In this document: in pieces, positions 1-64,000 of the stretch | Layout: the number at the start of each line of letters is the position of its first letter | Numbering within the stretch: the stretch's first letter is position 1 | Source of the DNA: Pseudaquabacterium pictum | GTDB taxonomy: Bacteria; Pseudomonadota; Gammaproteobacteria; Burkholderiales; Burkholderiaceae_C | Length of the DNA: 64,000 nt | Direction of reading: 5' to 3' | NCBI RefSeq assembly: GCF_005403045.1 | Contig: NZ_BJCL01000002.1 | Span: 434,001-498,000, forward strand | Translations under genes and position numbers: made by a program | The notes under the pieces: model-generated | Told to the model about the DNA's origin: nothing | Databases searched by the model: none | What the model saw: the letters and a program-made list of their open reading frames with translations, nothing else

Positions 1-1301
1 ATGGTGCGCAGCGCCGGCCGGGCGCTGCGGTACAGGTAGACCACCAGCGACAGCATCACGCCGGCCAGCACCGCCATCTCCAGCTGCACCGTCAGCGTGG
101 CCAGCGCCGTGGCCGCGGCCACCGCGAACTCGCTGGCGTCGTCGCGCCACACCCGCCGCCAGGCCGCATGGTCGAACAGCGACCAGGCCACCGTCAGCAG
201 CAGACCCGCCACCGCGGCCAGCGGGATCCAGGCCAGCACTGGCCCGGCCAGCGCCACCAGCAGCACCAGCAGCAGCGACGCGGCCACCGCGGCCATCGGT
301 GTGCGGGCGCCGGCCTCCAGGTTGGGCACCGACCGGTTCAGCGAGCCGCACACCACCATGCCGCCGCTGCAGGCCGCCGCCAGGTTGCCCAGGCCCTGGC
401 CCAGGCACTCGCGGTTGGCGTCCAGCGCATCGCCGGTGCGTGTGGCCAGCGTCTTGGCGATGGCCATCGACTGGCCCAGGGCCACGATGGTCAGCGCCAG
501 TGCCGCCTGCAGCAGCGGAGAACCCAGCGGCAGCAGCCGGTCGGCATCCTCCCAGGGCCAGCGCCACTGCGGCAGGGCCGATGGCGGGCTGCCCACCAGC
601 AGCGGCAGCGGCCCCGGCAGCGGATGCCGGGTGCACCACCAGCCGGCGGCGATGCCCAGCAACAGCGCCAGCAGCAGGTAGGGCCCGCTGCGCCACCAGC
701 GCCGGCCGGCCAGCGCAGCCACCAGCGTCAGCCCGCCCACGGCCAGGGCCGACGGCGCCACGCCGTGCTGCCAGGCCTGCCAGGGCGACACCCGGCCCTC
801 GGCGCCCAGCAGCCCGGCCACCGCATACCAGGCGATCAGCCCGGCCGCGCCGGTGGTGAAGCCCAGCATCACCGCCGGCGAGACAAAGTTGGCCAAGGTC
901 CCCAGCCGGGCCACGGCCAGGCCGATCTGCAGCAGGCCGACCAGCAGGGTCAGCCCCAGGGCCAGCGGCAGCAGCAGGCTGGGGTCGCCGGCGGCCAGCG
1001 GCACCAGCATCGCGCCCAGCGCCAGCGCGGTGGCATTGGTCGGCCCCGACATCACATGCCGGCTGGCGCCGCCCAGGGCCGCCACCGCGCAGGGCAGCGC
1101 TGCAGCCGCCAGGCCCATGGCCGGCGGCAGCCCGGCCAGCGCCGCGAAGGCGATGCCCTGGGGCAGCACCAGCAGCGCCCCCAGCAGGCCGGCCTGGATG
1201 TCGCCGCGCCAGCTGGCCGCGCTGAGCTGCCCCAGCCACGGCCAGAGCCGCAGCGCCAGGGGCGGTTGGGGTGGCGCGTCGGTGGGCGCGTGGATCGGCA
1301 T
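1..1301 (-). CDS. SulP-family anion permease, cut by left edge
   Basis: Inner-membrane secondary transporter of the SulP/SLC26 family, predicted to move sulfate or another inorganic anion or bicarbonate; the substrate cannot be read from sequence. The visible 433 residues start at an ATG at 1301 and are almost wholly hydrophobic. The SulP signature PQGIAFAALAGLPP lies near residues 46-60, and further segments include NFVSPAVMLGFTTGAAG and a stretch with ECLGQGLGNLAAACSGG. The frame runs off position 1 without a stop, so any C-terminal cytoplasmic STAS domain lies outside the window. It is divergent from the binding-protein gene at 1431, with a 129-base gap. Family is confident; substrate is open. 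Confidence 0.88.
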   Translation of the reverse strand, partial: MPIHAPTDAPPQPPLALRLWPWLGQLSAASWRGDIQAGLLGALLVLPQGIAFAALAGLPPAMGLAAAALPCAVAALGGASRHVMSGPTNATALALGAMLVPLAAGDPSLLLPLALGLTLLVGLLQIGLAVARLGTLANFVSPAVMLGFTTGAAGLIAWYAVAGLLGAEGRVSPWQAWQHGVAPSALAVGGLTLVAALAGRRWWRSGPYLLLALLLGIAAGWWCTRHPLPGPLPLLVGSPPSALPQWRWPWEDADRLLPLGSPLLQAALALTIVALGQSMAIAKTLATRTGDALDANRECLGQGLGNLAAACSGGMVVCGSLNRSVPNLEAGARTPMAAVAASLLLVLLVALAGPVLAWIPLAAVAGLLLTVAWSLFDHAAWRRVWRDDASEFAVAAATALATLTVQLEMAVLAGVMLSLVVYLYRSARPALRT

Positions 1302-1430
1302 GGGGCAAGCGTAGCAGTGCACACAGACCACCGGGCGCGGCGGCGGGTGGGCCGGCCGCGGCGGGCCACAATCAGTGCATGGCGCGGTGCTGCGCCACCC
1401 CGCGCCAACGCTCGCCTGTCCACTGCCGCC

Positions 1431-3098
1431 ATGCATCCTGCCACTGTCCCCGCCGGCCTGCCGCGTCCCGTTGCCGCCGGGCGCCCGCCGGGTTGGCGGC
1501 CGTGGCCGCGGGTGCTGCTGTCGGTGCCGATGACGCTGCTGGTGGCCCTGCTGCTGGGCGCGCCGGCCGCGCTGGGCGCCACGCCGGCAGTCGGCATGCT
1601 GCGCATCGCCAGCGCCTTCGACCCGCAGTCGATGGACCCGCATGCGGTGGCCCTGCTGTACCACGCGCGGGTGGCCTTCCAGATCCACGATGCGCTGGTC
1701 AACCGCGATGCCGACTTCAAGCTGGAGCCGGCGCTGGCCACCCGCTGGCAGATGACCGCCCCGGCCACCTGGCGCTTCTTCCTGCGCAGCGGTGTGCGCT
1801 TCCACGACGGCAGCGCCTTCACCGCCGACGACGTGGTGTTCTCGATCCAGCGCGCCCAGGGGCCGACCTCGCAGCGCGCCTTCACCCTGAAGGGCATCCG
1901 CAGCGTGCGCAAGGTCGACGCGCTGACGGTCGACTTCGAGCTGGATGCACCCGACGCGGTGCTGCCCGAGAAGCTGCTGCAGGTGGCGATGATGAGCCAG
2001 GCCTGGAGCCAGAAGCACGGCGTCGAGAAGGCGCAGGACTTCAACGGCAAGCAGGAGACCCACGCGGTGCGCCATGCCAACGGCACCGGCCCGTTCCGCC
2101 TGGTGGCCTACCAGCCCGACGTGCAGGTGCAGCTGGCCCGGCACGATGGCTGGTGGGGCCGCGCCGATGCGCGCAACGGCAACCTCGCCGGCGTCACCTT
2201 CCTCACCATCCGCAGCGATGCCACCCGCCTGGCTGCCCTGACCTCGGGCGAGGTGGACCTGGTGCCCGACCCGCCCTTCCAGGACGTGGAGCGCCTGCAG
2301 CGCGATCCGCGGCTGCGGGTGGTGGCGGTCACCGACCTGGGCACCCAGTACCTGGCCTTCGACCAGGCCCGCGACGAGCTGGCCGGCAGCGACGTGAAAG
2401 GCCGCAACCCGTTCAAGGACCGGCGGGTGCGGCAAGCCGTGGCCCATGCGGTCAACACCGACCTGATCGTGCAGAAGGTGCTGCGTGGCCAGGGCACGCC
2501 CACCGGCAGCTTCATCGCGCCGCTGGTCGACGGCCACCTGCCCGAGCTGGACCGCCGCCTGCCCTTCGACCCCGCCAGGGCACGCGCCCTGCTCACCGAG
2601 GCCGGCTACCCCGGTGGCTTCAGCGTCACGCTCGACTGCGTGAACATCGCCTGGCGTGAGGCCGTCTGCCAGGCCGCCGCGGCCATGCTCAGCCAGGTGG
2701 GCATCCGCACCCAGCTGCGCAGCGCGCCGACCAACCAGTTCTTCCCCAAGCTGACCCAGGGCACGGCCAGCTTCATGGAATTCGGCTGGACACCGCAGAC
2801 CGATCCCTGGACCACCCTCAACGGCCTGTTCCGCACCTTCGACCCCGCTGGCGGCGGCACCTTCAATGCCGGCCGCTACAGCAACCCGCAGCTCGATGCG
2901 CTGATCGACGCGGTGCGCACCGAGCCCGACCTCACCCGCCGCCGCGCCCGCGTGGGCGTGGCGCTGCGGCTGATCCATGACGACCTGCCGCTGCTGCCGC
3001 TGTACCGCCGCAAGCTGAACTGGGCCATGGCCAGCCGGGTGCAGGCCACGCCCTGGCCCAGCGACACGGTCGAGCTGCGCTGGGTGCGGCTGCGCTGA
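1431..3098 (+). CDS. ABC transporter substrate-binding protein, family 5 (peptide/nickel type)
   Basis: Periplasmic binding protein of the SBP_bac_5 family (OppA/DppA/NikA type), 555 residues. The ATG at 1431 gives a long basic N-region, then a hydrophobic core (MTLLVALLLG) and a likely cleavage after ALG near residue 49. A second in-frame ATG at 1530 would give a more ordinary signal peptide and is a real alternative. Family features include SAFDPQSMDPHA at the mature start, HDGSAFTADDVVFSIQR, NGTGPFRL, and the late KDRRVRQAVAHAVNTD block. No permease or ATPase genes are adjacent, so it is an orphan component or is served by a transporter elsewhere. The ligand is not predictable. Confidence 0.88.
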   Translation: MHPATVPAGLPRPVAAGRPPGWRPWPRVLLSVPMTLLVALLLGAPAALGATPAVGMLRIASAFDPQSMDPHAVALLYHARVAFQIHDALVNRDADFKLEPALATRWQMTAPATWRFFLRSGVRFHDGSAFTADDVVFSIQRAQGPTSQRAFTLKGIRSVRKVDALTVDFELDAPDAVLPEKLLQVAMMSQAWSQKHGVEKAQDFNGKQETHAVRHANGTGPFRLVAYQPDVQVQLARHDGWWGRADARNGNLAGVTFLTIRSDATRLAALTSGEVDLVPDPPFQDVERLQRDPRLRVVAVTDLGTQYLAFDQARDELAGSDVKGRNPFKDRRVRQAVAHAVNTDLIVQKVLRGQGTPTGSFIAPLVDGHLPELDRRLPFDPARARALLTEAGYPGGFSVTLDCVNIAWREAVCQAAAAMLSQVGIRTQLRSAPTNQFFPKLTQGTASFMEFGWTPQTDPWTTLNGLFRTFDPAGGGTFNAGRYSNPQLDALIDAVRTEPDLTRRRARVGVALRLIHDDLPLLPLYRRKLNWAMASRVQATPWPSDTVELRWVRLR

Positions 3099-3124
3099 GC
3101 CCCCCTGCCCCGCCGCAGCCGCCC

Positions 3125-6124
3125 ATGCAATCCGCCTTCGCCGCCGCGTTCGACACCACCGGCCCGCCGGATGCGGCGGCCACCGCGCAGCAGCTGCAGG
3201 CGCAGCAGTTGACCATGCATGGCGCCAACGTGCCCTGGGCCAGCGCCGGCGCACTGGTGCTGGCCCTGCTGTTGACCGCGATGCTCTGGCCGGCCATTCC
3301 GCACGGCCTGCTGCTGGGCTGGCTGGCCAGTCTGGTGGGCGTGCTGGCCTGGCGCTGGGCACTGTGGCGTGCGATGGTCCGTGCCGGCCCGCCAGCCACG
3401 GTTGAGCCCCGCTGGCTGCGGCGCTTCCGCGCCAACTTCCTCGGCCACGGCCTGGTGTGGGCTGCCGCCAGCCTGCTGCCCATGACCAGCGGCGACCCGC
3501 TGTACCTGGCCCTGCTGGTGATGATGCTGGCCGGCATCTGCGCCAGCAACTTCATCCTCAACGCCTACGACATCACGGCCGCGCTGCTGTTCGGCGTGCC
3601 CACCATGGTGGCGCTGGCAGGCCGGCTGCTGTTCAACGACCAGGGCGTGCCACCGGTCATGGGCCTGGCGGTGCTGCTGGCGCTGGGCTTCTTTGCGCTG
3701 ACCGGCCGCCGCGCCTACCGCCTGGTGTGCGAGAACGTGGCCCTGCGCAGCGCCGACGCCCGGCAGCACCACCTGCTGCGGGTGCTGGTGGAGACCACCA
3801 GCGAGGGCTTCTGGTTCATCGACAACCAGGCCCGCACCGTCGACGCCAACCCGGCGATGTGCCAGATCCTGGGCCAGCCGCGCGGTGCGCTGCTGGGCCG
3901 CAGCATCTTCGATTTCGTCGACAGCGACAACCGCGCCATCTTCGAGCGTGAACTGGCCCGGCGCGCCGGCGGCAGCGGCGGCGGCTACGAGATCGCGCTG
4001 CGCCGGCCCGACGGCAGCCTCATCGACTGCTTCAACCAGGCCACGCCCATCGTCGATGCCGACGGCCGGCGCGTCGGCTCGGTGGGCCTGTGGACCGACA
4101 TCAGCGAACGCAAGCGCGCCGAGCGCCAGCTGCGCGAGACCAGCGAAGCGCTGCTCCAGAAGAGCCAGGCCCTGGAGGCCACGCTGGCTAGCATCAGCCA
4201 GGGCATCGTGCACTACGACGGCCAGGGCCGGCTGCTGGCGCACAACCAGCGCCTGCTGGAGTTGCTGGACCTGCCGGCCAGCGAGTTCCACCCGCGGACC
4301 ACGCTGAACAGCCTGCGCCGCTTCCAGGCCGCGCGCGGCGATGTCGCCCAGGCGCTGGAGTTGATGGACGCCCACGGCAGCCCCCTGGCCGTGCCGGACA
4401 ACCCGGACGACATGCCCGACCTGTACGTGCGCAGCACGCGCGCCGGGCAACTGCTGGAGGTGCGCACCCGCCACCTGCCGACCGGTGGCAGGGTGCGCAC
4501 CTTTGCCGATGTGACGGCCTACATCACCGCCTTGCGCGCCCTGGCGGCGCGCGAGCGCGAGCAGCGCAGCCTGCTCGACGCCTTCCCCGGCTTCATCGTC
4601 GTCGCCGACCAGGACTTCCGCTACACCTACGTCAACCAGCGCTTCGCCGAACTGGTCGGCCGGCAGCCGGCCGACATCGTGGGCCGGCTGATGGACGACG
4701 TGCTGGGCGCGGAGCGCGCGGCCCGGCTGCGGGCGCTGGTCGCGACGCTGCAGCCCGGCGTGCCGGTCAACAGCGAGAGCGCATACGCCGCCACCGCCCA
4801 GCGGCCGCCGGTGTTCCTGCAGGTCACCCATGCGGTCAGCGTGGACGCCGCCACCGGCCGGCGCCAGGTGTTCGCCTTCGCCATCGACATCAGCGCCCGC
4901 AAGGCCGCCGAGGCGGCGATGGTGGCTGCCCGCGACGAGGCCGAGCGCGCCAACCGCGCCAAGAGCCAGTTCCTGTCGAGCATGTCGCATGAGCTGCGCA
5001 CGCCGCTGAATGCCATCCTCGGCTTCGGCCAGCTGCTGGCCACCGACACGGTGCACCCGCTGGCGCCGCAGCAGCAGCAGCAGATGGCCGAGATCCTGCA
5101 CGGTGCGGAACACCTGCTGAAGCTGATCAACGAGGTGCTGGACCTGGCGGTGGTCGAATCGGGCAGCCTGACGATCCAGCTGCAGCCGGTGCCGCTGGCG
5201 CCGGTGCTGGGCGAGGCGCTGGCCCTGCTGCAGCCGCTGGCCCGGGCCAATGGCATCGCCCTGCCCGCCGCGCCCGAGGGCCTGGCGGACGGCGCCGCGG
5301 TGCAGGCCGACCCGGTGCGCCTGAAGCAGGTGCTGCTGAACCTGCTGGGCAACGCCATCAAGTACAACCGGCCGCAGGGCCGGGTTCAGCTGCACTGCCA
5401 GGCGCTGGCGGTGGACGGCGGCGGCTCCGGCAGCGGTGGCTGGCGCATCAGCGTGCAGGACACTGGCCCGGGCCTGGACGCCGACCAGCAGGCCCGGCTG
5501 TTCAGCGCCTTCGAGCGGCTGGACGCGAATGCCACGCCGGTGGAAGGCACCGGTCTGGGACTGGCGCTCAGCCGCGGCCTGGTGCGGGCCATGGGCGGCG
5601 AGATCGGCGTGCGCAGCGCGCCCGGTGCCGGCAGCACCTTCTGGCTGCAGCTGCCGCCGGCCAGTGGTGCTGCCGCTGACCTGGGCATGGCCATGCCCGC
5701 CGGCCCGGCTGCGACACTGGCGACGGGCGGCAGCGCCCAGTCCACTGGCCAGCGGCCGGTGGTGCTCTACATCGAGGACAACCCGGTCAACCTGCTGCTG
5801 ATGGAGACCATGTTCGAGCGCCTGCCCGGGCTGGAACTGCGCACCGCCAGCCAGCCGCTGGACGGCCTGGCGATGGCCACCGCCGACCCGCCGCAGCTGG
5901 TGCTGCTGGACATCCAGCTGCCCGGCATGGACGGCTTCACCCTGCTGCAGCGCCTGCGCGCCGACCCGCGCACCCGCGGCGTGCCGGCGGTGGCCGTCAG
6001 TGCCGATGCGCTGCCGGCGTCGGTGGAGCGCGGCCGCCAGGCCGGGTTTGCCGATTACCTCACCAAGCCGGTCGATCTGGACCGGCTGGCCCAGGTGGTG
6101 CAGGCCGTGCTGCACCGGGGCTGA
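3125..6124 (+). CDS. Membrane hybrid sensor histidine kinase with three PAS-like domains and a receiver
   Basis: A 999-residue hybrid kinase. Residues about 35-200 hold several hydrophobic membrane segments. PAS-like domains follow at about 215-330, 345-465 and 478-600. HisKA has the H-box SHELRTPLN with the phospho-acceptor at His622. The HATPase domain shows the N-box NAIKYN (about 743-748), DTGPGLD and GTGLGLALS. The C-terminal receiver has IEDN near its start, phospho-acceptor Asp929 in LLDIQLPGMDG, and Lys981 in YLTKP. A kinase with its own receiver normally relays through a phosphotransfer protein; none is adjacent. It starts 26 bases after the binding-protein stop, so co-transcription is possible. 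The multiple PAS domains suggest a redox, gas or small-ligand signal (inference). Confidence 0.93.
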   Translation: MQSAFAAAFDTTGPPDAAATAQQLQAQQLTMHGANVPWASAGALVLALLLTAMLWPAIPHGLLLGWLASLVGVLAWRWALWRAMVRAGPPATVEPRWLRRFRANFLGHGLVWAAASLLPMTSGDPLYLALLVMMLAGICASNFILNAYDITAALLFGVPTMVALAGRLLFNDQGVPPVMGLAVLLALGFFALTGRRAYRLVCENVALRSADARQHHLLRVLVETTSEGFWFIDNQARTVDANPAMCQILGQPRGALLGRSIFDFVDSDNRAIFERELARRAGGSGGGYEIALRRPDGSLIDCFNQATPIVDADGRRVGSVGLWTDISERKRAERQLRETSEALLQKSQALEATLASISQGIVHYDGQGRLLAHNQRLLELLDLPASEFHPRTTLNSLRRFQAARGDVAQALELMDAHGSPLAVPDNPDDMPDLYVRSTRAGQLLEVRTRHLPTGGRVRTFADVTAYITALRALAAREREQRSLLDAFPGFIVVADQDFRYTYVNQRFAELVGRQPADIVGRLMDDVLGAERAARLRALVATLQPGVPVNSESAYAATAQRPPVFLQVTHAVSVDAATGRRQVFAFAIDISARKAAEAAMVAARDEAERANRAKSQFLSSMSHELRTPLNAILGFGQLLATDTVHPLAPQQQQQMAEILHGAEHLLKLINEVLDLAVVESGSLTIQLQPVPLAPVLGEALALLQPLARANGIALPAAPEGLADGAAVQADPVRLKQVLLNLLGNAIKYNRPQGRVQLHCQALAVDGGGSGSGGWRISVQDTGPGLDADQQARLFSAFERLDANATPVEGTGLGLALSRGLVRAMGGEIGVRSAPGAGSTFWLQLPPASGAAADLGMAMPAGPAATLATGGSAQSTGQRPVVLYIEDNPVNLLLMETMFERLPGLELRTASQPLDGLAMATADPPQLVLLDIQLPGMDGFTLLQRLRADPRTRGVPAVAVSADALPASVERGRQAGFADYLTKPVDLDRLAQVVQAVLHRG

Positions 6125-6131
6125 CGGTGGC

Positions 6132-7034
6132 TCAGCCGCCGGCGTCCACCGGCGGCAGGCGCCGCAGGTGCTGGTACAGCGCCACGGCGTCGGCATCGTC
6201 GATGGCCCGCAGCGCGGCGAACGGCATCACCGGGCTCACCGCGCTGCCGTCGGGCCGGTGGCCGGTGCGCAGCATGGCCATGAACTGGCCCGCATCGGCA
6301 TAGCGGGCCATCACGCCACCGGCGCCGGGCGTCAGGTTGGACGCGGCGGGCCAGCTGGGCGGGGCGCCCGGGATGCGGCCGCCGGCCAGCTGTGCCCCAT
6401 GGCAGCCCACGCACATGCCGGCCACGTAGGCGCCGTGCGCGGCCGATCCGGGCGCCGGTGCCAGCGCCGGCCGCGGCGCCTGGTGGTCGATCTTCTCGGC
6501 CGCGTCGCGGATCACGCCGGCCGCGTACAGCGTCTTCACCAGCATCGGCACCCGGGCCTCCATGCCGGTGCCGGCGGCCGGCGGCATCTGCCGCAGATAG
6601 GCCACCAGGGCGCCCAGGTCGCTGTCACTCCAGCCGGCGTAGTCCTCGCTGGGCATGATGAACAGCGGCCGGCCGTCGGGCTTGACGCCGTGGCGCAGTG
6701 CGCGCGCCCAGTCGGCCGGGGTGTAGCCGGCCACCACGCTGCCCGGGCCGGGGCTGATGTTGGGCGCCTTCACCACCAGGCCACCGGGGTCGTCGATGAA
6801 GCGGCGGCCGGCGCCGTTGTCGCCATGGCATTCGGTGCAGCCCCGGCTGGCGAACAGGTAGCGGCCACGCGCCAGCGCGGTGGCATCGGCGGGCACGGCC
6901 AGCGGCGCCACGGCCACGTCGATCCGGCGGGCGGCCTTGCGGTCGCCCAGCCAGGCGCCGGTGGCCAGGCCGGCCGCGCCCAGGGTGGCCAGCGCGGTGG
7001 CGGCCAGCAGGCTGATCTGGATCCAGCGTTTCAT
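6132..7034 (-). CDS. Diheme cytochrome c
   Basis: Predicted exported c-type cytochrome of 300 residues with two haem-binding motifs, CTECH (Cys66, Cys69, His70) and CVGCH (Cys208, Cys211, His212). Plausible axial methionines are Met127 (FIMPSED) and Met270 (SPVMPFA), one per domain. An N-terminal hydrophobic segment (residues 5-28) acts as signal or membrane anchor. The ATG at 7034 is preceded by a good purine-rich ribosome site (AGGGGGA), which supports this start. It resembles two-domain cytochromes that pass electrons to or from alcohol or aldehyde dehydrogenases, but no such enzyme is adjacent. It lies 23 bases downstream of the hemerythrin-like gene on the same strand, so the two are probably one operon, with an O2, NO or redox role. 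Confidence 0.9.
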   Translation of the reverse strand: MKRWIQISLLAATALATLGAAGLATGAWLGDRKAARRIDVAVAPLAVPADATALARGRYLFASRGCTECHGDNGAGRRFIDDPGGLVVKAPNISPGPGSVVAGYTPADWARALRHGVKPDGRPLFIMPSEDYAGWSDSDLGALVAYLRQMPPAAGTGMEARVPMLVKTLYAAGVIRDAAEKIDHQAPRPALAPAPGSAAHGAYVAGMCVGCHGAQLAGGRIPGAPPSWPAASNLTPGAGGVMARYADAGQFMAMLRTGHRPDGSAVSPVMPFAALRAIDDADAVALYQHLRRLPPVDAGG

Positions 7035-7057
7035 GGAAGTCCCCCTGTCAAGTGCAA

Positions 7058-7834
7058 TCAGGCGAAGCAGACCAGGCCGGGCTGCTGCGGCAGGCCGATG
7101 GCCGGGGCCAGCTTGGCCCAGGCGGCGTGGTCCAGGTGCGGGCGCAGCTGATCGACCAGGTTGGCGAACGGCTCGGGCGGCATGGTCTGGCGGATCTCGT
7201 TGAGCAGACCGGCGCGCTCCTGCGGCGTCAGCGCCGGCACCATCCAGCGCAGGTCGTCCAGCATGTCCGCGGGCGGGATGCTGGCCAGCAGCCGGTCGTG
7301 CAGGGCCGTCAGTTCGCCGTCGGTGTGGGTGGCCCACAGCGCCTGGTTGTGGGCCGTCTCCTCCACATGCATGTGCTGGAAGTTGTCGGCCACGAACAGC
7401 GCCAGCTGGCGGTACAGCCGCAGCGCCAGCGCGGGGCGGCTGTCGGCACCGGCGGCGCGCAGCTGCGCCGCCAGATCGCCCAGCGCGGCGATGTGGTGCT
7501 GGTGCTCCACATGCTCCCCGGCGATGCGCCAGGAGGCACCGGTGCGGCGGGCCTCCAGCGCCGGGTGCACGAAGTCGTTCTCATGCTGCAGGTGCCGGCT
7601 GCAGAAGCGCAGCAGGCCGTCCAGCCGGCCCAGCGTGGCCTGCATCTCGGCGCTGTCCTGCACGTCCAGCCGGCCGCAGCGCAGCAGGGTGTCGAGCATG
7701 CAGCTGCGCAGGGCCTTGTGGATGGGCGCGTAGAAGTCCAGGCGTTGTGCAACGGCGGCGGCCGGCGCGGCGGCGCGTGCGGCGGGGCTGGCCGGGGTGC
7801 GGGTCTCGGTGGCGAACAAGGTGTCGGTGGTCAT
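7058..7834 (-). CDS. Hemerythrin-like HHE-domain protein
   Basis: A 258-residue soluble, probably cytoplasmic protein with the histidine and glutamate pattern of hemerythrin HHE cation-binding domains: His39 (APIHKAL), His81/His84/Glu85/His90 ([10 protein letters not shown]), a cluster His108-His114 (EHVEHQHH) and His154/His156/Glu158/Glu159/His162 (HMHVEETAH). Such proteins carry a non-haem di-iron site and bind O2 or NO, or handle iron and reactive species; which applies here is unknown. Residues 1-30 are an Ala/Thr-rich tail outside the helical bundle. It is the first gene of a leftward pair with the diheme cytochrome, and is divergent from the MalT-like gene at 7983. Confidence 0.78.
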
Positions 7835-7936
7835 GGTGGGTCTCCGGTGGATCGGTGGTTGTGGTGCCAGGCAGTGTGCTGAGACGCCGCCTGCGCCACA
7901 TCGGCCGAAGGAGCCAGCCGCCCGGGCCACGACGGG

Positions 7937-7954
7937 CCATGGCCCGGGCCATGG
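7937..7954. promoter_or_regulatory. 18-bp perfect palindrome between hemerythrin and malT-like genes
   Basis: CCATGGCCCGGGCCATGG reads the same on both strands over all 18 bases. It lies in the 148-base divergent gap, 28 bases before the regulator's ATG and 102 bases before the hemerythrin ATG. That is a typical place for an operator controlling one or both genes. It contains no gap between half-sites, so it is unlikely to be a simple terminator. The binding protein is unknown. Confidence 0.45.
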
Positions 7955-7982
7955 TGCGCTGGCCCTGCTGCAGAATCCCGCC

Positions 7983-10688
7983 ATGTCCGCATCGCTGGAG
8001 CCGCCGTCGTCGTTTGCGCTGGCCAAGATCCAGCCGCCGCGGTTGCGCACCAGCCTGGTGGCGCGGCCGGCGCTGGAGCAGGCGCTGGACACCGCGCTGC
8101 AGCAGCACCCGCTGACGCTGCTGGTGGCGCCGGCCGGCTGCGGCAAGACCGCAGCGCTGACCCGCCAGATCCGCCTGCTGCCGCCGGGCACCGCGCTGGC
8201 CTGGGTGTCGGCCGATGCCGACGACCAGCTGCAGCGCTTCCTGGTCTGCCTGACCACCGCCCTGGCGCCGCTGGGCCTGCCCTGGCGGGTGGCGCCCGAG
8301 GCGCTGGGCACGCTGGCCCTGGCCCAGCGCGGCCTGCGCGCGGTGGCCCACGAGGTGGTCAACGCGCTGGAAGGCGCCGGCGCGGCCCGCGGCCTGGTGG
8401 TCATCGACGATGCCCACCGCATCACCGACCCGCAGGTCTTCCAGCTGCTGCAGATGCTGATCGAGCGCCTGCCTGGCCACTGGGGCCTGGCCATCGCCAG
8501 CCGGGTGGATCCGCCGCTGACACTGGCGCGCTGGCGGGCCAGCGGCGAGCTGGCCGAATTCCGCCAGGCCGACCTGCGCTTCTCGGCCGGCGAAGCCGAG
8601 GCCCTGGTGCAGAGCCTGGGCCTGGACCAGGCCGCCACGCCCACCCAGGCCCTGCTGCAGCAGACCGATGGCTGGGCTGCCGGACTGCGGCTGAGCCTGT
8701 CGGCCCAGGCCCTGCACGCTGGCCACAGCCAGCGCAGCGGCGGTCCGCCGGCCCTGCGACACCTGTTCGACTTCCTGGCCACCGAGGTGCTGGACGACAT
8801 GCCGGCCGACCTGCGCCAGTTCCTGCTGCGTTGCGCGGTGCTGCCCGAGCTGACGGCCGCGCGCTGCGCCCATGTCAGCCGCCTGCCCGACACCGCCCGC
8901 CTGCTCGACGAGGTGGAGCGGCGCGGCCTGTTCGTGGCCACGCTGGACGCCGACGAGCCCACGCTGCGGCTGCACGACCTGTTCCGCGATTTCCTCGAAA
9001 GCCGGCTGCAGCGCGACCACCCCGGCGAGCTGCCCCACCTGCTGCGCCGCGCCGCCGACCATGAAGGCGACCTGGTGCGGGCGGTGGGCTACCTGGCCCG
9101 CGCGGGCGACTGGGACCGCGCCGCCGACCTGCTGGCCGAGCGCGGGCCGGCCCTGGTGCATGCCGGCGGCAGCCCGGATGCCGAGCGCCTGCTGGCCCTG
9201 CTCCCGGCCGCCGAGCGTGCGCGCCGGCCGGGCCTGGGGATGCTGGAGGGCGTGATCGCCTTCTCGCGCTTCGATTTCGACGGCATGGCCGCCACCATGA
9301 CCGCCGCCGCCGACGGCCTGGACCGCGCCGGCCTGCAGCCCCAGGCCCTGCTGCCGCGCGCCTATGCCTGCCTGGCGCGGCAGAACACCGGCGACCTGGC
9401 CGGCGCGGTGCGCACGCTGGATGGCCTGGACACGGCCGTGATGGACCCGGCCACCCGGGCCTTCGTCGGCTTCTGCAGCGCCTGGGGCGCCTATGCCCAG
9501 CAACGCGCCCACGACGTGGCACCGCACCTGGCGGCGATGCTCGACGCACTGGAGCGCTGCGATGACCTGCAGGCCTGGGAGCGCTGCTTCTTCCTCAGCC
9601 TGCTGACCGGCCTGCCCGGCGTGCGGCCGCTGCTGCAGCGCTTTGCCGACGCGGCCCAGCTGCGCAGCGGTGACGCACCCGGCCAGCTGCGCGCCGGCGC
9701 CTTCCACATCCGCACCTGGCTGGCCGTGGCCGCCGGCGACCTGGACACCGCCGCCACCTGGCTGGCCCGCGCCGACCAGGACTGCCAGTGGCTGGGCCAT
9801 CCGCGCAGCGTGATGACCGAGAGCTGGATGGCGCACAGCCTGATCGACGCGGCGCGCGGCCAGCGGACCGCGGCGCTGGCCGCCGCCCAGGCGAACAAGC
9901 ATGACCTGGAAGACCGCTCGCTGCGCAGCAACCGGCTGACGCATGAGTACGAGGAACTGTTCACCTTCGTGCGCGCCGCCTGGCTGCTGGGCGACGATGC
10001 CCTGCTGCACCGGCTGCAGGCCCAGCTGGCACGCACCGGCAACCGCAACGAATGGGCCGCGGCGCCCGACAGCCGCCGCTTCGCTGGCGCGATGGTGGCG
10101 TGGCGCGATGGCGACCTGGCCCGGGCCGAGGCCGACCTGGCGGCGCTGGACACCGGCGTGGAGCGGTCCTGCTTCTTTCCGGCGGCCCAGGCCCGGGTGA
10201 TGCGGGCCGCCGTGCAGCTGCAGCGCGGCCACACCGCGCAGGCGGCAGCCACGCTGGCACCCTGGCTGCAGGCCGCGCTGGCCGGCGGCGACGTGGGCGG
10301 CGCGATGCTGGCCGGCCAGCCGGTGCTGGCTGCCCTGGCCGGCGCAGATTGGGCCGGCCAGCTGCCCGCCGACGGCGTGGCCCTGCTGGCCCGGCTGGCG
10401 CAGCGGATGCCACCACCCGGCGAGGCCGCCGCCGACCCCGCGCCCACGGCGCCCGCGGTGGCGGTGGTGCACCGCACGGCGGACACCGACGCCGCGCTGG
10501 CCGCGCTCAGCGAGCGCGAGCGCGAGGTGCTGGCCTGCCTGGCCGCGGGTGCCAGCAACAAGTTGATCGCCCGCCAGCTGGACCTGAGCCCGCACACCGT
10601 GAAGCGGCATGTGGCCAACATCCTGGACAAGCTGGCGGTGCAGACCCGCGGGCAGGCCGCGGCGCTGTGGCCGGCACCGCCGGCCTGA
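7983..10688 (+). CDS. MalT-like LuxR-family transcriptional regulator (paralog A)
   Basis: A 901-residue ATP-dependent regulator of the MalT/LAL type. The N-terminal STAND-type NTPase begins at about residue 48 with Walker [11 protein letters not shown] (GCGKT at 52-56), followed by VVIDDAH as Walker B. A long helical TPR-like region fills the middle. The C-terminal LuxR helix-turn-helix is at about 841-895 ([31 protein letters not shown]). Proteins of this type bind an inducer and ATP, oligomerise and activate promoters. The ATG at 7983 follows a -10-like CAGAAT by six bases with no ribosome site, so the message may be leaderless. Its closest relative here is the next gene, oriented towards it. 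Confidence 0.9.
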
Positions 10689-10696
10689 GCAAGACT

Positions 10697-10711
10697 GCCG
10701 GCGCCGCCGGC
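10697..10711. terminator. Short GC hairpin between convergent regulators
   Basis: GCCGGC, a three-base loop GCC, then GCCGGC form a 6-bp stem in the 28-base gap between the two convergent MalT-like genes. There is no T-tract. It could act as a bidirectional stop, but in DNA this GC-rich such a repeat may be chance. Confidence 0.3.
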
Positions 10712-10716
10712 CTGAC

Positions 10717-13428
10717 CTAGCCGACGCGGTAGCGGGCCGCTGCCTGGCCGCGTGAGTCCAGGCCCAGCTTGTCCAGGATGTTGGCGACGTGGCGCTTCAC
10801 CGTGTGCGGGCTCAGGTCGAAGCGGCGGGCGATCAGCTTGTTGCTGTCGCCGGCGGCGATGCGGGCCAGCACCTCGGCCTCGCGCGGGCTCAGCGCGGCC
10901 AGCGCCTGGCCGGCTGGTGCCGCCTGCGCCGCGGGCGCGGCGTCGGCCGCTGGCGCCTCCACCCGCAGGGCCTGTGCGCGGTCTGCCCACTGCCGCAGCT
11001 GCAGCACCGCGTCCTCGGTCAACCGGCCGGCCCAGCGGGCATCGGCCAGCACGCCCAGCACCCGCGGGCCGGCGAACAGCACCGGGCCGGGCTCGCCACT
11101 GGCGGCCACGGCCTGGAACACCGCCCCGAGCACCTGCGCGGCGGCCGCCGGCTCGCCGGCCTGGCACCAGGCATGGGCGGCGCGCAGCCGGGTCTCCTGC
11201 AGCTGGCCATACAGGTCGATGCCCAGCGGATCGTCCAGCGCATGGGCGTAGGCGCGGGCGGCGTCGGCCCAGCGGCCGTCCAGGGCCGCCAGGTGGCCGG
11301 GCAACGGCAGGCGCTCACGCACGAAGAACGGCTCCTCCTCCGGCCGCAGGCGCTGGGCCAGCTGGGCGGCCATCTGCCGCACCATCGCGCTGTCGTCCAG
11401 CATCAGCGCCAGGCGCAGCTGGGCATAGAGGAAGTGGCTCAGCCAGGTCTCGCGCCGGCCGCTGGTGCGGTCGTCGTCCAGACCGTCCAGCCGGGCCTGG
11501 GTGGCCGCCAGCGCGGGCCCATGGCGGCCACGCACCGCCTGCAGCAGGCCCTGGAACAAGTGGAAGTAACCGTTGAGGTTGGGCGGGCGGTTGAGCCAGC
11601 GGCGGTCGGTGTCGACCTGGGCCAGCAGGGTCTCGGCCGCCTCCACCCGGCCCTGCCACAGCCACAGGCCAGCCTGCAGGGTCTGCGACAGCACCCGCAC
11701 CGTCGACACCGTCTCGTCGGGCGTGCGGCGCAGCGCACCGTCGATGTAGCGCTGCACCAGCGGCGCGGTGCCGCGCAGGCCGATGAACGAGGTCAGCGGC
11801 ACCGCCGGCAGCCACAGCGCCGGGTCGTCGAAACGCTCCAGCAGGTCGAGCATGCGCGCCAGCGGCGCGGCGATGTCGTCCATGCGCGAGCCGGCCAGCG
11901 CATGCCAGCAACGCGCCTGCCAGGCGGTGATCTCGGCCTGCGGCTCCAGCGGCTGCTGCTGCAGCCGGGCCAGCAGGGCCTCGGCGTCGGGCACACGGCC
12001 GCCAGCCGACAGGCCCAGCACCTGCAGCGCCTGGGCCCGCTGCGCACCCACGCTGTGGCCGTCGCGCTGGTAGGCCTCGGCCGCGCGGCCCAGGCTCTGC
12101 ACCATGGTCAGGATGTCCCAGTGCGCCCAGGCGCAGAACCCGCGCAGGTGCAGCAGCGGCGCCGACTGGCTGCGCTGCGCCGCCGGCAGCTGGTCGATCA
12201 GCTTGAGCAGCGGTCCGACCTGGCCACGCGCCAGCAGCGCCGGGCCCTGGCTGCACAGCACCGACTCGGCCTCGGCCCAGGCGCCGGCCCGGGCCAGGTA
12301 GCCGACACGGCGCACCAGGTCGGGCTCGGTGTCGGCGGCCAGGCGCAGCAGGCGGGGCAGCTCAGCCGGGCGCTCGCTGGCCAGGCGCTGCAGCAGGCAG
12401 TCGCGGAACAGGTCGTGCAGGCACAGCACCGCCGCCCCCCACTCGCCGGCCTCGCCGCGCACCGAGACGAACAGGCCCTGGCGCTCGATCTCCTCCAGCA
12501 GCAGCGCCGCCTGCGGCGGGCTGCAGCCGGCCACGGTGGCACAGCGGGCCACGTCCAGCTCGGGCAGCACCGCGCAGCACAGCAGGAAATCGCGCAGCGC
12601 CGGCGCCAGGTTGTCCAGCACCTCGGTGGTGAGGTAGTCGAAGACATGGCGCTCATGCAGGTTGCCGGCGGCACCGCTGCCTCGACCGGCATGGGCCAGC
12701 GCCAGGTTCAGGCCGGCCGGCCAGCCCTGGGTGCGGTCGAGCAGCGCGGCGGCCTGGGCGGTGGTGGGCGCGGGCGCGCCGGCATCGGCACGCTGCTGCA
12801 CCAGCGCCGCCACCTCGTCACCGGAGAAGCGCAGGTCATCCTGGCGGAACTCGGCCAGCTCGCCGCGGGCACGCAGCCGCGGCAGGGCCAGTGGCGGATC
12901 GGTGCGGCCGGCCACCAGCAGGCCCCAGTGCGCCGGCAGGTGCTGCAGCAACGCATCCAGCCACTGGAAGATGGCCGGATCGGCCAGGCGGTGGGCATCG
13001 TCCAGCACGATCAGGCCGCGTGGCACCTCGGTGGCGGCCAGCGCGTTCAGCAGCTCGGTGGCCAGCACCGACCAGGCGGCGCGCTGGCCGTCCTGCATCG
13101 CCACCAGGGCCTCGGGCGAGGTGCGCCAGGGCAGGTCGAGCGGCTCCAGCGCCGCCACCAGGCAGGCGGCCAGGCGGCCGAGGTCGTCGTCCTCGTCGGC
13201 AGCCACCCAGGCCACCGCGGTGCCGGCCGGCAGCTGGGCCAGCTGGCGGGTCAGCGCCGCCGTCTTGCCAAAGCCGGCCGGCGCGCTGACCAGCACCAGC
13301 GGCACGCTGGCCAGGGCCTGGGCCAGGCGCTGCTCCAGCGCCGGTCGGGCCATGAGCCGGGCACGTGACCGCGGCGGCTGGATCTTGGTGAGGGCGAAGC
13401 CGGGACCGGCAGACAACGTGGCGACCAT
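10717..13428 (-). CDS. MalT-like LuxR-family transcriptional regulator (paralog B)
   Basis: A 903-residue paralog of the convergent neighbour. It has the same opening (FALTKIQPPR against [10 protein letters not shown]), Walker A APAGFGKTAA near residues 50-59, IVLDDAHRL as Walker B, a long TPR-like middle, and a LuxR helix-turn-helix at about 845-900. The recognition segments are almost identical ([25 protein letters not shown]), so both may read the same operators, while the ligand-sensing middle parts differ clearly. ATG at 13428. Regulated genes are unknown; none of the flanking genes is an obvious maltose or catabolic operon. Confidence 0.9.
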   Translation of the reverse strand: MVATLSAGPGFALTKIQPPRSRARLMARPALEQRLAQALASVPLVLVSAPAGFGKTAALTRQLAQLPAGTAVAWVAADEDDDLGRLAACLVAALEPLDLPWRTSPEALVAMQDGQRAAWSVLATELLNALAATEVPRGLIVLDDAHRLADPAIFQWLDALLQHLPAHWGLLVAGRTDPPLALPRLRARGELAEFRQDDLRFSGDEVAALVQQRADAGAPAPTTAQAAALLDRTQGWPAGLNLALAHAGRGSGAAGNLHERHVFDYLTTEVLDNLAPALRDFLLCCAVLPELDVARCATVAGCSPPQAALLLEEIERQGLFVSVRGEAGEWGAAVLCLHDLFRDCLLQRLASERPAELPRLLRLAADTEPDLVRRVGYLARAGAWAEAESVLCSQGPALLARGQVGPLLKLIDQLPAAQRSQSAPLLHLRGFCAWAHWDILTMVQSLGRAAEAYQRDGHSVGAQRAQALQVLGLSAGGRVPDAEALLARLQQQPLEPQAEITAWQARCWHALAGSRMDDIAAPLARMLDLLERFDDPALWLPAVPLTSFIGLRGTAPLVQRYIDGALRRTPDETVSTVRVLSQTLQAGLWLWQGRVEAAETLLAQVDTDRRWLNRPPNLNGYFHLFQGLLQAVRGRHGPALAATQARLDGLDDDRTSGRRETWLSHFLYAQLRLALMLDDSAMVRQMAAQLAQRLRPEEEPFFVRERLPLPGHLAALDGRWADAARAYAHALDDPLGIDLYGQLQETRLRAAHAWCQAGEPAAAAQVLGAVFQAVAASGEPGPVLFAGPRVLGVLADARWAGRLTEDAVLQLRQWADRAQALRVEAPAADAAPAAQAAPAGQALAALSPREAEVLARIAAGDSNKLIARRFDLSPHTVKRHVANILDKLGLDSRGQAAARYRVG

Positions 13429-13500
13429 GGCGGCTGATTGTGGTCAAGCCGGGCCGGCCTGCCAACGGGAGAACGCCGGTAGGCCGGCGCGGGCCGGTGC

Positions 13501-14562
13501 TCAGGCCGCCGCGAAGGCGGCGTCGAGCTGCGCCACCCACGCCGCCTGCTGGGCCTTCGTGGCAAAGCTGGCGGTGAAGCTGTTGTGCAGCAGGGCCCAG
13601 GCCTCGGCCACGCCCAGCTGGGGCAGCGCGTCGAAGGTGGCCAGCAGGTTGGTGTTGAGGTAGCCGCCGAAGTAGGCCGGGTCGTCGCTGTTGACCATCG
13701 CGCACAGGCCGGCCGCCAGCAGCGCCGGCAGGTTGTGGTCGGCCATGGTGGGATGGACGCACAGCTTGACGTTGGACAGCGGACAGACGGTCAGCGGCAT
13801 GCGGCTGGCCGCCAGGCGCTGCACCAGGGCCGGGCTGTCGGTGCAGCGCACGCCGTGGTCGATGCGTTCGACCTGCAGCACATCCAGCGCGCTCTCGATG
13901 TAGGCCGGCGGGCCCTCTTCACCCGCATGGGCCACCAGGCGCAGGCCGGCCGCCTTGGCCTGGGCGAAGACACGGGCGAACTTCTCCGGCGGGTGGCCGC
14001 GCTCGCTGCTGTCCAGGCCGACGCCGATGAATTGGTCCCGGTACGGCATGGCGGCATTCAGCGTGGCGATGGCGCTGGCTTCATCCAAATGGCGCAGGAA
14101 GCACAGGATCAGGCTGGCGCTGATGCCCAGCTGGGCTTGTGCCTGCTGGCAGGCGCGGTGCAGGCCGGCGATCACCACGCCGATGTCCACGCCGCGCTCG
14201 GTGTGGGTCTGCGGGTCGAAGAACAGCTCGGCATGGACGACGTTGTCGGCCTGGGCGCGCAGGAAGTAGGCCCAGGCCATGTCGAAGAAATCCGCCTCCT
14301 GCAGCAGCACGCTGGCACCGGCGTAGTAGATGTCCAGGAAGCTCTGCAGGTCGGTGAAGGCATAGGCCGCGCGCAGCGCGTCCACACTGGGATGGGCCAG
14401 GGCCACGCCGTTGCGCTGCGCCAGCTGGAAGATCAGCTCGGGCTCCAGCGAGCCCTCGATGTGGATGTGCAGCTCGGCCTTGGGCGCGGCCTGCAGCAGG
14501 GCGCGCAAACGCTCACGCGGCAGGGTGGCGGGCAGATGGGCAGGCAGGGTGGGCTGGGGCAT
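13501..14562 (-). CDS. Adenine deaminase (adenosine deaminase-like family)
   Basis: Cytoplasmic zinc hydrolase of 353 residues, predicted to convert adenine to hypoxanthine plus ammonia. It has the family metal and catalytic residues: His32/His34 (ELHIHIEGSLEPELIF), His212 and Glu215 (HAGEEG), His236 (RIDHGVR), and the Asp pair at 293-294 (NSDDPAYFGG). The block IEGSLEPELIFQLAQRNG followed by AYAFTDLQSFLD is typical of the bacterial adenine-specific (AAH-type) branch rather than true adenosine deaminase, and the purine-base context agrees. A GTG at 14586 is an alternative start, but the ATG at 14562 is preferred. It is the last gene of the leftward purine operon, 17 bases after the Rieske stop. 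Confidence 0.85.
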   Translation of the reverse strand: MPQPTLPAHLPATLPRERLRALLQAAPKAELHIHIEGSLEPELIFQLAQRNGVALAHPSVDALRAAYAFTDLQSFLDIYYAGASVLLQEADFFDMAWAYFLRAQADNVVHAELFFDPQTHTERGVDIGVVIAGLHRACQQAQAQLGISASLILCFLRHLDEASAIATLNAAMPYRDQFIGVGLDSSERGHPPEKFARVFAQAKAAGLRLVAHAGEEGPPAYIESALDVLQVERIDHGVRCTDSPALVQRLAASRMPLTVCPLSNVKLCVHPTMADHNLPALLAAGLCAMVNSDDPAYFGGYLNTNLLATFDALPQLGVAEAWALLHNSFTASFATKAQQAAWVAQLDAAFAAA

Positions 14563-14579
14563 GGTGGTTGCGCGTGGGG

Positions 14580-15578
14580 TCAGCACACGCCGTGGGTGAT
14601 GCCCAGGGCGCGCAGGTGGCGCCGGTAGGCGGTGGCACTGCGGTCGGCGGCACAGTGCAGTTCCTGCACCGGCGCACTGTCGCTGATCGGCAGGCGCCTG
14701 GGGCGCTGGGATTCCAGCACCGGCTGGTCCTGGGTGAAGATGGTGTACTGGAAGGCCTGCAGGCTGCTGTCAGGCGATTCGAAGTCGTTCATCGCCAGGC
14801 GGAACCAGACGCGGCTGCTCTCGGGCGTGACGGGGCAGACGAACAGCGCGATCGATTCGCGGAAGTCGGCCAAGGCGACGGTGGCGGGGTCAGGCACCTT
14901 GGTCAGCACCGCGGTGTAGGGCGCGTTGACCTCGTAGGTGTACTCGACCATGGCGCCGGTCTGGGCATGCAGGCTGCTCTTGGGCTGCCAGGCCAGACAC
15001 TGGGTGGCGAGGAAGCCGGTGGGCGTGGCCTGCACCTGGTAGGGCGGCACGGCCATGTGGTCGCGGTCGCCCAGCCAGTCTTCATGCACCGTGCCGAAGT
15101 GCGCCATGTCGAGGAAGTTCTCGACGATGCGCGGCGCGCTGGTGGCCACGTCGTACGGGCCGCAGGTGACCTTGCGCAGGCGGGGCTCGTCTTCGGCGGC
15201 GAAGGCTGGCGGCTGGGCCTCGCCATCATCGGCCAGCCGCACCCACACCAGGCCGTGGCGCTCGGTGCAACTGAAGACGGTGGCGCGGTGGCTGGCCGGT
15301 GGGGTGAAGTCCGGCAGGGCCGGCACCACCACCACCTGGCCGCTGCCGGCAAAGCGCCAGCCGTGGTACGGGCACTCCAGCTGACCACCGCGCACGCAGC
15401 CCAGGCTGAGCGCTGCGCCGCGGTGCGGGCAGCGGTCAGCCCAGGCCTGCACGGCGCCGGCTGCGTCACGCCACAGCACCAGCGCCTGGTCCAGCAGCTG
15501 CACCGCCAGCGGCGCCGTGCCAACGGCGGTGGCCAAGGCCACCGGATGCCAGTGCCGGTGTTCAACCGGCACGGCCAT
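14580..15578 (-). CDS. Rieske non-haem iron oxygenase in the purine operon
   Basis: A 332-residue Rieske-type oxygenase alpha subunit. The [2Fe-2S] ligands are Cys50-His52 and Cys69-His72 (CPHRGA, CPYHGW). The mononuclear iron motif is Asp157, His160, His165 (ENFLDMAHFGTVH). This architecture is shared by vanillate O-demethylase, PrnD-like and caffeine N-demethylase (NdmA/NdmB) proteins. The start ATG overlaps the TGA of the BMP-lipoprotein gene by one base, so translation is probably coupled to the purine transporter. That context suggests a purine derivative, such as an N-methylated xanthine, as substrate; this is inference. A partner reductase should be needed, and none is encoded nearby. 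Confidence 0.9.
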   Translation of the reverse strand: MAVPVEHRHWHPVALATAVGTAPLAVQLLDQALVLWRDAAGAVQAWADRCPHRGAALSLGCVRGGQLECPYHGWRFAGSGQVVVVPALPDFTPPASHRATVFSCTERHGLVWVRLADDGEAQPPAFAAEDEPRLRKVTCGPYDVATSAPRIVENFLDMAHFGTVHEDWLGDRDHMAVPPYQVQATPTGFLATQCLAWQPKSSLHAQTGAMVEYTYEVNAPYTAVLTKVPDPATVALADFRESIALFVCPVTPESSRVWFRLAMNDFESPDSSLQAFQYTIFTQDQPVLESQRPRRLPISDSAPVQELHCAADRSATAYRRHLRALGITHGVC

Positions 15579-16732
15579 CACTTGCCCGCCGGCGGCTTGC
15601 CTTCCACGCCCTTCAGGAAGAAGTTGACGCCGCCCTTCCAGGCGTCGTCGCCGACCACGTCCTTGGCCAGCACTTCCTTGCCGGTGTTGTCGACCAGCGG
15701 GCCCTTGAAGACGGCGAAGCTGCCATCCTTCAGGCCGGCCTTGACGGCGTCGACCTTGGCGCGGATGGGCTCGGGCACGGTGTCGGGCGTCTTGATGAAG
15801 TCGTTCATGCCCTCCTTGGTGCCCCACTTGGTCACGCCGGTGGCCCACTTGTTCTCGAGCACGTCGTTGACGACCTTCTCGTAGTACACGCCCCAGTTCA
15901 GCACCGCCGAGCCCAGGTGCGCCTTGGGCGCGGCCGCGCTCATGTCGCTGTCCCAGCCGAAGGCAAACTTGCCAGCCTTCTCGGCGGCCTGCAGCACCGC
16001 GGTGGAGTCGGTGTTCTGCAGCAGCACGTCGGCGCCACCGTTCATCAGCGTGGTGGCGGCCTCGCTCTCCTTCGGCGGATCAAACCAGGTGTTGACCCAC
16101 ACCACCTTGAGCTTGGCCTTGGGGTTCACGCTCTGCGCGCCCAGCAGGTAGGCGTTGAGGTTGCGCATCACCTCGGGGATGGGGAAGCTGCCGACGAAGC
16201 CCAGGGTGTTGGACTTGGTCATGCCGCCGGCCACGATGCCGGCCATGTAGGCGTCTTCGTAGAAGCGTGCCTCGTACACCGCCAGGTTGGGCGCGGTCTT
16301 GAAGCCGGTGGCGTGCTCAAACTTGACGTCGGGGTGGTCCTTGGCCACCTTCTCCATCGCATCCCCGTAGCCGAAGCTGGTGGCGAAGATCAGCTTGTTG
16401 CCCTGGGCCACCAGGTCGCGGATCACCCGCTCGGCGTCCGGGCCCTCGGGCACCTTCTCGACGAAGGTGGTCTTGATCTTGTCGCCGAACTTGGCCTCGA
16501 TGGCCTTGCGGCCGTTGTCGTGCGCAAACGTCCAGCCGGCGTCGCCCACCGGGCCGACGTAGATGAAGCCGATCTTCAGCGGCTCGGGCTTGGGCGGCGG
16601 GGCCGACGCGGGTGCGGCGGCGGCCGGCGCGGGCGGCTCTTCCTTCTTGCCGCAGCCGGCCATCAGCGCGGCCACGCTCAGGGTGGACAGGGCAGCCAGC
16701 TGCATCAGCCGGCGCTTGGATTGGTCGGTCAT
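15578..16732 (-). CDS. BMP-family ABC transporter lipoprotein (purine/nucleoside binding)
   Basis: Binding component of a basic-membrane-protein type ABC importer, 384 residues. The signal peptide ends in a lipobox (LMAGC, Cys27), followed by a Lys/Glu then Ala/Pro linker to about residue 50. The PBP fold begins at KIGFIYVGPVGDAGWTFAHDNG, a typical BMP opening. Family members bind nucleosides, purine bases or related compounds. The flanking guanine deaminase, adenine deaminase and xanthine dehydrogenase make purine bases the best guess. It lies 55 bases downstream of the permease stop and overlaps the Rieske start by one base. Confidence 0.88.
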   Translation of the reverse strand: MTDQSKRRLMQLAALSTLSVAALMAGCGKKEEPPAPAAAAPASAPPPKPEPLKIGFIYVGPVGDAGWTFAHDNGRKAIEAKFGDKIKTTFVEKVPEGPDAERVIRDLVAQGNKLIFATSFGYGDAMEKVAKDHPDVKFEHATGFKTAPNLAVYEARFYEDAYMAGIVAGGMTKSNTLGFVGSFPIPEVMRNLNAYLLGAQSVNPKAKLKVVWVNTWFDPPKESEAATTLMNGGADVLLQNTDSTAVLQAAEKAGKFAFGWDSDMSAAAPKAHLGSAVLNWGVYYEKVVNDVLENKWATGVTKWGTKEGMNDFIKTPDTVPEPIRAKVDAVKAGLKDGSFAVFKGPLVDNTGKEVLAKDVVGDDAWKGGVNFFLKGVEGKPPAGK

Positions 16733-16787
16733 CTCGACTCCTGGTTGAACAATGGGTTGGCGAGCGGGAACATCAGGCGGCGGGCAT

Positions 16788-17708
16788 TCAGCCACCCGGG
16801 AAGAAGGGCTTGCCCAGCGAGGCCGGCATGTTCGCACGCAGCCACAGCGGGTTGCGCGAGATCAGCACCAGCACCAGGATGGTGGCGACATAGGGCAGCA
16901 TGCTGAGGAACTGGCTGGGAATCTGCACCCCCAGGCCCTGCAGGTGCAATTGCAGCATGGTGACACCACCGAACAGGTAGGCACCGGCCAGGATGCGCAG
17001 CGGCCGCCAGGTGGCGAACACGGTCAGCGCCAGCGCGATCCAGCCGCGGCCGGCCACCATGCCCTCCACCCACAGCGGGGTGTAGACGGTGGACAGGTAG
17101 GCACCGGCCACGCCGCACAGCGCGCCGCCGCAGGCCACGGCGCCCAGCCGCAGCCAGCGCACCTTGTAGCCCAGCGCATGGGCCGACTCGGGCGATTCAC
17201 CCACCGCGCGGATCACCAGCCCGGCACGCGTGCGGTCGAAGAACCAGGCCAGCGCCACCACCGCCAACAGGGTGAGGTAGACCATCGGATGGTGGCGGAA
17301 CAGCGCCGGGCCGATGAACGGGATGTCGGCCAGGAACGGGATGGCATGGTTGACGGGCTCGCCCAGCTTCTGGCCGACATAGCGCACGCCGACGAAGGCC
17401 GAGAAGCCACCGCCGAACAGGCTGACCGCCAGGCCGGTGGCGTACTGGTTGGCATTGATCCAGATGACCAGCCAGCCGAACACCACGGCCAGCAGCGCCG
17501 CCGCCGCTGCGCCGCCCAGCAGCGCCAGCGTGGTGCTGCCGGCGTGGAAGGCCACCGCAAAGCCGCTGACCGCACCCATCAGCAGCATGCCCTCGGCGCC
17601 CAGGTTCAGCACGCCGGCCTTCTCGTTGATCAGCAGGCCCAGGCCGGCGATGGCCAGCGGCGTGCCGGCGGCCAGCATCGCGGCAATCAGCAGTGCGGTC
17701 TCGTTCAT
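16788..17708 (-). CDS. BMP-type ABC transporter permease 2
   Basis: Inner-membrane permease of 306 residues in the RbsC/BPD_transp_2 fold. The conserved block is LINEKAGVLNLGAEGMLLMGA near residues 26-46, followed by multiple hydrophobic helices and the cytoplasmic coupling stretch RAVGESPESAHALGYKV. It is the partner of the longer permease upstream. The two genes share an ATGA overlap (17705-17708), the classic sign of coupled translation. Nucleoside or purine import is inferred from the operon. Confidence 0.9.
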   Translation of the reverse strand: MNETALLIAAMLAAGTPLAIAGLGLLINEKAGVLNLGAEGMLLMGAVSGFAVAFHAGSTTLALLGGAAAAALLAVVFGWLVIWINANQYATGLAVSLFGGGFSAFVGVRYVGQKLGEPVNHAIPFLADIPFIGPALFRHHPMVYLTLLAVVALAWFFDRTRAGLVIRAVGESPESAHALGYKVRWLRLGAVACGGALCGVAGAYLSTVYTPLWVEGMVAGRGWIALALTVFATWRPLRILAGAYLFGGVTMLQLHLQGLGVQIPSQFLSMLPYVATILVLVLISRNPLWLRANMPASLGKPFFPGG

Positions 17709-18802
17709 GCAGACGCTCCTGCAGTGCGCGTGGTGCCCGAGGCCCAGCGCAGCCGGTAGTGGATCAGCGTGTCGCAGGCCAGCAGCGAGAACAGCAGCAC
17801 CCCCTGGAACACGCCCGACAGCGCCGACGGCAGGCCGACCCGGCTCTGCGCCAGCTCACCGCCGATCAGGAAGGTGGACAGCAGCAGGCTGCCGAACACG
17901 CAGCCCAGCGGGTGCAGCCGACCGACGAAGGCCACGATGATGGCGGTGAAGCCGTAGTTGTTGGAGACATACGGCGTCAGCTGGCCCATCGGGCCGGTGA
18001 CCTCGAAGGCGCCGGCCACGCCGGCCAGCGCGCCCGATGTCAGCAGCGCTGTCCACAGCGCCCGGCGGGTGGAGAAGCCGGCGTAGCGCGCCGCCGCCGG
18101 CGCCAGCCCGCCCACCTGCATCTGCCAGCCCAGGTAGATGCGCGACATGAACAGCCACATGCCCACTGCCGCCAGCAGCGCCAGCACAAAGCCCCAGTGC
18201 AGCCGCATGCCGGTCAGGATGCGCGGCATGGCGGCACCGTCGGCAAAGGACATGCTCTGCGGAAAGTTGAAGCCCTTCGGGTCCTTCCAGGGCCCGAACA
18301 CCAGCCAGCTGAGCAGCAGGTTGGCCACGTAGACCAGCATCAGGCTGACCAGGATCTCGTTGGCATTGAAGCGGTCGCGCAGCAGCGCCACGATGGCCGC
18401 CCACAGCGCCCCACCCAGCGCACCGGCGATCACCGCCAGCGGCACGAAGGCCCAGCGGTTCATGCCGATCTGGCCCTCGGTGATCCACAGCGCCAGGCCG
18501 CCGGCGGCGATGCCGCCGACCAGGAACTGGCCCTCGGCGCCGATGTTCCACACGTTGCTGCGGAAACACAGCGCCAGGCCCAGGCTGCACAGGATCAGCG
18601 GCGTGGCCTTCAGGCCCAGCTCGGTGAGGGAGCGCAGGCCGTTGAACGGCTCGAGCAGGAAGACCGACAGGCTCTTGACCGGATCCTTGCCCAGCGCGCT
18701 GAACAGGATGGTGGCCACCACGATGGTGATGGCCAGGGAAATCACAGGCGACGCCCAGGCGAACAGCCGCGACGGCGCGGGACGGGGCTCAAGCCGCAGC
18801 AT
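17705..18802 (-). CDS. BMP-type ABC transporter permease 1
   Basis: Inner-membrane permease of 365 residues, the longer of the two expected for a BMP-type importer. The NVWNIGAEGQFLVGG block (about residues 82-96) is the counterpart of the NLGAEG block in the other permease. Hydrophobic helices alternate with the loop containing ALLRDRFNANEILVSLM. The ATG at 18802 lies inside the 3' end of the ATPase gene (14-base overlap), and its stop overlaps the next permease start by four bases, so the ATPase and both permeases are one translational unit. Confidence 0.9.
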   Translation of the reverse strand: MLRLEPRPAPSRLFAWASPVISLAITIVVATILFSALGKDPVKSLSVFLLEPFNGLRSLTELGLKATPLILCSLGLALCFRSNVWNIGAEGQFLVGGIAAGGLALWITEGQIGMNRWAFVPLAVIAGALGGALWAAIVALLRDRFNANEILVSLMLVYVANLLLSWLVFGPWKDPKGFNFPQSMSFADGAAMPRILTGMRLHWGFVLALLAAVGMWLFMSRIYLGWQMQVGGLAPAAARYAGFSTRRALWTALLTSGALAGVAGAFEVTGPMGQLTPYVSNNYGFTAIIVAFVGRLHPLGCVFGSLLLSTFLIGGELAQSRVGLPSALSGVFQGVLLFSLLACDTLIHYRLRWASGTTRTAGASA

Positions 18803-20342
18803 GGGCCACCCCCTGCAGTCCGATCGCGGCAGAGGCCGCTGGCGCACCGCGCCCCGGCCACAGGCCCGACATCCACTCGCCGACCATCGGCACGCTGGCA
18901 TCGGCCACCGCCACACTGGGCGACAGCCGGCCGGCAGCGATGACCTGCAGCCGGTCGCTGATCTCGAACAGCTCGTCCAGCTCCTCGCTGACCACCAGCA
19001 CGGCACAGCCTTCGTCGCGCAGCTTCAGCAGCGCACCGCGGATCTGCGCGGCCGCGCCCACGTCCACGCCCCAGGTGGGCTGGCTGACGATCAGCAGCTT
19101 CGGCGCCGCATCGATCTCGCGGCCGACGATGAACTTCTGCAGGTTGCCGCCCGACAGGCTCTTGGCCGGCGCGCCCGGCCCGCCGGCCTTGACGTTGTAG
19201 GCGCCGATCAGCCGTTCGGCCAGCGCCCGCACGGCGGCGGTGTGAATCCAGCCGCGCTTCGACACCGCCTCGGTGCGGGTGAGCAGGGTGTTGTCGGCCA
19301 GGCTCATCACCGGCACCGCGCCGCGGCCCAGCCGTTCCTCGGGCACGAAGTGCAGGCCCAGGTGGCGGCGGTGGCGCGGCGACAGGGCAGCGATGTCCTG
19401 CCCGAACAGCTGCACGCTACCGGGCGGCGACCGCGGGTCTTCGCCCGACAGCGCGGCCATCAGCTCCTGCTGGCCATTGCCCGAGACACCGGCGATGCCG
19501 ACGATCTCGCCGGCGCGCACCTCCAGCGCGATGTCGGCCAGCGTGGTGCCGAAGGGGTTGAGCTTGGGCAGGCTCAGGCCGCGCACCGCCAGCGCCACCG
19601 CGCCGGGCTTGGCCGGCCGGTGGGCCAGCTCGGGCGGGGCGCTGCCGATCATCAGCTTGCTCAGGCTGGCATTGGTCTCCTGCGTCGGGTCGACCTCGCC
19701 GGTCACCTTGCCGCCGCGCAGCACGGTGCAGTGGTGGCACAGCGCGCGGATCTCGTCGAGCTTGTGGCTGATGTAGAGGATGCTGCAGCCCTCGGCCGCC
19801 AGCTGGCGCAGGGTGACGAAGAGCTTGTCCACTGCCTGCGGCGTCAGCACCGACGTGGGCTCGTCGAGGATCAGCAGCTGGGGCTTGGTGAGCAGCGCGC
19901 GGACGATCTCCACGCGCTGGCGCTCGCCCACGCTCAGCGTGTGCACCGGGCGCAGCGGGTCGACGTCCAGGCCGTAGCCCTTGGACACGGCACGGATGCG
20001 CTCGGTCACGTCGGCCAGCTTGAAGGATTTGTCCAGGCCCAGCCAGACGTTCTCGGCCGCCGTCAGGGTGTCGAACAGCGAGAAATGCTGGAACACCATC
20101 GAGATGCCCAGCGCCCGCGCCTGCTGCGGGTTGGCGATCTGCACTGGCTGACCATTCCAGCGCACCGTGCCCTCGTCGGGCCGCACCGCGCCGTAGATGA
20201 TCTTCATCAGCGTGCTCTTGCCGGCGCCGTTCTCGCCCAGCACGGCATGGATCTGGCCCGGCGCCACCTGCAGGCTGACACCATCGTTGGCGCGCACGGC
20301 CGGGTACTGCTTGCTGATGCCGGAGAGTTCGAGTCGGAGCAT
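18789..20342 (-). CDS. BMP-type ABC transporter ATPase, two nucleotide-binding domains
   Basis: A 517-residue fused ATPase like those of ribose and nucleoside importers (RbsA/YufO type). The first domain has Walker A GENGAGKST (36-44), signature LSVGERQRVE, and LLILDEPTSVL. The second domain has the degenerate P-loop GVSGNGQQELM and signature LSGGNLQKFIVGRE, as is normal for this family. It energises the two permeases downstream. The gap to the guanine deaminase stop is 20 bases. Confidence 0.93.
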   Translation of the reverse strand: MLRLELSGISKQYPAVRANDGVSLQVAPGQIHAVLGENGAGKSTLMKIIYGAVRPDEGTVRWNGQPVQIANPQQARALGISMVFQHFSLFDTLTAAENVWLGLDKSFKLADVTERIRAVSKGYGLDVDPLRPVHTLSVGERQRVEIVRALLTKPQLLILDEPTSVLTPQAVDKLFVTLRQLAAEGCSILYISHKLDEIRALCHHCTVLRGGKVTGEVDPTQETNASLSKLMIGSAPPELAHRPAKPGAVALAVRGLSLPKLNPFGTTLADIALEVRAGEIVGIAGVSGNGQQELMAALSGEDPRSPPGSVQLFGQDIAALSPRHRRHLGLHFVPEERLGRGAVPVMSLADNTLLTRTEAVSKRGWIHTAAVRALAERLIGAYNVKAGGPGAPAKSLSGGNLQKFIVGREIDAAPKLLIVSQPTWGVDVGAAAQIRGALLKLRDEGCAVLVVSEELDELFEISDRLQVIAAGRLSPSVAVADASVPMVGEWMSGLWPGRGAPAASAAIGLQGVAHAAA

Positions 20343-20362
20343 GCGGTGGACGTCGGTTCGGG

Positions 20363-21667
20363 TCAGGCGCGTGGATCGGCACCGCGGCGGTACCGCCGCA
20401 CGCCGGCCACCCAGGTCTCGGCCAGGTTGCGCTCGTCGCCCAGTGTCACCCAGGCGAACAGGCGTTCATGCAACTCGCGGGCCAGCGCGTCGCGGCGCTG
20501 CGCCACCGGACCGACGGCCACGTCCCACAGGCAGAGGTCGGCCATGGCGCCGACGTCCAGCGTGCCGATCTGCCCGCCCAGCCGCAGCGCTTGCGCCGCG
20601 CCGCGGGTGGCGGCATGCAGCAGCGCCCAGGCGGTGAGGCGGTTGCCGGCCAGGGCCTGCACCTTGTAGCCGTCCAGCAGCGTGCGCAGCATGCTCAATG
20701 ACGTGCCCCCGCCCACATCGCTGGCCATGCTGACGTGGACCCCCGCCGCCACCGCCTGCTGCCAGCCGAACAGCCCGCTGCCGAGGAACAGGTTGGACGA
20801 GGGGCAGAACGCGATCTGCGCGCCGCTGTCGTGCAGCAGCGCGCGGTCGGTGTCGTCCAGCCAGATGCCGTGGGCCAGCACCGCCCGCTCGGTCAGCAAC
20901 CCGTGATGGGCGTAGACATCGAGGTAGCTGCGGGCCTGCGGAAACAGCTCGGCGATCCACGCCACCTCGGCCCGGTTCTCGGCCACGTGGGTCTGCATGT
21001 AGACGCCAGGGTGGTCGGCCAGCAGGCGGCCGGCCATGGCCAGCTGTTCGGGCGTGCTGGTGGCGGCGAAGCGCGGTGTCACCGCATACCGATTGCGGCC
21101 GCGCCCATGCCAGCGCGCGATCAGCGCCCGGCAGTCCACCTCGGCGCCCGCCACGTCGTCGCGCAGGTTGTCGGGCGCGTGGCGGTCCATCAGCACCTTG
21201 CCGGCGACCATCTGCATGCCGCGCTGGCTGGCAGCGGTGAACAGCGCCTCGACGCTGGCCACATGCACCGTGGGAAAGACCACTGCCGCCGTCGTGCCGT
21301 GGGCCAGCAGCGCATCGGTGAACAAGTCGGCCGCCACCTGGGCCACGGCCGGGTCGGCATGGCGGGCCTCGGCCGGGAAGGTGTAGGTGTTCAGCCAGTC
21401 GAGCAGCTCGGTGCCCCAGCTGGCGATCACGTCCACCTGCGGACAGTGCACATGGGTGTCGATGAAGCCGGGCATCAGCAGGCGGCCGCTGTGGTCGATC
21501 TTCTGCCAGTCGTCACCCGGCGCCTCGGCCTGCACCGCGGCGATGCGGCCGTCGTCATCGATCAGCAGCCAGTGCGCCGGGCGCCAGCGCACATGGGGGC
21601 TGGCGCGGTCGGCCAGGCCGGGGTCGCCGGTGAAGTCCAGCAGGTCCGCCAGGATGGCCGTCTTCAT
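20363..21667 (-). CDS. guaD: Guanine deaminase
   Basis: Cytoplasmic amidohydrolase of 434 residues predicted to convert guanine to xanthine and ammonia. The zinc motif is PGFIDTHVHCPQ (about residues 69-80), with the later ligands in QTHVAEN, LAHGIWLDD and ASDVGGGTSLSM. The HCPQ variant after the HxH is characteristic of GuaD. Its product feeds the divergent xanthine dehydrogenase. Its ATG overlaps the stop of the LysR-type regulator by four bases (21664-21667), so regulator and enzyme are translated from one message. Confidence 0.92.
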   Translation of the reverse strand: MKTAILADLLDFTGDPGLADRASPHVRWRPAHWLLIDDDGRIAAVQAEAPGDDWQKIDHSGRLLMPGFIDTHVHCPQVDVIASWGTELLDWLNTYTFPAEARHADPAVAQVAADLFTDALLAHGTTAAVVFPTVHVASVEALFTAASQRGMQMVAGKVLMDRHAPDNLRDDVAGAEVDCRALIARWHGRGRNRYAVTPRFAATSTPEQLAMAGRLLADHPGVYMQTHVAENRAEVAWIAELFPQARSYLDVYAHHGLLTERAVLAHGIWLDDTDRALLHDSGAQIAFCPSSNLFLGSGLFGWQQAVAAGVHVSMASDVGGGTSLSMLRTLLDGYKVQALAGNRLTAWALLHAATRGAAQALRLGGQIGTLDVGAMADLCLWDVAVGPVAQRRDALARELHERLFAWVTLGDERNLAETWVAGVRRYRRGADPRA

Positions 21668-22617
21668 GCCTTCAGCTCCAACAGGTTGCGGGCCACGTCC
21701 CGCACCTGTTCACGCAGCCAGCGCACGGCGGCAGAGGCATGGGTCATGTCATGCCAGAGCTGGTAGTAGGTGAGTGGCGGAAAGTCCACCGGGCAGCGCA
21801 CGATGCGCACCGGCAGGGTGCCGATGTAGCGGGCGCAGAACTGCCGGCCGGTGGTCAGCACCAAGGGTGAGCGCGCCACCATCGCCGGCGCCAGCCCGAA
21901 GTGCGGGCTGCGCACCACGATGCGGCGCTGCAGCCCCTGGGCCTGCAGCAGTTCATCCACCACGCCCACCCCGCCGGCATGCAGCGGCGTGGGCGCGATG
22001 TGCTCGCTGGCCAGGTAGCGCTCCACCGTCCACTGCCGCGGGCTGCGCACGGCCGGGTGGTCCTTGGCCACCAGACACACCAGCTCGTCGCTGACCAGCC
22101 GGCCCAGGTGCAGCTCGGCCGGCGGCGAGAGCCAGTTGCCGATGACCAGATCGACCTCGCCGCGGGCCAGCTGGCCGCGGTAGTCGTACTCGCGGGTCAG
22201 TGGCAGCAGGTCCAGCGTGACGCCGGGCGCCTGAGCCCGCACCCGCGCCACCAGCTCGGGCAGGAACAGCGGATCGAGGTAGTCGCTGACGGCGATGCGG
22301 AAGGTCTGTTCCGCCGCCTGCGGCGCAAAGGCCTGCGTGGCCGCCAGGCCGCCGAACAGCAGCTGCGCACCCTGCAGCACCTGGGCCGCCGCCGGCAGCA
22401 GCGACAGCGCCACCGCGGTGGGCGCCATGCCGGCGCCGGCGCGCACCAGCAGCGGATCGCCGATCAGCCCACGCAGGCGCTTCAGCTGACCCGACACGGC
22501 GGGCTGGCTGGTGGACAGCCGCAGGGCGGCACGCGACACGCTGCGCTCGGTGATCACGGTGTGGAAGGCGCGGATGAGGGAAAGGTCGATCTTGTCGAAG
22601 GCCACGCCGGACGTCAT
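21664..22617 (-). CDS. LysR-type regulator of the purine genes
   Basis: A 317-residue LysR-family regulator. The winged helix-turn-helix is at about residues 8-65 (LIRAFHTVITERSVSRAALRLSTSQPAVSGQLKRLR), followed by the periplasmic-binding-like effector domain (RIAVSDYLDP onward). It heads the leftward purine operon and is divergent from xdhA, the standard arrangement for a LysR regulator sensing a pathway metabolite such as xanthine, hypoxanthine or urate (inference). Start choice: ATG 22617 is preferred because a -10-like TATAAG (22632-22627) ends nine bases earlier. An ATG at 22626 and a GTG at 22644 are in frame. Confidence 0.88.
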   Translation of the reverse strand: MTSGVAFDKIDLSLIRAFHTVITERSVSRAALRLSTSQPAVSGQLKRLRGLIGDPLLVRAGAGMAPTAVALSLLPAAAQVLQGAQLLFGGLAATQAFAPQAAEQTFRIAVSDYLDPLFLPELVARVRAQAPGVTLDLLPLTREYDYRGQLARGEVDLVIGNWLSPPAELHLGRLVSDELVCLVAKDHPAVRSPRQWTVERYLASEHIAPTPLHAGGVGVVDELLQAQGLQRRIVVRSPHFGLAPAMVARSPLVLTTGRQFCARYIGTLPVRIVRCPVDFPPLTYYQLWHDMTHASAAVRWLREQVRDVARNLLELKA

Positions 22618-22687
22618 CCCTTGCATCTTATAGAGGTTATTCACTTCACCGTATACCGCACCCCGTGCGAGCGGCTATCTTGCGGGT
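22618..22687. promoter_or_regulatory. Divergent lysR/xdhA promoter region
   Basis: This 70-base gap is clearly richer in A+T than its surroundings. Leftward it shows TATAAG (22632-22627) for lysR. Rightward it shows TATCTT (22676-22681), ending six bases before the xdhA ATG. ATA-N5-TAT (22630-22640, inside TTATAGAGGTTATTC) is a T-N-A-rich dyad like a LysR box, and GTATAC (22651-22656) is a short palindrome. No good -35 element is visible on either side, consistent with activator-dependent promoters. Confidence 0.45.
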
Positions 22688-24157
22688 ATGTCCCAAGCTG
22701 CCGACTTCCCCGCCCGCCCCATCCGCTTCGTGCACCGCGGCGCCATCGTCACGGTCAGTGGTGTGGAGTCCACCACCTCGGTGCTGGGCTGGCTGCGCGA
22801 GCACGCCCACTGCACCGGCACCAAGGAAGGCTGCAACGAGGGCGACTGTGGCGCCTGCACCGTGCTGGTTGGCAGCTTGCAAGAAGGCGGCCAGGTGGAC
22901 TGGAAGCCGATCAACAGCTGCATCCAGTTCCTGCCCACGCTGGACGGCCATGCGCTGCTGACGGTGGAAGACCTGGGCGGGCAGCATCCGGCGCAACAGG
23001 CCATGGTGGCCTGCCACGGCTCGCAGTGCGGCTTCTGCACGCCGGGCTTCGTGATGTCGCTGGCGGCCTGCCGCGCGCGGCATGGCGAGACACCCGCCAC
23101 CCGCCAGCAGATCGCCGATGACCTGTCGGGCAACCTGTGCCGCTGCACCGGCTACCGGCCGATCCTGGATGCCGGCGAGCAGATGTTCCGGCAGCCCGCA
23201 CCGGCACTGGGCCACCCGGGCACCGCTGCCGCGCTGGCCAGCCTGCAGGCCGACCCGCCGCTGCACTACGCCGCCGCCACGCCCTTCCATGCGCCCCGCA
23301 CGCTGGCCGACCTGGCGGCATGGCGTGCCGCCAGGCCGCAGGCCCGGCTGCTGGCAGGCAGCACCGACATCGGCCTGTGGGTGAACAAGCAGTTCCGCGA
23401 CCTGGGCGAGGTGATTTACCTGGGCGAGGTGGCCGAACTGAAGGCCATCACCACCGCCGACGGCGTGCTGACCATCGGCGCCGGCGCCTCGCTGCAGGCG
23501 GCCTGGGCCGCGCTGGCCTCCCACTGGCCGGCCACACGCGAGATGGGCCTGCGCTTCGCCTCGCTGCCGGTGCGCGAGGCGGGCACCATGGGCGGCAACG
23601 TGGCCAACGGCTCACCGATCGGCGACAGCGCGCCGGTGCTGATCGCGCTGGGCGCCAGCATCGTGCTGCGCCACGGCACCCAGCAGCGCACGATGCCGCT
23701 GCAGGACTTCTACCTCGACTACATGAAGAACCAGCTGCAGCCGGGCGAATTCGTCGAAGCCATCACCGTGCCGCTGCCGGGGCCGGACGAACTGCTGCGG
23801 GTCGACAAGCTGAGCAAGCGCTACGACTGCGACATCTCGGGTCTCTCCGCCGGGCTGTGGCTGCGGCTGCAGGGCGGCGTGGTGGCGGATGCACGCTTTG
23901 CCTTCGGCGGGCTGGCCGGCATCGTCAAGCGCGCCGCTGGCGCCGAGGCGGCGGTGCGCGGCCAGCCATGGACGCTGCCGACGGTGCAGGCCGCCATGGC
24001 CGCGCTGGATGCCGACTACACGCCGATGAGCGACCAGCGCGCCAGCGCCGGCTACCGCCAGCGGGCGGCACGCAACCTGCTGCAGCGGTTGTGGCTGGCC
24101 ACCCGGGCGGATGCACCGCTGGCGGAGGACCAGCTCAGCGTGTGGAGCGTGGCATGA
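22688..24157 (+). CDS. xdhA: Xanthine dehydrogenase small subunit ([2Fe-2S]2/FAD)
   Basis: A 489-residue electron-transfer subunit of xanthine dehydrogenase, carrying both iron-sulfur clusters and FAD on one chain. The plant-type cluster uses the cysteines of KEGCNEGDCGACTV (about 49-57) plus one near residue 79. The second cluster uses GSQCGFCTPG and GNLCRCTGY. The FAD-binding domain starts near residue 190 and contains the conserved LLAGSTDIGL and GGNVANGSPIGDSAPVL. It passes electrons from the molybdenum site of XdhB to NAD. No ribosome site precedes the ATG, and a -10-like element lies just upstream. It overlaps xdhB by four bases (ATGA). Confidence 0.95.
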   Translation: MSQAADFPARPIRFVHRGAIVTVSGVESTTSVLGWLREHAHCTGTKEGCNEGDCGACTVLVGSLQEGGQVDWKPINSCIQFLPTLDGHALLTVEDLGGQHPAQQAMVACHGSQCGFCTPGFVMSLAACRARHGETPATRQQIADDLSGNLCRCTGYRPILDAGEQMFRQPAPALGHPGTAAALASLQADPPLHYAAATPFHAPRTLADLAAWRAARPQARLLAGSTDIGLWVNKQFRDLGEVIYLGEVAELKAITTADGVLTIGAGASLQAAWAALASHWPATREMGLRFASLPVREAGTMGGNVANGSPIGDSAPVLIALGASIVLRHGTQQRTMPLQDFYLDYMKNQLQPGEFVEAITVPLPGPDELLRVDKLSKRYDCDISGLSAGLWLRLQGGVVADARFAFGGLAGIVKRAAGAEAAVRGQPWTLPTVQAAMAALDADYTPMSDQRASAGYRQRAARNLLQRLWLATRADAPLAEDQLSVWSVA

Positions 24158-26541
24158 ACCAACCCGTCGAATCCTTCCTGGCCGCCGATGCCGGCGAGCA
24201 GCTGAAGCTGCAGCAGGGCCAGCGCGTGGGCATCAGCCGCCCGCATGAATCGGCCCACCTGCATGTGGCCGGCGCCGCGCCCTACATCGACGATCTGCCC
24301 GAGCTGGCCGGCACCCTGCATGCGGCGCTGGGCCTGAGCCCGGTGGCCCACGGCACGCTGCTGTCCATCGACCTGGCCACCCTGCGCGCCCAGCCCGGCG
24401 TGGTGGGCGTGTTCACCGCCGCCGACATCCCCGGCCCCAACGACTGCGGGCCGATCATCCATGACGACCCGATCCTGGCCGACGGCACCGTGCGTCATGT
24501 CGGCCAGCCGGTCTTCGCCGTCATCGCCACCAGCCGCGACGCCGCCCGCCGCGCCGCGGCGCTGGCCAGGCAGGTGCTGCAGATCGACGCCCTGCCCCCG
24601 GTGCTGACCGCGCAGGAAGCCCATGCCCGAGCGCAGTACGTGGTGCCGCCGATGCGCCTGGCCCGGGGCGACGCCGCAACAGCGCTGGCCAGCGCACCGC
24701 ACCGCATGCAGGGCAGCTTCCGCCTCGGCGGCCAGGAGCAGTTCTACCTGGAAGGCCAGATCAGCTACGCCATCCCGCAGGAAGACGGCGGCCTGCTGGT
24801 GCACTGCAGCACCCAGCACCCCAGCGAGATGCAGCATGTCGTCGCCCACGCCCTGGGCCTGGCCAGCCACCGGGTGCAGGTGCAGTGCCGGCGCATGGGT
24901 GGCGGCTTCGGCGGCAAGGAGAGCCAGAGCGCGCTGTTCGCCTGCGTGGCCGCGCTGGCCGCGCGCGCGCTGCAGCGGCCGGTGAAGCTGCGGCCCGACC
25001 GCGATGACGACATGCTCATCACCGGCCGGCGCCACGGTTTCGACTTCACCTACGACGTCGGCTTCGACGGTGCCGGCCGGGTGCTGGGCGTGACGGTGGA
25101 GATGCTGACCAACGCCGGCCACTCGGCCGACCTGAGCCCGCCGGTACTGACCCGCGCGCTGTGCCACTTCGACAACGCCTACTGGCTGCCGCACGTGGCC
25201 ATGGCCGGCTACTGCGCCAGGACCAACACGCAGAGCAACACCGCCTTCCGCGGCTTCGGCGGGCCGCAGGGCGCGCTGGCCATCGAGGTCATCCTCGACA
25301 GCATCGCCCGCCGCCTGGGCCAGGATGCGCTGGCGGTGCGCCAGGCCAACTTCTACGGCACCACCAGCAACAACGTGACGCCGTACGAGCAGGTGGTCGA
25401 GGACAACATCATCCATCCGCTGGTCGCCCAACTGGCCCAGCGCTGCGACTACAGCAGCCGCCGCGCGGCCATCACCGCCTTCAATGCCGGCAGCCCGGTG
25501 CTCAAGCGCGGGCTGGCGCTCACGCCGATCAAGTTCGGCATCTCGTTCAACGTCGCCCACTTCAACCAGGCCGGCGCGCTGGTGCATGTGTACGCCGACG
25601 GCTCGGTGCTGGTGAACCACGGCGGCACCGAGATGGGCCAGGGCCTGAACACCAAGGTGGCGCAGGTGGTGGCCCATGAACTGGGCATCGGCTTCGACCG
25701 GGTGCGGGTGACCGCGACCGACACCCAGAAGGTGGCCAACACCTCGGCCACCGCGGCCAGCACCGGTGCCGACCTGAACGGCAAGGCTGCGCAGGACGCC
25801 GCCCGCCAGGTGCGCCAGCGGCTGGCCGCGCACTGGGCGGCGCAGATCGGCGTCGATGCCACCACGGTGCGCTTCGCCAACGGCCAGGCCAGCGGCGGCG
25901 GCCTGCAGATTGCTTTCGACGCCCTGGTGGCCCAGGCCTACACCGCGCGGGTGCAGCTGTGGAGCGACGGCTTCTATGCCACGCCCGGCCTGCACTGGAA
26001 CCGCGAAACGCTCAAGGGCAAGCCGTTCTACTACTTCGCCTACGGCGCGGCCTGTGCCGAGGTCATCATCGACACGCTGACCGGCGAGCACAAGGTGCTG
26101 CGCGCCGATGTGTTGCACGACGTGGGCCGCAGCCTGAACCCGGCCATCGACATCGGCCAGGTGGAAGGCGCCTTCATCCAGGGCATGGGTTGGTTGACGA
26201 TGGAAGAGCTGCACTGGCATCCCGCCGACGGCTCGAAGAACGCCGGCAAGCTGCTGACGCATGCGCCCAGCACCTACAAGATCCCCACCGCCAACGACTG
26301 CCCGGCGCACTTCGAAGTGCGGCTGTACGACGCGGACAACCCCGCCGACACCATCCACCGCAGCAAGGCGGTGGGCGAGCCGCCGCTGCTGCTGCCGTTC
26401 AGCGTGTTCCTGGCGATCCGCGATGCGATCAGCGCCACCGGCGGCCACCAGGCCGACCCACCGCTGCGCGCGCCGGCCACGCCCGAGGCGGTGCTGGACG
26501 CGCTGGATGCGGTGCGCGCGCAGGCCGGCGCCGCTGCCTGA
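24154..26541 (+). CDS. xdhB: Xanthine dehydrogenase molybdopterin-binding subunit
   Basis: A 795-residue catalytic subunit that hydroxylates hypoxanthine to xanthine and xanthine to urate at a molybdopterin cofactor. Conserved blocks are RMGGGFGGKES (cofactor contact), TAFRGFGGPQG (with the active-site arginine expected here), GGTEMGQGLNTKV, and KAVGEPPLLLPFSVF carrying the catalytic glutamate. Length and order match bacterial XdhB. The ATG lies inside the xdhA stop (ATGA), giving coupled synthesis of the two subunits. Confidence 0.95.
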   Translation: MNQPVESFLAADAGEQLKLQQGQRVGISRPHESAHLHVAGAAPYIDDLPELAGTLHAALGLSPVAHGTLLSIDLATLRAQPGVVGVFTAADIPGPNDCGPIIHDDPILADGTVRHVGQPVFAVIATSRDAARRAAALARQVLQIDALPPVLTAQEAHARAQYVVPPMRLARGDAATALASAPHRMQGSFRLGGQEQFYLEGQISYAIPQEDGGLLVHCSTQHPSEMQHVVAHALGLASHRVQVQCRRMGGGFGGKESQSALFACVAALAARALQRPVKLRPDRDDDMLITGRRHGFDFTYDVGFDGAGRVLGVTVEMLTNAGHSADLSPPVLTRALCHFDNAYWLPHVAMAGYCARTNTQSNTAFRGFGGPQGALAIEVILDSIARRLGQDALAVRQANFYGTTSNNVTPYEQVVEDNIIHPLVAQLAQRCDYSSRRAAITAFNAGSPVLKRGLALTPIKFGISFNVAHFNQAGALVHVYADGSVLVNHGGTEMGQGLNTKVAQVVAHELGIGFDRVRVTATDTQKVANTSATAASTGADLNGKAAQDAARQVRQRLAAHWAAQIGVDATTVRFANGQASGGGLQIAFDALVAQAYTARVQLWSDGFYATPGLHWNRETLKGKPFYYFAYGAACAEVIIDTLTGEHKVLRADVLHDVGRSLNPAIDIGQVEGAFIQGMGWLTMEELHWHPADGSKNAGKLLTHAPSTYKIPTANDCPAHFEVRLYDADNPADTIHRSKAVGEPPLLLPFSVFLAIRDAISATGGHQADPPLRAPATPEAVLDALDAVRAQAGAAA

Positions 26542-27348
26542 ATGCACGGCGCACTGAAGGCCACCGGCCGCGCCTGGCTGGATGCCGGCCGCCCGGCGAT
26601 GCTGGTGCAGGTGCTGGAAGCGCGCGGCTCGGTGCCACGCGAGGCCGGCACCCGCATGCTGGTCAGCGCCGACGCGGTGGCCGGCACCATCGGCGGCGGC
26701 CACCTGGAGTTGCAGGCCATCGCCCGCGCCCGCGCGTTGCTGGCTGACCATGTCACCACGCCGCACGACCAGCCCATCGCCCTGGGCCCGACGCTGGGCC
26801 AGTGCTGCGGCGGCGCGCTGACGCTGCGCACCGCACCGCTGGATGCCGCTGCGCTGGTGGCCTGGCCCGATGAGGTGCCGCTGTTCCACCTGCAGCTCTA
26901 CGGCGCCGGCCATGTGGGCCGGGCCATCGCCCAGCTGCTGGCCACCTTGCCCTGCGAGGTCGACTGGATCGACGAACGCGAGGCCGAATTCCCCGCCGAG
27001 CCCGGCCCGCCGCACATCCGCCGGCTGTGTGTGGAGCCGGTCGAGGCCGAGGTGCCGCTGGCCCCGCCCGGCGCGTTCCACCTGGTGCTGACCCACAGCC
27101 ATGATCTGGATCTGCGCATCACCGAAGCCATCCTGCAGCGCGGCGACTTCGGCTACCTCGGGCTGATCGGCTCGGCCACCAAGCGGGCGCGCTTCCTGGC
27201 CCGCTTCCGCCAGCGCGGCGTGGCCGATGCCGCGCTGGACCGGCTGACCTGCCCGATCGGCGTGCCAGGCATTCCCGGCAAGCAACCCGAACAGATCGCG
27301 GTGGCCGTGGTGGCCCAGCTGCTGCAACAGGCGGCCTCCACGGGCTGA
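26542..27348 (+). CDS. xdhC: XdhC molybdenum-cofactor insertion/maturation factor
   Basis: A 268-residue chaperone of the XdhC/CoxI family that binds molybdenum cofactor, helps sulfurate it and delivers it to the xanthine dehydrogenase large subunit. The N-terminal XdhC domain shows REAGTRMLV, GTIGGGHLE and LGQCCGGALTLR. The C-terminal Rossmann-like domain shows LYGAGHVGRAIAQLL and YLGLIGSATKRARFLARF. The start codon follows the xdhB stop directly with no gap. It ends the rightward purine unit. Confidence 0.95.
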   Translation: MHGALKATGRAWLDAGRPAMLVQVLEARGSVPREAGTRMLVSADAVAGTIGGGHLELQAIARARALLADHVTTPHDQPIALGPTLGQCCGGALTLRTAPLDAAALVAWPDEVPLFHLQLYGAGHVGRAIAQLLATLPCEVDWIDEREAEFPAEPGPPHIRRLCVEPVEAEVPLAPPGAFHLVLTHSHDLDLRITEAILQRGDFGYLGLIGSATKRARFLARFRQRGVADAALDRLTCPIGVPGIPGKQPEQIAVAVVAQLLQQAASTG

Positions 27349-27504
27349 CCCTGCCCACCCCAGGCGCCGCCCCGCCTGCCCTGCCCCACCGGCCTGCCTG
27401 ACGGCACCCGCTGCCTGGGCGGGCAAGACCGGCTCGGCGCCCATGTGTTGATCGCCATGCCGGCGTGGCGGTGCATGCGGCAGGCGAACTGACCGCCCAC
27501 AGGC

Positions 27505-27524
27505 TGTGAAATAGGTGATTCGCA
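27505..27524. promoter_or_regulatory. Inverted repeat upstream of chrB
   Basis: TGTGAA, eight bases, then TTCGCA: the arms pair at five of six positions. It lies in the A+T-rich end of the 199-base gap before chrB, 24 bases upstream of the preferred ATG and partly overlapping where a -35 box would lie. ChrB proteins autoregulate chr operons, so this is a candidate ChrB operator. The spacing is too wide for a Crp box. Confidence 0.35.
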
Positions 27525-27547
27525 AGCCGTAGGATATGCTACAGGCC

Positions 27548-28504
27548 ATGTGGGCCTTGCTGCTGACCACCCTGCCGACCCAGCCCAACGCCGTGCGTCT
27601 GCGGGTTTGGCGGGCGCTGAAGGCCGCCGGCTGCGCCAGTCTGCGGGACGGCGCCTACCTGCTGCCCGAGACCCATGCTGCCACGCTGGATGCGGTGGCC
27701 GCGGAGGTGTCGGCCCATGGCGGCAGCGCCCATGTGCTGCTGCTGGCGCCGCGCAACGACAGCCAGCGCGATGCCGTGCTGCGCCTGTTCGACCGCAGCG
27801 AGGCCTATGCCGCCTGGGGCGAGGCTGCGCTGTCCCTGCAGGCGCAACTGGCCACCGTGGCCGACGCCGGCGAGACGGCACTGCGCCGCAGCTGGCAGCA
27901 GCTGGCCGAAGCGCTGGCCAGCCTGCAGCGCACGGACCACTACCCCGGCACGGCGGCCGCCCAGGCGCAGCAGAGCCTGGCGAGGTTGCACCAGGCCATC
28001 GATGCCCGCTGCTCGCGGGGCGAGCCCGGCGCCGCCCAGGCGCAGGCCCTGCCCCGGCTCGACCGGGCCGACTTCCAGGCCCGGCGCTGGGCCACCCGGG
28101 CCCGGCCCTGGGCCGACCGGCTGGCCAGCGCCTGGCTGATCCGCCGCTTCATCGACCCCCAGGCACGCTGGATCTGGCTGCCCGACGATGGCCGGCCGCT
28201 GCGCACGCCGCGGGGCGCCGTCGGCTTCGACTACGACGGTGCACGCTTCAGCCATGTCGGGCCCTGGGTCACCTTCGAGGTGCTGGCCCGGCAGTTCGGC
28301 CTGGACGGCGACCCGGCCCTGCAGCGCCTGGCGCAGCTGGTGCATGGGCTGGACACCGGCGGCCTGCCGCTGCCCGAGACCGCCGGCCTGGCCGCGGTGC
28401 TGGGCGGACTGCGCCAGCTGCACACCGACGACGACGCCCTGGTGCTTGCCGCCGCCGCGGTGTTCGACGCGCTGCTGGCCGCACCGGCAAGCCGACCCGC
28501 CTGA
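27548..28504 (+). CDS. chrB: Chromate-sensing regulator / resistance protein ChrB
   Basis: A 318-residue protein of the ChrB family, the chromate-responsive regulator found upstream of chrA. The N-terminal domain opens WALLLTTLPTQPNAVRLRVWRALKAAGC and LRDGAYLLPE, as in known ChrB proteins. The C-terminal ChrB domain has ADRLASAWLIRRFIDPQARW, GFDYDGARFSHVG and TFEVLARQFGL. I prefer ATG 27548 over ATG 27536: it fits the family's usual N-terminus, and a -10-like TATGCT (27535-27540) overlaps the earlier ATG and ends seven bases before this one. It is eight bases ahead of chrA. Confidence 0.9.
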   Translation: MWALLLTTLPTQPNAVRLRVWRALKAAGCASLRDGAYLLPETHAATLDAVAAEVSAHGGSAHVLLLAPRNDSQRDAVLRLFDRSEAYAAWGEAALSLQAQLATVADAGETALRRSWQQLAEALASLQRTDHYPGTAAAQAQQSLARLHQAIDARCSRGEPGAAQAQALPRLDRADFQARRWATRARPWADRLASAWLIRRFIDPQARWIWLPDDGRPLRTPRGAVGFDYDGARFSHVGPWVTFEVLARQFGLDGDPALQRLAQLVHGLDTGGLPLPETAGLAAVLGGLRQLHTDDDALVLAAAAVFDALLAAPASRPA

Positions 28505-28512
28505 TCACCGCC

Positions 28513-29865
28513 ATGGCCACGCCCGACAGCCTCACCGACACTGCGCCCGCACCCGTCTCGCTGCCCGAGGCCCTGCGCTTCTGGTGCAAGCTGGGCTTCA
28601 TCAGCTTCGGCGGGCCGGCCGGGCAGATCGCCATCATGCATGCCGAACTGGTGGAGCGGCGCCGCTGGATCAGCGAGCAGCGCTTCCTGCATGCGCTGAA
28701 CTACTGCATGCTGCTGCCCGGCCCCGAGGCCCAGCAACTGGCCACCTACCTGGGCTGGCTGATGCACCGCAGCCTGGGCGGGGTGCTGGCGGGGGCGCTG
28801 TTCGTGCTGCCGTCACTCGCCATCCTGATCGGGCTGTCGTGGATCTACCTGCGCTTCGGCCAGCAGCCGCTGGTGGCCGGCATCTTCCTCGGGTTGAAGC
28901 CGGCGGTCACCGCGCTGGTGCTGCATGCGGCCTGGCGCATCGGCAGGCGGACGCTGAAGAACCGCTGGCTGCTGGCCATCGCCGTGGCGTCCTTCATCGC
29001 CATCTTCGCGCTGGACCTGCCCTTCCCTGCCATCGTGCTGGCCGCGGCCGCCGTGGGCGCGGCCGGCGCCCGCTGGGCGCCGCAAGTGTTCGCCGCGGGT
29101 GGCGGCGGCCATGCAGCGGCCTCCACCTCCCATGGCCCGGCGCTGATCGATGACCTCACGCCCACGCCGGCGCATGCCCGCTTCCGCCGTGGCGGCCTGC
29201 TGCGGGTGCTGGCCATCGGCCTGGGCCTGTGGGCCGGTGGCATGGCGCTGCTGGTGGCCACCCAGGGCTGGCAGGGCACGCTGGCCACCATGGCCTGGTT
29301 CTTCACCAAGGCGGCACTGCTGACGTTCGGCGGCGCCTATGCCGTGCTGCCCTATGTCTACCAGGGTGCGGTGGAACAGCACCAGTGGCTGACCGGCGCC
29401 CAGATGATCGACGGCCTGGCGCTGGGCGAGACCACGCCCGGCCCGCTGATCATGGTGGTGGCCTTCGTCGGCTTCGTCGGCGGCTGGGGGCAGCAGGTGC
29501 TGGGGCCGGATGCACCGTTCGCCGGCGCGGCGCTGGCGGCATGCGTGGTCACCTTCTTCACCTTCCTGCCGTCGTTCATCTTCATCCTGGCCGGCGGCCC
29601 GCTGGTGGAGGCCACCCACGGCAGGCTGGGCTTCACCGCGCCACTCACGGCCATCACCGCCGCGGTGGTGGGCGTGATCCTGCAGCTGGCGCTGTTCTTT
29701 GCCTGGCACACGCTGTGGCCGCAGGGCTGGTCGGGGCCGTTCGCCTGGCCGTCGGCCGGCATCGCGGTGGCGGCGGCGCTGGCGCTGTTCCGCTTCCAGG
29801 TGGGCGTGCTGCCGCTGCTGGGCAGCTGCGCCGCCGCCGGCCTGTTGCTGCAGTGGCTGGCCTGA
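28513..29865 (+). CDS. chrA: Chromate efflux transporter ChrA
   Basis: Inner-membrane chromate exporter of the CHR family, 450 residues, built from two homologous halves. The first half carries FISFGGPAGQIAIMH and LPGPEAQQLATYLGW. The second repeats these as LLTFGGAYAVLPYV and LGETTPGPLIMVVAFVGFVGG. Roughly ten hydrophobic helices are visible. A cytoplasmic, His- and Gly-containing linker at about 195-225 joins the halves. This is the long-chain form that gives resistance by expelling chromate. It sits between chrB and the rhodanese gene. Confidence 0.95.
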   Translation: MATPDSLTDTAPAPVSLPEALRFWCKLGFISFGGPAGQIAIMHAELVERRRWISEQRFLHALNYCMLLPGPEAQQLATYLGWLMHRSLGGVLAGALFVLPSLAILIGLSWIYLRFGQQPLVAGIFLGLKPAVTALVLHAAWRIGRRTLKNRWLLAIAVASFIAIFALDLPFPAIVLAAAAVGAAGARWAPQVFAAGGGGHAAASTSHGPALIDDLTPTPAHARFRRGGLLRVLAIGLGLWAGGMALLVATQGWQGTLATMAWFFTKAALLTFGGAYAVLPYVYQGAVEQHQWLTGAQMIDGLALGETTPGPLIMVVAFVGFVGGWGQQVLGPDAPFAGAALAACVVTFFTFLPSFIFILAGGPLVEATHGRLGFTAPLTAITAAVVGVILQLALFFAWHTLWPQGWSGPFAWPSAGIAVAAALALFRFQVGVLPLLGSCAAAGLLLQWLA

Positions 29866-29897
29866 CCCCGCATCCCCCATCCACCCACGGAGCGGCC

Positions 29898-30242
29898 ATG
29901 ACCGACAGCCTGGACCACGACACCGAGCCCTTCGGCATCCACCCCGCCGACGTGGGCGACCTGCCCTGCCTGGACGTGCGCCGCGCCGCAGTGCATGCGG
30001 AGGCCACGACCATGCTGCCCGGCGCGACGTGGCGCGACCCGGCCACCGTGGCCGATTGGGGCCCGGCGCTGGCCCGCGCCCATCCGCCCGGCCAGCCGCT
30101 GGTGGTGTACTGCGTGCACGGCCATGCGGTGAGCCGCGGCGCGGTGCTGGCGCTGCGCGCGGCCGGCGGCGATGCGCGCTTCCTGCGCGGCGGCATCACT
30201 GCCTGGGCCGCCGAGGGGCGGCCCGTGGTGGCCAAGCCCTAG
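29898..30242 (+). CDS. chrE: Rhodanese-domain protein, ChrE-like
   Basis: Small single-domain rhodanese of 114 residues. The predicted active-site loop is YCVHGHAVSRG with Cys72, giving a sulfurtransferase-type pocket, followed by ALRAAGGDARFLRGGITAWAAEG, which is standard for the fold. Rhodaneses called ChrE occur in chr operons of Cupriavidus and relatives, where a role in handling chromium-thiol species has been suggested. It follows chrA by 32 bases. Its TAG is shared in a CTAG palindrome with the stop of the convergent Crp/Fnr gene. Confidence 0.82.
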   Translation: MTDSLDHDTEPFGIHPADVGDLPCLDVRRAAVHAEATTMLPGATWRDPATVADWGPALARAHPPGQPLVVYCVHGHAVSRGAVLALRAAGGDARFLRGGITAWAAEGRPVVAKP

Positions 30243-31039
30243 GCTTGGGCCAGGCGCGCCAGTGCCTCGGGGTCGAGCACCCGCACGTTGTAGCCGGCCA
30301 CCTCGATCAGACCCTGGCGGCTGAAGCTGCGCATCAGGCGCGACAGCGTCTCGGGCGTGATCGCCAGCTGCGAGGCCACGTCGCGCTTGCGGTCGGCCAG
30401 CCGCACCATGGCCTGGCCGGTGCCGCCGGGCAGCGGCACGCAGCGCTGGTGCAGCCACTGCGCCAGACGGCCGGGGGCATCCTTGTGCATCAGCTCATGG
30501 GTGTTGACGGCGAGCGCCTGCACCTCACGCGCCAGGCCGTGGATCAGCCGCTGGGCCAACCCGGGATGGGTCGCGAGCCGGGTCTCCAGCGCGTCGCAGG
30601 GCAGCTCGACGATGCTGGCCGCGCCCATGGCCTGGGCGTCCATCGCATGCGGGCCGGACAGCCAGGCCGAGCTGAGATCGAGCCAGGCCGGGCCGCGCAC
30701 GATGCGCTCGGTGCGGAACACGCCGTCGGCGGTGCGCAGGCCCAGCGCCACCTCGCCGCTGCGCAGCGCCACCAGGTGGCTGGCCGCGCTTTGGCGGCTG
30801 AGGATGTGCTGGCCGGCAGCCACATGCCGCAGGCTGGCCAGCTGGGCCAGCGTCTGCAGTTCCTCGGCGGCCAGCGCCGGGGCGCCCAGCAGGTGGCCCC
30901 ACAGCACCGCCTCGGCCGAGCCACCAGCGGGCAGGCTCAGGCCCCGCAGGGGCTTGGGCGCATCGGGCGGGGCCGCCGTGCCGGGCCGGCGCTCGGTCAG
31001 GCCGGCGGGACCGGGTGCGGTGGCGTAGCTGTGTTCCAT
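30239..31039 (-). CDS. Crp/Fnr-family transcriptional regulator
   Basis: A 266-residue regulator with an N-terminal cyclic-nucleotide-binding-like sensor domain (about 65-165) and a C-terminal winged helix (about 215-262, DRKRDVASQLAITPETLSRLMRSFSRQGLI). The first 45 residues are a Pro/Ala-rich tail. Only two cysteines are present (in LPCDAL and QRCVPL), so it lacks the N-terminal cysteine cluster of O2-sensing FNR. The first glutamate/arginine pocket of true CRP is not obvious either, so the signal is unknown. It ends head-on with chrE. Its own upstream region (31040-31254) holds a strong inverted repeat. Confidence 0.85.
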   Translation of the reverse strand: MEHSYATAPGPAGLTERRPGTAAPPDAPKPLRGLSLPAGGSAEAVLWGHLLGAPALAAEELQTLAQLASLRHVAAGQHILSRQSAASHLVALRSGEVALGLRTADGVFRTERIVRGPAWLDLSSAWLSGPHAMDAQAMGAASIVELPCDALETRLATHPGLAQRLIHGLAREVQALAVNTHELMHKDAPGRLAQWLHQRCVPLPGGTGQAMVRLADRKRDVASQLAITPETLSRLMRSFSRQGLIEVAGYNVRVLDPEALARLAQA

Positions 31040-31186
31040 GCGGATCGGGCCTGTTGTGCTGGCGGTGCCGGCCACGGCGACCGCCGCTGCCTGACCATGG
31101 CGGCCATGCTCCCGCAGGCCGGCCCGCTGCGGATTGCGCTGGATCAACCGCCGCACGCACACCCGCCGCCGGCGCTGCCCCATGAC

Positions 31187-31216
31187 AACGGCCACCGCGT
31201 TGCCGGGGTGGCCGTT
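31187..31216 (-). terminator. 10-bp perfect inverted repeat downstream of porin
   Basis: AACGGCCACC, ten bases, then GGTGGCCGTT, an exact match over ten bases per arm. It lies 39 bases past the porin stop and about 150 bases before the Crp/Fnr ATG. Read leftward it is a stable hairpin followed by TTGTCAT, so a terminator for the porin message is the simplest reading. An operator for the regulator is the alternative. Confidence 0.5.
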
Positions 31217-31226
31217 GGAGGAGGCG

Positions 31227-31246
31227 GGCCGGGCAGGCGCCCGGCC
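31227..31246 (-). terminator. Hairpin immediately after porin stop
   Basis: GGCCGGGC, loop AGGC, GCCCGGCC: an 8-bp perfect stem with a 4-base loop, eight bases past the porin stop codon. There is no T-run. With the second repeat at 31187-31216 it forms a tandem pair of hairpins. Confidence 0.5.
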
Positions 31247-31254
31247 AGGCGGGA

Positions 31255-32247
31255 TCAGAACCGGTGGCGGATGCCCAGGCCGTAGCTCTTGCCGGCGCTC
31301 AGGCCGTCGAGCTTGTCGTGCATGTACACCGCGTACAGGTCGGTGCGCTTGGACATCAGGTAGTCATAGCCGAAGCTCAGGGTCTTGCGGTCGGCGCCGG
31401 CGTCGGGGCTGAGCTTGCCCCACTGCAGCAGGGCCTTGCCGTTGCCGATGGTCCAGTCGGCACCCAGGCCCAGCACCTTGGTGGTGTTGTCGATGGTCTT
31501 GTTGTCGCTGGTGCCGTACTGGGCGTAGAACTTGACCGGCGCCATGTTGAACGACGCGCCCAGCTGCCAGGCGGTGGTGTCGGGCGTGGTGCCACCTTTC
31601 TCGACCTTCTGCCAGGCAAAGCCGGCGCCCAACGGGCCGCCGAAGTACAGCGCGCTGAGGCCGAAGTTGCGGCCGCCATTGCCCTCGCCCAGCGCGGCGT
31701 GGGCCGTGAAGGTGAGGCCGCCGAACCTGGGGCTGGCGTACTTGACCGAATCGCTCCAGCCGGTGTCGCCCGACACCTGGAAGTTGTTGCCGCTGGTGAA
31801 GGTCTGGCGGATGGCCGGCGAGAAGCCGAAGGAATCGCCGAAGGCGTTGAAGATCAGCGTGTTGACGAACAGCGAGGTGGTGTTGCGGCCCAGGGTGACC
31901 GTGCCGGCGCCGCTGCTCAGGCCCACATAGGCGCTGCGCGCCCAGAAGGTGTCGGCACCAAAGCGGCCGGCTGCGGCCACGTCGGCACGCAGGAAGCTCT
32001 CGAGCGCAAACACCGCGCTCAGGCCGCCACCGAGGTCTTCCGAGCCCTTCACGCCCCAGAAGCTGGTGGTCATGTTGCCGCTGTCGACGCCCTTGTTCGC
32101 AGCGGCGCCGGGCGCCTGCGCCTGGCCGACGGACACGTCGATCAGGCCGTAGAGGGTGACGGCCGACTGGGCCTGGGCGGCCGTGGCGCCCAGGGCCACC
32201 AGGGCGGCCAGGGCGAGGGAACGGGCGGGCGATGGGAAGCGAAGCAT
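31255..32247 (-). CDS. Burkholderia-type general porin
   Basis: Outer-membrane trimeric porin (Gram-negative porin 4 family), 330 residues. The signal peptide ends at AQA (residue 26), and the mature protein opens QSAVTLYGLIDVSVG as is usual in this order. Later blocks GVKGSEDLGGGLSAVFALES, YVGLSSGAGTVTLGR and SFGYDYLMSKRTDLYAVYMHDK are typical strands and turns. The C-terminus GIRHRF ends in the phenylalanine used for outer-membrane assembly. The ATG at 32247 has a clear AGGAG ribosome site. It lies beside the sugar-acid genes and may admit those substrates (inference). Confidence 0.93.
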   Translation of the reverse strand: MLRFPSPARSLALAALVALGATAAQAQSAVTLYGLIDVSVGQAQAPGAAANKGVDSGNMTTSFWGVKGSEDLGGGLSAVFALESFLRADVAAAGRFGADTFWARSAYVGLSSGAGTVTLGRNTTSLFVNTLIFNAFGDSFGFSPAIRQTFTSGNNFQVSGDTGWSDSVKYASPRFGGLTFTAHAALGEGNGGRNFGLSALYFGGPLGAGFAWQKVEKGGTTPDTTAWQLGASFNMAPVKFYAQYGTSDNKTIDNTTKVLGLGADWTIGNGKALLQWGKLSPDAGADRKTLSFGYDYLMSKRTDLYAVYMHDKLDGLSAGKSYGLGIRHRF

Positions 32248-32398
32248 CGAAACTCCTGGTTGTGGATTTTTTGAACGATGCAGGCTAGCAAAGCGCATGC
32301 CGCAGGCTGCAACTGTCGGTTGCCAGTGTCAGTCGGACGCAACAGACCGCCGCTGCGCTGTTGCAGGGCGCCGCGCACCACGGCGGGGCCTGGCGGAT

Positions 32399-33223
32399 TC
32401 AGCGGCGCGGGTTGTCAGGGGCCGGCGGGTCGAGCGGGAATCGGGTGCAGCCCAGCCGGGTGCTGATGTCGCGGCTGGCGTCGCGCAGCATGGCCACCAC
32501 CTGCGGCGCCTTGCTGTCGTCGTAGCGGAAGGTGGGGAAGCTCACGCTCAGGCCGGCCACCGGCTGGTTCAGCCGATCGAAGATCGGGATGCCGATGCAG
32601 CGGATGTGCTCGTCGAACTCTTCCCGGTCCTCGCCAAAGCCCTGGGCCTTGACCCGCGCCAGCTCGTCCAGGAAGACCGCCGGGTCGACGATGGTCTTCT
32701 CGCGGAAGCGCTTGAACTCGGAGCCGGCCAGCACGCGGTCGCGGCGGGCCGGGTGCTCCCAGGCCATCAGCACCTTGCCGATGGCGGTGCAGTGCAGCGG
32801 CGCACGCCGGCCCACCCGCGAATACATGCCCAGCATGTGGCGCGAATCGACCTTGTGCACATAGATGATCTCGCTGTCGATCAGCGTGCCCAGGTGCACC
32901 GTCTCGCCGGTCTGGTCGGCCAGCATCTGCATGTGGTGCTTGCTCAGGTCGACCAGGTCGGGGTGCGGCAGTGCCTTGGTGCCGAGCTCGAAGGTCTTCA
33001 TCGCCAGGCCGTAGCGCTCGCTGTCGCTCTCCTGGCGCACATAGCCGAGCGTCTTCATCGTCTGCAGGAAGCGGTAGACCGTGGCCTTGGGCATGGCCAG
33101 GCGCACCGACAGGTCGGAGATGCCGGTCTCGTCCCGTTCGGACAGCGCCTGCAGGATGGCGAACACCTTCAGCACCGCCGCCACCGATTCGGGCTGGCGT
33201 GGGTCGTCGCTGCCGTCGCGCAT
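32399..33223 (-). CDS. kdgR: IclR-family regulator, KdgR-like
   Basis: A 274-residue IclR-type regulator closely patterned on KdgR, the repressor of 2-keto-3-deoxygluconate genes. The winged helix spans about residues 12-75 (VLKVFAILQALSE, MPKATVYRFLQTMKTLGYV). The effector domain shows GETVHLGTL, IYVHKVDS, YSRVGRRAPLHCTAIGKVLMAW, GFGEDREEFDEHIRCIGIPIFDR and AGLSVSFPTFR. The ATG at 33223 has no ribosome site; an AACAAT ends seven bases earlier, so the message may be leaderless. Its own upstream region has repeated TGTTTC half-sites (33224-33251), suggesting autoregulation. The nearby KDG kinase supports the assignment. Confidence 0.85.
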   Translation of the reverse strand: MRDGSDDPRQPESVAAVLKVFAILQALSERDETGISDLSVRLAMPKATVYRFLQTMKTLGYVRQESDSERYGLAMKTFELGTKALPHPDLVDLSKHHMQMLADQTGETVHLGTLIDSEIIYVHKVDSRHMLGMYSRVGRRAPLHCTAIGKVLMAWEHPARRDRVLAGSEFKRFREKTIVDPAVFLDELARVKAQGFGEDREEFDEHIRCIGIPIFDRLNQPVAGLSVSFPTFRYDDSKAPQVVAMLRDASRDISTRLGCTRFPLDPPAPDNPRR

Positions 33224-33251
33224 TGTTCTGATTGTTTCGGGATGGTGTTTC
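33224..33251. promoter_or_regulatory. TGTT(T)C repeats upstream of kdgR-like gene
   Basis: TGTTC (33224-33228), TGTTTC (33233-33238) and TGTTTC (33246-33251) are direct repeats just before the regulator's start. On the other strand they read GAAAC, the half-site of enterobacterial KdgR operators. They are not arranged as a clean dyad, so this is only a candidate autoregulatory site. Confidence 0.3.
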
Positions 33252-33386
33252 AGCTGGATTGTCCACCGTTCGGCAGAGGCCCTCAAGCCGAAGACGGCGG
33301 CCTCTGCAGCCGAGCCGCGCCCGCCATGCCACGCTGCTGTCAGCCGCTGCGTGCACCGCCGATCTGCTGCACGTCTGCAGCGCCGG

Positions 33387-34364
33387 TCAACCCTTGATGC
33401 CCAGCTGGGTGACCAGCGCCTTGAACAGCGCGTTGTCGCGCTGCATCTGGGCGCGGAAGGTCTCGGCGTCGGCATAGGCCTGGCCCATGCTGAGGCGGTC
33501 CAGCGTGTCGCGCACGGTGGCATCCTCGGCACAGCGGCGGGCGCACTCGGCCAGCACCGCCAGCACCTCGGCCGGCGTGCCCTTGGGCGCGGCCAGGCCG
33601 CGCCAGGTGCCGATGGACAGGTCGATGCCACGCTCCTTCAGCGTGGGCACGCTGTCGAAGCCCTTCAGCCGCTTGTCGGCCATCACCGCCAGCGTCTTCA
33701 GCTTGCCGCTGGCCACATGGGTGGCCACCTCGCCGGGGCTCACCGCCACCGCGTCCACATGGCCGCCCATCAGCGCCAGCACGGCCGGCGCGGCGCCGCC
33801 AAACGGAATCGGGTTGTAGCGCACGCCGGTCTTCTGCTCCAGCGCGGCATGGGCCAGGTGCCAGATCGAGCCGTTGCCGGAGTTGCCCATCTTGATCTCG
33901 CCAGGCTTGGCGCGGCTGGCGGCCAGGAAGTCCTCGATGGTGGCCCAGGGGGCGTCGGCACGCACCGTCACCGCCGCGGGGTCGGCATTGAGGCGGGCGA
34001 TCGGCGTGAAGTCCTCGTGGCTCAACTTGCTCAGGCCCAGGTGCGGCACGATGACGATCTCGGCGAACACCACCGCCAGCTTGTAGCCATCGGGCTTGGC
34101 ATTGATCATCTCGCCGTGGCCGATCATGCCGGACGCCCCCGGCCGGTTGACCACGGTGAACGGCTGCTGCGGCAGGTGCTTGCGCGCCGCCTCGGCAAAG
34201 GCGCGGGCCAGCACGTCGGTGCCGCCACCGGCGCCGGCGGGCACCAGCAGTTCGATCGGCCGGCTGGGGTAGCTGCCAGCCTGGGCCAGCACGCTGGCGG
34301 GCCATGCGGACAGGGCAGCGGCAGCGCCGAGCAGGGCCTGGCGGCGGTTGAGGTGGGTGGTCAT
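33387..34364 (-). CDS. Bug-family (TctC) periplasmic solute-binding protein
   Basis: A 325-residue Bug receptor, the binding component of tripartite tricarboxylate transporters or an orphan receptor. The N-terminus has an RRQALLG twin-arginine-like motif and a signal ending near ASVLA-Q (residue 27). Family blocks are YPSRPIELLVPAGAGGGTDVLARAF, VVNRPGASGMIGHGEM and KPDGYKLAVVFAE. No tctA/tctB genes are near. It lies 39 bases downstream of the KDG kinase on the same strand and is probably co-transcribed, which hints at a sugar acid or carboxylate ligand. Confidence 0.9.
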   Translation of the reverse strand: MTTHLNRRQALLGAAAALSAWPASVLAQAGSYPSRPIELLVPAGAGGGTDVLARAFAEAARKHLPQQPFTVVNRPGASGMIGHGEMINAKPDGYKLAVVFAEIVIVPHLGLSKLSHEDFTPIARLNADPAAVTVRADAPWATIEDFLAASRAKPGEIKMGNSGNGSIWHLAHAALEQKTGVRYNPIPFGGAAPAVLALMGGHVDAVAVSPGEVATHVASGKLKTLAVMADKRLKGFDSVPTLKERGIDLSIGTWRGLAAPKGTPAEVLAVLAECARRCAEDATVRDTLDRLSMGQAYADAETFRAQMQRDNALFKALVTQLGIKG

Positions 34365-34403
34365 CGGTGTCTCCTTCGTCGTGGTGGGGGATCGGGGGCG
34401 GTG

Positions 34404-35357
34404 TCAGCCCGGCGCGGGCAGCAGGTCGGCCATGGCAGCGGCCGGCAGCAGGGCGCCGCGGTGCTGCACCACGCGGGCAGCCAGGGTGTTGCCACAAGCG
34501 GCAGCGGCCACGACCGTGTTGCCACGCAGCCGCGCGGCCAGGTAGGCGCCGGCGAACGAGTCGCCCGCCGCGGTGGTGTCCACCACCTGCGCCACCGGCA
34601 CGGTGGGCACGGTCTGCACCAGGCGGTCGGGCCCGCGCACCAGGGTCGGCGCACTGCCGCGCTTGACCACCACCTCGGCGGTGGCCAGTTCCAGCGTGCG
34701 CTGCAGCTGGCGCCCGGCATCGGGCTCGCCCCACAGCGCCTGCTCGTCGTCCAGTGTCATCAGCGCCAGGCTGGCCACCGCCGTGGCCGCGGAAAAGGCG
34801 CTGCGGGCGGCCTGCAGATCGGGCCACAGCCGCGGACGGAAGTTGTTGTCGAAGGCCACCAGGCCGCCGCTGGCGCGCACCCGCGCGGCCAGCGCCAGCA
34901 GGCGCTGCCGGCCGGCGGCTGGCAGGATGGCCAGGCTGATGCCGCTGAAGTACAGCGCATCGATCTGGCCGGCCTGCTGCTCCAGCGGTGTGTCGCCGTC
35001 GGGCGTGTCGAAGTAGGCGCGCGCGGCGGCCTGGTCGCGCCAGTAGCTGAAGCGGCGCTCGCCGGCCGCATCCACCTCGATCAGGTACAGCCCCGGCAGC
35101 CGGCCGGGCAGGCGCCGCACCAGGCCGGTCAGCAGGCCCTCGGCTTGCCAGCGCTGCAGCAGGCCGTCGCTCAGCGGGTCGTCGCCCAGGGCCGTGGCGT
35201 AGTCGACCAGCAGGCCTTGGCCGGCGCCGCAACGGGCCAGGTAGACGGCCGTGTTCAACGTGTCGCCGCCGTAGGTCTGCTGCAGCGTGCCAAAGGCCTG
35301 GCCCTGCAGTTCCAGCATGCACTCGCCGAAGCACACCACCCGCAGCGGCCGGCTCAT
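34404..35357 (-). CDS. kdgK: 2-keto-3-deoxygluconate kinase (PfkB family)
   Basis: A 317-residue PfkB-family sugar kinase, predicted to phosphorylate 2-keto-3-deoxygluconate to KDPG for the Entner-Doudoroff aldolase. It opens with CFGECMLEL and has the first PfkB signature TYGGDTLNTAVYLARCG. The substrate-binding run YLIEVDAAGERRFSYWRDQAAAR is typical of KdgK, as is VAFDNNFRPRLW. The second signature DTTAAGDSF carries the catalytic Asp266. It is divergent from the TRAP genes across a regulatory gap with a candidate KdgR site. The KdgR-like regulator close by supports the assignment. Confidence 0.9.
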   Translation of the reverse strand: MSRPLRVVCFGECMLELQGQAFGTLQQTYGGDTLNTAVYLARCGAGQGLLVDYATALGDDPLSDGLLQRWQAEGLLTGLVRRLPGRLPGLYLIEVDAAGERRFSYWRDQAAARAYFDTPDGDTPLEQQAGQIDALYFSGISLAILPAAGRQRLLALAARVRASGGLVAFDNNFRPRLWPDLQAARSAFSAATAVASLALMTLDDEQALWGEPDAGRQLQRTLELATAEVVVKRGSAPTLVRGPDRLVQTVPTVPVAQVVDTTAAGDSFAGAYLAARLRGNTVVAAAACGNTLAARVVQHRGALLPAAAMADLLPAPG

Positions 35358-35690
35358 GGGGAGCCTCCGTGCTGCGCACTGCGGAATTCGCCCATCGGGC
35401 GGCCGGGCGGGCTCATGGAATCCCCTGCCTATTTGTGGAACGTCGTTTCGATATTCTATGAACCCCGTGCCGAAACGCCGATCCGGGCTGACCCTGCCAC
35501 CATGGCCCCACCCTTCCAGACCTGGCTGCCGACCGGTGCCGCCGGCATCGCCGTCGTGCGGTTCGACGACACCGCTCACCGCGCTGCGAGCCGGCTGCAG
35601 CCCGCCGGATCGCAGCGCGCGTTGCGGGGCGGCATCTTCATCGACACAGGTCCCCACGACCCTTCCTGAATCCACCCGCCGGAGACTCCG
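35358..35690. promoter_or_regulatory. kdgK / TRAP divergent intergenic region (333 bases)
   Basis: No convincing gene lies here. A 55-codon frame (35502-35669) lacks a ribosome site and recognisable motifs. The stretch 35425-35462 is distinctly A+T-rich (ATTTGTGG ... TTTCGATATTCTATG) and holds an imperfect 13-base dyad at 35437-35449, GGAACGTCGTTTC, close to IclR/KdgR-type operators. A GGAGACTCCG ribosome site just precedes the TRAP gene. Both divergent transcripts probably start within this region. Confidence 0.55.
35437..35449. promoter_or_regulatory. Candidate KdgR/IclR operator
   Basis: GGAACGTCGTTTC pairs with itself at all but one position on each side of the central T (GRAACG-N-CGTTYC). 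It shares the GAAAC/GTTTC half-sites of KdgR operators in enterobacteria. Position between kdgK and the TRAP operon, with a KdgR-like gene 2 kb away, makes it the best operator candidate in the island. Confidence 0.45.
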
Positions 35691-36659
35691 ATGACACTGC
35701 ACCGCACCCTGCTCGCCGCCGCCCTGACCGCCCTGCTGGCCACCACCGCCGCCGCCCAGACCATGAAGGCCGCCGACGTGCACCCGGCCGGCTACCCCAC
35801 GGTGGTGGCGGTCGATGCCATGGGCAAGAAGCTGGAGGCGGCCACCCAGGGCCGCATCAAGTTCCAGATGTTCCCCGGCAGCGTGCTGGGCGGCGAGAAG
35901 GAGATGATCGAGCAGACCCAGGTCGGCGCGATCCAGATCCTGCGCACCAGCCTGGGCCCGGTGGGCCCGGTGGTGCCCGAGGTGAATGTGTTCAACATGC
36001 CCTTCGTGTTCCGCAACGTGGCGCACATGCGCGCGGTGATTGACGGGCCGATCGGGCAGGAACTGCTCGACAAGATCAGCGCCAGCCCGGCGCGCCTGGT
36101 CGGCCTGGCCTGGATGGACGGCGGCAGCCGCAGCCTCTACACCAAGAAGCCTGTGCGCAAGCCCGAAGACCTGAAGGGCCAGAAGATCCGCATGATGGGC
36201 AACCCGCTGTTCGTCGACACCATGAACGCGATGGGCGGCAACGGCATCGCCATGGGCTTTGGCGAGGTGTTCACCGCCATCCAGACCGGCGTGGTCGATG
36301 GCGCCGAGAACAACCCGCCGTCGTTCTTCAGCACCAACCACCACAAGGCCGGCGCCAGGTTCTACACCCAGACCAACCACCTGATCATCCCGGAGATCCT
36401 GGTCATGTCGAAGGTGGCCTGGGACAAGCTGAGCCCCGCCGACCAGGCGCTGGTGAAGAAGACGGCGCGTGAGGCACAGATGGAGCAGCGCGCGCTGTGG
36501 GACACCGCCGTGGGCGAGAGCACGGCCAAGCTCAAGGCCGACGGCGTGGAGTTCATCGAGATGGACAACAAGGCCTTCTTCGACGCCACCGCCCCGGTGC
36601 GGGCCAAGTACGGTGCGCAGTTCACCGAGCTGATGGCCCGCATCGCCGCGGTGAAGTGA
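35691..36659 (+). CDS. dctP: TRAP transporter solute-binding protein (DctP)
   Basis: Periplasmic receptor of a TRAP transporter, 322 residues, with a signal peptide ending AAA-Q near residue 22. Family blocks include VDAMGKKLEAATQGRIKFQMFPGSVLGGEKEMIEQTQVGAI, PFVFRNVAHMRAVI, and GQKIRMMGNPLFVDTMNAMG with the arginine that usually binds the ligand carboxylate. ATG at 35691 follows a GGAGA site. It is the first gene of dctPQM. Neighbours point to a hexonate, ketogluconate or KDG as ligand (inference). Confidence 0.93.
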   Translation: MTLHRTLLAAALTALLATTAAAQTMKAADVHPAGYPTVVAVDAMGKKLEAATQGRIKFQMFPGSVLGGEKEMIEQTQVGAIQILRTSLGPVGPVVPEVNVFNMPFVFRNVAHMRAVIDGPIGQELLDKISASPARLVGLAWMDGGSRSLYTKKPVRKPEDLKGQKIRMMGNPLFVDTMNAMGGNGIAMGFGEVFTAIQTGVVDGAENNPPSFFSTNHHKAGARFYTQTNHLIIPEILVMSKVAWDKLSPADQALVKKTAREAQMEQRALWDTAVGESTAKLKADGVEFIEMDNKAFFDATAPVRAKYGAQFTELMARIAAVK

Positions 36660-36660
36660 C

Positions 36661-37179
36661 ATGCCGGTGGCTGACGCGCACCGGCTGGCGCCGGCGCTGG
36701 ACCGGCTGTACCTGGCCTGCATCTGGCTGGCCGGCATCGCCATCTTCCTGATGTCGCTGATCATCCCGGCCGGCGTGTTCATGCGCTACGTGCTGGGCGC
36801 CGGCGCGCAATGGCCCGAGCCCATCGCCATCCTGCTGATGATGGTGTTCACCTTCATCGGCGCGGCGGCGGCCTACCGGGCCGGCGGCCACATCGCCGTG
36901 GGCATGCTGGTCGACGTGCTGCCCGCGCCGCTGCAGGCCACGCTGGCCAGGCTGGTGCACGGGCTGATGCTGGGGGTGTGCGGCTTCGTGCTGCTGTATG
37001 GCGCGCGGCTGTGTCGCGACACCATGGGCCAGAGCATCGCCGAACTGCCCATCCTGCCGGTGGGTGTGACCTACCTGCCGATCCCGCTGGGCGCGCTGGC
37101 CACCGCCATCTTCGTGCTGGAGCACCTGCTGGCCGGGCCGCAGAAGCACCGGCCGGTGGTGGCCTTCGGCGAGGGCTGA
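36661..37179 (+). CDS. dctQ: TRAP transporter small permease (DctQ)
   Basis: A 172-residue four-helix membrane subunit of the TRAP transporter. Helices are visible at about 14-40 (LACIWLAGIAIFLMSLIIPAGVF), 50-75, 90-115 and 135-160. The pattern RYVLGAGAQWPEPIAILLMMVFTFIGAAAAYRAGGHIAV is typical. It starts one base after the dctP stop and ends three bases before dctM, so the operon is compact. Confidence 0.92.
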   Translation: MPVADAHRLAPALDRLYLACIWLAGIAIFLMSLIIPAGVFMRYVLGAGAQWPEPIAILLMMVFTFIGAAAAYRAGGHIAVGMLVDVLPAPLQATLARLVHGLMLGVCGFVLLYGARLCRDTMGQSIAELPILPVGVTYLPIPLGALATAIFVLEHLLAGPQKHRPVVAFGEG

Positions 37180-37182
37180 GCG

Positions 37183-38466
37183 ATGGATGCCCTGGTGCTG
37201 CTCGGCAGCTTCTTCGTGCTGATGATCATCGGCATGCCGGTGGCCTATGCGCTGGGCCTGTCGGCCCTGGTCGGCGCGCTGTGGATCGACCTGCCGCTGG
37301 ACGCGGTGATGATCCAGCTGGCCTCGGGCGTCAACAAGTTCAGCCTGCTGGCCATCCCGTTCTTCGTGCTGGCCGGCGCCATCATGGCCGAGGGCGGCAT
37401 GGCCCGCCGCCTGGTGGCCTTTGCCGGCGTGCTGGTGGGCTTCATCCGTGGCGGCCTGAGCCTTGTCAACATCCTGGCCAGCACCTTCTTCGGCGCCATC
37501 AGCGGCAGCAGCGTGGCCGACACCGCCAGCATCGGCAGCGTGCTGATCCCCGAGATGGTGAAGAAGGGCTACCCGAAGCCGTTTGCCACGGCCGTCACCT
37601 GCAGCGGCAGCGTGCAGGCCATCCTGATCCCGCCCAGCCACAACGCGGTGATCTATTCACTGGCGGCCGGCGGCTCGGTCAGCATCGCCGCGCTGTTCAT
37701 GGCCGGCGTGGTGCCCGGCCTGCTGCTGGGCCTGACCCTGGCCGCGCTGTGCCTGGTGATCGCCAAGCGCGAGAACTATCCCAAGGGCGAGGTCATCCCG
37801 CTGAAGCAGGCGCTGAAGATCTGCGTCGACGCCCTGTGGGGCCTGATGACCATGGTCATCATCCTCGGCGGCATCCTCTCCGGCGTGTTCACCGCCAACG
37901 AGAGCGCCAGCATCGCGGTGCTGTGGGCCTTCGGCGTCACCATGTTCGTCTACCGCGACTACAAATGGCGCGACCTGCCCAAGCTGGTGCACCGCACGGT
38001 GAAGACGGTGACGGTGGTGATGATCCTGATCGGCTTTGCCGCCTGCTTCGGCTACCTGATGACGCTGATGCAGATCCCGGCGCAGGTGACCGCCTTCTTC
38101 ACCAGCCTCAGTGACAACAAGTACGTCATCCTCGGCCTGATCAACATCATGCTGCTGGTGCTGGGCTGCCTGATGGACATGAGCCCGCTGATCCTGATCC
38201 TCACGCCCATCCTGCTGCCGGTGGTCAAGCTGCTGGGGGTCGATCCGGTGCACTTCGGCATGATCATGATGGTGAACCTGGGCATCGGCCTGATCACCCC
38301 GCCGGTGGGCACGGTGCTGTACGTTGGCGCGGCGGTCAGCAAGCTGAAGATCGGCGTGGTCACGCGGGCGATGTCGCCGTTCTTCGTGGCGCTGTTCATC
38401 GTGCTGATGATGGTGACCTACCTGCCCGCCCTGAGCCTGTGGCTGCCACGCGCCATGGGGCTGTGA
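37183..38466 (+). CDS. dctM: TRAP transporter large permease (DctM)
   Basis: A 427-residue membrane subunit that forms the sodium-coupled transport channel. Family blocks are FFVLAGAIMAEGGMARRLV, STFFGAISGSSVADTASIGSVLIPEM, VTCSGSVQAILIPPSHNAVIYS, GGILSGVFTANESASIAV, and GLITPPVGTVLYVGAAV. Length and motif order are as expected. It completes the importer; the next gene encodes a lactonase-like enzyme. Confidence 0.94.
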   Translation: MDALVLLGSFFVLMIIGMPVAYALGLSALVGALWIDLPLDAVMIQLASGVNKFSLLAIPFFVLAGAIMAEGGMARRLVAFAGVLVGFIRGGLSLVNILASTFFGAISGSSVADTASIGSVLIPEMVKKGYPKPFATAVTCSGSVQAILIPPSHNAVIYSLAAGGSVSIAALFMAGVVPGLLLGLTLAALCLVIAKRENYPKGEVIPLKQALKICVDALWGLMTMVIILGGILSGVFTANESASIAVLWAFGVTMFVYRDYKWRDLPKLVHRTVKTVTVVMILIGFAACFGYLMTLMQIPAQVTAFFTSLSDNKYVILGLINIMLLVLGCLMDMSPLILILTPILLPVVKLLGVDPVHFGMIMMVNLGIGLITPPVGTVLYVGAAVSKLKIGVVTRAMSPFFVALFIVLMMVTYLPALSLWLPRAMGL

Positions 38467-38490
38467 GCCGGCTTGGTTAGCATCCGCGGC

Positions 38491-39483
38491 ATGCATCTGC
38501 CACTGCCGGGCGACGGCCCCCACATCCCGTTCCAGACCGCTGCCCGCTATCCCGATCCGGCGGTGGAGCTGCTGCACCCCAGCTTTGCGGCGCTGCGTCT
38601 CTACTCGGCCAGCGTCGAGCAGCTGGCCAGCGGCTGCCGCTGGGCCGAGGGGCCGCAGTGGTTCGCCGACCATGGCTGCCTGCTGTGGAGCGACATCCCG
38701 AACAACCGCATCCTGCGCTGGGATGCGGCCACCGGCAACGTCACGCCCTTCCGCCAGCCGTCGAACCATGCCAACGGCCTGGCACGCGACCGCCAGGGCC
38801 GGCTGCTGGCCTGCGAGCACCTGGGCCGCCGCGTCACCCGCACCGAGCCCGATGGCACGCTCACCGTGCTGGCCGATCAGTTCGACGGCGCCCGGCTGAA
38901 CTCGCCCAACGACATCGTGTGCCAGCGCAACGGCGACATCTGGTTCACCGACCCCAGCTTCGGCATACAGGGCTGGTGGGAGGGTGCACCAGCGGCGCAG
39001 GAACGGCCGCATGCGGTCTACCGCATCGACGGCCAGACCGGCACGCTGCACTGCGTGGCCGACGATCTGGATGCACCCAACGGCCTGGCCTTCTCGCCCG
39101 ACGAACGGGTGCTGTACATCGTGGAGAGCCGCGCCACGCCCAGCCGGAAGATCTGGGCCTATGACGTGGCCGCCGACGGCACGCTGCGCGGCAAGCGCCT
39201 GCACATCGACGCCGATGGCGCCGGTGCGCTGGACGGCATCGCCGTGGATGCCCTGGGCAACCTGTGGGCCGGGTTCGGCAGCGATGGCCGGCCGGGCGCG
39301 GCGGCCGACGGCCTGGACGGTGTGCGTGTCCACGACCGCGACGGCCGCCCCATCGGTCACATCCACCTGCCCGAGCGCTGCGCCAACCTGTGCTTTGGCG
39401 GGCCGCACCGCAACCGCCTGTTCATGGCCGCCAGCCATTCGCTCTACGCCCTCAGCGTCAACGTGCAAGGATCCGCCGCATGA
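38491..39483 (+). CDS. SMP-30/gluconolactonase-family enzyme
   Basis: A 330-residue six-bladed propeller hydrolase of the SMP-30/gluconolaconase/LRE family, predicted to open sugar lactones to aldonic acids. Recognisable metal-site segments are GCRWAEGPQWF (Glu ligand), NHANGLARD, RLNSPNDIVCQRNGDIWFTDPSFG (Asn/Asp) and DGIAVDALGNLWAG. The ATG at 38491 is preferred; a TAGCAT ends seven bases before it and no ribosome site is seen, so it may have its own leaderless transcript. A TTG at 38473 is the only longer start. Its stop overlaps the next start as ATGA. Confidence 0.9.
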   Translation: MHLPLPGDGPHIPFQTAARYPDPAVELLHPSFAALRLYSASVEQLASGCRWAEGPQWFADHGCLLWSDIPNNRILRWDAATGNVTPFRQPSNHANGLARDRQGRLLACEHLGRRVTRTEPDGTLTVLADQFDGARLNSPNDIVCQRNGDIWFTDPSFGIQGWWEGAPAAQERPHAVYRIDGQTGTLHCVADDLDAPNGLAFSPDERVLYIVESRATPSRKIWAYDVAADGTLRGKRLHIDADGAGALDGIAVDALGNLWAGFGSDGRPGAAADGLDGVRVHDRDGRPIGHIHLPERCANLCFGGPHRNRLFMAASHSLYALSVNVQGSAA

Positions 39484-40595
39484 CCACCACCACCTTCCAG
39501 GTCCGCCAAGACCAGCTGGCCACCACCCGCCTCGTCGAGGCCGCCGACACGCCGCTGGGCGATGGCCAGGTGCGGGTGCGCGTCGACCGCTTCGCCTTCA
39601 CGTCCAACAACATCACCTACGCCGCCTTTGGCAACGCGATGCAGTACTGGCAGTTCTACCCGGTGCCGGCGGACGCTGATGGCACGGCCTGGGGCTGCAT
39701 CCCGGTCTGGGGCTTCGGCACGGTGGTGCAGAGCCTGCATCCGGGCGTGGCGGTGGCAGAGCGGCTGTACGGCTATTGGCCGATGGCCAGCCATGCAGTG
39801 CTGCAGCCGGTGAAGCTGTCGGCCGGCAGCTTCAGCGACGGCGCGCCGCGCCGGGCGGCGCTGCATGCGGTCTACAACAGCTACCAGCGCATCACCAGCG
39901 ACCCGTTCTACACCGCCGACAGCGAAGATGTGCAGGCCCTGCTGCGGCCGCTGTTCCTCACCGCCTGGCTGATCGACGATTTCCTGGCCGACAACGCCTT
40001 CTTCGGCACCAGCACACCCGGCCAACGCGGCGTGCTGCTGCTCAGCTCGGCCAGCAGCAAGACGGCCAGCGCCACCGCGGCCCAGCTGGCACAGCGGCCC
40101 GAGGTGGAGGTGGTGGGCCTCACCTCAGCGGGCAACGTGGCCTACTGCGAGAGCCTGGGCTGCTACAGCCGCGTGCTGACCTACGAGCAGCTCGATGCCC
40201 TGCCGGCCGACACGCCCTGTGTGTACGTCGACTTCGCCGGCAGCGGCCCGCTGCGGCAGGCCATCCACACCCGCTTCAACCGGCTGGCCTACAGCTGCTC
40301 GATCGGCGGCACGCATGTGGACGAGCTGCGCGGCGCGAAGGACCTGCCCGGCCCCAAGGCCACACTGTTCTTTGCGCCGGCGCAGGTGAAGAAACGCAGC
40401 ACCGAATGGGGCCCGGCCGAGTTCGGCCGCCGCCTGGTGACCGCCTGGCACGGCTTCCGGCAGCAGGTGGCGGCCAGCGATCCCCCGTGGCTGGTGGTGC
40501 AGCGGCACCAGGGCGCTGCCGCGGTGCAGGCCGCCTATGCCCAGGTGCTGGCCGGCCGCGGCGACCCGCGCCTGGGCCACATGCTGGCGCTGTGA
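39480..40595 (+). CDS. DUF2855 family protein
   Basis: A 371-residue cytoplasmic protein of the uncharacterised DUF2855 family, recognised by the opening pattern DGQVRVRVDRFAFTSNNITYAAFG, YWQFYPVP, WGCIPVWGFGTVV, and the later VLLLSSASSKTASATAAQLAQ. The fold looks like a medium-chain reductase (GroES-like start, Rossmann-like middle) without the zinc cysteines. A strict GxGxxG nucleotide loop is not visible; a Ser-rich loop sits in its place. It is translationally coupled (ATGA) to the SMP-30 lactonase, so it probably acts in the same sugar-lactone or acid step. Function unknown. Confidence 0.82.
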   Translation: MTTTTFQVRQDQLATTRLVEAADTPLGDGQVRVRVDRFAFTSNNITYAAFGNAMQYWQFYPVPADADGTAWGCIPVWGFGTVVQSLHPGVAVAERLYGYWPMASHAVLQPVKLSAGSFSDGAPRRAALHAVYNSYQRITSDPFYTADSEDVQALLRPLFLTAWLIDDFLADNAFFGTSTPGQRGVLLLSSASSKTASATAAQLAQRPEVEVVGLTSAGNVAYCESLGCYSRVLTYEQLDALPADTPCVYVDFAGSGPLRQAIHTRFNRLAYSCSIGGTHVDELRGAKDLPGPKATLFFAPAQVKKRSTEWGPAEFGRRLVTAWHGFRQQVAASDPPWLVVQRHQGAAAVQAAYAQVLAGRGDPRLGHMLAL

Positions 40596-40610
40596 GGCCC
40601 GGGCCGGCGC

Positions 40611-41675
40611 TCAGGCGTCGGCGAAGTCCAGCAGCACCTTCATCGCCTTGGTGCGGTCGCTGGCCAGCTCGAAGGCCTGGCGCGCCTGGCTCAGCGGGAA
40701 GGCGCCGGTCACCATCGGCGCCATGTCCACCCGGCCGCCGTTGATCAGCTGCACCGCCAGCTTGAACTCGGCATGGAAGCGGAAGCTGCCGCAGATGCTC
40801 AGCTCCTTGGCCACCACCATGTTCTGCGGGATGCTGACATCACCCCCCAGGCCCAGTTGCACCACCACGCCGCGCGGGCGCATGGCCTCCAGGCCGGCGC
40901 GCAGCGCCCGCTCGTTGCCGCTGCATTCCAGCATCACGTCGAAGGTGCCCTTGCGGGTGGCGCCGTCGGCGGCGTAGCGCTGCAGCCAGCCGGTGTCCTG
41001 CGCCACGTTGATCGTCACATCGGCGCCCATCGCACGGGCGATGGCCAGGGTCTCGTCGGTCAGGTCGACCGCGGTGATCTCGGCCGCGCCGTGGATGCGC
41101 GCCGCTGCCACGCTGAGCGCACCGATCGGCCCGCAACCCGACACCAGCACCCGCTTGCCCAGCAGCGGACCGGCCCGCTGCACGCCGTGCAGCGCCACCG
41201 AGAACGGCTCGGCCAGCGCCGCATGCTGCAGCAGCACGCCGGGCGCGACCTTTTCGCACTGCACCGCGTCGCACAGCAGCAGGTTGCGGAAGGCGCCTTC
41301 GACATGCGGGTCGCGCATCGCGCTGCCGTAGAAGCGCATGTCCAGGCACTGGTTGGGCAGGCCTTCCAGGCAATGCACGCAGGCACCGCAGGGCCGGCTG
41401 GGGTTGACGGCCACCCGGTCGCCCGGCTGCACCGCCGTCACGCCCGGGCCCACCGCCCGCACCGTGCCGGCCACCTCATGGCCCAGCACCATCGGCCGCT
41501 TGATGCGCACCGTGCCGAAGCCGCCGTGGTGGAAGTAGTGCAGGTCGGAGCCGCAGATGCCGCCGAAGCCCACCGCCACCAGCACTTCGCCAGGGCCGGG
41601 CTCGGCAGTCTCCTGGGCGTCCACCCGCAGGTCGTCGGGGGCATGGATTACCAGGCACATGCAGCGCAGTCGCAT
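40611..41675 (-). CDS. idnD: L-idonate 5-dehydrogenase (zinc alcohol dehydrogenase family)
   Basis: A 354-residue medium-chain zinc dehydrogenase. Catalytic zinc ligands are Cys41, His66 and Glu67 (GGICGSDLHYFHHG, VLGHEVAG). Structural zinc uses Cys96, Cys99, Cys102 and Cys110. The cofactor loop is VSGCGPIGALSV. The runs NPSRPCGACVHC, QCLDMRFYGSAM and ISGSFRF-like CGSFRFHAEF match IdnD, which oxidises L-idonate to 5-ketogluconate. A clear AAGGAG site precedes ATG 41675. It is divergent from idnO. Related sorbitol or threonine dehydrogenases are the alternative, judged less likely. Confidence 0.87.
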   Translation of the reverse strand: MRLRCMCLVIHAPDDLRVDAQETAEPGPGEVLVAVGFGGICGSDLHYFHHGGFGTVRIKRPMVLGHEVAGTVRAVGPGVTAVQPGDRVAVNPSRPCGACVHCLEGLPNQCLDMRFYGSAMRDPHVEGAFRNLLLCDAVQCEKVAPGVLLQHAALAEPFSVALHGVQRAGPLLGKRVLVSGCGPIGALSVAAARIHGAAEITAVDLTDETLAIARAMGADVTINVAQDTGWLQRYAADGATRKGTFDVMLECSGNERALRAGLEAMRPRGVVVQLGLGGDVSIPQNMVVAKELSICGSFRFHAEFKLAVQLINGGRVDMAPMVTGAFPLSQARQAFELASDRTKAMKVLLDFADA

Positions 41676-41771
41676 CGTCGTCTCCTTCGTCGGCCAAGTC
41701 GTCGGCGGGTTGTTTTGGTGTGATGATATGGCGATTCGACGACAGCACCCGACCTGGGGAAGGAGACACGC

Positions 41772-42533
41772 ATGCACTTGTTCGACCTGACCGGCCGCAC
41801 CGCCCTGATCACCGGCGCCAGCAAGGGCATCGGCCTGGCGCTGGCCACCGCCCTGGGCCAGGCCGGTGCCCGCGTGGTGCTGAATGCCCGCGGCGCCGAG
41901 GCGCTGACCACCGCGCGGGATGCGCTGCGCGCCAAGGGCATCGCCGCCGAGGCCGCGCCCTTCGACGTGACCGACGCCACGGCAGTGGACGCCGCAGTGG
42001 CCGCGATCGAGGCGGACATCGGGCCGATCGACATCCTGATCAACAACGCCGGCATGCAGCACCGCGGGCCGTTCGCCGAGTTCCCCACCGACGCCTGGCA
42101 CAAGATCACCACCACCAACCTCGACAGCGTGTTCTTCGTCGGCCGCGCGGTGGCGCAGCGCATGATCCCGCGCAAGGCCGGCAAGATCATCAACATCTGC
42201 TCGGTGCAGAGCGAGCTGGGCCGCCCCGGCATCGCGCCGTATGCCGCCACCAAGGGGGCGGTGAAGATGCTGACCAAGGGCATGGCCATCGACCTGGGCC
42301 AGCACGGCATCCAGGTCAACGGGCTGGGCCCGGGTTACTTCAAGACCGAACTGAACCAGGCCCTGGTGGCCGACGAGACCTTCAGCGCCTGGCTGTGCAA
42401 GCGCACGCCCGCCGGCCGCTGGGGCGAGGTGCAGGAGCTGGGCGGCGCGGCCATCTTCCTGGCCAGTGCGGCCAGCAGCTTCGTCAGCGGGCACATCCTG
42501 TACGTGGACGGGGGCATCACCGCCAGCCTGTAG
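41772..42533 (+). CDS. idnO: Gluconate 5-dehydrogenase (short-chain dehydrogenase)
   Basis: A 253-residue short-chain dehydrogenase/reductase, predicted to interconvert 5-keto-D-gluconate and D-gluconate. The cofactor loop is TGASKGIG (14-21), NNAG at 91-94, and the catalytic set Ser144, Tyr157, Lys161. AAPFDVT, IGPIDILINNAG, FAEFP and AWLCKRTPAGRWG match IdnO rather than KduD. It has a GGAAGGAGA ribosome site before the ATG. Together with divergent idnD it gives the L-idonate to gluconate route. The next gene on the strand is a Bug receptor. Confidence 0.9.
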   Translation: MHLFDLTGRTALITGASKGIGLALATALGQAGARVVLNARGAEALTTARDALRAKGIAAEAAPFDVTDATAVDAAVAAIEADIGPIDILINNAGMQHRGPFAEFPTDAWHKITTTNLDSVFFVGRAVAQRMIPRKAGKIINICSVQSELGRPGIAPYAATKGAVKMLTKGMAIDLGQHGIQVNGLGPGYFKTELNQALVADETFSAWLCKRTPAGRWGEVQELGGAAIFLASAASSFVSGHILYVDGGITASL

Positions 42534-42599
42534 CCAACCCGGGTGGTACAAAGCTTGCAAACGGTGCGACCACAACCCAGCACTGCAGGAGACGCACCC

Positions 42600-43589
42600 A
42601 TGGCCGACTTCCACCCCACCTCCCGGCGCCAGGCGCTGCACTGGCTGGGCGCCCTGGGCGCCGCGGCCAGCCTGCCGGCCGTGGCCCAAGTCAAGTACCC
42701 GGACCAGCCGGTGAAGCTGCTGGTGGCCCTGCCCGCCGGCGGCAGCGTCGACATGGTGGCCCGCGCCCTGGCGCAGCGCCTGGCCGCGGCCTGGGGCCAG
42801 CCCTGGATCGTCGACAACCGCGCCGGCGGCTCGGGCCAGATCGGCCTGCCGGTGGTGGCCCGCGCGGCGCCCGACGGCTACACGCTGACCGTGTCGCCCG
42901 CCTCGTTCCTGACGACCAACAAGAGCGTCTTCAAGAAGCTGCCCTACGACCCCGAGGCCGACTTCGCGCCGGTCTCGCGCCTGGTCAACCAGCCGATGGT
43001 GCTGGTGGTCAAGGACAAGCAGAAGTACCCCACCGTGGCCGCCCTGGTGGCCGCTGCCAAGGCCGCACCGGGTGGCCTGACCTATGCCTCGTCGGGCGAC
43101 GGCAGCCCGCAGCACCTGGGCGGCCTGATGTTCGAGACCCGCACCCAGACCAAGCTGCTGCATGTGCCCTACCGCGGCGGCGCGCTGGCCATCAACGACA
43201 CCATCGGCGGCCAGGTGGAGGCGATGTTCGCGGTGATGCCCGAGGCCGTGCCGCATGTGCAGTCGGGCCGGCTGCATGCGCTAGGCGTGATGAGCCCGCG
43301 CCGCTCACCGGTGATGCCGCAGGTGCCCACGATGGCCGAAGCCGGCGTGGCCGACCTGAACCTGTCGGCCTGGATGGCGCTGCTGGCGCCGGCCAAGACG
43401 CCGCGCGCCATCATCGACCAGCTGAACCGCGCGGTGGCCACCGCCTTCGATGCCGAACTGCGCGCCAAGCTGGCCGAGAGCGGCATCGAGGTGGCGCCCA
43501 GCACGCCAGAGGAGCTGCAGCAGCTGATCGCCCACGACATCCGGCTGCATGCCGAGCTGGTGAAGGCGGCGGGGCTGGTGCCGCAGTAG
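42600..43589 (+). CDS. Bug-family (TctC) periplasmic solute-binding protein
   Basis: A 329-residue Bug receptor. The N-terminus has TSRRQALHWLG, a twin-arginine-like signal, with cleavage likely after AVA near residue 23. Family blocks are YPDQPVKLLVALPAGGSVDMVARALA, VDNRAGGSGQIGLPVVARAAPDGYTL, and a late PAKTPRAIIDQLNRAVATAFD. A GCAGGAG site precedes ATG 42600, which is why it is preferred over an upstream in-frame start at 42543. It is probably co-transcribed with idnO 66 bases upstream. No membrane partners are near. Ligand unknown; a sugar acid is suggested by context. Confidence 0.9.
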   Translation: MADFHPTSRRQALHWLGALGAAASLPAVAQVKYPDQPVKLLVALPAGGSVDMVARALAQRLAAAWGQPWIVDNRAGGSGQIGLPVVARAAPDGYTLTVSPASFLTTNKSVFKKLPYDPEADFAPVSRLVNQPMVLVVKDKQKYPTVAALVAAAKAAPGGLTYASSGDGSPQHLGGLMFETRTQTKLLHVPYRGGALAINDTIGGQVEAMFAVMPEAVPHVQSGRLHALGVMSPRRSPVMPQVPTMAEAGVADLNLSAWMALLAPAKTPRAIIDQLNRAVATAFDAELRAKLAESGIEVAPSTPEELQQLIAHDIRLHAELVKAAGLVPQ

Positions 43590-43605
43590 ACCCGGGCCCG
43601 CCGCC

Positions 43606-44907
43606 TTACAGCACCAGCAGCGCCCGGAAGTCGTTGACGTTGGTGAAGGTGGGCCCCGGCACCACCAGGTCGCCCAGTGCGCTGAAGAAGCTGTAGGCAT
43701 CGTTGCGGTCGAGGAACTCGGCCGGCTTCAGACCCAGCGCCGCCGCCCGCGCCAGCGTGTCTGGCGCCAGCACCGCGCCGGCGTTGTCCTCGATGCCGTC
43801 GATGCCGTCGGTGTCCGCCGACAGGCCCCACACATGGGCCTGGCCCTGCAGGGCGATGGCGCAGCCCAGCAGGAATTCGCTGGCCCGGCCACCGCGGCCA
43901 CCCTTGCCACGCACCGTCACCGTGGTCTCGCCGCCCGAGAGGAGTACGCAGGGTGCCTGGAACGGCTGGCCGCGCTGCGCCACCGCCCGCGCCAGCGCCG
44001 CATGCACCTTGCCCACCTCGCGGCTCTCGCCCTCGATGGCATCGCTGAGGATGTGGGCGGCCAGGCCGTGCTCGCGTGCCAAGGCGGCAGCGGCCTCCAG
44101 GCTGTCCTGCGGCGTGGCGATCATGCGCACCTGGTGGCCGGCGAAGAGCGGGTTGCCGGGCTTGGGCGTCTCGAAGGCGCCGCTCTCCAGCCCGGCGCGG
44201 GCGGCATCGGGGATGGCGATGCCGTAGCGCCGCAGGATGGCCAGCGCATCGGCACAGGTGCTGGCATCGGGCACGGTGGGGCCGCTGGCGATCACCTGCG
44301 GGTCGTCGCCCGGCACGTCGCTGATCAGCAGCGTGACCACCCGCGCCGGCGCGCACAGCGCCGCCAGGCGGCCGCCCTTGATGGCCGACAGGTGCTTGCG
44401 CACGGTGTTCATCTCGTCGATGGCCGCGCCGCTCTTGAGCAACGCGCTGTTGATCGCCTGCTTGTCGGCGAAGTCCAGCCCCGGCGCCGGCAGGCTCAGC
44501 AGGGCCGAGCCGCCGCCGCTGATGAGGCACAGCACCAGGTCGTCGGCGGTGAGTCCGCGGGCCAGGTCGGCGATGCGCTGCGCCGCCTGGCGGCCGGCCT
44601 CGTCGGGCACCGGGTGGCGGGCTTCCACCACGGCGATGCGGCCGGGCCGGGCCTTGTAGGCCGGTGGCACATGGTCGTAGCGGGTGACGACCAGGCCGCT
44701 GAGCGGCGCGTCGGCCGGCCACAGCGCATCCACCGCCGCAGCCATCGCGCCACCGGCCTTGCCGGCGCCCAGCACCAGGGTGCGGCCCTTCGGCGGCGGC
44801 GGCAGGTGGGCGGCCGTCACATCGGCCGGCAGCGCGCGCGAGACGGCGCGGGCGTACAAGGCACGCAGCAGGGCCTGGGGATCGGCAAGGGTGGTCGGTG
44901 CATTCAT
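43606..44907 (-). CDS. Glycerate 2-kinase (GckA/TtuD, MOFRL family)
   Basis: A 433-residue glycerate kinase with the N-terminal DUF4147 domain (LVLGAGKAGGAMAAAV, LVLCLISGGGSALLSLP, NTVRKHLSAIKGGRLA, LLISDVPGDDPQVIASGPT) and the C-terminal MOFRL domain (LLSGGETTVTVRGKGGRGGRASEFLLG, GTDGIDG-like DTDGIDGIEDNAGA). It phosphorylates glycerate, the end product of glyoxylate (via tartronate semialdehyde) or hydroxypyruvate pathways, to 2-phosphoglycerate. Before ATG 44907 there is no ribosome site but an AATAAT ends six bases upstream, suggesting a leaderless message. It is convergent with the Bug gene and divergent from 8-oxoguanine deaminase. Confidence 0.9.
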   Translation of the reverse strand: MNAPTTLADPQALLRALYARAVSRALPADVTAAHLPPPPKGRTLVLGAGKAGGAMAAAVDALWPADAPLSGLVVTRYDHVPPAYKARPGRIAVVEARHPVPDEAGRQAAQRIADLARGLTADDLVLCLISGGGSALLSLPAPGLDFADKQAINSALLKSGAAIDEMNTVRKHLSAIKGGRLAALCAPARVVTLLISDVPGDDPQVIASGPTVPDASTCADALAILRRYGIAIPDAARAGLESGAFETPKPGNPLFAGHQVRMIATPQDSLEAAAALAREHGLAAHILSDAIEGESREVGKVHAALARAVAQRGQPFQAPCVLLSGGETTVTVRGKGGRGGRASEFLLGCAIALQGQAHVWGLSADTDGIDGIEDNAGAVLAPDTLARAAALGLKPAEFLDRNDAYSFFSALGDLVVPGPTFTNVNDFRALLVL

Positions 44908-44956
44908 GTGATGATTATTCGGCCTGCCGCGCACCCTTCCTGCAAGCAGTTTCCAC

Positions 44957-46363
<1,407 letters not shown>

Positions 46364-46455
46364 CCCAGGCGAGGCCGAGGGTGCGCCCGGCTGACAGGCC
46401 GGCGCCGCGCGCCTACGATGGTCCTTCCGCCGCCAGGCGCCCCCAGGGGAAGTCC

Positions 46456-47478
46456 ATGCCCAGCCTGCCCACCCAGGTCCGCGCCCTCGTCGCGCTGCTC
46501 CCGCTGCTGGCGGCGCCGGCCCTGGCCTGGGGCCCGCACGGCCACCAGACGGTGGGCGGCATCGCCGACCAGCTGATCGCCGGCACGCCCACGGCCAAGA
46601 AGGTGCGCGCCATCCTCGGCAGCAACCTGCAGATGGCCTCGGTGTGGGCCGATTGCGCCCGCTCGGTCGAGTCGAAAGCCGGCCAGTGGTCCTACACGAA
46701 TCCTGGCAGCTTCAAGGATTGCGCGGTCTACGAGAACCCCGCCAGCCAGGCGGCGCTGGTGGCCTTCGTCAAGCGCAACGCCACCCGCTGCGGCTTCATG
46801 GCCTCGTACACCCAATGCCGGCACAAGGCCTGGCACTTCACCGACATCCCGATCCAGCTGAAGGCCTACGGCGCCGACCTGCCCGGCGCCGCACCCAACG
46901 ACCTGGTGCAGGCGGTGGCCGCGTCCATCACCGTGCTGCAGGGCGGCAAGCCGCCGGCCGCCTTCAACATCGCCAGCCGGCGCGAGGCGCTGCGCCTGCT
47001 GGTGCACTTCGTCGGCGACCTGCACCAGCCGCTGCACGTGGGCTCGATCTACCTCACCGAGGACGGCAAGCCCATGCTGCCGAAGGACGAGCACGAGGCC
47101 AAGGCCCACGACAACGCCGGCGGCAACGGCATCGTGCTGGCCAAGTCCAAGCTGCACGGGCTGTGGGACGACGTGCCGGGCAAGATCACCACCAACCTGC
47201 TGGCCGGCGCCGGCGCCACGCTGGCGCGCGATGTGCCCCCGGCCACCGGCCCGATCGGCACCTGGCCCATGGCCTGGGCCACCGACACCCTGCAGGCCGC
47301 GCCGCTGGCCTTCCAGGGCCTGAAGATCGGCGCCAAGGTCAACCTGGGCCACGGCGACCAGTGGCCGGCCAGCACCGAGGAACCCGCCTACCGCCGCGCC
47401 CGCGAGAATCTGCAGCAGGCGCAGATGGTGAAGGCCGGTGCCCGGCTGGCCCAGATCCTCACCACGCTGTGGCCCTGA
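46456..47478 (+). CDS. Secreted S1/P1-type nuclease
   Basis: Secreted zinc-dependent nuclease of the S1/P1 family, 340 residues. The signal peptide ends PALA (residue 24), so the mature protein starts with Trp25. In this family the new N-terminal tryptophan, through its amino group and carbonyl, binds zinc, so correct cleavage matters. Other zinc-ligand segments are GPHGHQTVG, ASVWADCAR, KAWHFTDIP, FVGDLHQPLHVG and AHDNAGGNGI. It degrades single-stranded nucleic acids and may remove 3'-phosphates. A GGGGAA site precedes the ATG. It could supply purines for the catabolic genes (inference). Confidence 0.9.
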   Translation: MPSLPTQVRALVALLPLLAAPALAWGPHGHQTVGGIADQLIAGTPTAKKVRAILGSNLQMASVWADCARSVESKAGQWSYTNPGSFKDCAVYENPASQAALVAFVKRNATRCGFMASYTQCRHKAWHFTDIPIQLKAYGADLPGAAPNDLVQAVAASITVLQGGKPPAAFNIASRREALRLLVHFVGDLHQPLHVGSIYLTEDGKPMLPKDEHEAKAHDNAGGNGIVLAKSKLHGLWDDVPGKITTNLLAGAGATLARDVPPATGPIGTWPMAWATDTLQAAPLAFQGLKIGAKVNLGHGDQWPASTEEPAYRRARENLQQAQMVKAGARLAQILTTLWP

Positions 47479-47500
47479 ACCCCTGACCTGGAGCCCCACC

Positions 47501-48160
47501 ATGAAGATCGATTTCGTGTCCGACGTGTCCTGCCCCTGGTGCGCCATCGGCCTGAACGCGCTGGAACAGGCGCTGGAACGCGTCGCGCCCGACATCCAGG
47601 CCACGCTGCACTTCCAGCCCTTCGAGCTGAACCCGACGATGCCGGCCGAAGGCCAGGACACGGTCGAGCACCTGTCGCAGAAGTACGGCATCGACGCGGC
47701 GCAGATCGCCGCCAATGCCGAGGCCATCCGCCAGCGCGGCGCCGGCGTGGGCTTCACCTTCGGCCAGGGCCAGCGCAAGCGCATCTACAACACCTTCGAC
47801 GCGCACCGCCTGCTGCACTGGGCCGGGATGGTGGATGCGGACAAGCAGCGGGCGCTGAAGCATGCGCTGTTCAAGGCCTACTTCACCGACGGCCTGAGCC
47901 CCGGCGACCATGGTGTGCTGGTGGCCGCTGCCAGCACCGCCGGGCTGGATGCCGACGAGGCCGCCCGCATCCTGTCCAGCGACACCTACGCCGCCGAGGT
48001 GCGCGAGGCCGAGGGCTTCTACCACCAGCAGGGCATCAGCTCGGTGCCGGCCATCATCATCAACGACCGCCACCTGATCAGCGGCGGCCAGCCGGTGGAG
48101 CTGTTCGAGCGGGCGCTGCGCCACATCGCCGCCGAAGGCCGTGAGGGCGCCGCAGCATGA
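47501..48160 (+). CDS. FrnE-like DsbA-family oxidoreductase
   Basis: A 219-residue cytoplasmic thioredoxin-fold protein of the DsbA/FrnE branch. The active site is CPWC (Cys11-Cys14) straight after the first strand. YGIDAAQIAANAEAIRQRGAGVGFTF, RIYNTFDAHRLLHWA and GISSVPAIIIND (with the cis-proline) are characteristic of the FrnE/HCCA-isomerase-like group. No signal peptide is present. The ATG at 47501 follows a CCTGGAG site. It is coupled by an ATGA overlap to the 6-phosphogluconate dehydrogenase gene. The role may be thiol redox defence. Confidence 0.9.
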   Translation: MKIDFVSDVSCPWCAIGLNALEQALERVAPDIQATLHFQPFELNPTMPAEGQDTVEHLSQKYGIDAAQIAANAEAIRQRGAGVGFTFGQGQRKRIYNTFDAHRLLHWAGMVDADKQRALKHALFKAYFTDGLSPGDHGVLVAAASTAGLDADEAARILSSDTYAAEVREAEGFYHQQGISSVPAIIINDRHLISGGQPVELFERALRHIAAEGREGAAA

Positions 48161-49581
48161 CGGCAGCGCCGAGCGACTTCGGCCTGATCGGCCTGGCCGT
48201 GATGGGCCAGAACCTGGTGCTCAATGTCGAGAGCCGGGGCTTCGCGGTCAGCGTCTACAACCGCACGCCCGCGGCCACCGAGGCCTTCGTGGCCGCGCAT
48301 CCGGGCAAGCGCATCACCGGCCATGCCAGCCTGACGGCCTTCGTGCAGAGCCTGTCGCGGCCGCGGCGGGTGATGCTGATGGTCAAGGCCGGCGCCGCCG
48401 TGGACGCCGTCATCGAGCAGCTGATCCCGCTGCTGGAGCAGGACGACATCATCATCGACGGCGGCAACAGCCTCTACACCGACACCGAACGGCGTGACGC
48501 CTGGCTCACGCCGCTGGGCCTGCGCTTCATCGGCGCCGGCGTGTCCGGCGGCGAGGAAGGTGCGCGGAAGGGCCCGTCCATCATGCCCGGCGGGCCGGCC
48601 AGCACCTGGGCGGCGATGCGCCCGGTGTTCGAGGCCATCGCCGCCCAGGTCGACGGCCAGCCCTGCGTGGTGCACATCGGCCCCGGCGGCGCGGGCCACT
48701 ACGTCAAGATGATCCACAACGGCATCGAGTACGGCGACATGCAGCTGATCTGCGAGGCCTATGCGCTGCTGCAGGCCGCCGGCCTGTCGAACGCCCGCAT
48801 GGCCGCGGTGTTCGACCAGTGGAACCAGGGCGAACTGCAGAGCTACCTGATCCAGATCACCGCCCGCGCGCTGGAACAGGTCGATGCCGAGACCGGCCGG
48901 CATGTGGTCGACCTGATCCTGGACAAGGCCGGCCAGAAAGGCACCGGCCAGTGGACCCAGCTCAACGCCGCCGAGAACGCGGTGGTCATCAGCACCATCA
49001 ATGCCGCGGTCGAGGCGCGCGTGCTGTCGTCGCAGAAGGACCAGCGGGTGGCCGCCAGCGGCCAGCTGCAGGGCCCGGCCGGCCGGCTGGAGGTCGACGC
49101 CGAGCGGCTGATCACCCAGGTGCACGATGCGCTGTTCGCCAGCAAGATCGTCAGCTATGCCCAGGGCCTGGACCTGATGCGGACCATGGGCGCGAAGAAG
49201 GGCTGGGGGCTGGACCTGGGCGCCATCGCCGGCATCTGGCGTGGCGGCTGCATCATCCGCGCGCAGTTCCTGCGCCACATCACCGCCGCCTACCAGGCCG
49301 ATCCCGGGCTGCAGAACCTGATGCTGGCGCCCTACTTCCAGACGGTGCTCAACCGCAGCCAGGCGGCCTGGCGCCAGGTGGTGGCGCAGGCCGTGTCAGC
49401 CGGCATCCCGGTGCCTGCCTTCGGCGCCTCGCTGGCCTACTTCGACAGCCTGCGCAGCGCCCGCCTGCCGGCCAACCTGCTGCAGGCCCAGCGCGACTTC
49501 TTCGGCGCCCACACCTATGAGCGGATCGACAAGCCGGCCGGCCAGTGGTTCCACACCGCCTGGCCCGAGGTGATCGGCTGA
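48157..49581 (+). CDS. gnd: 6-Phosphogluconate dehydrogenase, decarboxylating
   Basis: A 474-residue cytosolic dehydrogenase of the long (dimeric) form, converting 6-phosphogluconate to ribulose 5-phosphate and CO2 with NAD(P)+. The Rossmann loop is GLIGLAVMGQNLVLN (9-23) and VYNRTP follows the second strand. The active site shows VSGGEEGARKGPSIMPGG and GPGGAGHYVKMIHNGIEYGDMQ with the catalytic lysine and glutamate. The ending FGAHTYERID and FHTAWPE are typical. It gives a pentose-phosphate exit for gluconate made by the sugar-acid island. It overlaps the FrnE-like gene by four bases. Confidence 0.94.
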   Translation: MTAAPSDFGLIGLAVMGQNLVLNVESRGFAVSVYNRTPAATEAFVAAHPGKRITGHASLTAFVQSLSRPRRVMLMVKAGAAVDAVIEQLIPLLEQDDIIIDGGNSLYTDTERRDAWLTPLGLRFIGAGVSGGEEGARKGPSIMPGGPASTWAAMRPVFEAIAAQVDGQPCVVHIGPGGAGHYVKMIHNGIEYGDMQLICEAYALLQAAGLSNARMAAVFDQWNQGELQSYLIQITARALEQVDAETGRHVVDLILDKAGQKGTGQWTQLNAAENAVVISTINAAVEARVLSSQKDQRVAASGQLQGPAGRLEVDAERLITQVHDALFASKIVSYAQGLDLMRTMGAKKGWGLDLGAIAGIWRGGCIIRAQFLRHITAAYQADPGLQNLMLAPYFQTVLNRSQAAWRQVVAQAVSAGIPVPAFGASLAYFDSLRSARLPANLLQAQRDFFGAHTYERIDKPAGQWFHTAWPEVIG

Positions 49582-49599
49582 CCCCCTCAACCGCGGGGG
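49582..49599 (+). terminator. Weak hairpin after gnd
   Basis: CCCCC, eight bases, GGGGG directly after the gnd stop: a 5-bp G-C stem with no T-run. Transcription probably ends or pauses here before the separate promoter of the LysM gene. Confidence 0.35.
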
Positions 49600-49635
49600 C
49601 AAGGAATGCGCACGCAGGCGGACATCTGTGACGAG

Positions 49636-49660
49636 TTGTTAAGCCCTCCCCACCTATAGT
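49636..49660 (+). promoter_or_regulatory. Likely promoter of the LysM/PhnD-like gene
   Basis: TATAGT at 49655-49660 is a near-consensus -10 in otherwise GC-rich DNA. TTGTTA lies at 49636-49641, but the 13-base spacer is too short for a normal -35, so the upstream element is uncertain. About 84 bases of leader separate it from the ATG at 49744, which has an AGGAGGA ribosome site. Confidence 0.45.
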
Positions 49661-49743
49661 CCGGAGATCTTGATGCCGGTGGGCGGGCTGCGGCGGTTGC
49701 AGCGTCGTCCCGTCGGCACAGCCGTGACGACCAGGAGGACTAC

Positions 49744-51003
49744 ATGATCGACAACAACAAGGCGCCCCGCAGCGCCTGGACGCTGGGCCTGTCGTGCGTG
49801 GCGCTGGCCAGCGCCCTGGCCACGGCACCGGCACTGGCCCAGACGCCGACCGCCGCCGACGGCACCGTGTACGAGGTCAAGCCCGGTGGCTCGTTCTCGG
49901 CCATCGCCGCCCAGGTGCTGGGCTCGCCCCGGCAGTGGTCCAAGCTGTACAACGCGCGCATGTCGGGCCTGTCCGACCCCAACCTGGTGCTGGTGGGCCA
50001 GCGCTTCGAGCTGGCGACCGACCCGGCCAGCGGCCGCTACCTGCGCCTGGTGGGCAGCAAGCCGGTGGCGGCCGCCGCAGCCCCGGCACCCGCACCCGCA
50101 CCAGCCGCGGCCCCGGCACCGGCACCGGCCGTGGCCGCCGCGCCAGCACCTGCCCCGGCACCCGCCCCGGCTGCGCCGCCACCCGCACCCGCGGCCGCCC
50201 CGGTGGCCGCTGCACCGGCACCGTCTGCCGACGACACCCTGACGATCGGCGTGCTGCCCAACATCGGCACCGCCGCGCTGCAGGCGCAGTACGAGAACCT
50301 GAAGGCCTGGATGGAACGCACCCAGGGCACCAAGTTGCGCATCACCGTGCCGGCCAACTTCAAGGTGTTCTTCGAGAACACCATGCGCGGCGACTACGAC
50401 CTGTCGGTGGCTGCGCCGCACTTTGCCCGCGTGGCCCAGGTCGACCGCAGCATGGTGCCGGTGGTGATGTACGAGCCGCGCATCAATGCGCTGTTCATCG
50501 GCAAGCCCGACGACGGCATCAACGGCCCGGCCGACATGCGCGGCAAGGCCCTGGGCTTCGCCAACCCGACCTCGCTGGTGGCGCTGTACGGCCTGCAGTG
50601 GTTCCGCCAGGCCGGGCTGGAACCGGCCAAGGATTTCGAGGTGCGCGGTGCCCGCACCGACATGGGCGTGGGCCGCATGCTGCTGGCCGGCGAGGTGTCG
50701 GGCGCGATCATGAGCAACGGCGAGTTCCGCGCCCTGCCGCAGGATGAAGCTGCCCGCCTGCGCACGGTGGAGGCCTTCGCCCGCATCCCCAACTTCATCA
50801 TCGTGGCGCACCCGCGCCTGGGCGCAGCCCGCATCAACCGGTTGAAGGGCCAGTTCAAGGCCTTCATCGCCGACAAGGACGAGGGCGCTGCCTTCGTCCG
50901 GGCCACCGGCATCACCGGCATGGTCGATGCCGACGACGCGGTGCTGCGCGAGCTGGACCCGTACGTCGCGCCGACCCGCCGCGCCATGGGCATCACCAAC
51001 TGA
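49744..51003 (+). CDS. LysM domain fused to PhnD-like periplasmic binding domain
   Basis: An exported 419-residue protein with an unusual domain order. The signal peptide ends ALA near residue 32. A LysM-like domain follows at about 41-90 (YEVKPGGSFSAIAAQVLG, QWSKLYNAR, LVLVGQRFEL), which would bind peptidoglycan or tether the protein to the wall. Residues about 107-161 are an Ala/Pro repeat linker. Residues 166-419 form a PhnD/phosphonate-type binding domain (LTIGVLPNIGTAALQAQYENLKAWMERTQG, DYDLSVAAPHFARVAQ, DMRGKALGFANPTSLVAL, GVGRMLLAGEVSGAIM). No ABC permease or ATPase is adjacent. The next gene, ten bases on, encodes a two-TM protein, so a sensing rather than transport role is plausible. 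Confidence 0.85.
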   Translation: MIDNNKAPRSAWTLGLSCVALASALATAPALAQTPTAADGTVYEVKPGGSFSAIAAQVLGSPRQWSKLYNARMSGLSDPNLVLVGQRFELATDPASGRYLRLVGSKPVAAAAAPAPAPAPAAAPAPAPAVAAAPAPAPAPAPAAPPPAPAAAPVAAAPAPSADDTLTIGVLPNIGTAALQAQYENLKAWMERTQGTKLRITVPANFKVFFENTMRGDYDLSVAAPHFARVAQVDRSMVPVVMYEPRINALFIGKPDDGINGPADMRGKALGFANPTSLVALYGLQWFRQAGLEPAKDFEVRGARTDMGVGRMLLAGEVSGAIMSNGEFRALPQDEAARLRTVEAFARIPNFIIVAHPRLGAARINRLKGQFKAFIADKDEGAAFVRATGITGMVDADDAVLRELDPYVAPTRRAMGITN

Positions 51004-51013
51004 GTCCGGCACG

Positions 51014-52132
51014 ATGGCCAAAGTCCTGTGGCGCTCGACACTCGGCGCGCCTTCCAATTCCGAGGCCTACTCCGAGGGCCCGTTCGAGGATTCCACCAGC
51101 CGGACGTCGGCGCCCATGTCGCTGACGCTGTCGCAGGACATCGCGCGCAGCCTGCGCCAGCTGGGCGTGGCCTCGTTCCGCGCCTCGGTGGTCAATGTCG
51201 ACTCGATGACCTTCCAGGCCGCCTGGACGATCTCCGAGGCCGGCGAGGTCACCGACAACCAGGTCGACCGTCCGCTGGACAGCTCGTTTCCCGCCGCCAC
51301 CGCGGCCATCAACCTGCTGGCCCATGCCTCGGACGACGAGACCCTGCTGCACAAGCTGAGCCCGCGCCGCTGGGGCATCGCCTGGCGGCTGGACGATCCC
51401 AACGTGGTGCTGGCCGAGGCGCAGTTCCACGAGCGGCGCGATGCGATCAGCGAGTCCGACAAGACCCTGCTGCGCCTGGTCTGCAGCGCCGCGATGCGGC
51501 CGGCCGGTCCGGCGGCGCTGCCGGGCATGGTGGAGCCGGGCACCACGATGTCGTGGCCCGGCGCCGAGGCGGCGGCCCCGGCCGTCCCGCGGCTGGCGGC
51601 GCGGCTGTCGGTGGTGCTGGTGGCCTGCGCCGCCCTGCTGGCGCTGTGGCTGGCCGCCGCCGCCCTGCCCGACCTGAAGCGCAGCACCAGCGTGCGCGAG
51701 GCGCAGGTGGCCAAGCTGCAGGCCCTGGCCGACAAGACCCTGGTGCGCGGCATCGGCACGGCGATGGCCACCGGCGACTATGGCGACGTCCAGACCGTGC
51801 TGTCGTCCTACTCGTCGCTGGGCTACTTCGACGGTGCGGCGGTGGTCAATGTGCGCCAGCGGGTGGTGGCCCTGTCGGGCCGCACCGACCAGCTGCGCAT
51901 CGGCGACCCGGTGCCCGAGGAGACCCAGCGCAACGCCCAGGCGATCGAACTGACGCTGGGCACCGAGCGCCTGGGCCAGCTGCTGATCGTGCCGGCACCG
52001 GCCACGGCGCAGCCGGCGCCGATGCCGGCCTGGCTGCCCACGCTGGCCTGGAGCCTGGTTGCAGGTCTGCTGGCGGCGCTGGTCAGCACCGTGCTGGTGC
52101 TGCGCCGGCCGAAGGCGACCAAGTCGGTCTGA
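51014..52132 (+). CDS. Unrecognised two-TM protein with periplasmic sensor-like domain
   Basis: A 372-residue protein I do not recognise. Residues 1-196 are soluble with no signal peptide and should be cytoplasmic. A strong helix follows at 197-219 (LSVVLVACAALLALWLAAAAL). Residues 220-340 should be periplasmic and resemble the small sensor domains of kinases and chemoreceptors (VRGIGTAMATGDYGDVQTVLSSYSSLGYFDGAAVVN, RVVALSGRTDQLRIGDPV). A second helix at 341-363 is followed by only nine cytoplasmic residues, so no HAMP, kinase or cyclase follows. Any output must be the N-terminal domain. It is spaced ten bases after the LysM/PhnD-like gene and probably forms a receptor pair with it (inference). 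Confidence 0.8.
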   Translation: MAKVLWRSTLGAPSNSEAYSEGPFEDSTSRTSAPMSLTLSQDIARSLRQLGVASFRASVVNVDSMTFQAAWTISEAGEVTDNQVDRPLDSSFPAATAAINLLAHASDDETLLHKLSPRRWGIAWRLDDPNVVLAEAQFHERRDAISESDKTLLRLVCSAAMRPAGPAALPGMVEPGTTMSWPGAEAAAPAVPRLAARLSVVLVACAALLALWLAAAALPDLKRSTSVREAQVAKLQALADKTLVRGIGTAMATGDYGDVQTVLSSYSSLGYFDGAAVVNVRQRVVALSGRTDQLRIGDPVPEETQRNAQAIELTLGTERLGQLLIVPAPATAQPAPMPAWLPTLAWSLVAGLLAALVSTVLVLRRPKATKSV

Positions 52133-52134
52133 AC

Positions 52135-52151
52135 GCCGGCGCCGGGCCGGC
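52135..52151. terminator. Hairpin between convergent genes
   Basis: GCCGGC, five bases, GCCGGC in the 24-base gap between the two-TM gene and the convergent Bug gene. A 6-bp G-C stem without T-run; possible bidirectional stop. Confidence 0.3.
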
Positions 52152-52156
52152 CCGCC

Positions 52157-53152
52157 TCACTTGAGGTCGGCCGCCTTGATCGCCGGCGTCCAGTCGGTGA
52201 TCTGCTTGGCCACGTAGTCGCTGAACTGCGGGCCGGCCAGCTTCAGCGGCGTGATGCCCAGTTCCTCGAAGCGCTTGACCACCGCCGGATCGCTGACGAT
52301 GGCCGCCAGCGCGGCTGCGAGCTTGTCGCTCACGTCCTTGGGCAGGCCCGCCGGGCCGCTGACGCCGAAGTAGTTCTCGGCCACCAGCTGCGGCAGGCCC
52401 AGTTCCACCACCGTGGGCACGTCGGGCGCCAGCGGCGAGCGGCTGCGCGAGGTGACCGCCAGGCCCTTGAGCTGCCCGCTCTTCATCATCGGCACGTAGG
52501 CGGTGATCACGTCGATGCCCACCGGGATGGTGCCGGCGATCAGGTCGGTGGTCATCGGCGCGCCGCCGCGGTAGGGCACGTGGGTCATGTTGAACTTCAG
52601 CGCGTCCTTGACCATCTCGCCGACGATGTGGCCGATCGAGCCCGGGCCGCCGCTGCCGAAGCTGTTGCCGGCGCCGGCGTAGAACTTGGGAAAGTCCTTC
52701 AGGCTGGCCGGGCCGGTCTTGGGATTGGCCAGGATGGCCACCGGCGCGATGCCCAGCATCGCCACATGGGTGAACTGCTTGACCGGGTCATAGGGCGGCT
52801 TGGGCACGGTCCAGGGGCCGATCGACAGCGGCGTGCTGTTGCTCAGCATCAGCGTGTAGCCATCGGGCGCGGCACGCACCACTTCGGCGCCTCCGATGGT
52901 GCCGCCGGCACCGGGCTTGTTGTCGACGACCACCGGCTGGCCCAAGGCCTTGGCCAGAGGCTCCGAAATGGTGCGTGCCACGATGTCGCTGGCACCGCCG
53001 GCCGCGAAGGTGACGACGATGCGCACCGGCTTGTCGGGCCAGGCCACGGCCGGTCCGGCAGCCAGGGCCAGCACGGCGCCGGCCACCGCCCAGCGGCGCA
53101 GCAGGGTCCGGCGGGCCGGGGCAGAGGGGAAGCGGCAAGGTGCAGACGGCAT
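52157..53152 (-). CDS. Bug-family (TctC) periplasmic solute-binding protein
   Basis: A 331-residue Bug receptor with a signal peptide ending near AVA (residue 37) and an RRTLLRRWA basic region. Family blocks are WPDKPVRIVVTFAAGGASDIVARTISEPLAKALGQPVVVDNKPGAGGTIGGAEVVRAAPDGYTLML and HVPYRGGAPMTTDLIAGTIPVG. ATG 53152 is chosen as the first start giving a normal signal. It is divergent from the NitT/TauT-type ABC importer, with 113 bases between. No TctAB genes are near. Ligand unknown. Confidence 0.9.
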   Translation of the reverse strand: MPSAPCRFPSAPARRTLLRRWAVAGAVLALAAGPAVAWPDKPVRIVVTFAAGGASDIVARTISEPLAKALGQPVVVDNKPGAGGTIGGAEVVRAAPDGYTLMLSNSTPLSIGPWTVPKPPYDPVKQFTHVAMLGIAPVAILANPKTGPASLKDFPKFYAGAGNSFGSGGPGSIGHIVGEMVKDALKFNMTHVPYRGGAPMTTDLIAGTIPVGIDVITAYVPMMKSGQLKGLAVTSRSRSPLAPDVPTVVELGLPQLVAENYFGVSGPAGLPKDVSDKLAAALAAIVSDPAVVKRFEELGITPLKLAGPQFSDYVAKQITDWTPAIKAADLK

Positions 53153-53265
53153 GGCGGGATCCAGTCGGAGTGGGCCGCCAGACACGGTGCCGGGCGTGGC
53201 CCGGACATTGCAACGGCTGTGCCAAAGTATGCTCTGCCGTTGACCAACCGATTGCAACCGACACC

Positions 53266-54327
53266 ATGACCCAGCCGATCCGCCTGCTCCGTCGCTCCCT
53301 GCTGGCCGCCACCCTGGTGGCAGCGCCTGTCCTCGGGCTGTTGGCCGCCGCCCCGGCGATGGCCCAGGACACCGCCATCAAGTTCCAGCTCGACTGGCGC
53401 TTCGAGGGCCCCAGCGCCTTCTTCCTGCTGCCGGTGGCGCAGGGCCAGTTCAAGGCCGAGAAGCTCAACGTCACCATCGACGCCGGCAACGGCTCGGGCA
53501 ATGCCGTCAACCGGGTGGCCTCGGGCACCTACGACATGGGCTTTGCCGACCTGGCCGCGTTGATGGAATTCCATGCCAACAACCCCACCGCGCCGAACAA
53601 GCCGGTGGCGGTGATGATGGTCTACAACAACACGCCGGCGGCGGTGTTCAGCCTGAAGAAGACCGGCATCACCAGGCCGGCGGACCTGGCCGGCAAGAAG
53701 CTGGGCGCGCCGGTGTTCGACGCCGGCCGCCGCGGCTTCCCGATCTTCCAGAAAGCCAACGGCATCGGCCCGGTCAACTGGGTCAGCATGGACCCGCCGC
53801 TGCGCGAGACCATGCTGGTCAAGGGCGACGTGGACGCGATCACCGGCTTCTACTTCACCAGCCTGCTCAACCTGGAGCAGCGCGGCGTCAAGGCCGAGGA
53901 CATCGCGGTGCAGCTCTATCCGCAGCACGGCGTCAAGCTCTACGGCAACGCCATCATCGTGGGCGAAGAGTTCCTGAAGAAGAACCCCGAGGCGGTGAAG
54001 GCCTTCCTGCGCGCCTTCACCAAGGGCGCCAAGGCGGTGATGGCCGACCCGAAGGCCGCCACCGCCATCGTCAAGGAGCGTGACGGCCTGGTCAACGCCG
54101 AGCTGGAGGAGCGCCGCCTGCGCCTGGCCATCGATTCGGCCATCGCCACGCCCGACGCCCGCGCCGAAGGCTTCGGCGCCGTGGCCGGCCCGCGCCTGGC
54201 GCTGATGGCCAGCCAGGTGGCTGATGCCTATGCCACCAAGAGCCGCATCAACCCCGACGCGATCTGGAACGGCAACTTCCTGCCGGCCAAGGCCGAGCTG
54301 AACATCCTGCCCGCACCGAAGAAGTAA
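53266..54327 (+). CDS. ABC transporter substrate-binding protein, NMT1/NitT-TauT type
   Basis: A 353-residue periplasmic binding protein with a signal peptide ending AMA near residue 34. It opens IKFQLDWRFEGPSAFFLLPVAQGQFKAEKLNVTIDAGNGSGNAVNRVASGTYDMGFADLAALM, the pattern of NMT1/ThiY-like proteins that bind thiamine precursors, sulfonates, nitrate or similar small ligands. LDWRFEGPSAFFL resembles the pyrimidine-precursor and aromatic-acid subgroups more than SsuA, but the ligand cannot be fixed. It heads an operon with ATPase and permease. Divergent promoter DNA (53153-53265) has two copies of ATTGCAAC. Confidence 0.9.
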   Translation: MTQPIRLLRRSLLAATLVAAPVLGLLAAAPAMAQDTAIKFQLDWRFEGPSAFFLLPVAQGQFKAEKLNVTIDAGNGSGNAVNRVASGTYDMGFADLAALMEFHANNPTAPNKPVAVMMVYNNTPAAVFSLKKTGITRPADLAGKKLGAPVFDAGRRGFPIFQKANGIGPVNWVSMDPPLRETMLVKGDVDAITGFYFTSLLNLEQRGVKAEDIAVQLYPQHGVKLYGNAIIVGEEFLKKNPEAVKAFLRAFTKGAKAVMADPKAATAIVKERDGLVNAELEERRLRLAIDSAIATPDARAEGFGAVAGPRLALMASQVADAYATKSRINPDAIWNGNFLPAKAELNILPAPKK

Positions 54328-54335
54328 AGGTCCTC

Positions 54336-55157
54336 ATGACGGCGTTTGTCGATTTCGACCAGGTCTGGCTGGCCTACAACGACGAGCTGCTGGCCAAGGG
54401 CCAGTTCGCCGTCGAAGACATCAACCTGAAGGTGAATGAAGGCGAGTTCATCGCCATCGTCGGCCCCAGCGGCTGCGGCAAGAGCACCTTCATGAAGCTG
54501 GCCACCGGCCTGAAGATGCCGAGCAAGGGCACGGTCGTCATCGGCGGCCAGCAGGTGAAGGGCCCGCTGAAGATCACCGGCATGGCCTTCCAGGCGCCGA
54601 GCCTGCTGCCCTGGCGCACCACGGTGCAGAACGTGATGCTGCCCCTCGAGATCGTCGAGCCCTACCGGTCCAGCTTCAAGCAGAAGAAGGCCGAGTACGA
54701 GGACAAGGCGCGCAAGCTGCTGCAGAGCGTGGGGCTGGGCGGCTACGAGGACAAGTTCCCGTGGCAGCTGTCGGGCGGCATGCAGCAGCGCGCCAGCATC
54801 TGCCGCGCGCTGGTGCACGAGCCGAAGATGCTGCTGCTGGACGAGCCCTTCGGCGCGCTGGACGCCTTCACCCGCGAGGAGCTGTGGTGCGCGCTGCGCG
54901 ACCTGCAGGCAGCGCAGAAGTTCAACGTCATCCTGGTCACGCACGATCTGCGCGAGAGCGTGTTCCTGGCCGACACGGTGTACGTGATGAGCAAGAGCCC
55001 GGGCCGCTTCGTGGTGCGGCGCGAGATCGACCTGCCGCGCCCGCGCGACCTGGAAGTGACCTACACGCCGCAGTTCACCGACATCGTGCATGAGCTGCGC
55101 AGCCACATCGGTGCCGTGCGGAACAGCTTCGGCAAGGCTGCCGCGGAGGTGAAGTGA
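54336..55157 (+). CDS. ABC transporter ATPase, NitT/TauT type
   Basis: A 273-residue ATPase of the TauB/SsuB/NrtD group. Walker A is GPSGCGKST (about 43-51). The Q-loop is in FQAPSLLPWRT, the signature is LSGGMQQRASICRAL, Walker B is LLLDEPFGALD, and the switch histidine is in VTHDLRESVFLAD. It has the extra YRSSFKQKKAEYEDKAR insertion of this subgroup. It starts eight bases after the binding-protein stop and overlaps the permease ATG by one base. Confidence 0.94.
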   Translation: MTAFVDFDQVWLAYNDELLAKGQFAVEDINLKVNEGEFIAIVGPSGCGKSTFMKLATGLKMPSKGTVVIGGQQVKGPLKITGMAFQAPSLLPWRTTVQNVMLPLEIVEPYRSSFKQKKAEYEDKARKLLQSVGLGGYEDKFPWQLSGGMQQRASICRALVHEPKMLLLDEPFGALDAFTREELWCALRDLQAAQKFNVILVTHDLRESVFLADTVYVMSKSPGRFVVRREIDLPRPRDLEVTYTPQFTDIVHELRSHIGAVRNSFGKAAAEVK

Positions 55158-55927
55158 TGGCCTCGCGCAAGCTCGAAAGCTGGTCGCCCTGGATCCTGCT
55201 GGTGGCCACGCTGCTGCTGTGGCAGGCCGTGTGCAGCGCCTTCAACGTCAGCGAGTTCATCTTCCCCAGCCCGGTGCGCATCTGGGACCAGCTGATGGAG
55301 TTCCGCGGCGAGATCGCCAAGCATGCCTGGCGCACCTTCTGGGTGACGATGGTGGGTTTCGGCATCGCCATCGTGGTGGGCGTGCTGCTGGGCTTCCTGA
55401 TCGGCAGCAGCCGCATCGCCTATGCCGCCATCTACCCGCTGATGACCGGCTTCAACGCCCTGCCCAAGGCGGCCTTCGTGCCGATCCTGGTGGTGTGGTT
55501 CGGCATCGGCGTGGGGCCGGCGGTGCTGACCGCCTTCCTGATCAGCTTCTTCCCGATCACGGTGAACATCGCCACCGGCCTGGCCACGCTGGAGCCCGAA
55601 CTGGAAGATGTGCTGCGGGTGCTGGGCGCCAAGCGCTGGGACGTGCTGGTCAAGGTCGGCCTGCCACGGTCGATGCCCTACTTCTTCGGCTCGCTCAAGG
55701 TGGCCATCACCCTGGCCTTCGTCGGCACCACCGTCAGCGAGATGACGGCCAGCAACGAGGGCATCGGCTACCTGCTGGTCAGTGCCGGCAGCAGCATGCA
55801 GATGGGCCTGGCCTTCGCCGGCCTCGTCGTCGTTGGTGCCATGGCGATGGCGATGTACGAGTTCTTCTCGGTGCTGGAAAAGCGCATCACCGGCTGGGCC
55901 CACCGCGGCTCGCAGGGCGGGCACTGA
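55157..55927 (+). CDS. ABC transporter permease, NitT/TauT type
   Basis: A 256-residue inner-membrane permease of the BPD_transp_1 family with six predicted helices. The coupling segment is EPELEDVLRVLGAKRWDVLVKVGLPRSMPYFFGSLKVA, the EAA-loop for contact with the ATPase. ALPKAAFVPILVVWFGIGVGPAV is typical of the TauC/SsuC branch. The ATG at 55157 overlaps the ATPase TGA by one base; a GTG at 55154 is the only other close start. It ends the three-gene importer. Confidence 0.93.
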   Translation: MASRKLESWSPWILLVATLLLWQAVCSAFNVSEFIFPSPVRIWDQLMEFRGEIAKHAWRTFWVTMVGFGIAIVVGVLLGFLIGSSRIAYAAIYPLMTGFNALPKAAFVPILVVWFGIGVGPAVLTAFLISFFPITVNIATGLATLEPELEDVLRVLGAKRWDVLVKVGLPRSMPYFFGSLKVAITLAFVGTTVSEMTASNEGIGYLLVSAGSSMQMGLAFAGLVVVGAMAMAMYEFFSVLEKRITGWAHRGSQGGH

Positions 55928-55933
55928 GCGGCC

Positions 55934-55958
55934 GCCGGGCCGGTCAAGCCAGCCCGGC
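55934..55958. terminator. Bidirectional hairpin between convergent genes
   Basis: GCCGGGC, eleven bases, GCCCGGC: a 7-bp perfect stem spanning the 30-base gap after the ABC permease and touching the stop codon of the convergent gene. Probably serves both transcripts. Confidence 0.45.
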
Positions 55959-56770
55959 TACCACTGCCAGCCGGCTTGCAATCCGGCGTCTGTCTGACGG
56001 ATGGCCGGCTGCGCCGCGGCGCCGACCGGCAGGTTGCCGCGCCACAGCGTGGCCGCCGGCCCGGCAGCGGTGCGCTGGTGGCGCCAGCGCAGGCCCAGGC
56101 GCCAGCCGGCGGCCTCGGCCGCACCACCGCCCACCAGCGCCAGGTCGAGTTGCATGACCTGGTGGCTGCCCAGCCGCAGGCGCGCCGGGTCGGCGGTCGG
56201 CAGCCAGAGCGCCATCCGCCCCGGCGTGCCGCCACCCAGCGCCAGCCGGGCCTGCAGACCCAGGCCGGGCCGCAGCAGGCGGCCGTGCGCCAGCAGCGCC
56301 GTGGCATGCCATTGGTCGAAGCGCTCCGGGTAGCCCAGCACCGGCCCGGCCGAGGCGATGTCGCGCCACAGCCGCACCTGGCCCAGCGCCGCACCGGCCT
56401 GCCAGCCCGGGCCCCAGGCCGACAGCGGCCACAGTGCGGCGGCCTGCCAGTGCAGGCGGCGGATGTCGCTGTGGGTGCTGATGGGCTGGCCGCCATTGCT
56501 CTCGCCCTGGTAGCCGCGCCGGCCACTGGCCAGGCCCAGCGTGGCCTGCCACTGCAGGCCGCTGCAATCCAGCGTGGCGCGGGTCTCGGCCGTGGTCAGC
56601 GTGCCCTGCTCGGTCAGCAGGCGCCGGCCGTTGTCGGCATGCTCCTGCCAGCGGCTGTGCTCGGCGCCAGCCTGCCAGGCCCAGGCCGGTGGCTCGCAGG
56701 CCGCCAGCACAGGTGCGGCACCGGCCAGGCTGGCCCACAGCAGGGCCAGCGGCCGCAGGCGCCGCGGCAT
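55958..56770 (-). CDS. Hypothetical exported protein, possible outer-membrane barrel
   Basis: A 270-residue protein I cannot assign. It has a signal peptide (PLALLWASLAGAAPVLA, cleavage near residue 23). The rest alternates short aromatic- and Gly-rich strands (LQWQATLGLASGRRGYQG, WHATALLAHGRLL, LGLQARLALGGG, GWRLGLRWRHQ) and ends AGWQW with a terminal aromatic, as in small outer-membrane beta-barrels. Its start overlaps the stop of the lipoprotein gene by one base, so the two are a unit, probably an envelope pair. Confidence 0.7.
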   Translation of the reverse strand: MPRRLRPLALLWASLAGAAPVLAACEPPAWAWQAGAEHSRWQEHADNGRRLLTEQGTLTTAETRATLDCSGLQWQATLGLASGRRGYQGESNGGQPISTHSDIRRLHWQAAALWPLSAWGPGWQAGAALGQVRLWRDIASAGPVLGYPERFDQWHATALLAHGRLLRPGLGLQARLALGGGTPGRMALWLPTADPARLRLGSHQVMQLDLALVGGGAAEAAGWRLGLRWRHQRTAAGPAATLWRGNLPVGAAAQPAIRQTDAGLQAGWQW

Positions 56771-57807
56771 CAGACCAGGCTGGACCAGGTCTTGGTCAGG
56801 CTGGTCTCGTAGGCGCCGTTGCCGTCGGCATCCAGTTCCAGCAGCACGGTGACGGGCGACTGTGCCGTCAGCCGGACCCGGCTGCCGGCTGCGCCGGTGG
56901 CGGTGATCTGTCCGCCGGACGGGTGCAGGTCGCCCTCGAACTGCACCAGCGGCGACACCGTCGCCAGGTTCACCGTGCCGCCGGCCAGCACCGTGCTGCC
57001 CACCACGCCGCTGACGGTGGTGCTGACCCGCTGGCGCCCGCCCGAGAGGCCCGCGGTGCTGGTCATGCGGTAGTCCGCCATCGTCACCGTGTCCTGGATG
57101 CCGCCGAAGCTGCCGGTGACCGACAGGTTGGGCACCGACAGATCCAGGTTGGTGCTGGTGCTGGTGCTGCTGATGGCCAGGGTGAACTGGCCGGAGCCGG
57201 TGGCGTTGCCCGCCTGGGTGCTGGCCCGCAATTCCTGCAGCGAGACCGCCACGGTGGCGGCATAGGTGTCGGTGTTCAGGTTGCCGCTGACAGCACTGAA
57301 GCTCAGCGTGATGGCGCCGCTGATCGTGGCGCCTTCCTCGACGCAGCTGCGGGCGGTCACGGTGGCGGAGTCGCCCACGTCGACACTGTTGTTGCCGTTG
57401 TTGTCGGTGGTCTGCACGCTGATGGAGCCGCCGCCGGTGCAGTTGAAGGTCTCGGTGCTGGTCACGCCGGTCACCAGCGGGGTGCGGCTGGCGAACAGGC
57501 CGGGCAGACGGCCGATCTGCGACCGGGTGTAAGCGAACAGCGTCTGCGCGCCGGGCGCCACCTGGGCGCCGGTGACCAGGCCGGTGGCATCGCCCAGGTA
57601 GGTGGTGGCCACCAGGGTCTGGCGGGCCACGCCCTCGTAGTTGCTGGCGGTGATGGTGGCCGCGCTGGGCACCACCGGCGCGCCGCTGTCGTCGCCACCA
57701 CCACCGCCGCCGCAACCGGCCAGGATGGCGGCCACCACGGCGGTGGTGGCCAGACGGGCCGCCAGGGCGGGGCGGCGGGCGGCGGTGCGGCGAAGCATGG
57801 CGGACAT
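56770..57807 (-). CDS. Hypothetical Ser/Thr-rich lipoprotein
   Basis: A 345-residue predicted lipoprotein. The signal peptide ends with lipobox ILAGC (Cys32), followed by a poly-glycine spacer and DDSGAP. The mature part is rich in Ser, Thr, Gly and Val with many short beta-strand-like runs (TFNCTGGGSISVQTTDNNGNNSVDVGDSATVTARSC), suggesting an extracellular or periplasmic beta-sandwich or solenoid. Two cysteines there could form a disulfide. No family recognised. ATG 57807 follows a GGGAG site; an ATG at 57798 is next in frame. It is translationally coupled to the barrel-like protein downstream. Confidence 0.75.
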   Translation of the reverse strand: MSAMLRRTAARRPALAARLATTAVVAAILAGCGGGGGGDDSGAPVVPSAATITASNYEGVARQTLVATTYLGDATGLVTGAQVAPGAQTLFAYTRSQIGRLPGLFASRTPLVTGVTSTETFNCTGGGSISVQTTDNNGNNSVDVGDSATVTARSCVEEGATISGAITLSFSAVSGNLNTDTYAATVAVSLQELRASTQAGNATGSGQFTLAISSTSTSTNLDLSVPNLSVTGSFGGIQDTVTMADYRMTSTAGLSGGRQRVSTTVSGVVGSTVLAGGTVNLATVSPLVQFEGDLHPSGGQITATGAAGSRVRLTAQSPVTVLLELDADGNGAYETSLTKTWSSLV

Positions 57808-57825
57808 CAAGGCTCCCAGGAATGA

Positions 57826-57845
57826 TTCTGCAGAACATTCTAGAA
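57826..57845. promoter_or_regulatory. Twin palindromes upstream of the lipoprotein gene
   Basis: TTCTGCAGAA (57826-57835) and TTCTAGAA (57838-57845) are both perfect palindromes whose centres are 11 bases apart, about one helical turn. They lie 19-38 bases before the lipoprotein ATG, over its likely promoter or start site, and suggest cooperative binding of a dimeric repressor. Confidence 0.45.
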
Positions 57846-57879
57846 GCCGGTCGCGCCGCGCTGCCCCCCACAAATGCCA

Positions 57880-57898
57880 ACGGCGCCCAGGGCGCCGT
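57880..57898 (-). terminator. Intrinsic terminator of the chemoreceptor gene
   Basis: ACGGCGCC, loop CAG, GGCGCCGT: an 8-bp perfect stem, extendable past a one-base bulge, 22 bases after the chemoreceptor stop. Read leftward it is followed by TTGGCATTTGTG, the most T-rich tail of any hairpin in the window. Confidence 0.65.
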
Positions 57899-57919
57899 GG
57901 CGGGGCCGATGGGGACCTG

Positions 57920-59461
57920 TCAGACGTGGAAGGCGGCCACCAGCCCGGTCAGGCGACGTGTCTGTTCGCGCATCGACTCGGCCGCCGCGGCGGCCTGCTC
58001 CACCAGCGCCGCGTTCTGCTGCGTGCTGCGGTCGATGTCGCTGATCGCCTGGTTCACCGACTGCATGCCGCCGGTCTGCGCCCGGCTGGCGGCGCTGATC
58101 TCGTTGATCAGCTCGGCCACCTGGCGCACCGACAGGCGCACCTCGTCCATCGTGCTGCCGGCCTGGTGGACCAGGGTGGAGCCCGATTCGGTCTGCTCGG
58201 CCGCGGCGCGGATCAGGCCCTCGATCTCGCGCGCCGCCTGCGTGGTGCGCTGCGACAGCGTGCGCACCTCGCTGGCCACCACCGCGAAGCCGCGGCCCTG
58301 CTCGCCGGCGCGGGCAGCTTCCACCGCCGCGTTCAGCGCCAGGATGTTGGTCTGGAAGGCGATGCTGTTGATCACCGAGGTGATCTCGCCGATCTTGCGG
58401 CTGTGCGCATTGATCGCACCCATGGTGTCGATCACCTGGGCCACCACCGCATGGCCGCTGTCGGCCTGGCCGGCGGCCGTCTGCGACAGCGCCAGCGCCT
58501 GGGCCGCCCGCTCGGCGCTGTGCTGCACCGTGCCGGTGAGCTGCTCCATGCTGGAGGTGGTTTGCTGCAGCGCGCCGGCCTGGGTCTCGGTGCGGCTGGA
58601 CAGGTCGGCATTGCCCTGGGCGATCTCGTCGGACGCGCCGTCGATCGCCTCGGCGCCCTGGCGCACCTGGGCCACCATGCCGGCCAGGCTGCTGCGCATG
58701 TCGCGCAGCGCGGCCTGCAGCTGCGCCGCCTCGTCGCGGCCGGAGACCGGGATGTCGGTGGCCAGGTCGCCCTGGGCCACGCGGGCGGCCGAGGCCACCG
58801 CGCTGCGCAGCGGCACGGTGATGCTCAGCGTCAGCCGCCAGGCCAGCACCGCTGCCAGCCCCAGCACCACCAGGGCCGTGCCGACGATGCCGGTCACGGT
58901 CTGCTGGTGGCGGCTGTTGGCGGCGTCGATGCCGGCCTCGGACGCCGTCTGCTGCAGCTTGGCGAAGGCATCCAGCGTGGCCAGCGACTGGCCCAGCAGC
59001 GGGTCGATGCGGGTCAGGATGACCTTGGCCGCCTGCTCGCTGTTGAACTGCGACGACAGTTCCACCGCCTCGACGAAGCTGGCCTCGGTGGCCTTGTCCA
59101 GCTCGGCCAGCTTGGCGAACAGGGCCTTCTCGTCGGCGTTCAGGCCGGCGTCGGACAGCTTGGTGCGCTCGGCCAGGTACTGCTGGCGCTGGCGCTTGGC
59201 CTCGGCCTCGTCCTTCTGCACGCCTTCCACCGTGCTCTGCAGGCCCATGCTGCGAACCGCCAGCGCGCTGAGCAGCAGCGACTGGCGCATCTGCGTCACC
59301 TGGGCATGGCGGGTCGAGGTGGTCTGCATGGTGGACTGCAGGCTGTCGCGGCTGGCGGCACTGCCCAGCAGGGCCACCGCCAGCATGGCGCCGGCCGCCA
59401 GCAGGATGCAGGCAAAGCCGGCACCCAGCCGGGTGCCGATGCGAAGCTCACGCAAGTTCAA
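57920..59461 (-). CDS. Methyl-accepting chemotaxis protein
   Basis: A 513-residue chemoreceptor. TM1 is at about 12-34, a four-helix-type periplasmic sensor at 35-188 ([30 protein letters not shown]), TM2 at 189-210, HAMP at about 211-265, then the signalling helices with the hairpin tip [31 protein letters not shown]. There is no C-terminal CheR-binding pentapeptide; it ends VAAFHV. The start is TTG at 59461, with a GGAGAA site before it and the usual [15 protein letters not shown] opening. It lies 52 bases downstream of the Cache-domain gene; a hairpin (59486-59519) sits across the junction and may tune the ratio of the two. Confidence 0.92.
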
Positions 59462-59513
59462 GGAATTCTCCGGTCAGGTCATCGGGGCTTGAAGCAGTCC
59501 GCGGATCCTGGCT

Positions 59514-59984
59514 TCAGCCCTTGTAGATGCCGCAGCCGACCAGCGTGTCGCCATGGCGCTCCAGGTACATGGCCTTGCCTTCGATCTTCTGCGACACCGG
59601 ATTCAGGAACTTGTAGCCCTCGACCCAGCCCTTGCCCTTGTCCTTGGCGGTGTCGACGAACTCCTTGATGATCAGGCGGCCGTTCGGGTCCTTCAGGCCG
59701 ATCAGGTCCTTGCCCACCAGCTTGGGGTTGGCGCCCTGGGCCAGGTTCTTGCCGTTCAGGTCGTAGACGATGATGTACAGGTCACGGTCCTTGAAGCTCT
59801 TGCCGTTGGTGAACTCCTCGTACGCCTTCTCCGGGCCGTTGGCCTTGATGTAGGCCACGGCCTTCTTGACCATGGCCTCGGCCTCGGCCGCGGTGCCCTG
59901 GTCGGCCGCCAGCGCAGGGCCGGCCATCAGGAAACCGGCGACGGTGGCAGCCAGCAGGCGCTTGAGTTGGGTGAGGAAGTTCAT
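59514..59984 (-). CDS. Secreted single Cache-domain protein
   Basis: A 156-residue exported protein: signal peptide ending ALA near residue 26, then a single Cache_2-type sensor domain (EAMVKKAVAYIKANGPEKAYEEFTNG, FKDRDLYIIVYDLNGKNLAQGANPKLVGKDLIGLKDPNGR, WVEGYKFLNPVSQKIEGKAMYLERHGDTLVGCGIYKG). No membrane anchor or output domain remains, so it is a free periplasmic ligand-binding module. Such proteins often sit near chemoreceptors or two-component genes. Its place just upstream of the MCP suggests it delivers a ligand to that receptor (inference). Confidence 0.88.
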   Translation of the reverse strand: MNFLTQLKRLLAATVAGFLMAGPALAADQGTAAEAEAMVKKAVAYIKANGPEKAYEEFTNGKSFKDRDLYIIVYDLNGKNLAQGANPKLVGKDLIGLKDPNGRLIIKEFVDTAKDKGKGWVEGYKFLNPVSQKIEGKAMYLERHGDTLVGCGIYKG

Positions 59985-60093
59985 GGGATGCAGATCCTTG
60001 CGCAAGGGTGGAGGGAAGACGGTGCAACGGCGGCAGGGGCAGCATCGCCCGGCCACGTCTGACCTGTTCTCGGCCACCGGCAACCGCACTTGA

Positions 60094-60111
60094 GCGCCGG
60101 CCGGCCGGCGC
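60094..60111. repeat. 18-bp perfect palindrome upstream of ureD
   Basis: GCGCCGGCCGGCCGGCGC is self-complementary over 18 bases, in the 192-base divergent gap between the Cache gene and ureD, 65 bases before the ureD ATG. All-GC sequence makes chance likely, but it could be a hairpin in the ureD leader. I see no NikR-type or NtrC-type site in the gap. Confidence 0.3.
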
Positions 60112-60176
60112 GGCGGCACCCCGCCATAAACTCCACGGCTTTGCACCGGGCGGCGGCCGCCGCGCACCACACCGCC

Positions 60177-61019
60177 ATGGGCTGGCACGGACACCTGCAC
60201 CTGCACTACACCCGCACCGGCGCGCGCACCAGCGCGCTCGATCGGCACCATGGTCCGCTGCGGGTGCTGCAGCGCCTGTACCCCGAGGGCGAGGCCATCT
60301 GCCACCATGTGCTGGTGCACCCGCCGGGCGGCGTGGTGGGCGGCGATGTGCTGTCGCTGCAGGCCGAGCTGGACGCCGGCAGCCATGCGGTGATCACCAC
60401 GCCCGGCGCCACCCGCTTCTACCGCAGCGACGGCCTGCTGGCCGAGCAGACGGTGCAGGCCAGCCTGGCAGCCGGTGCCCGGCTGGAATGGCTGCCGATG
60501 GAGACCATCGCCTACCGCGGCTGCCAGGTGCACAACAGCCTGCACTTCGACCTGGCGCCCGGAGCCCAGATGCTGGGCTGGGATGTGCTGGCCCTGGGCC
60601 TGCCCGCCGCCGGCGCTGCCTTCGACGCGGGCCGCTACCGCCAGCACATCACCCTGCCCGGCGTGTGGCAGGAGCGCGGCCTGTTCGATGGCAGCGATGG
60701 CCTGCTGCTGCACAGCCCGCTGGGCCTGGCCGGCCACACGGTGAGCGCCAGCCTGTGGCTGGCCGAGGGCATCGGCCCGGGGCAGACGCTGGACCGCGCC
60801 CGCACCGAGGCGCTGGTGGATGCCGCCCGTGCGCTGATCGATGGCAGCGACCTGGCCACCACCGCCGGCGTCAGCGCGCCGCACCCCAGCCTGCTGGTGC
60901 TGCGCGCCCTGGGCCACCGGGTGGAACCGGTGATGGCCCTGCTGCAGGCGGTGCGCGGCGCCTGGCGCCAGCTGCACTGGGGGCTGGCCGCCCACCCGCC
61001 GCGGGTCTGGCGCACCTGA
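60177..61019 (+). CDS. ureD: Urease accessory protein UreD
   Basis: A 280-residue urease maturation scaffold. UreD binds apo-urease first and recruits UreF and UreG. Recognisable blocks are GPLRVLQRLYPEG, CHHVLVHPPGGVVGGDVL, ITTPGATRFYRSDG, LEWLPMETIAYRGCQVHNSLHFDLAPGAQMLGWDVLALGLP. Length is normal. ATG 60177 is chosen; a TTG at 60090 is in frame but adds a low-complexity tail. In most Burkholderiales ureABC follows ureD; here ureE follows after 39 bases. Confidence 0.92.
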   Translation: MGWHGHLHLHYTRTGARTSALDRHHGPLRVLQRLYPEGEAICHHVLVHPPGGVVGGDVLSLQAELDAGSHAVITTPGATRFYRSDGLLAEQTVQASLAAGARLEWLPMETIAYRGCQVHNSLHFDLAPGAQMLGWDVLALGLPAAGAAFDAGRYRQHITLPGVWQERGLFDGSDGLLLHSPLGLAGHTVSASLWLAEGIGPGQTLDRARTEALVDAARALIDGSDLATTAGVSAPHPSLLVLRALGHRVEPVMALLQAVRGAWRQLHWGLAAHPPRVWRT

Positions 61020-61058
61020 GCACTGCGCGCTGGCGCCCGCTGGCCGACAATCCGCCCC

Positions 61059-61709
61059 ATGCTGACCGTCAACAAACTCATCCCCCAGGGCCGCGGCCTG
61101 GCCGCCGTGCTGGTGCGCCGCGCCGCCACCGTGCAACTCGACTGGGACGTGCGCCAGAAGAGCCGCTTCGACGCCACCGACAGCCAGGGCCGCACGCTGG
61201 GCGTGTTCCTGCCGCGCGGCACCCTGGTGCGTGGCGGCGATGTGCTGGTGGCCGAGGACGGCTCGCTGGTGCAGGTGCAGGCCGCCCCGCAGCCGGTGCT
61301 GGAAGTGCGCCACTGCACGCAGCACGGCAGCCCCTTCGACCTGCTGCGCGCCGCCTACCACCTGGGCAACCGCCATGTGGCGCTGGAGCTGAAGCCCGAC
61401 CACCTGAAGCTGGAGCCCGACCATGTGCTGGCCGACATGCTGCGCCAGCAGCACCTGATCGTCTCCGAGGCCCTGGCCGCCTTCGAGCCCGAGGGTGGCG
61501 CCTACGGCAGCGGCGGACATGGTCACGGGCACGGCCATGACCACGGGCACGACCATGCCCATGACCACGGCCATGCCCACCCACCGGCCGCCGCCCCCGT
61601 CCGCAAGCCGCTGGCGGTGCCGGTGGTGGCCGCCGCGCCGGCGCCGCATGTGCACGGCCCGGGCTGCGGCCACGACCATGGGCATGACCACGGCCACCAC
61701 GGCCACTGA
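61059..61709 (+). CDS. ureE: Urease nickel metallochaperone UreE with long His-rich tail
   Basis: A 216-residue nickel chaperone that delivers Ni2+ to the UreDFG complex. The N-terminal domain is typical (LTVNKLIPQGRG, LDWDVRQKSRFDATDSQGRTLGVFLPRGTLVRGGDVLVAEDG). The metal-binding domain follows (GNRHVALEL, the conserved His-x site). From about residue 149 a long tail carries two His/Asp/Gly blocks, HGHGHGHDHGHDHAHDHGHAH and GHDHGHDHGHHGH, separated by a Pro/Ala stretch; these probably store several metal ions. A GACAAT ends seven bases before the ATG and no ribosome site is seen. Confidence 0.93.
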   Translation: MLTVNKLIPQGRGLAAVLVRRAATVQLDWDVRQKSRFDATDSQGRTLGVFLPRGTLVRGGDVLVAEDGSLVQVQAAPQPVLEVRHCTQHGSPFDLLRAAYHLGNRHVALELKPDHLKLEPDHVLADMLRQQHLIVSEALAAFEPEGGAYGSGGHGHGHGHDHGHDHAHDHGHAHPPAAAPVRKPLAVPVVAAAPAPHVHGPGCGHDHGHDHGHHGH

Positions 61710-61727
61710 CCCCACAAGCTGCCCGGC

Positions 61728-62447
61728 ATGCCCCGCGTCCGCCCCGCCACGCCGCCGCTGCCTGCCACCGCCCTGCTGCAGCTGATGTGGCTGGCCTCGC
61801 CGGCCCTGCCGGTGGGCGGCTTCAGCTATTCCGAGGCGCTGGAGGCCGCGGTCGACCAGGGCCTGGTCACCGACGAGGCCAGCGCCGGCCGCTGGCTGCT
61901 GGACCAGCTGCACCTGGGCCTGCAACGTGCCGACCTGCCGCTGCTGGCCAGCGCCATGCATGCCTGGCAGCGGCGGGATGCCGAGCGGCTGACGGCGCTG
62001 AACGACTGGGCGCTGCAGACCCGCGAGACTTTCGAGATGCGCCAGCAGACCGAGCAGATGGGCCGTTCGCTGGCGGACTGGCTGCGCCAGCGCCACCCGT
62101 CCGACGACCGCCTGCCGCTGCTGGCCGCGCTGCAACCCTCGCCCACCTGGCCGATCGCCTTTGCGCTGGCCGCCACGGCCACCGGCGCGCCGCGTCGCGA
62201 ATCCCTGCTGGCCTTCGGCTTCGGCTGGGCCGAGAACCAGGTCGGCGCGGCGGTCAAGTCCGTCCCGCTGGGCCAGAGCGCCGGCCAGCGTCTGCTGGGC
62301 GCCCTGGCCCAGGCCTTGCCTGCGGCGGTGGATGCGGCGCTGGCCACCGCCACGGCGGGTGATGCCGCCCGCCAGAACCTGGCGCCGATGCTGGCCATCC
62401 TGTCGGCCCGGCATGAAGCCCAATACTCCCGGCTGTTCCGCAGCTGA
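61728..62447 (+). CDS. ureF: Urease accessory protein UreF
   Basis: A 239-residue all-helical protein that joins UreD and activates the UreG GTPase cycle. The opening [35 protein letters not shown] is the UreF hallmark. [22 protein letters not shown] and [26 protein letters not shown] follow in the usual order. It is spaced 18 bases after ureE and 24 before ureG. Confidence 0.93.
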
Positions 62448-62471
62448 TTCCCTGTCCATCGACTGACCACC

Positions 62472-63131
62472 ATGCCCCAACTGCACAGCATCCCCGGCCG
62501 CACCAAGCAACTTCCGCCGCTGCGCGTGGGCGTCGGCGGGCCGGTGGGCTCGGGCAAGACCACCCTGGTGGAGATGCTCTGCAAGACCATGCGCGCGCGC
62601 TGGGACCTGGTGGTGGTCACCAACGACATCTACACCAAGGAAGACCAGCGCCTGCTCACCGTGGCCGGCGCGCTGGACCCGGAACGCATCATGGGCGTGG
62701 AGACCGGCGGCTGCCCGCACACCGCCATCCGGGAAGACGCGTCGATCAACCTCGAGGCGGTCGACCGCATGCTGGGCAAGTTCCCCGATGCCGACATCGT
62801 GTTCATCGAGAGCGGTGGCGACAACCTGGCCGCCACCTTCAGCCCCGAGCTGAGCGACCTGACGATCTATGTGATCGACGTCGCCGCCGGCGAGAAGATC
62901 CCGCGCAAGGGCGGCCCCGGCATCACCAAGAGCGACCTGTTCGTGATCAACAAGACCGACCTGGCGCCGCATGTGGGGGCCGACCTGGCGGTGATGGAGG
63001 CCGACACCCAGCGCATGCGGCCCGACCACGCCGGCCGCCGCCCCTATGTGATGAGCAACCTGAAGACCCGCGCCGGCCTGGACGCGGTGGTGCGCTTCAT
63101 CGAGGTGCGCGGCCTGCTCACGGCCGGTTGA
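62472..63131 (+). CDS. ureG: Urease accessory GTPase UreG
   Basis: A 219-residue SIMIBI GTPase that couples GTP hydrolysis to nickel insertion. The P-loop is GGPVGSGKT (22-30), [10 protein letters not shown] follows, the metal-binding CPH motif is Cys81-Pro82-His83 ([14 protein letters not shown]), and [17 protein letters not shown] and [14 protein letters not shown] (the NKxD base motif) are intact. Its last 14 bases overlap the convergent kinase-globin gene. Confidence 0.95.
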
Positions 63132-64000
63132 CCGGGCCGCCCGGTGCGCGGGCGCCCAGGTCCAGGTACAGGTCGACCCCTTCGCGGGCCCGCAGGCTGG
63201 CGGTCATCTCGGCATCGCGCAGCAGTTCGGCGCGGGTGAGGTAGTCGATGCCCGGCGCCAGCACCCGCTGCCAGTGGCCGCGCAGGCGGCGCGCGGTGTC
63301 GCGGTGCTGGCACACCGGGTCGCAGGCGGCGATGGACTGGGCGGGATCGGCATCGGCATGGCCGCAGACCATGTCGACCAGCAGCTCGCCGAAGGGCGCG
63401 TACAGCCCGGCCGGCATGCCGGCATGGCTGGCGGCCACATGGCTCAGCAGCGTGGGCTCGTCGCGGTCGGCCTGGCGCTGGCTGAAGGCGATCAGCAACG
63501 ACACCGCCTGCTTGAGCATGCGGTGCTGGCGCTGCCAGCGGTCGGGCCCCTGGATGCGGGCCAGCAGCTTGGCCGCCGCGCGCTTGCGCTGCACCAGGCG
63601 GGCGTAGAACTCGCTGAAGAAGCGGCTGTCGAAATCGGCCGCGCGGGTGCAGCGGCGCCAGCTGTCGCGCACCAGCACCAGCGACAGGTCGTCATGCAGG
63701 TCGGGCTCGGCCAGCACCGCCGCCATGGCCGAGCCACGCCGCGCCGGGTCGGGCTGCAGGCGTGCCGCCGGGTCGGCCTGCGCCATGGTCTGCAGCAGCG
63801 TGTCGAAGCGTTCGGGGAACAGCCGGCGCCGGCTGCGCACCGGTGGCAGCGGCGCAAACGCGTCGAGGCCGTCCTCGGCCAGGCGCCGGGGGTTGGTCAG
63901 CCGCTGCGGCAGCGCACCGGTGGCCATTTCCCAGGCCAGCAGACCCAGCATGTACTGATCGGCCAGTTCACCATCGTCGGCCTGCTCCAGCCCCACGGCC
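63118..64000 (-). CDS. Protein kinase-like protein with C-terminal globin-like domain, cut by right edge
   Basis: The visible 293 residues start mid-protein. The first part is the C-lobe of a Ser/Thr protein kinase: [21 protein letters not shown] fits subdomain IX (D-x-Y-x-L-G ... W-E-M-x-T-G), and [19 protein letters not shown] fits subdomain XI with its arginine. From about 115 residues before the end of that lobe onwards the chain looks like a globin: LVRDSWRRC (A helix), [20 protein letters not shown] (B), [16 protein letters not shown] (E), [25 protein letters not shown] (F helix, candidate proximal His) and [14 protein letters not shown] (H). So this may be a gas- or redox-sensing kinase. 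The catalytic core lies outside the window, so kinase activity cannot be judged. Confidence 0.68.

Follow-up and report, generated by a model that had tools for sequence, protein, structure and literature searches.

What does it mean when a bacterial genome carries the urease accessory genes ureD, ureE, ureF and ureG side by side, with none of the structural genes ureA, ureB and ureC among them? The question is raised by Pseudaquabacterium pictum (genome G000; 6.14 Mb in 64 contigs), where the window, the 64,000-nucleotide stretch of DNA analysed here (G000:C2:434001-498000), lies deep within a 655-kb contig and holds the four genes as open frames without interruption, all on the plus strand, between positions 60177 and 63131. 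No ureABC was found from 1.2 kb 5′ of ureD to 10.9 kb past ureG (locus L003).

All four accessory genes are intact, as the first-pass annotation of this stretch had stated. ureD (60177-61019, 280 aa, with a start kept in relatives; Pfam UreD, E 6.4e-49) is followed, after exactly the 39 bases given in that annotation (61020-61058), by ureE (61059-61709, 216 aa), encoding a nickel-binding accessory protein with a His-rich tail (Pfam UreE_C, 5.6e-28, and UreE_N, 2.7e-17). Then come ureF (61728-62447, 239 aa; Pfam UreF, 8e-43) and the gene of the accessory GTPase, ureG (62472-63131, 219 aa; Pfam cobW/UreG, 8.3e-41). All four proteins score above the Pfam cut-off; the NCBIfam cut-off is passed by UreE (equivalog PRK13263, 261 bits against a cut-off of 221) and UreG (equivalog TIGR00101, 318 bits against 204), and no NCBIfam model matched UreD or UreF at E 0.001. 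Both the P-loop and the CPH motif (GGCPHTAI), key elements of UreG, are present.

On the left, the block is preceded on the plus strand by the genes of an NMT1/SsuA-type ABC transporter (binding protein, ATPase and permease, by Pfam; 53239-55927), often the upstream neighbour of ureD in relatives, and, between transporter and ureD on the minus strand, by a chemoreceptor gene (57920-59461, named from reading the sequence) and a gene for a Cache protein (59514-59984), an order repeated in G164 and G165. In 19 of the 29 loci L079-L107 (including Rubrivivax, Ideonella, Sphaerotilus and Methylibium), a permease gene of this transporter type stands upstream of ureD at a distance of 10 kb or less; several of the remaining 10 have short flanks. 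On the right, the 3′ part of a TIR/protein-kinase gene (63118-64000, minus strand) is convergent with ureG and overlaps it by 14 bp; next, outside the window, are corA and fbpA (the TIR-kinase and CorA assigned by Pfam, fbpA by reading). In G000 and G165 the TIR-kinase gene (L003:4119-6194) separates ureG from corA; it is absent from the other genus loci read. The divalent metal transporter gene corA (L003:6232-7161), which moved along with ureEFG, is found 3′ of ureG in 11 of the 14 genus genomes for which the surroundings of ureG were read; a role in nickel or cobalt supply is possible.

Where, then, is the enzyme encoded? Across the whole genome there is a single ureC match (urease alpha domain), a 684-aa open frame on contig C6. 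The genes there run ureA, that of a small His-containing peptide with a membrane stretch, ureB and ureC, and gmk-rpoZ-spoT (names given from reading the sequence) come 48 bp after ureC; ureA, ureB and ureC are intact. UreC aligned end to end with the Klebsiella urease 1ejw_C (E 4.4e-268) and retains its nickel-site motifs HIH, KLHEDW, HSDTLNE, FHTEG and SSDSQ, which include the nickel ligands and the carbamylated lysine. The structural genes are therefore elsewhere, one of the options that the first-pass annotation had considered, and their loss is already refuted. As far as its sequence tells, G000 encodes a complete, ordinary urease that probably works. The small peptide between ureA and ureB (about 54-66 aa; L002:10778-10978) has a signal-like start, HEGHGLPGASHWH and one membrane stretch, and is encoded in eight genus genomes; a 52-aa piece of it gave no match in Pfam or NCBIfam.

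Across the two gene sets, every comparison made gave a dN/dS below 1. Against G158 and G163, the values range from 0.05 to 0.24 in all comparisons (0.09-0.24 for ureD to ureG), and against G165 from 0.07 to 0.21 with the exception of ureD at 0.54 (accessory genes 0.15-0.54); for ureC, where the comparison was possible with G163 only, dN/dS is 0.10. Intact frames and such values lend no support to the earlier proposal that, with ureABC lost, the accessory set is a relic or has been repurposed.

Nickel is delivered by UreE and inserted by a complex of UreD, UreF and UreG. With ureA-ureB-ureC on C6 making the apo-enzyme and ureD-E-F-G in the window making the nickel-insertion chaperones, two loci suffice and linkage is not needed, because the chaperones reach the cytoplasmic apo-UreABC as proteins, working in trans. 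The urease encoded by the two loci is predicted to be active. Its urea might have an external source or derive from purines: genes for guanine deaminase and 8-oxoguanine deaminase lie inside the window, and allantoicase, the sole urea-releasing step searched, had no match in G000 and likewise none in any control genome.

The first-pass annotation had assumed that relatives carry ureABC at this spot and had considered a clean excision between ureD and ureE. The classical ureD-ABC-EFG order that such an excision presupposes does occur, both in the gammaproteobacterial loci that we fetched and, according to the passages of PMC6737895 drawn on here, in K. aerogenes and Nitrosospira. It does not fit the family to which G000 belongs. 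In a sample of 150 family genomes, 110 gave strong matches to ureC, ureD and ureE, and among these the distance between ureC and ureD was at most 3 kb in 12, 3-10 kb in 14, 10-50 kb in 33 and larger in 12, the two genes being on different contigs in the other 39. Hence, in 98 of 110 genomes ureD and ureC are over 3 kb apart or on different contigs; the 39 different-contig cases include many draft genomes and may hide some neighbours, whereas the 59 same-contig cases beyond 3 kb are independent of draft state. By comparison, ureC and ureE are within 3 kb of each other in 68 of the 110 genomes, and ureD and ureE in five. The combination of ureD adjoining ureE with ureC on a different contig was found once in the 110, in G000.

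The genus gives a sharper picture. Counting 21 genomes and excluding a second, divergent urease of G163, we found ureC, ureE and ureG on one contig and ureD on another in nine, and ureD, ureE and ureG on one contig in four (G000, G158, G163 and G165); the remaining eight have at least one match missing or matches on further contigs. In none of the 21 do ureC and a ureD ortholog share a contig, so that, with ureD already apart in nine of nine genomes with a ureC-E-G contig, ureABC intact elsewhere and the accessory genes at dN/dS 0.09-0.54, an excision from a classical cluster that left a relic or repurposed set is extremely improbable. The first-pass annotation had also named, as an observation that would count against its reading, a split shared by all relatives with ureABC elsewhere. 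This was borne out in part: three relatives share the exact layout, and a ureD distant from ureC is the rule in the family (98 of 110, with 39 of these being different contigs of often draft genomes), but the layout is not that of all relatives.

Two neighbourhoods make up the common layout in the genus. One runs ureA-B-C-E-F-G and on to corA (e.g. L042, L055, L056 and L069), and in L042 and L069 fbpA comes after corA; the other holds ureD apart, often behind the ABC transporter (L041, L043 and L068). Of the nine genomes with ureC, ureE and ureG together, seven have 37-793 bases between ureC and ureE, and the other two, G143 and G011, have about 4.9-5.0 kb (to about 4990 bases). In the near outgroup G164, ureC and ureE each run off the end of a contig, on two different contigs, consistent with contact between the two genes. 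The ure region is labile, and other splits exist: in G155, 4.6 kb past ureC are without ureE before the contig ends, and in G152 ureC, ureE and ureD are on three contigs. Two further observations concern single genomes. The second urease of G163 (L047, contig C262) has a UreC 49% and a UreG 50% identical, along with a weak UreD-like match. G161 (L070), rated 98% complete, carries ureD and a ureE frame of 177 aa before the first stop on one contig, with no ureC or ureG match in the genome; this is possibly a real relic or a partial urease set.

The junctions show what is particular to the four joined genomes. The ureD-ureE junction is new in this clade when compared with outgroups, with gaps of 35, 50 and 53 bases in the three besides G000. 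On the 3′ side of ureG, corA and fbpA follow in G163, and the same pair follows the extra TIR-kinase gene in G165 and G000, the contig of G158 ending past ureG. A junction of ureC with gmk is found in G000, G163 and G158 (in the last, the gmk contig begins inside ureC), is unreadable in G165, where both contigs end there, and is absent from six of six other genus gmk loci read. These observations also bear on the suggestion, made in the first-pass annotation, that about 2.5 kb were dropped in assembly between positions 61019 and 61059. G000 is a draft genome of 64 contigs, which is what can be said for such an error; with the junction recurring in three further assemblies with different intergenic bases, and with single-copy ureABC found elsewhere, its probability is close to nil.

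Trees place the four genomes together. In the ureD tree they form one group (support 97/98; 4 of 11 rows), and in the spoT tree the three joined genomes that have spoT loci group together (100/99; 3 of 9 rows); of the 18 genus genomes that have ureD, 11 were used in these trees, and of the 20 having a gmk match, nine. In the ureG tree the clade has a support of 54/73, UreG being too conserved to show it well. The identity of ureG is 94-97% inside the joined clade and 87-93% to other genus members, a pattern at odds with the idea that ureEFG was gained by horizontal transfer and landed beside ureD by chance. The novel position of the genes is what would suggest such a gain, and since corA and fbpA, their downstream neighbours in the common layout, moved together with them, we regard this origin as improbable.

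We consider it very likely that P. pictum has a complete nickel urease encoded at two loci, and that this layout arose once, by rearrangement, in the ancestor of the four related genomes. A chromosomal rearrangement would have split ureABC-EFG between ureC and ureE, ureEFG with the downstream corA-fbpA would have been placed behind the already solitary ureD, and ureC would have come to sit directly before gmk-rpoZ-spoT. It is ureEFG that would have come to ureD, because in nine of nine genus genomes where ureC, ureE and ureG share a contig, ureD was already on a different one. The simplest account is a single event in one ancestor, and we infer that the three breakpoints (ureC-ureE, ureD and its old neighbour, and that old neighbour and gmk) were part of it. 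The left flank of ureD looks older than the joining, because G164 has the transporter-chemoreceptor-Cache-ureD order of the window with no ureE in the remaining 0.7 kb of the contig, its ureE and ureG lying on another contig. A new location in G000 for the former right-hand neighbours of ureD was not found. We also considered yicC, the usual neighbour of gmk, as the broken partner. This does not seem to be its role: in G000 yicC is on contig C12, and in G151 and G164, the nearest outgroups, the gene before gmk is divergent and resembles an FAD monooxygenase (named by reading).

How would ureEFG have survived a change of neighbours? The hexamer GACAAT lies 7 nt upstream of the ureE ATG in the junction of G000, and at 6-8 bases upstream in 10 of the 14 genus members read, in both layouts and in surrounding DNA that is otherwise dissimilar. 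Within the window alone it is not significant (one found against 0.26 expected, with 20 of 100 shuffles reaching one), and its background is 3 of 304 roughly called genes, ureE itself possibly included; its weight comes from conservation at ureE starts and not from window statistics. GACAAT may serve as a promoter element from which a leaderless transcript starts, and ureE appears to keep its own promoter, which would explain the survival of ureEFG beside new genes.

That the enzyme has fallen silent in the joined lineage, the split of control blocking co-expression, could be argued from ureA, which retains its divergent sensor-kinase neighbourhood while the maturation genes are gone from there. 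The dN/dS values below 1 in the clade argue against it, as do the cyanobacteria with split genes, which are reported in the available passages of PMC6737895 to need these genes for urease activity, and we give silence little credence. Somewhat less doubtful, though still unlikely, is an uncoupling of urease maturation from synthesis, in which ureABC, beside a conserved hybrid histidine kinase with an NCS1-fold sensor half that may respond to urea or to a product of purine breakdown, and the chaperones, near purine-deaminating genes and with their own promoter, would answer to different signals.

The kinase in question (L002:12747-17508, C6) is a hybrid histidine kinase with its membrane half at the N-terminus, encoded with a LuxR-type regulator divergently from ureA, with a GGDEF gene between kinase and ureA in G000. 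Strong relatives (E at most 1e-100) occur in 83 of the 150 family genomes, 81 of which have ureC; a relative lies within 6 kb of ureC in 63 genomes, on the opposite strand in 62. Of the 112 family genomes that have ureC, 62 are thus of the latter kind and 31 lack a strong relative, and a more distant paralog (below 58% identical) is near ureC in just one of 35 rows. Relatives also stand beside urt/ure clusters in 11 gammaproteobacterial loci. The membrane half matched no Pfam domain even at E 10 and, by sequence, no solved structure convincingly (best E 0.52). In a fold model of this half from the gammaproteobacterial locus L125 (11 sequences; mean pLDDT 73.6, pTM 0.77), it resembles NCS1 transporters, Mhp1 and CodB being the best matches (E 1.2e-8 to 9.2e-7, TM 0.59-0.62) and other transporters of related fold, including the plant urea transporter DUR3 (E 8.5e-5), ranking lower. 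That it senses urea or purines for urease is our guess. In plan the kinase is similar to the SLC5-STAC kinases CbrA and CrbS (PMC13022988, PMC5715377), and a literature search at the level of titles and abstract openings found no NCS1-type kinase tied to urease. The association of this kinase with ureABC may prove of more interest than the split layout itself.

A partial urease set can form when a lone ureD is joined by a moved ureEFG and the enzyme is kept, and a seemingly odd case of accessory genes without an enzyme is thereby removed. In a family where the split is common, the whole genome should be searched before a partial urease set is called a relic.

Against this background, the arrangement in P. 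pictum is unusual, and it is also a modest variation on the scattering already known for urease genes. A search of titles and abstract openings found no ureDEFG block without ureABC in Burkholderiales. Relatives in the genus (e.g. G167, L042/L043) have the same genes and the same ureEFG-corA-fbpA and transporter-ureD neighbourhoods as G000; unlike in G000, their ureEFG is still beside ureABC and their ureD is alone. The ureDABCEFG cluster of Klebsiella and Nitrosospira, as given in the passages of PMC6737895, comprises the same seven genes, and the local order in G000 matches it minus ABC; there, ureABC stands between ureD and ureE, whereas G000 has 39 bp at that place and ureABC on another contig, and so does not have the classical operon. 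In the cyanobacteria covered by the same passages, urease genes are scattered, Anabaena having ureDAB/ureC and ureEFG and Synechocystis being fully scattered. No ureDEFG block is among the cyanobacterial cases in those passages, whereas G000 has ureDEFG as one block and ureABC as another; like G000, these cyanobacteria have a complete urease whose structural and accessory genes are spread over separate loci.
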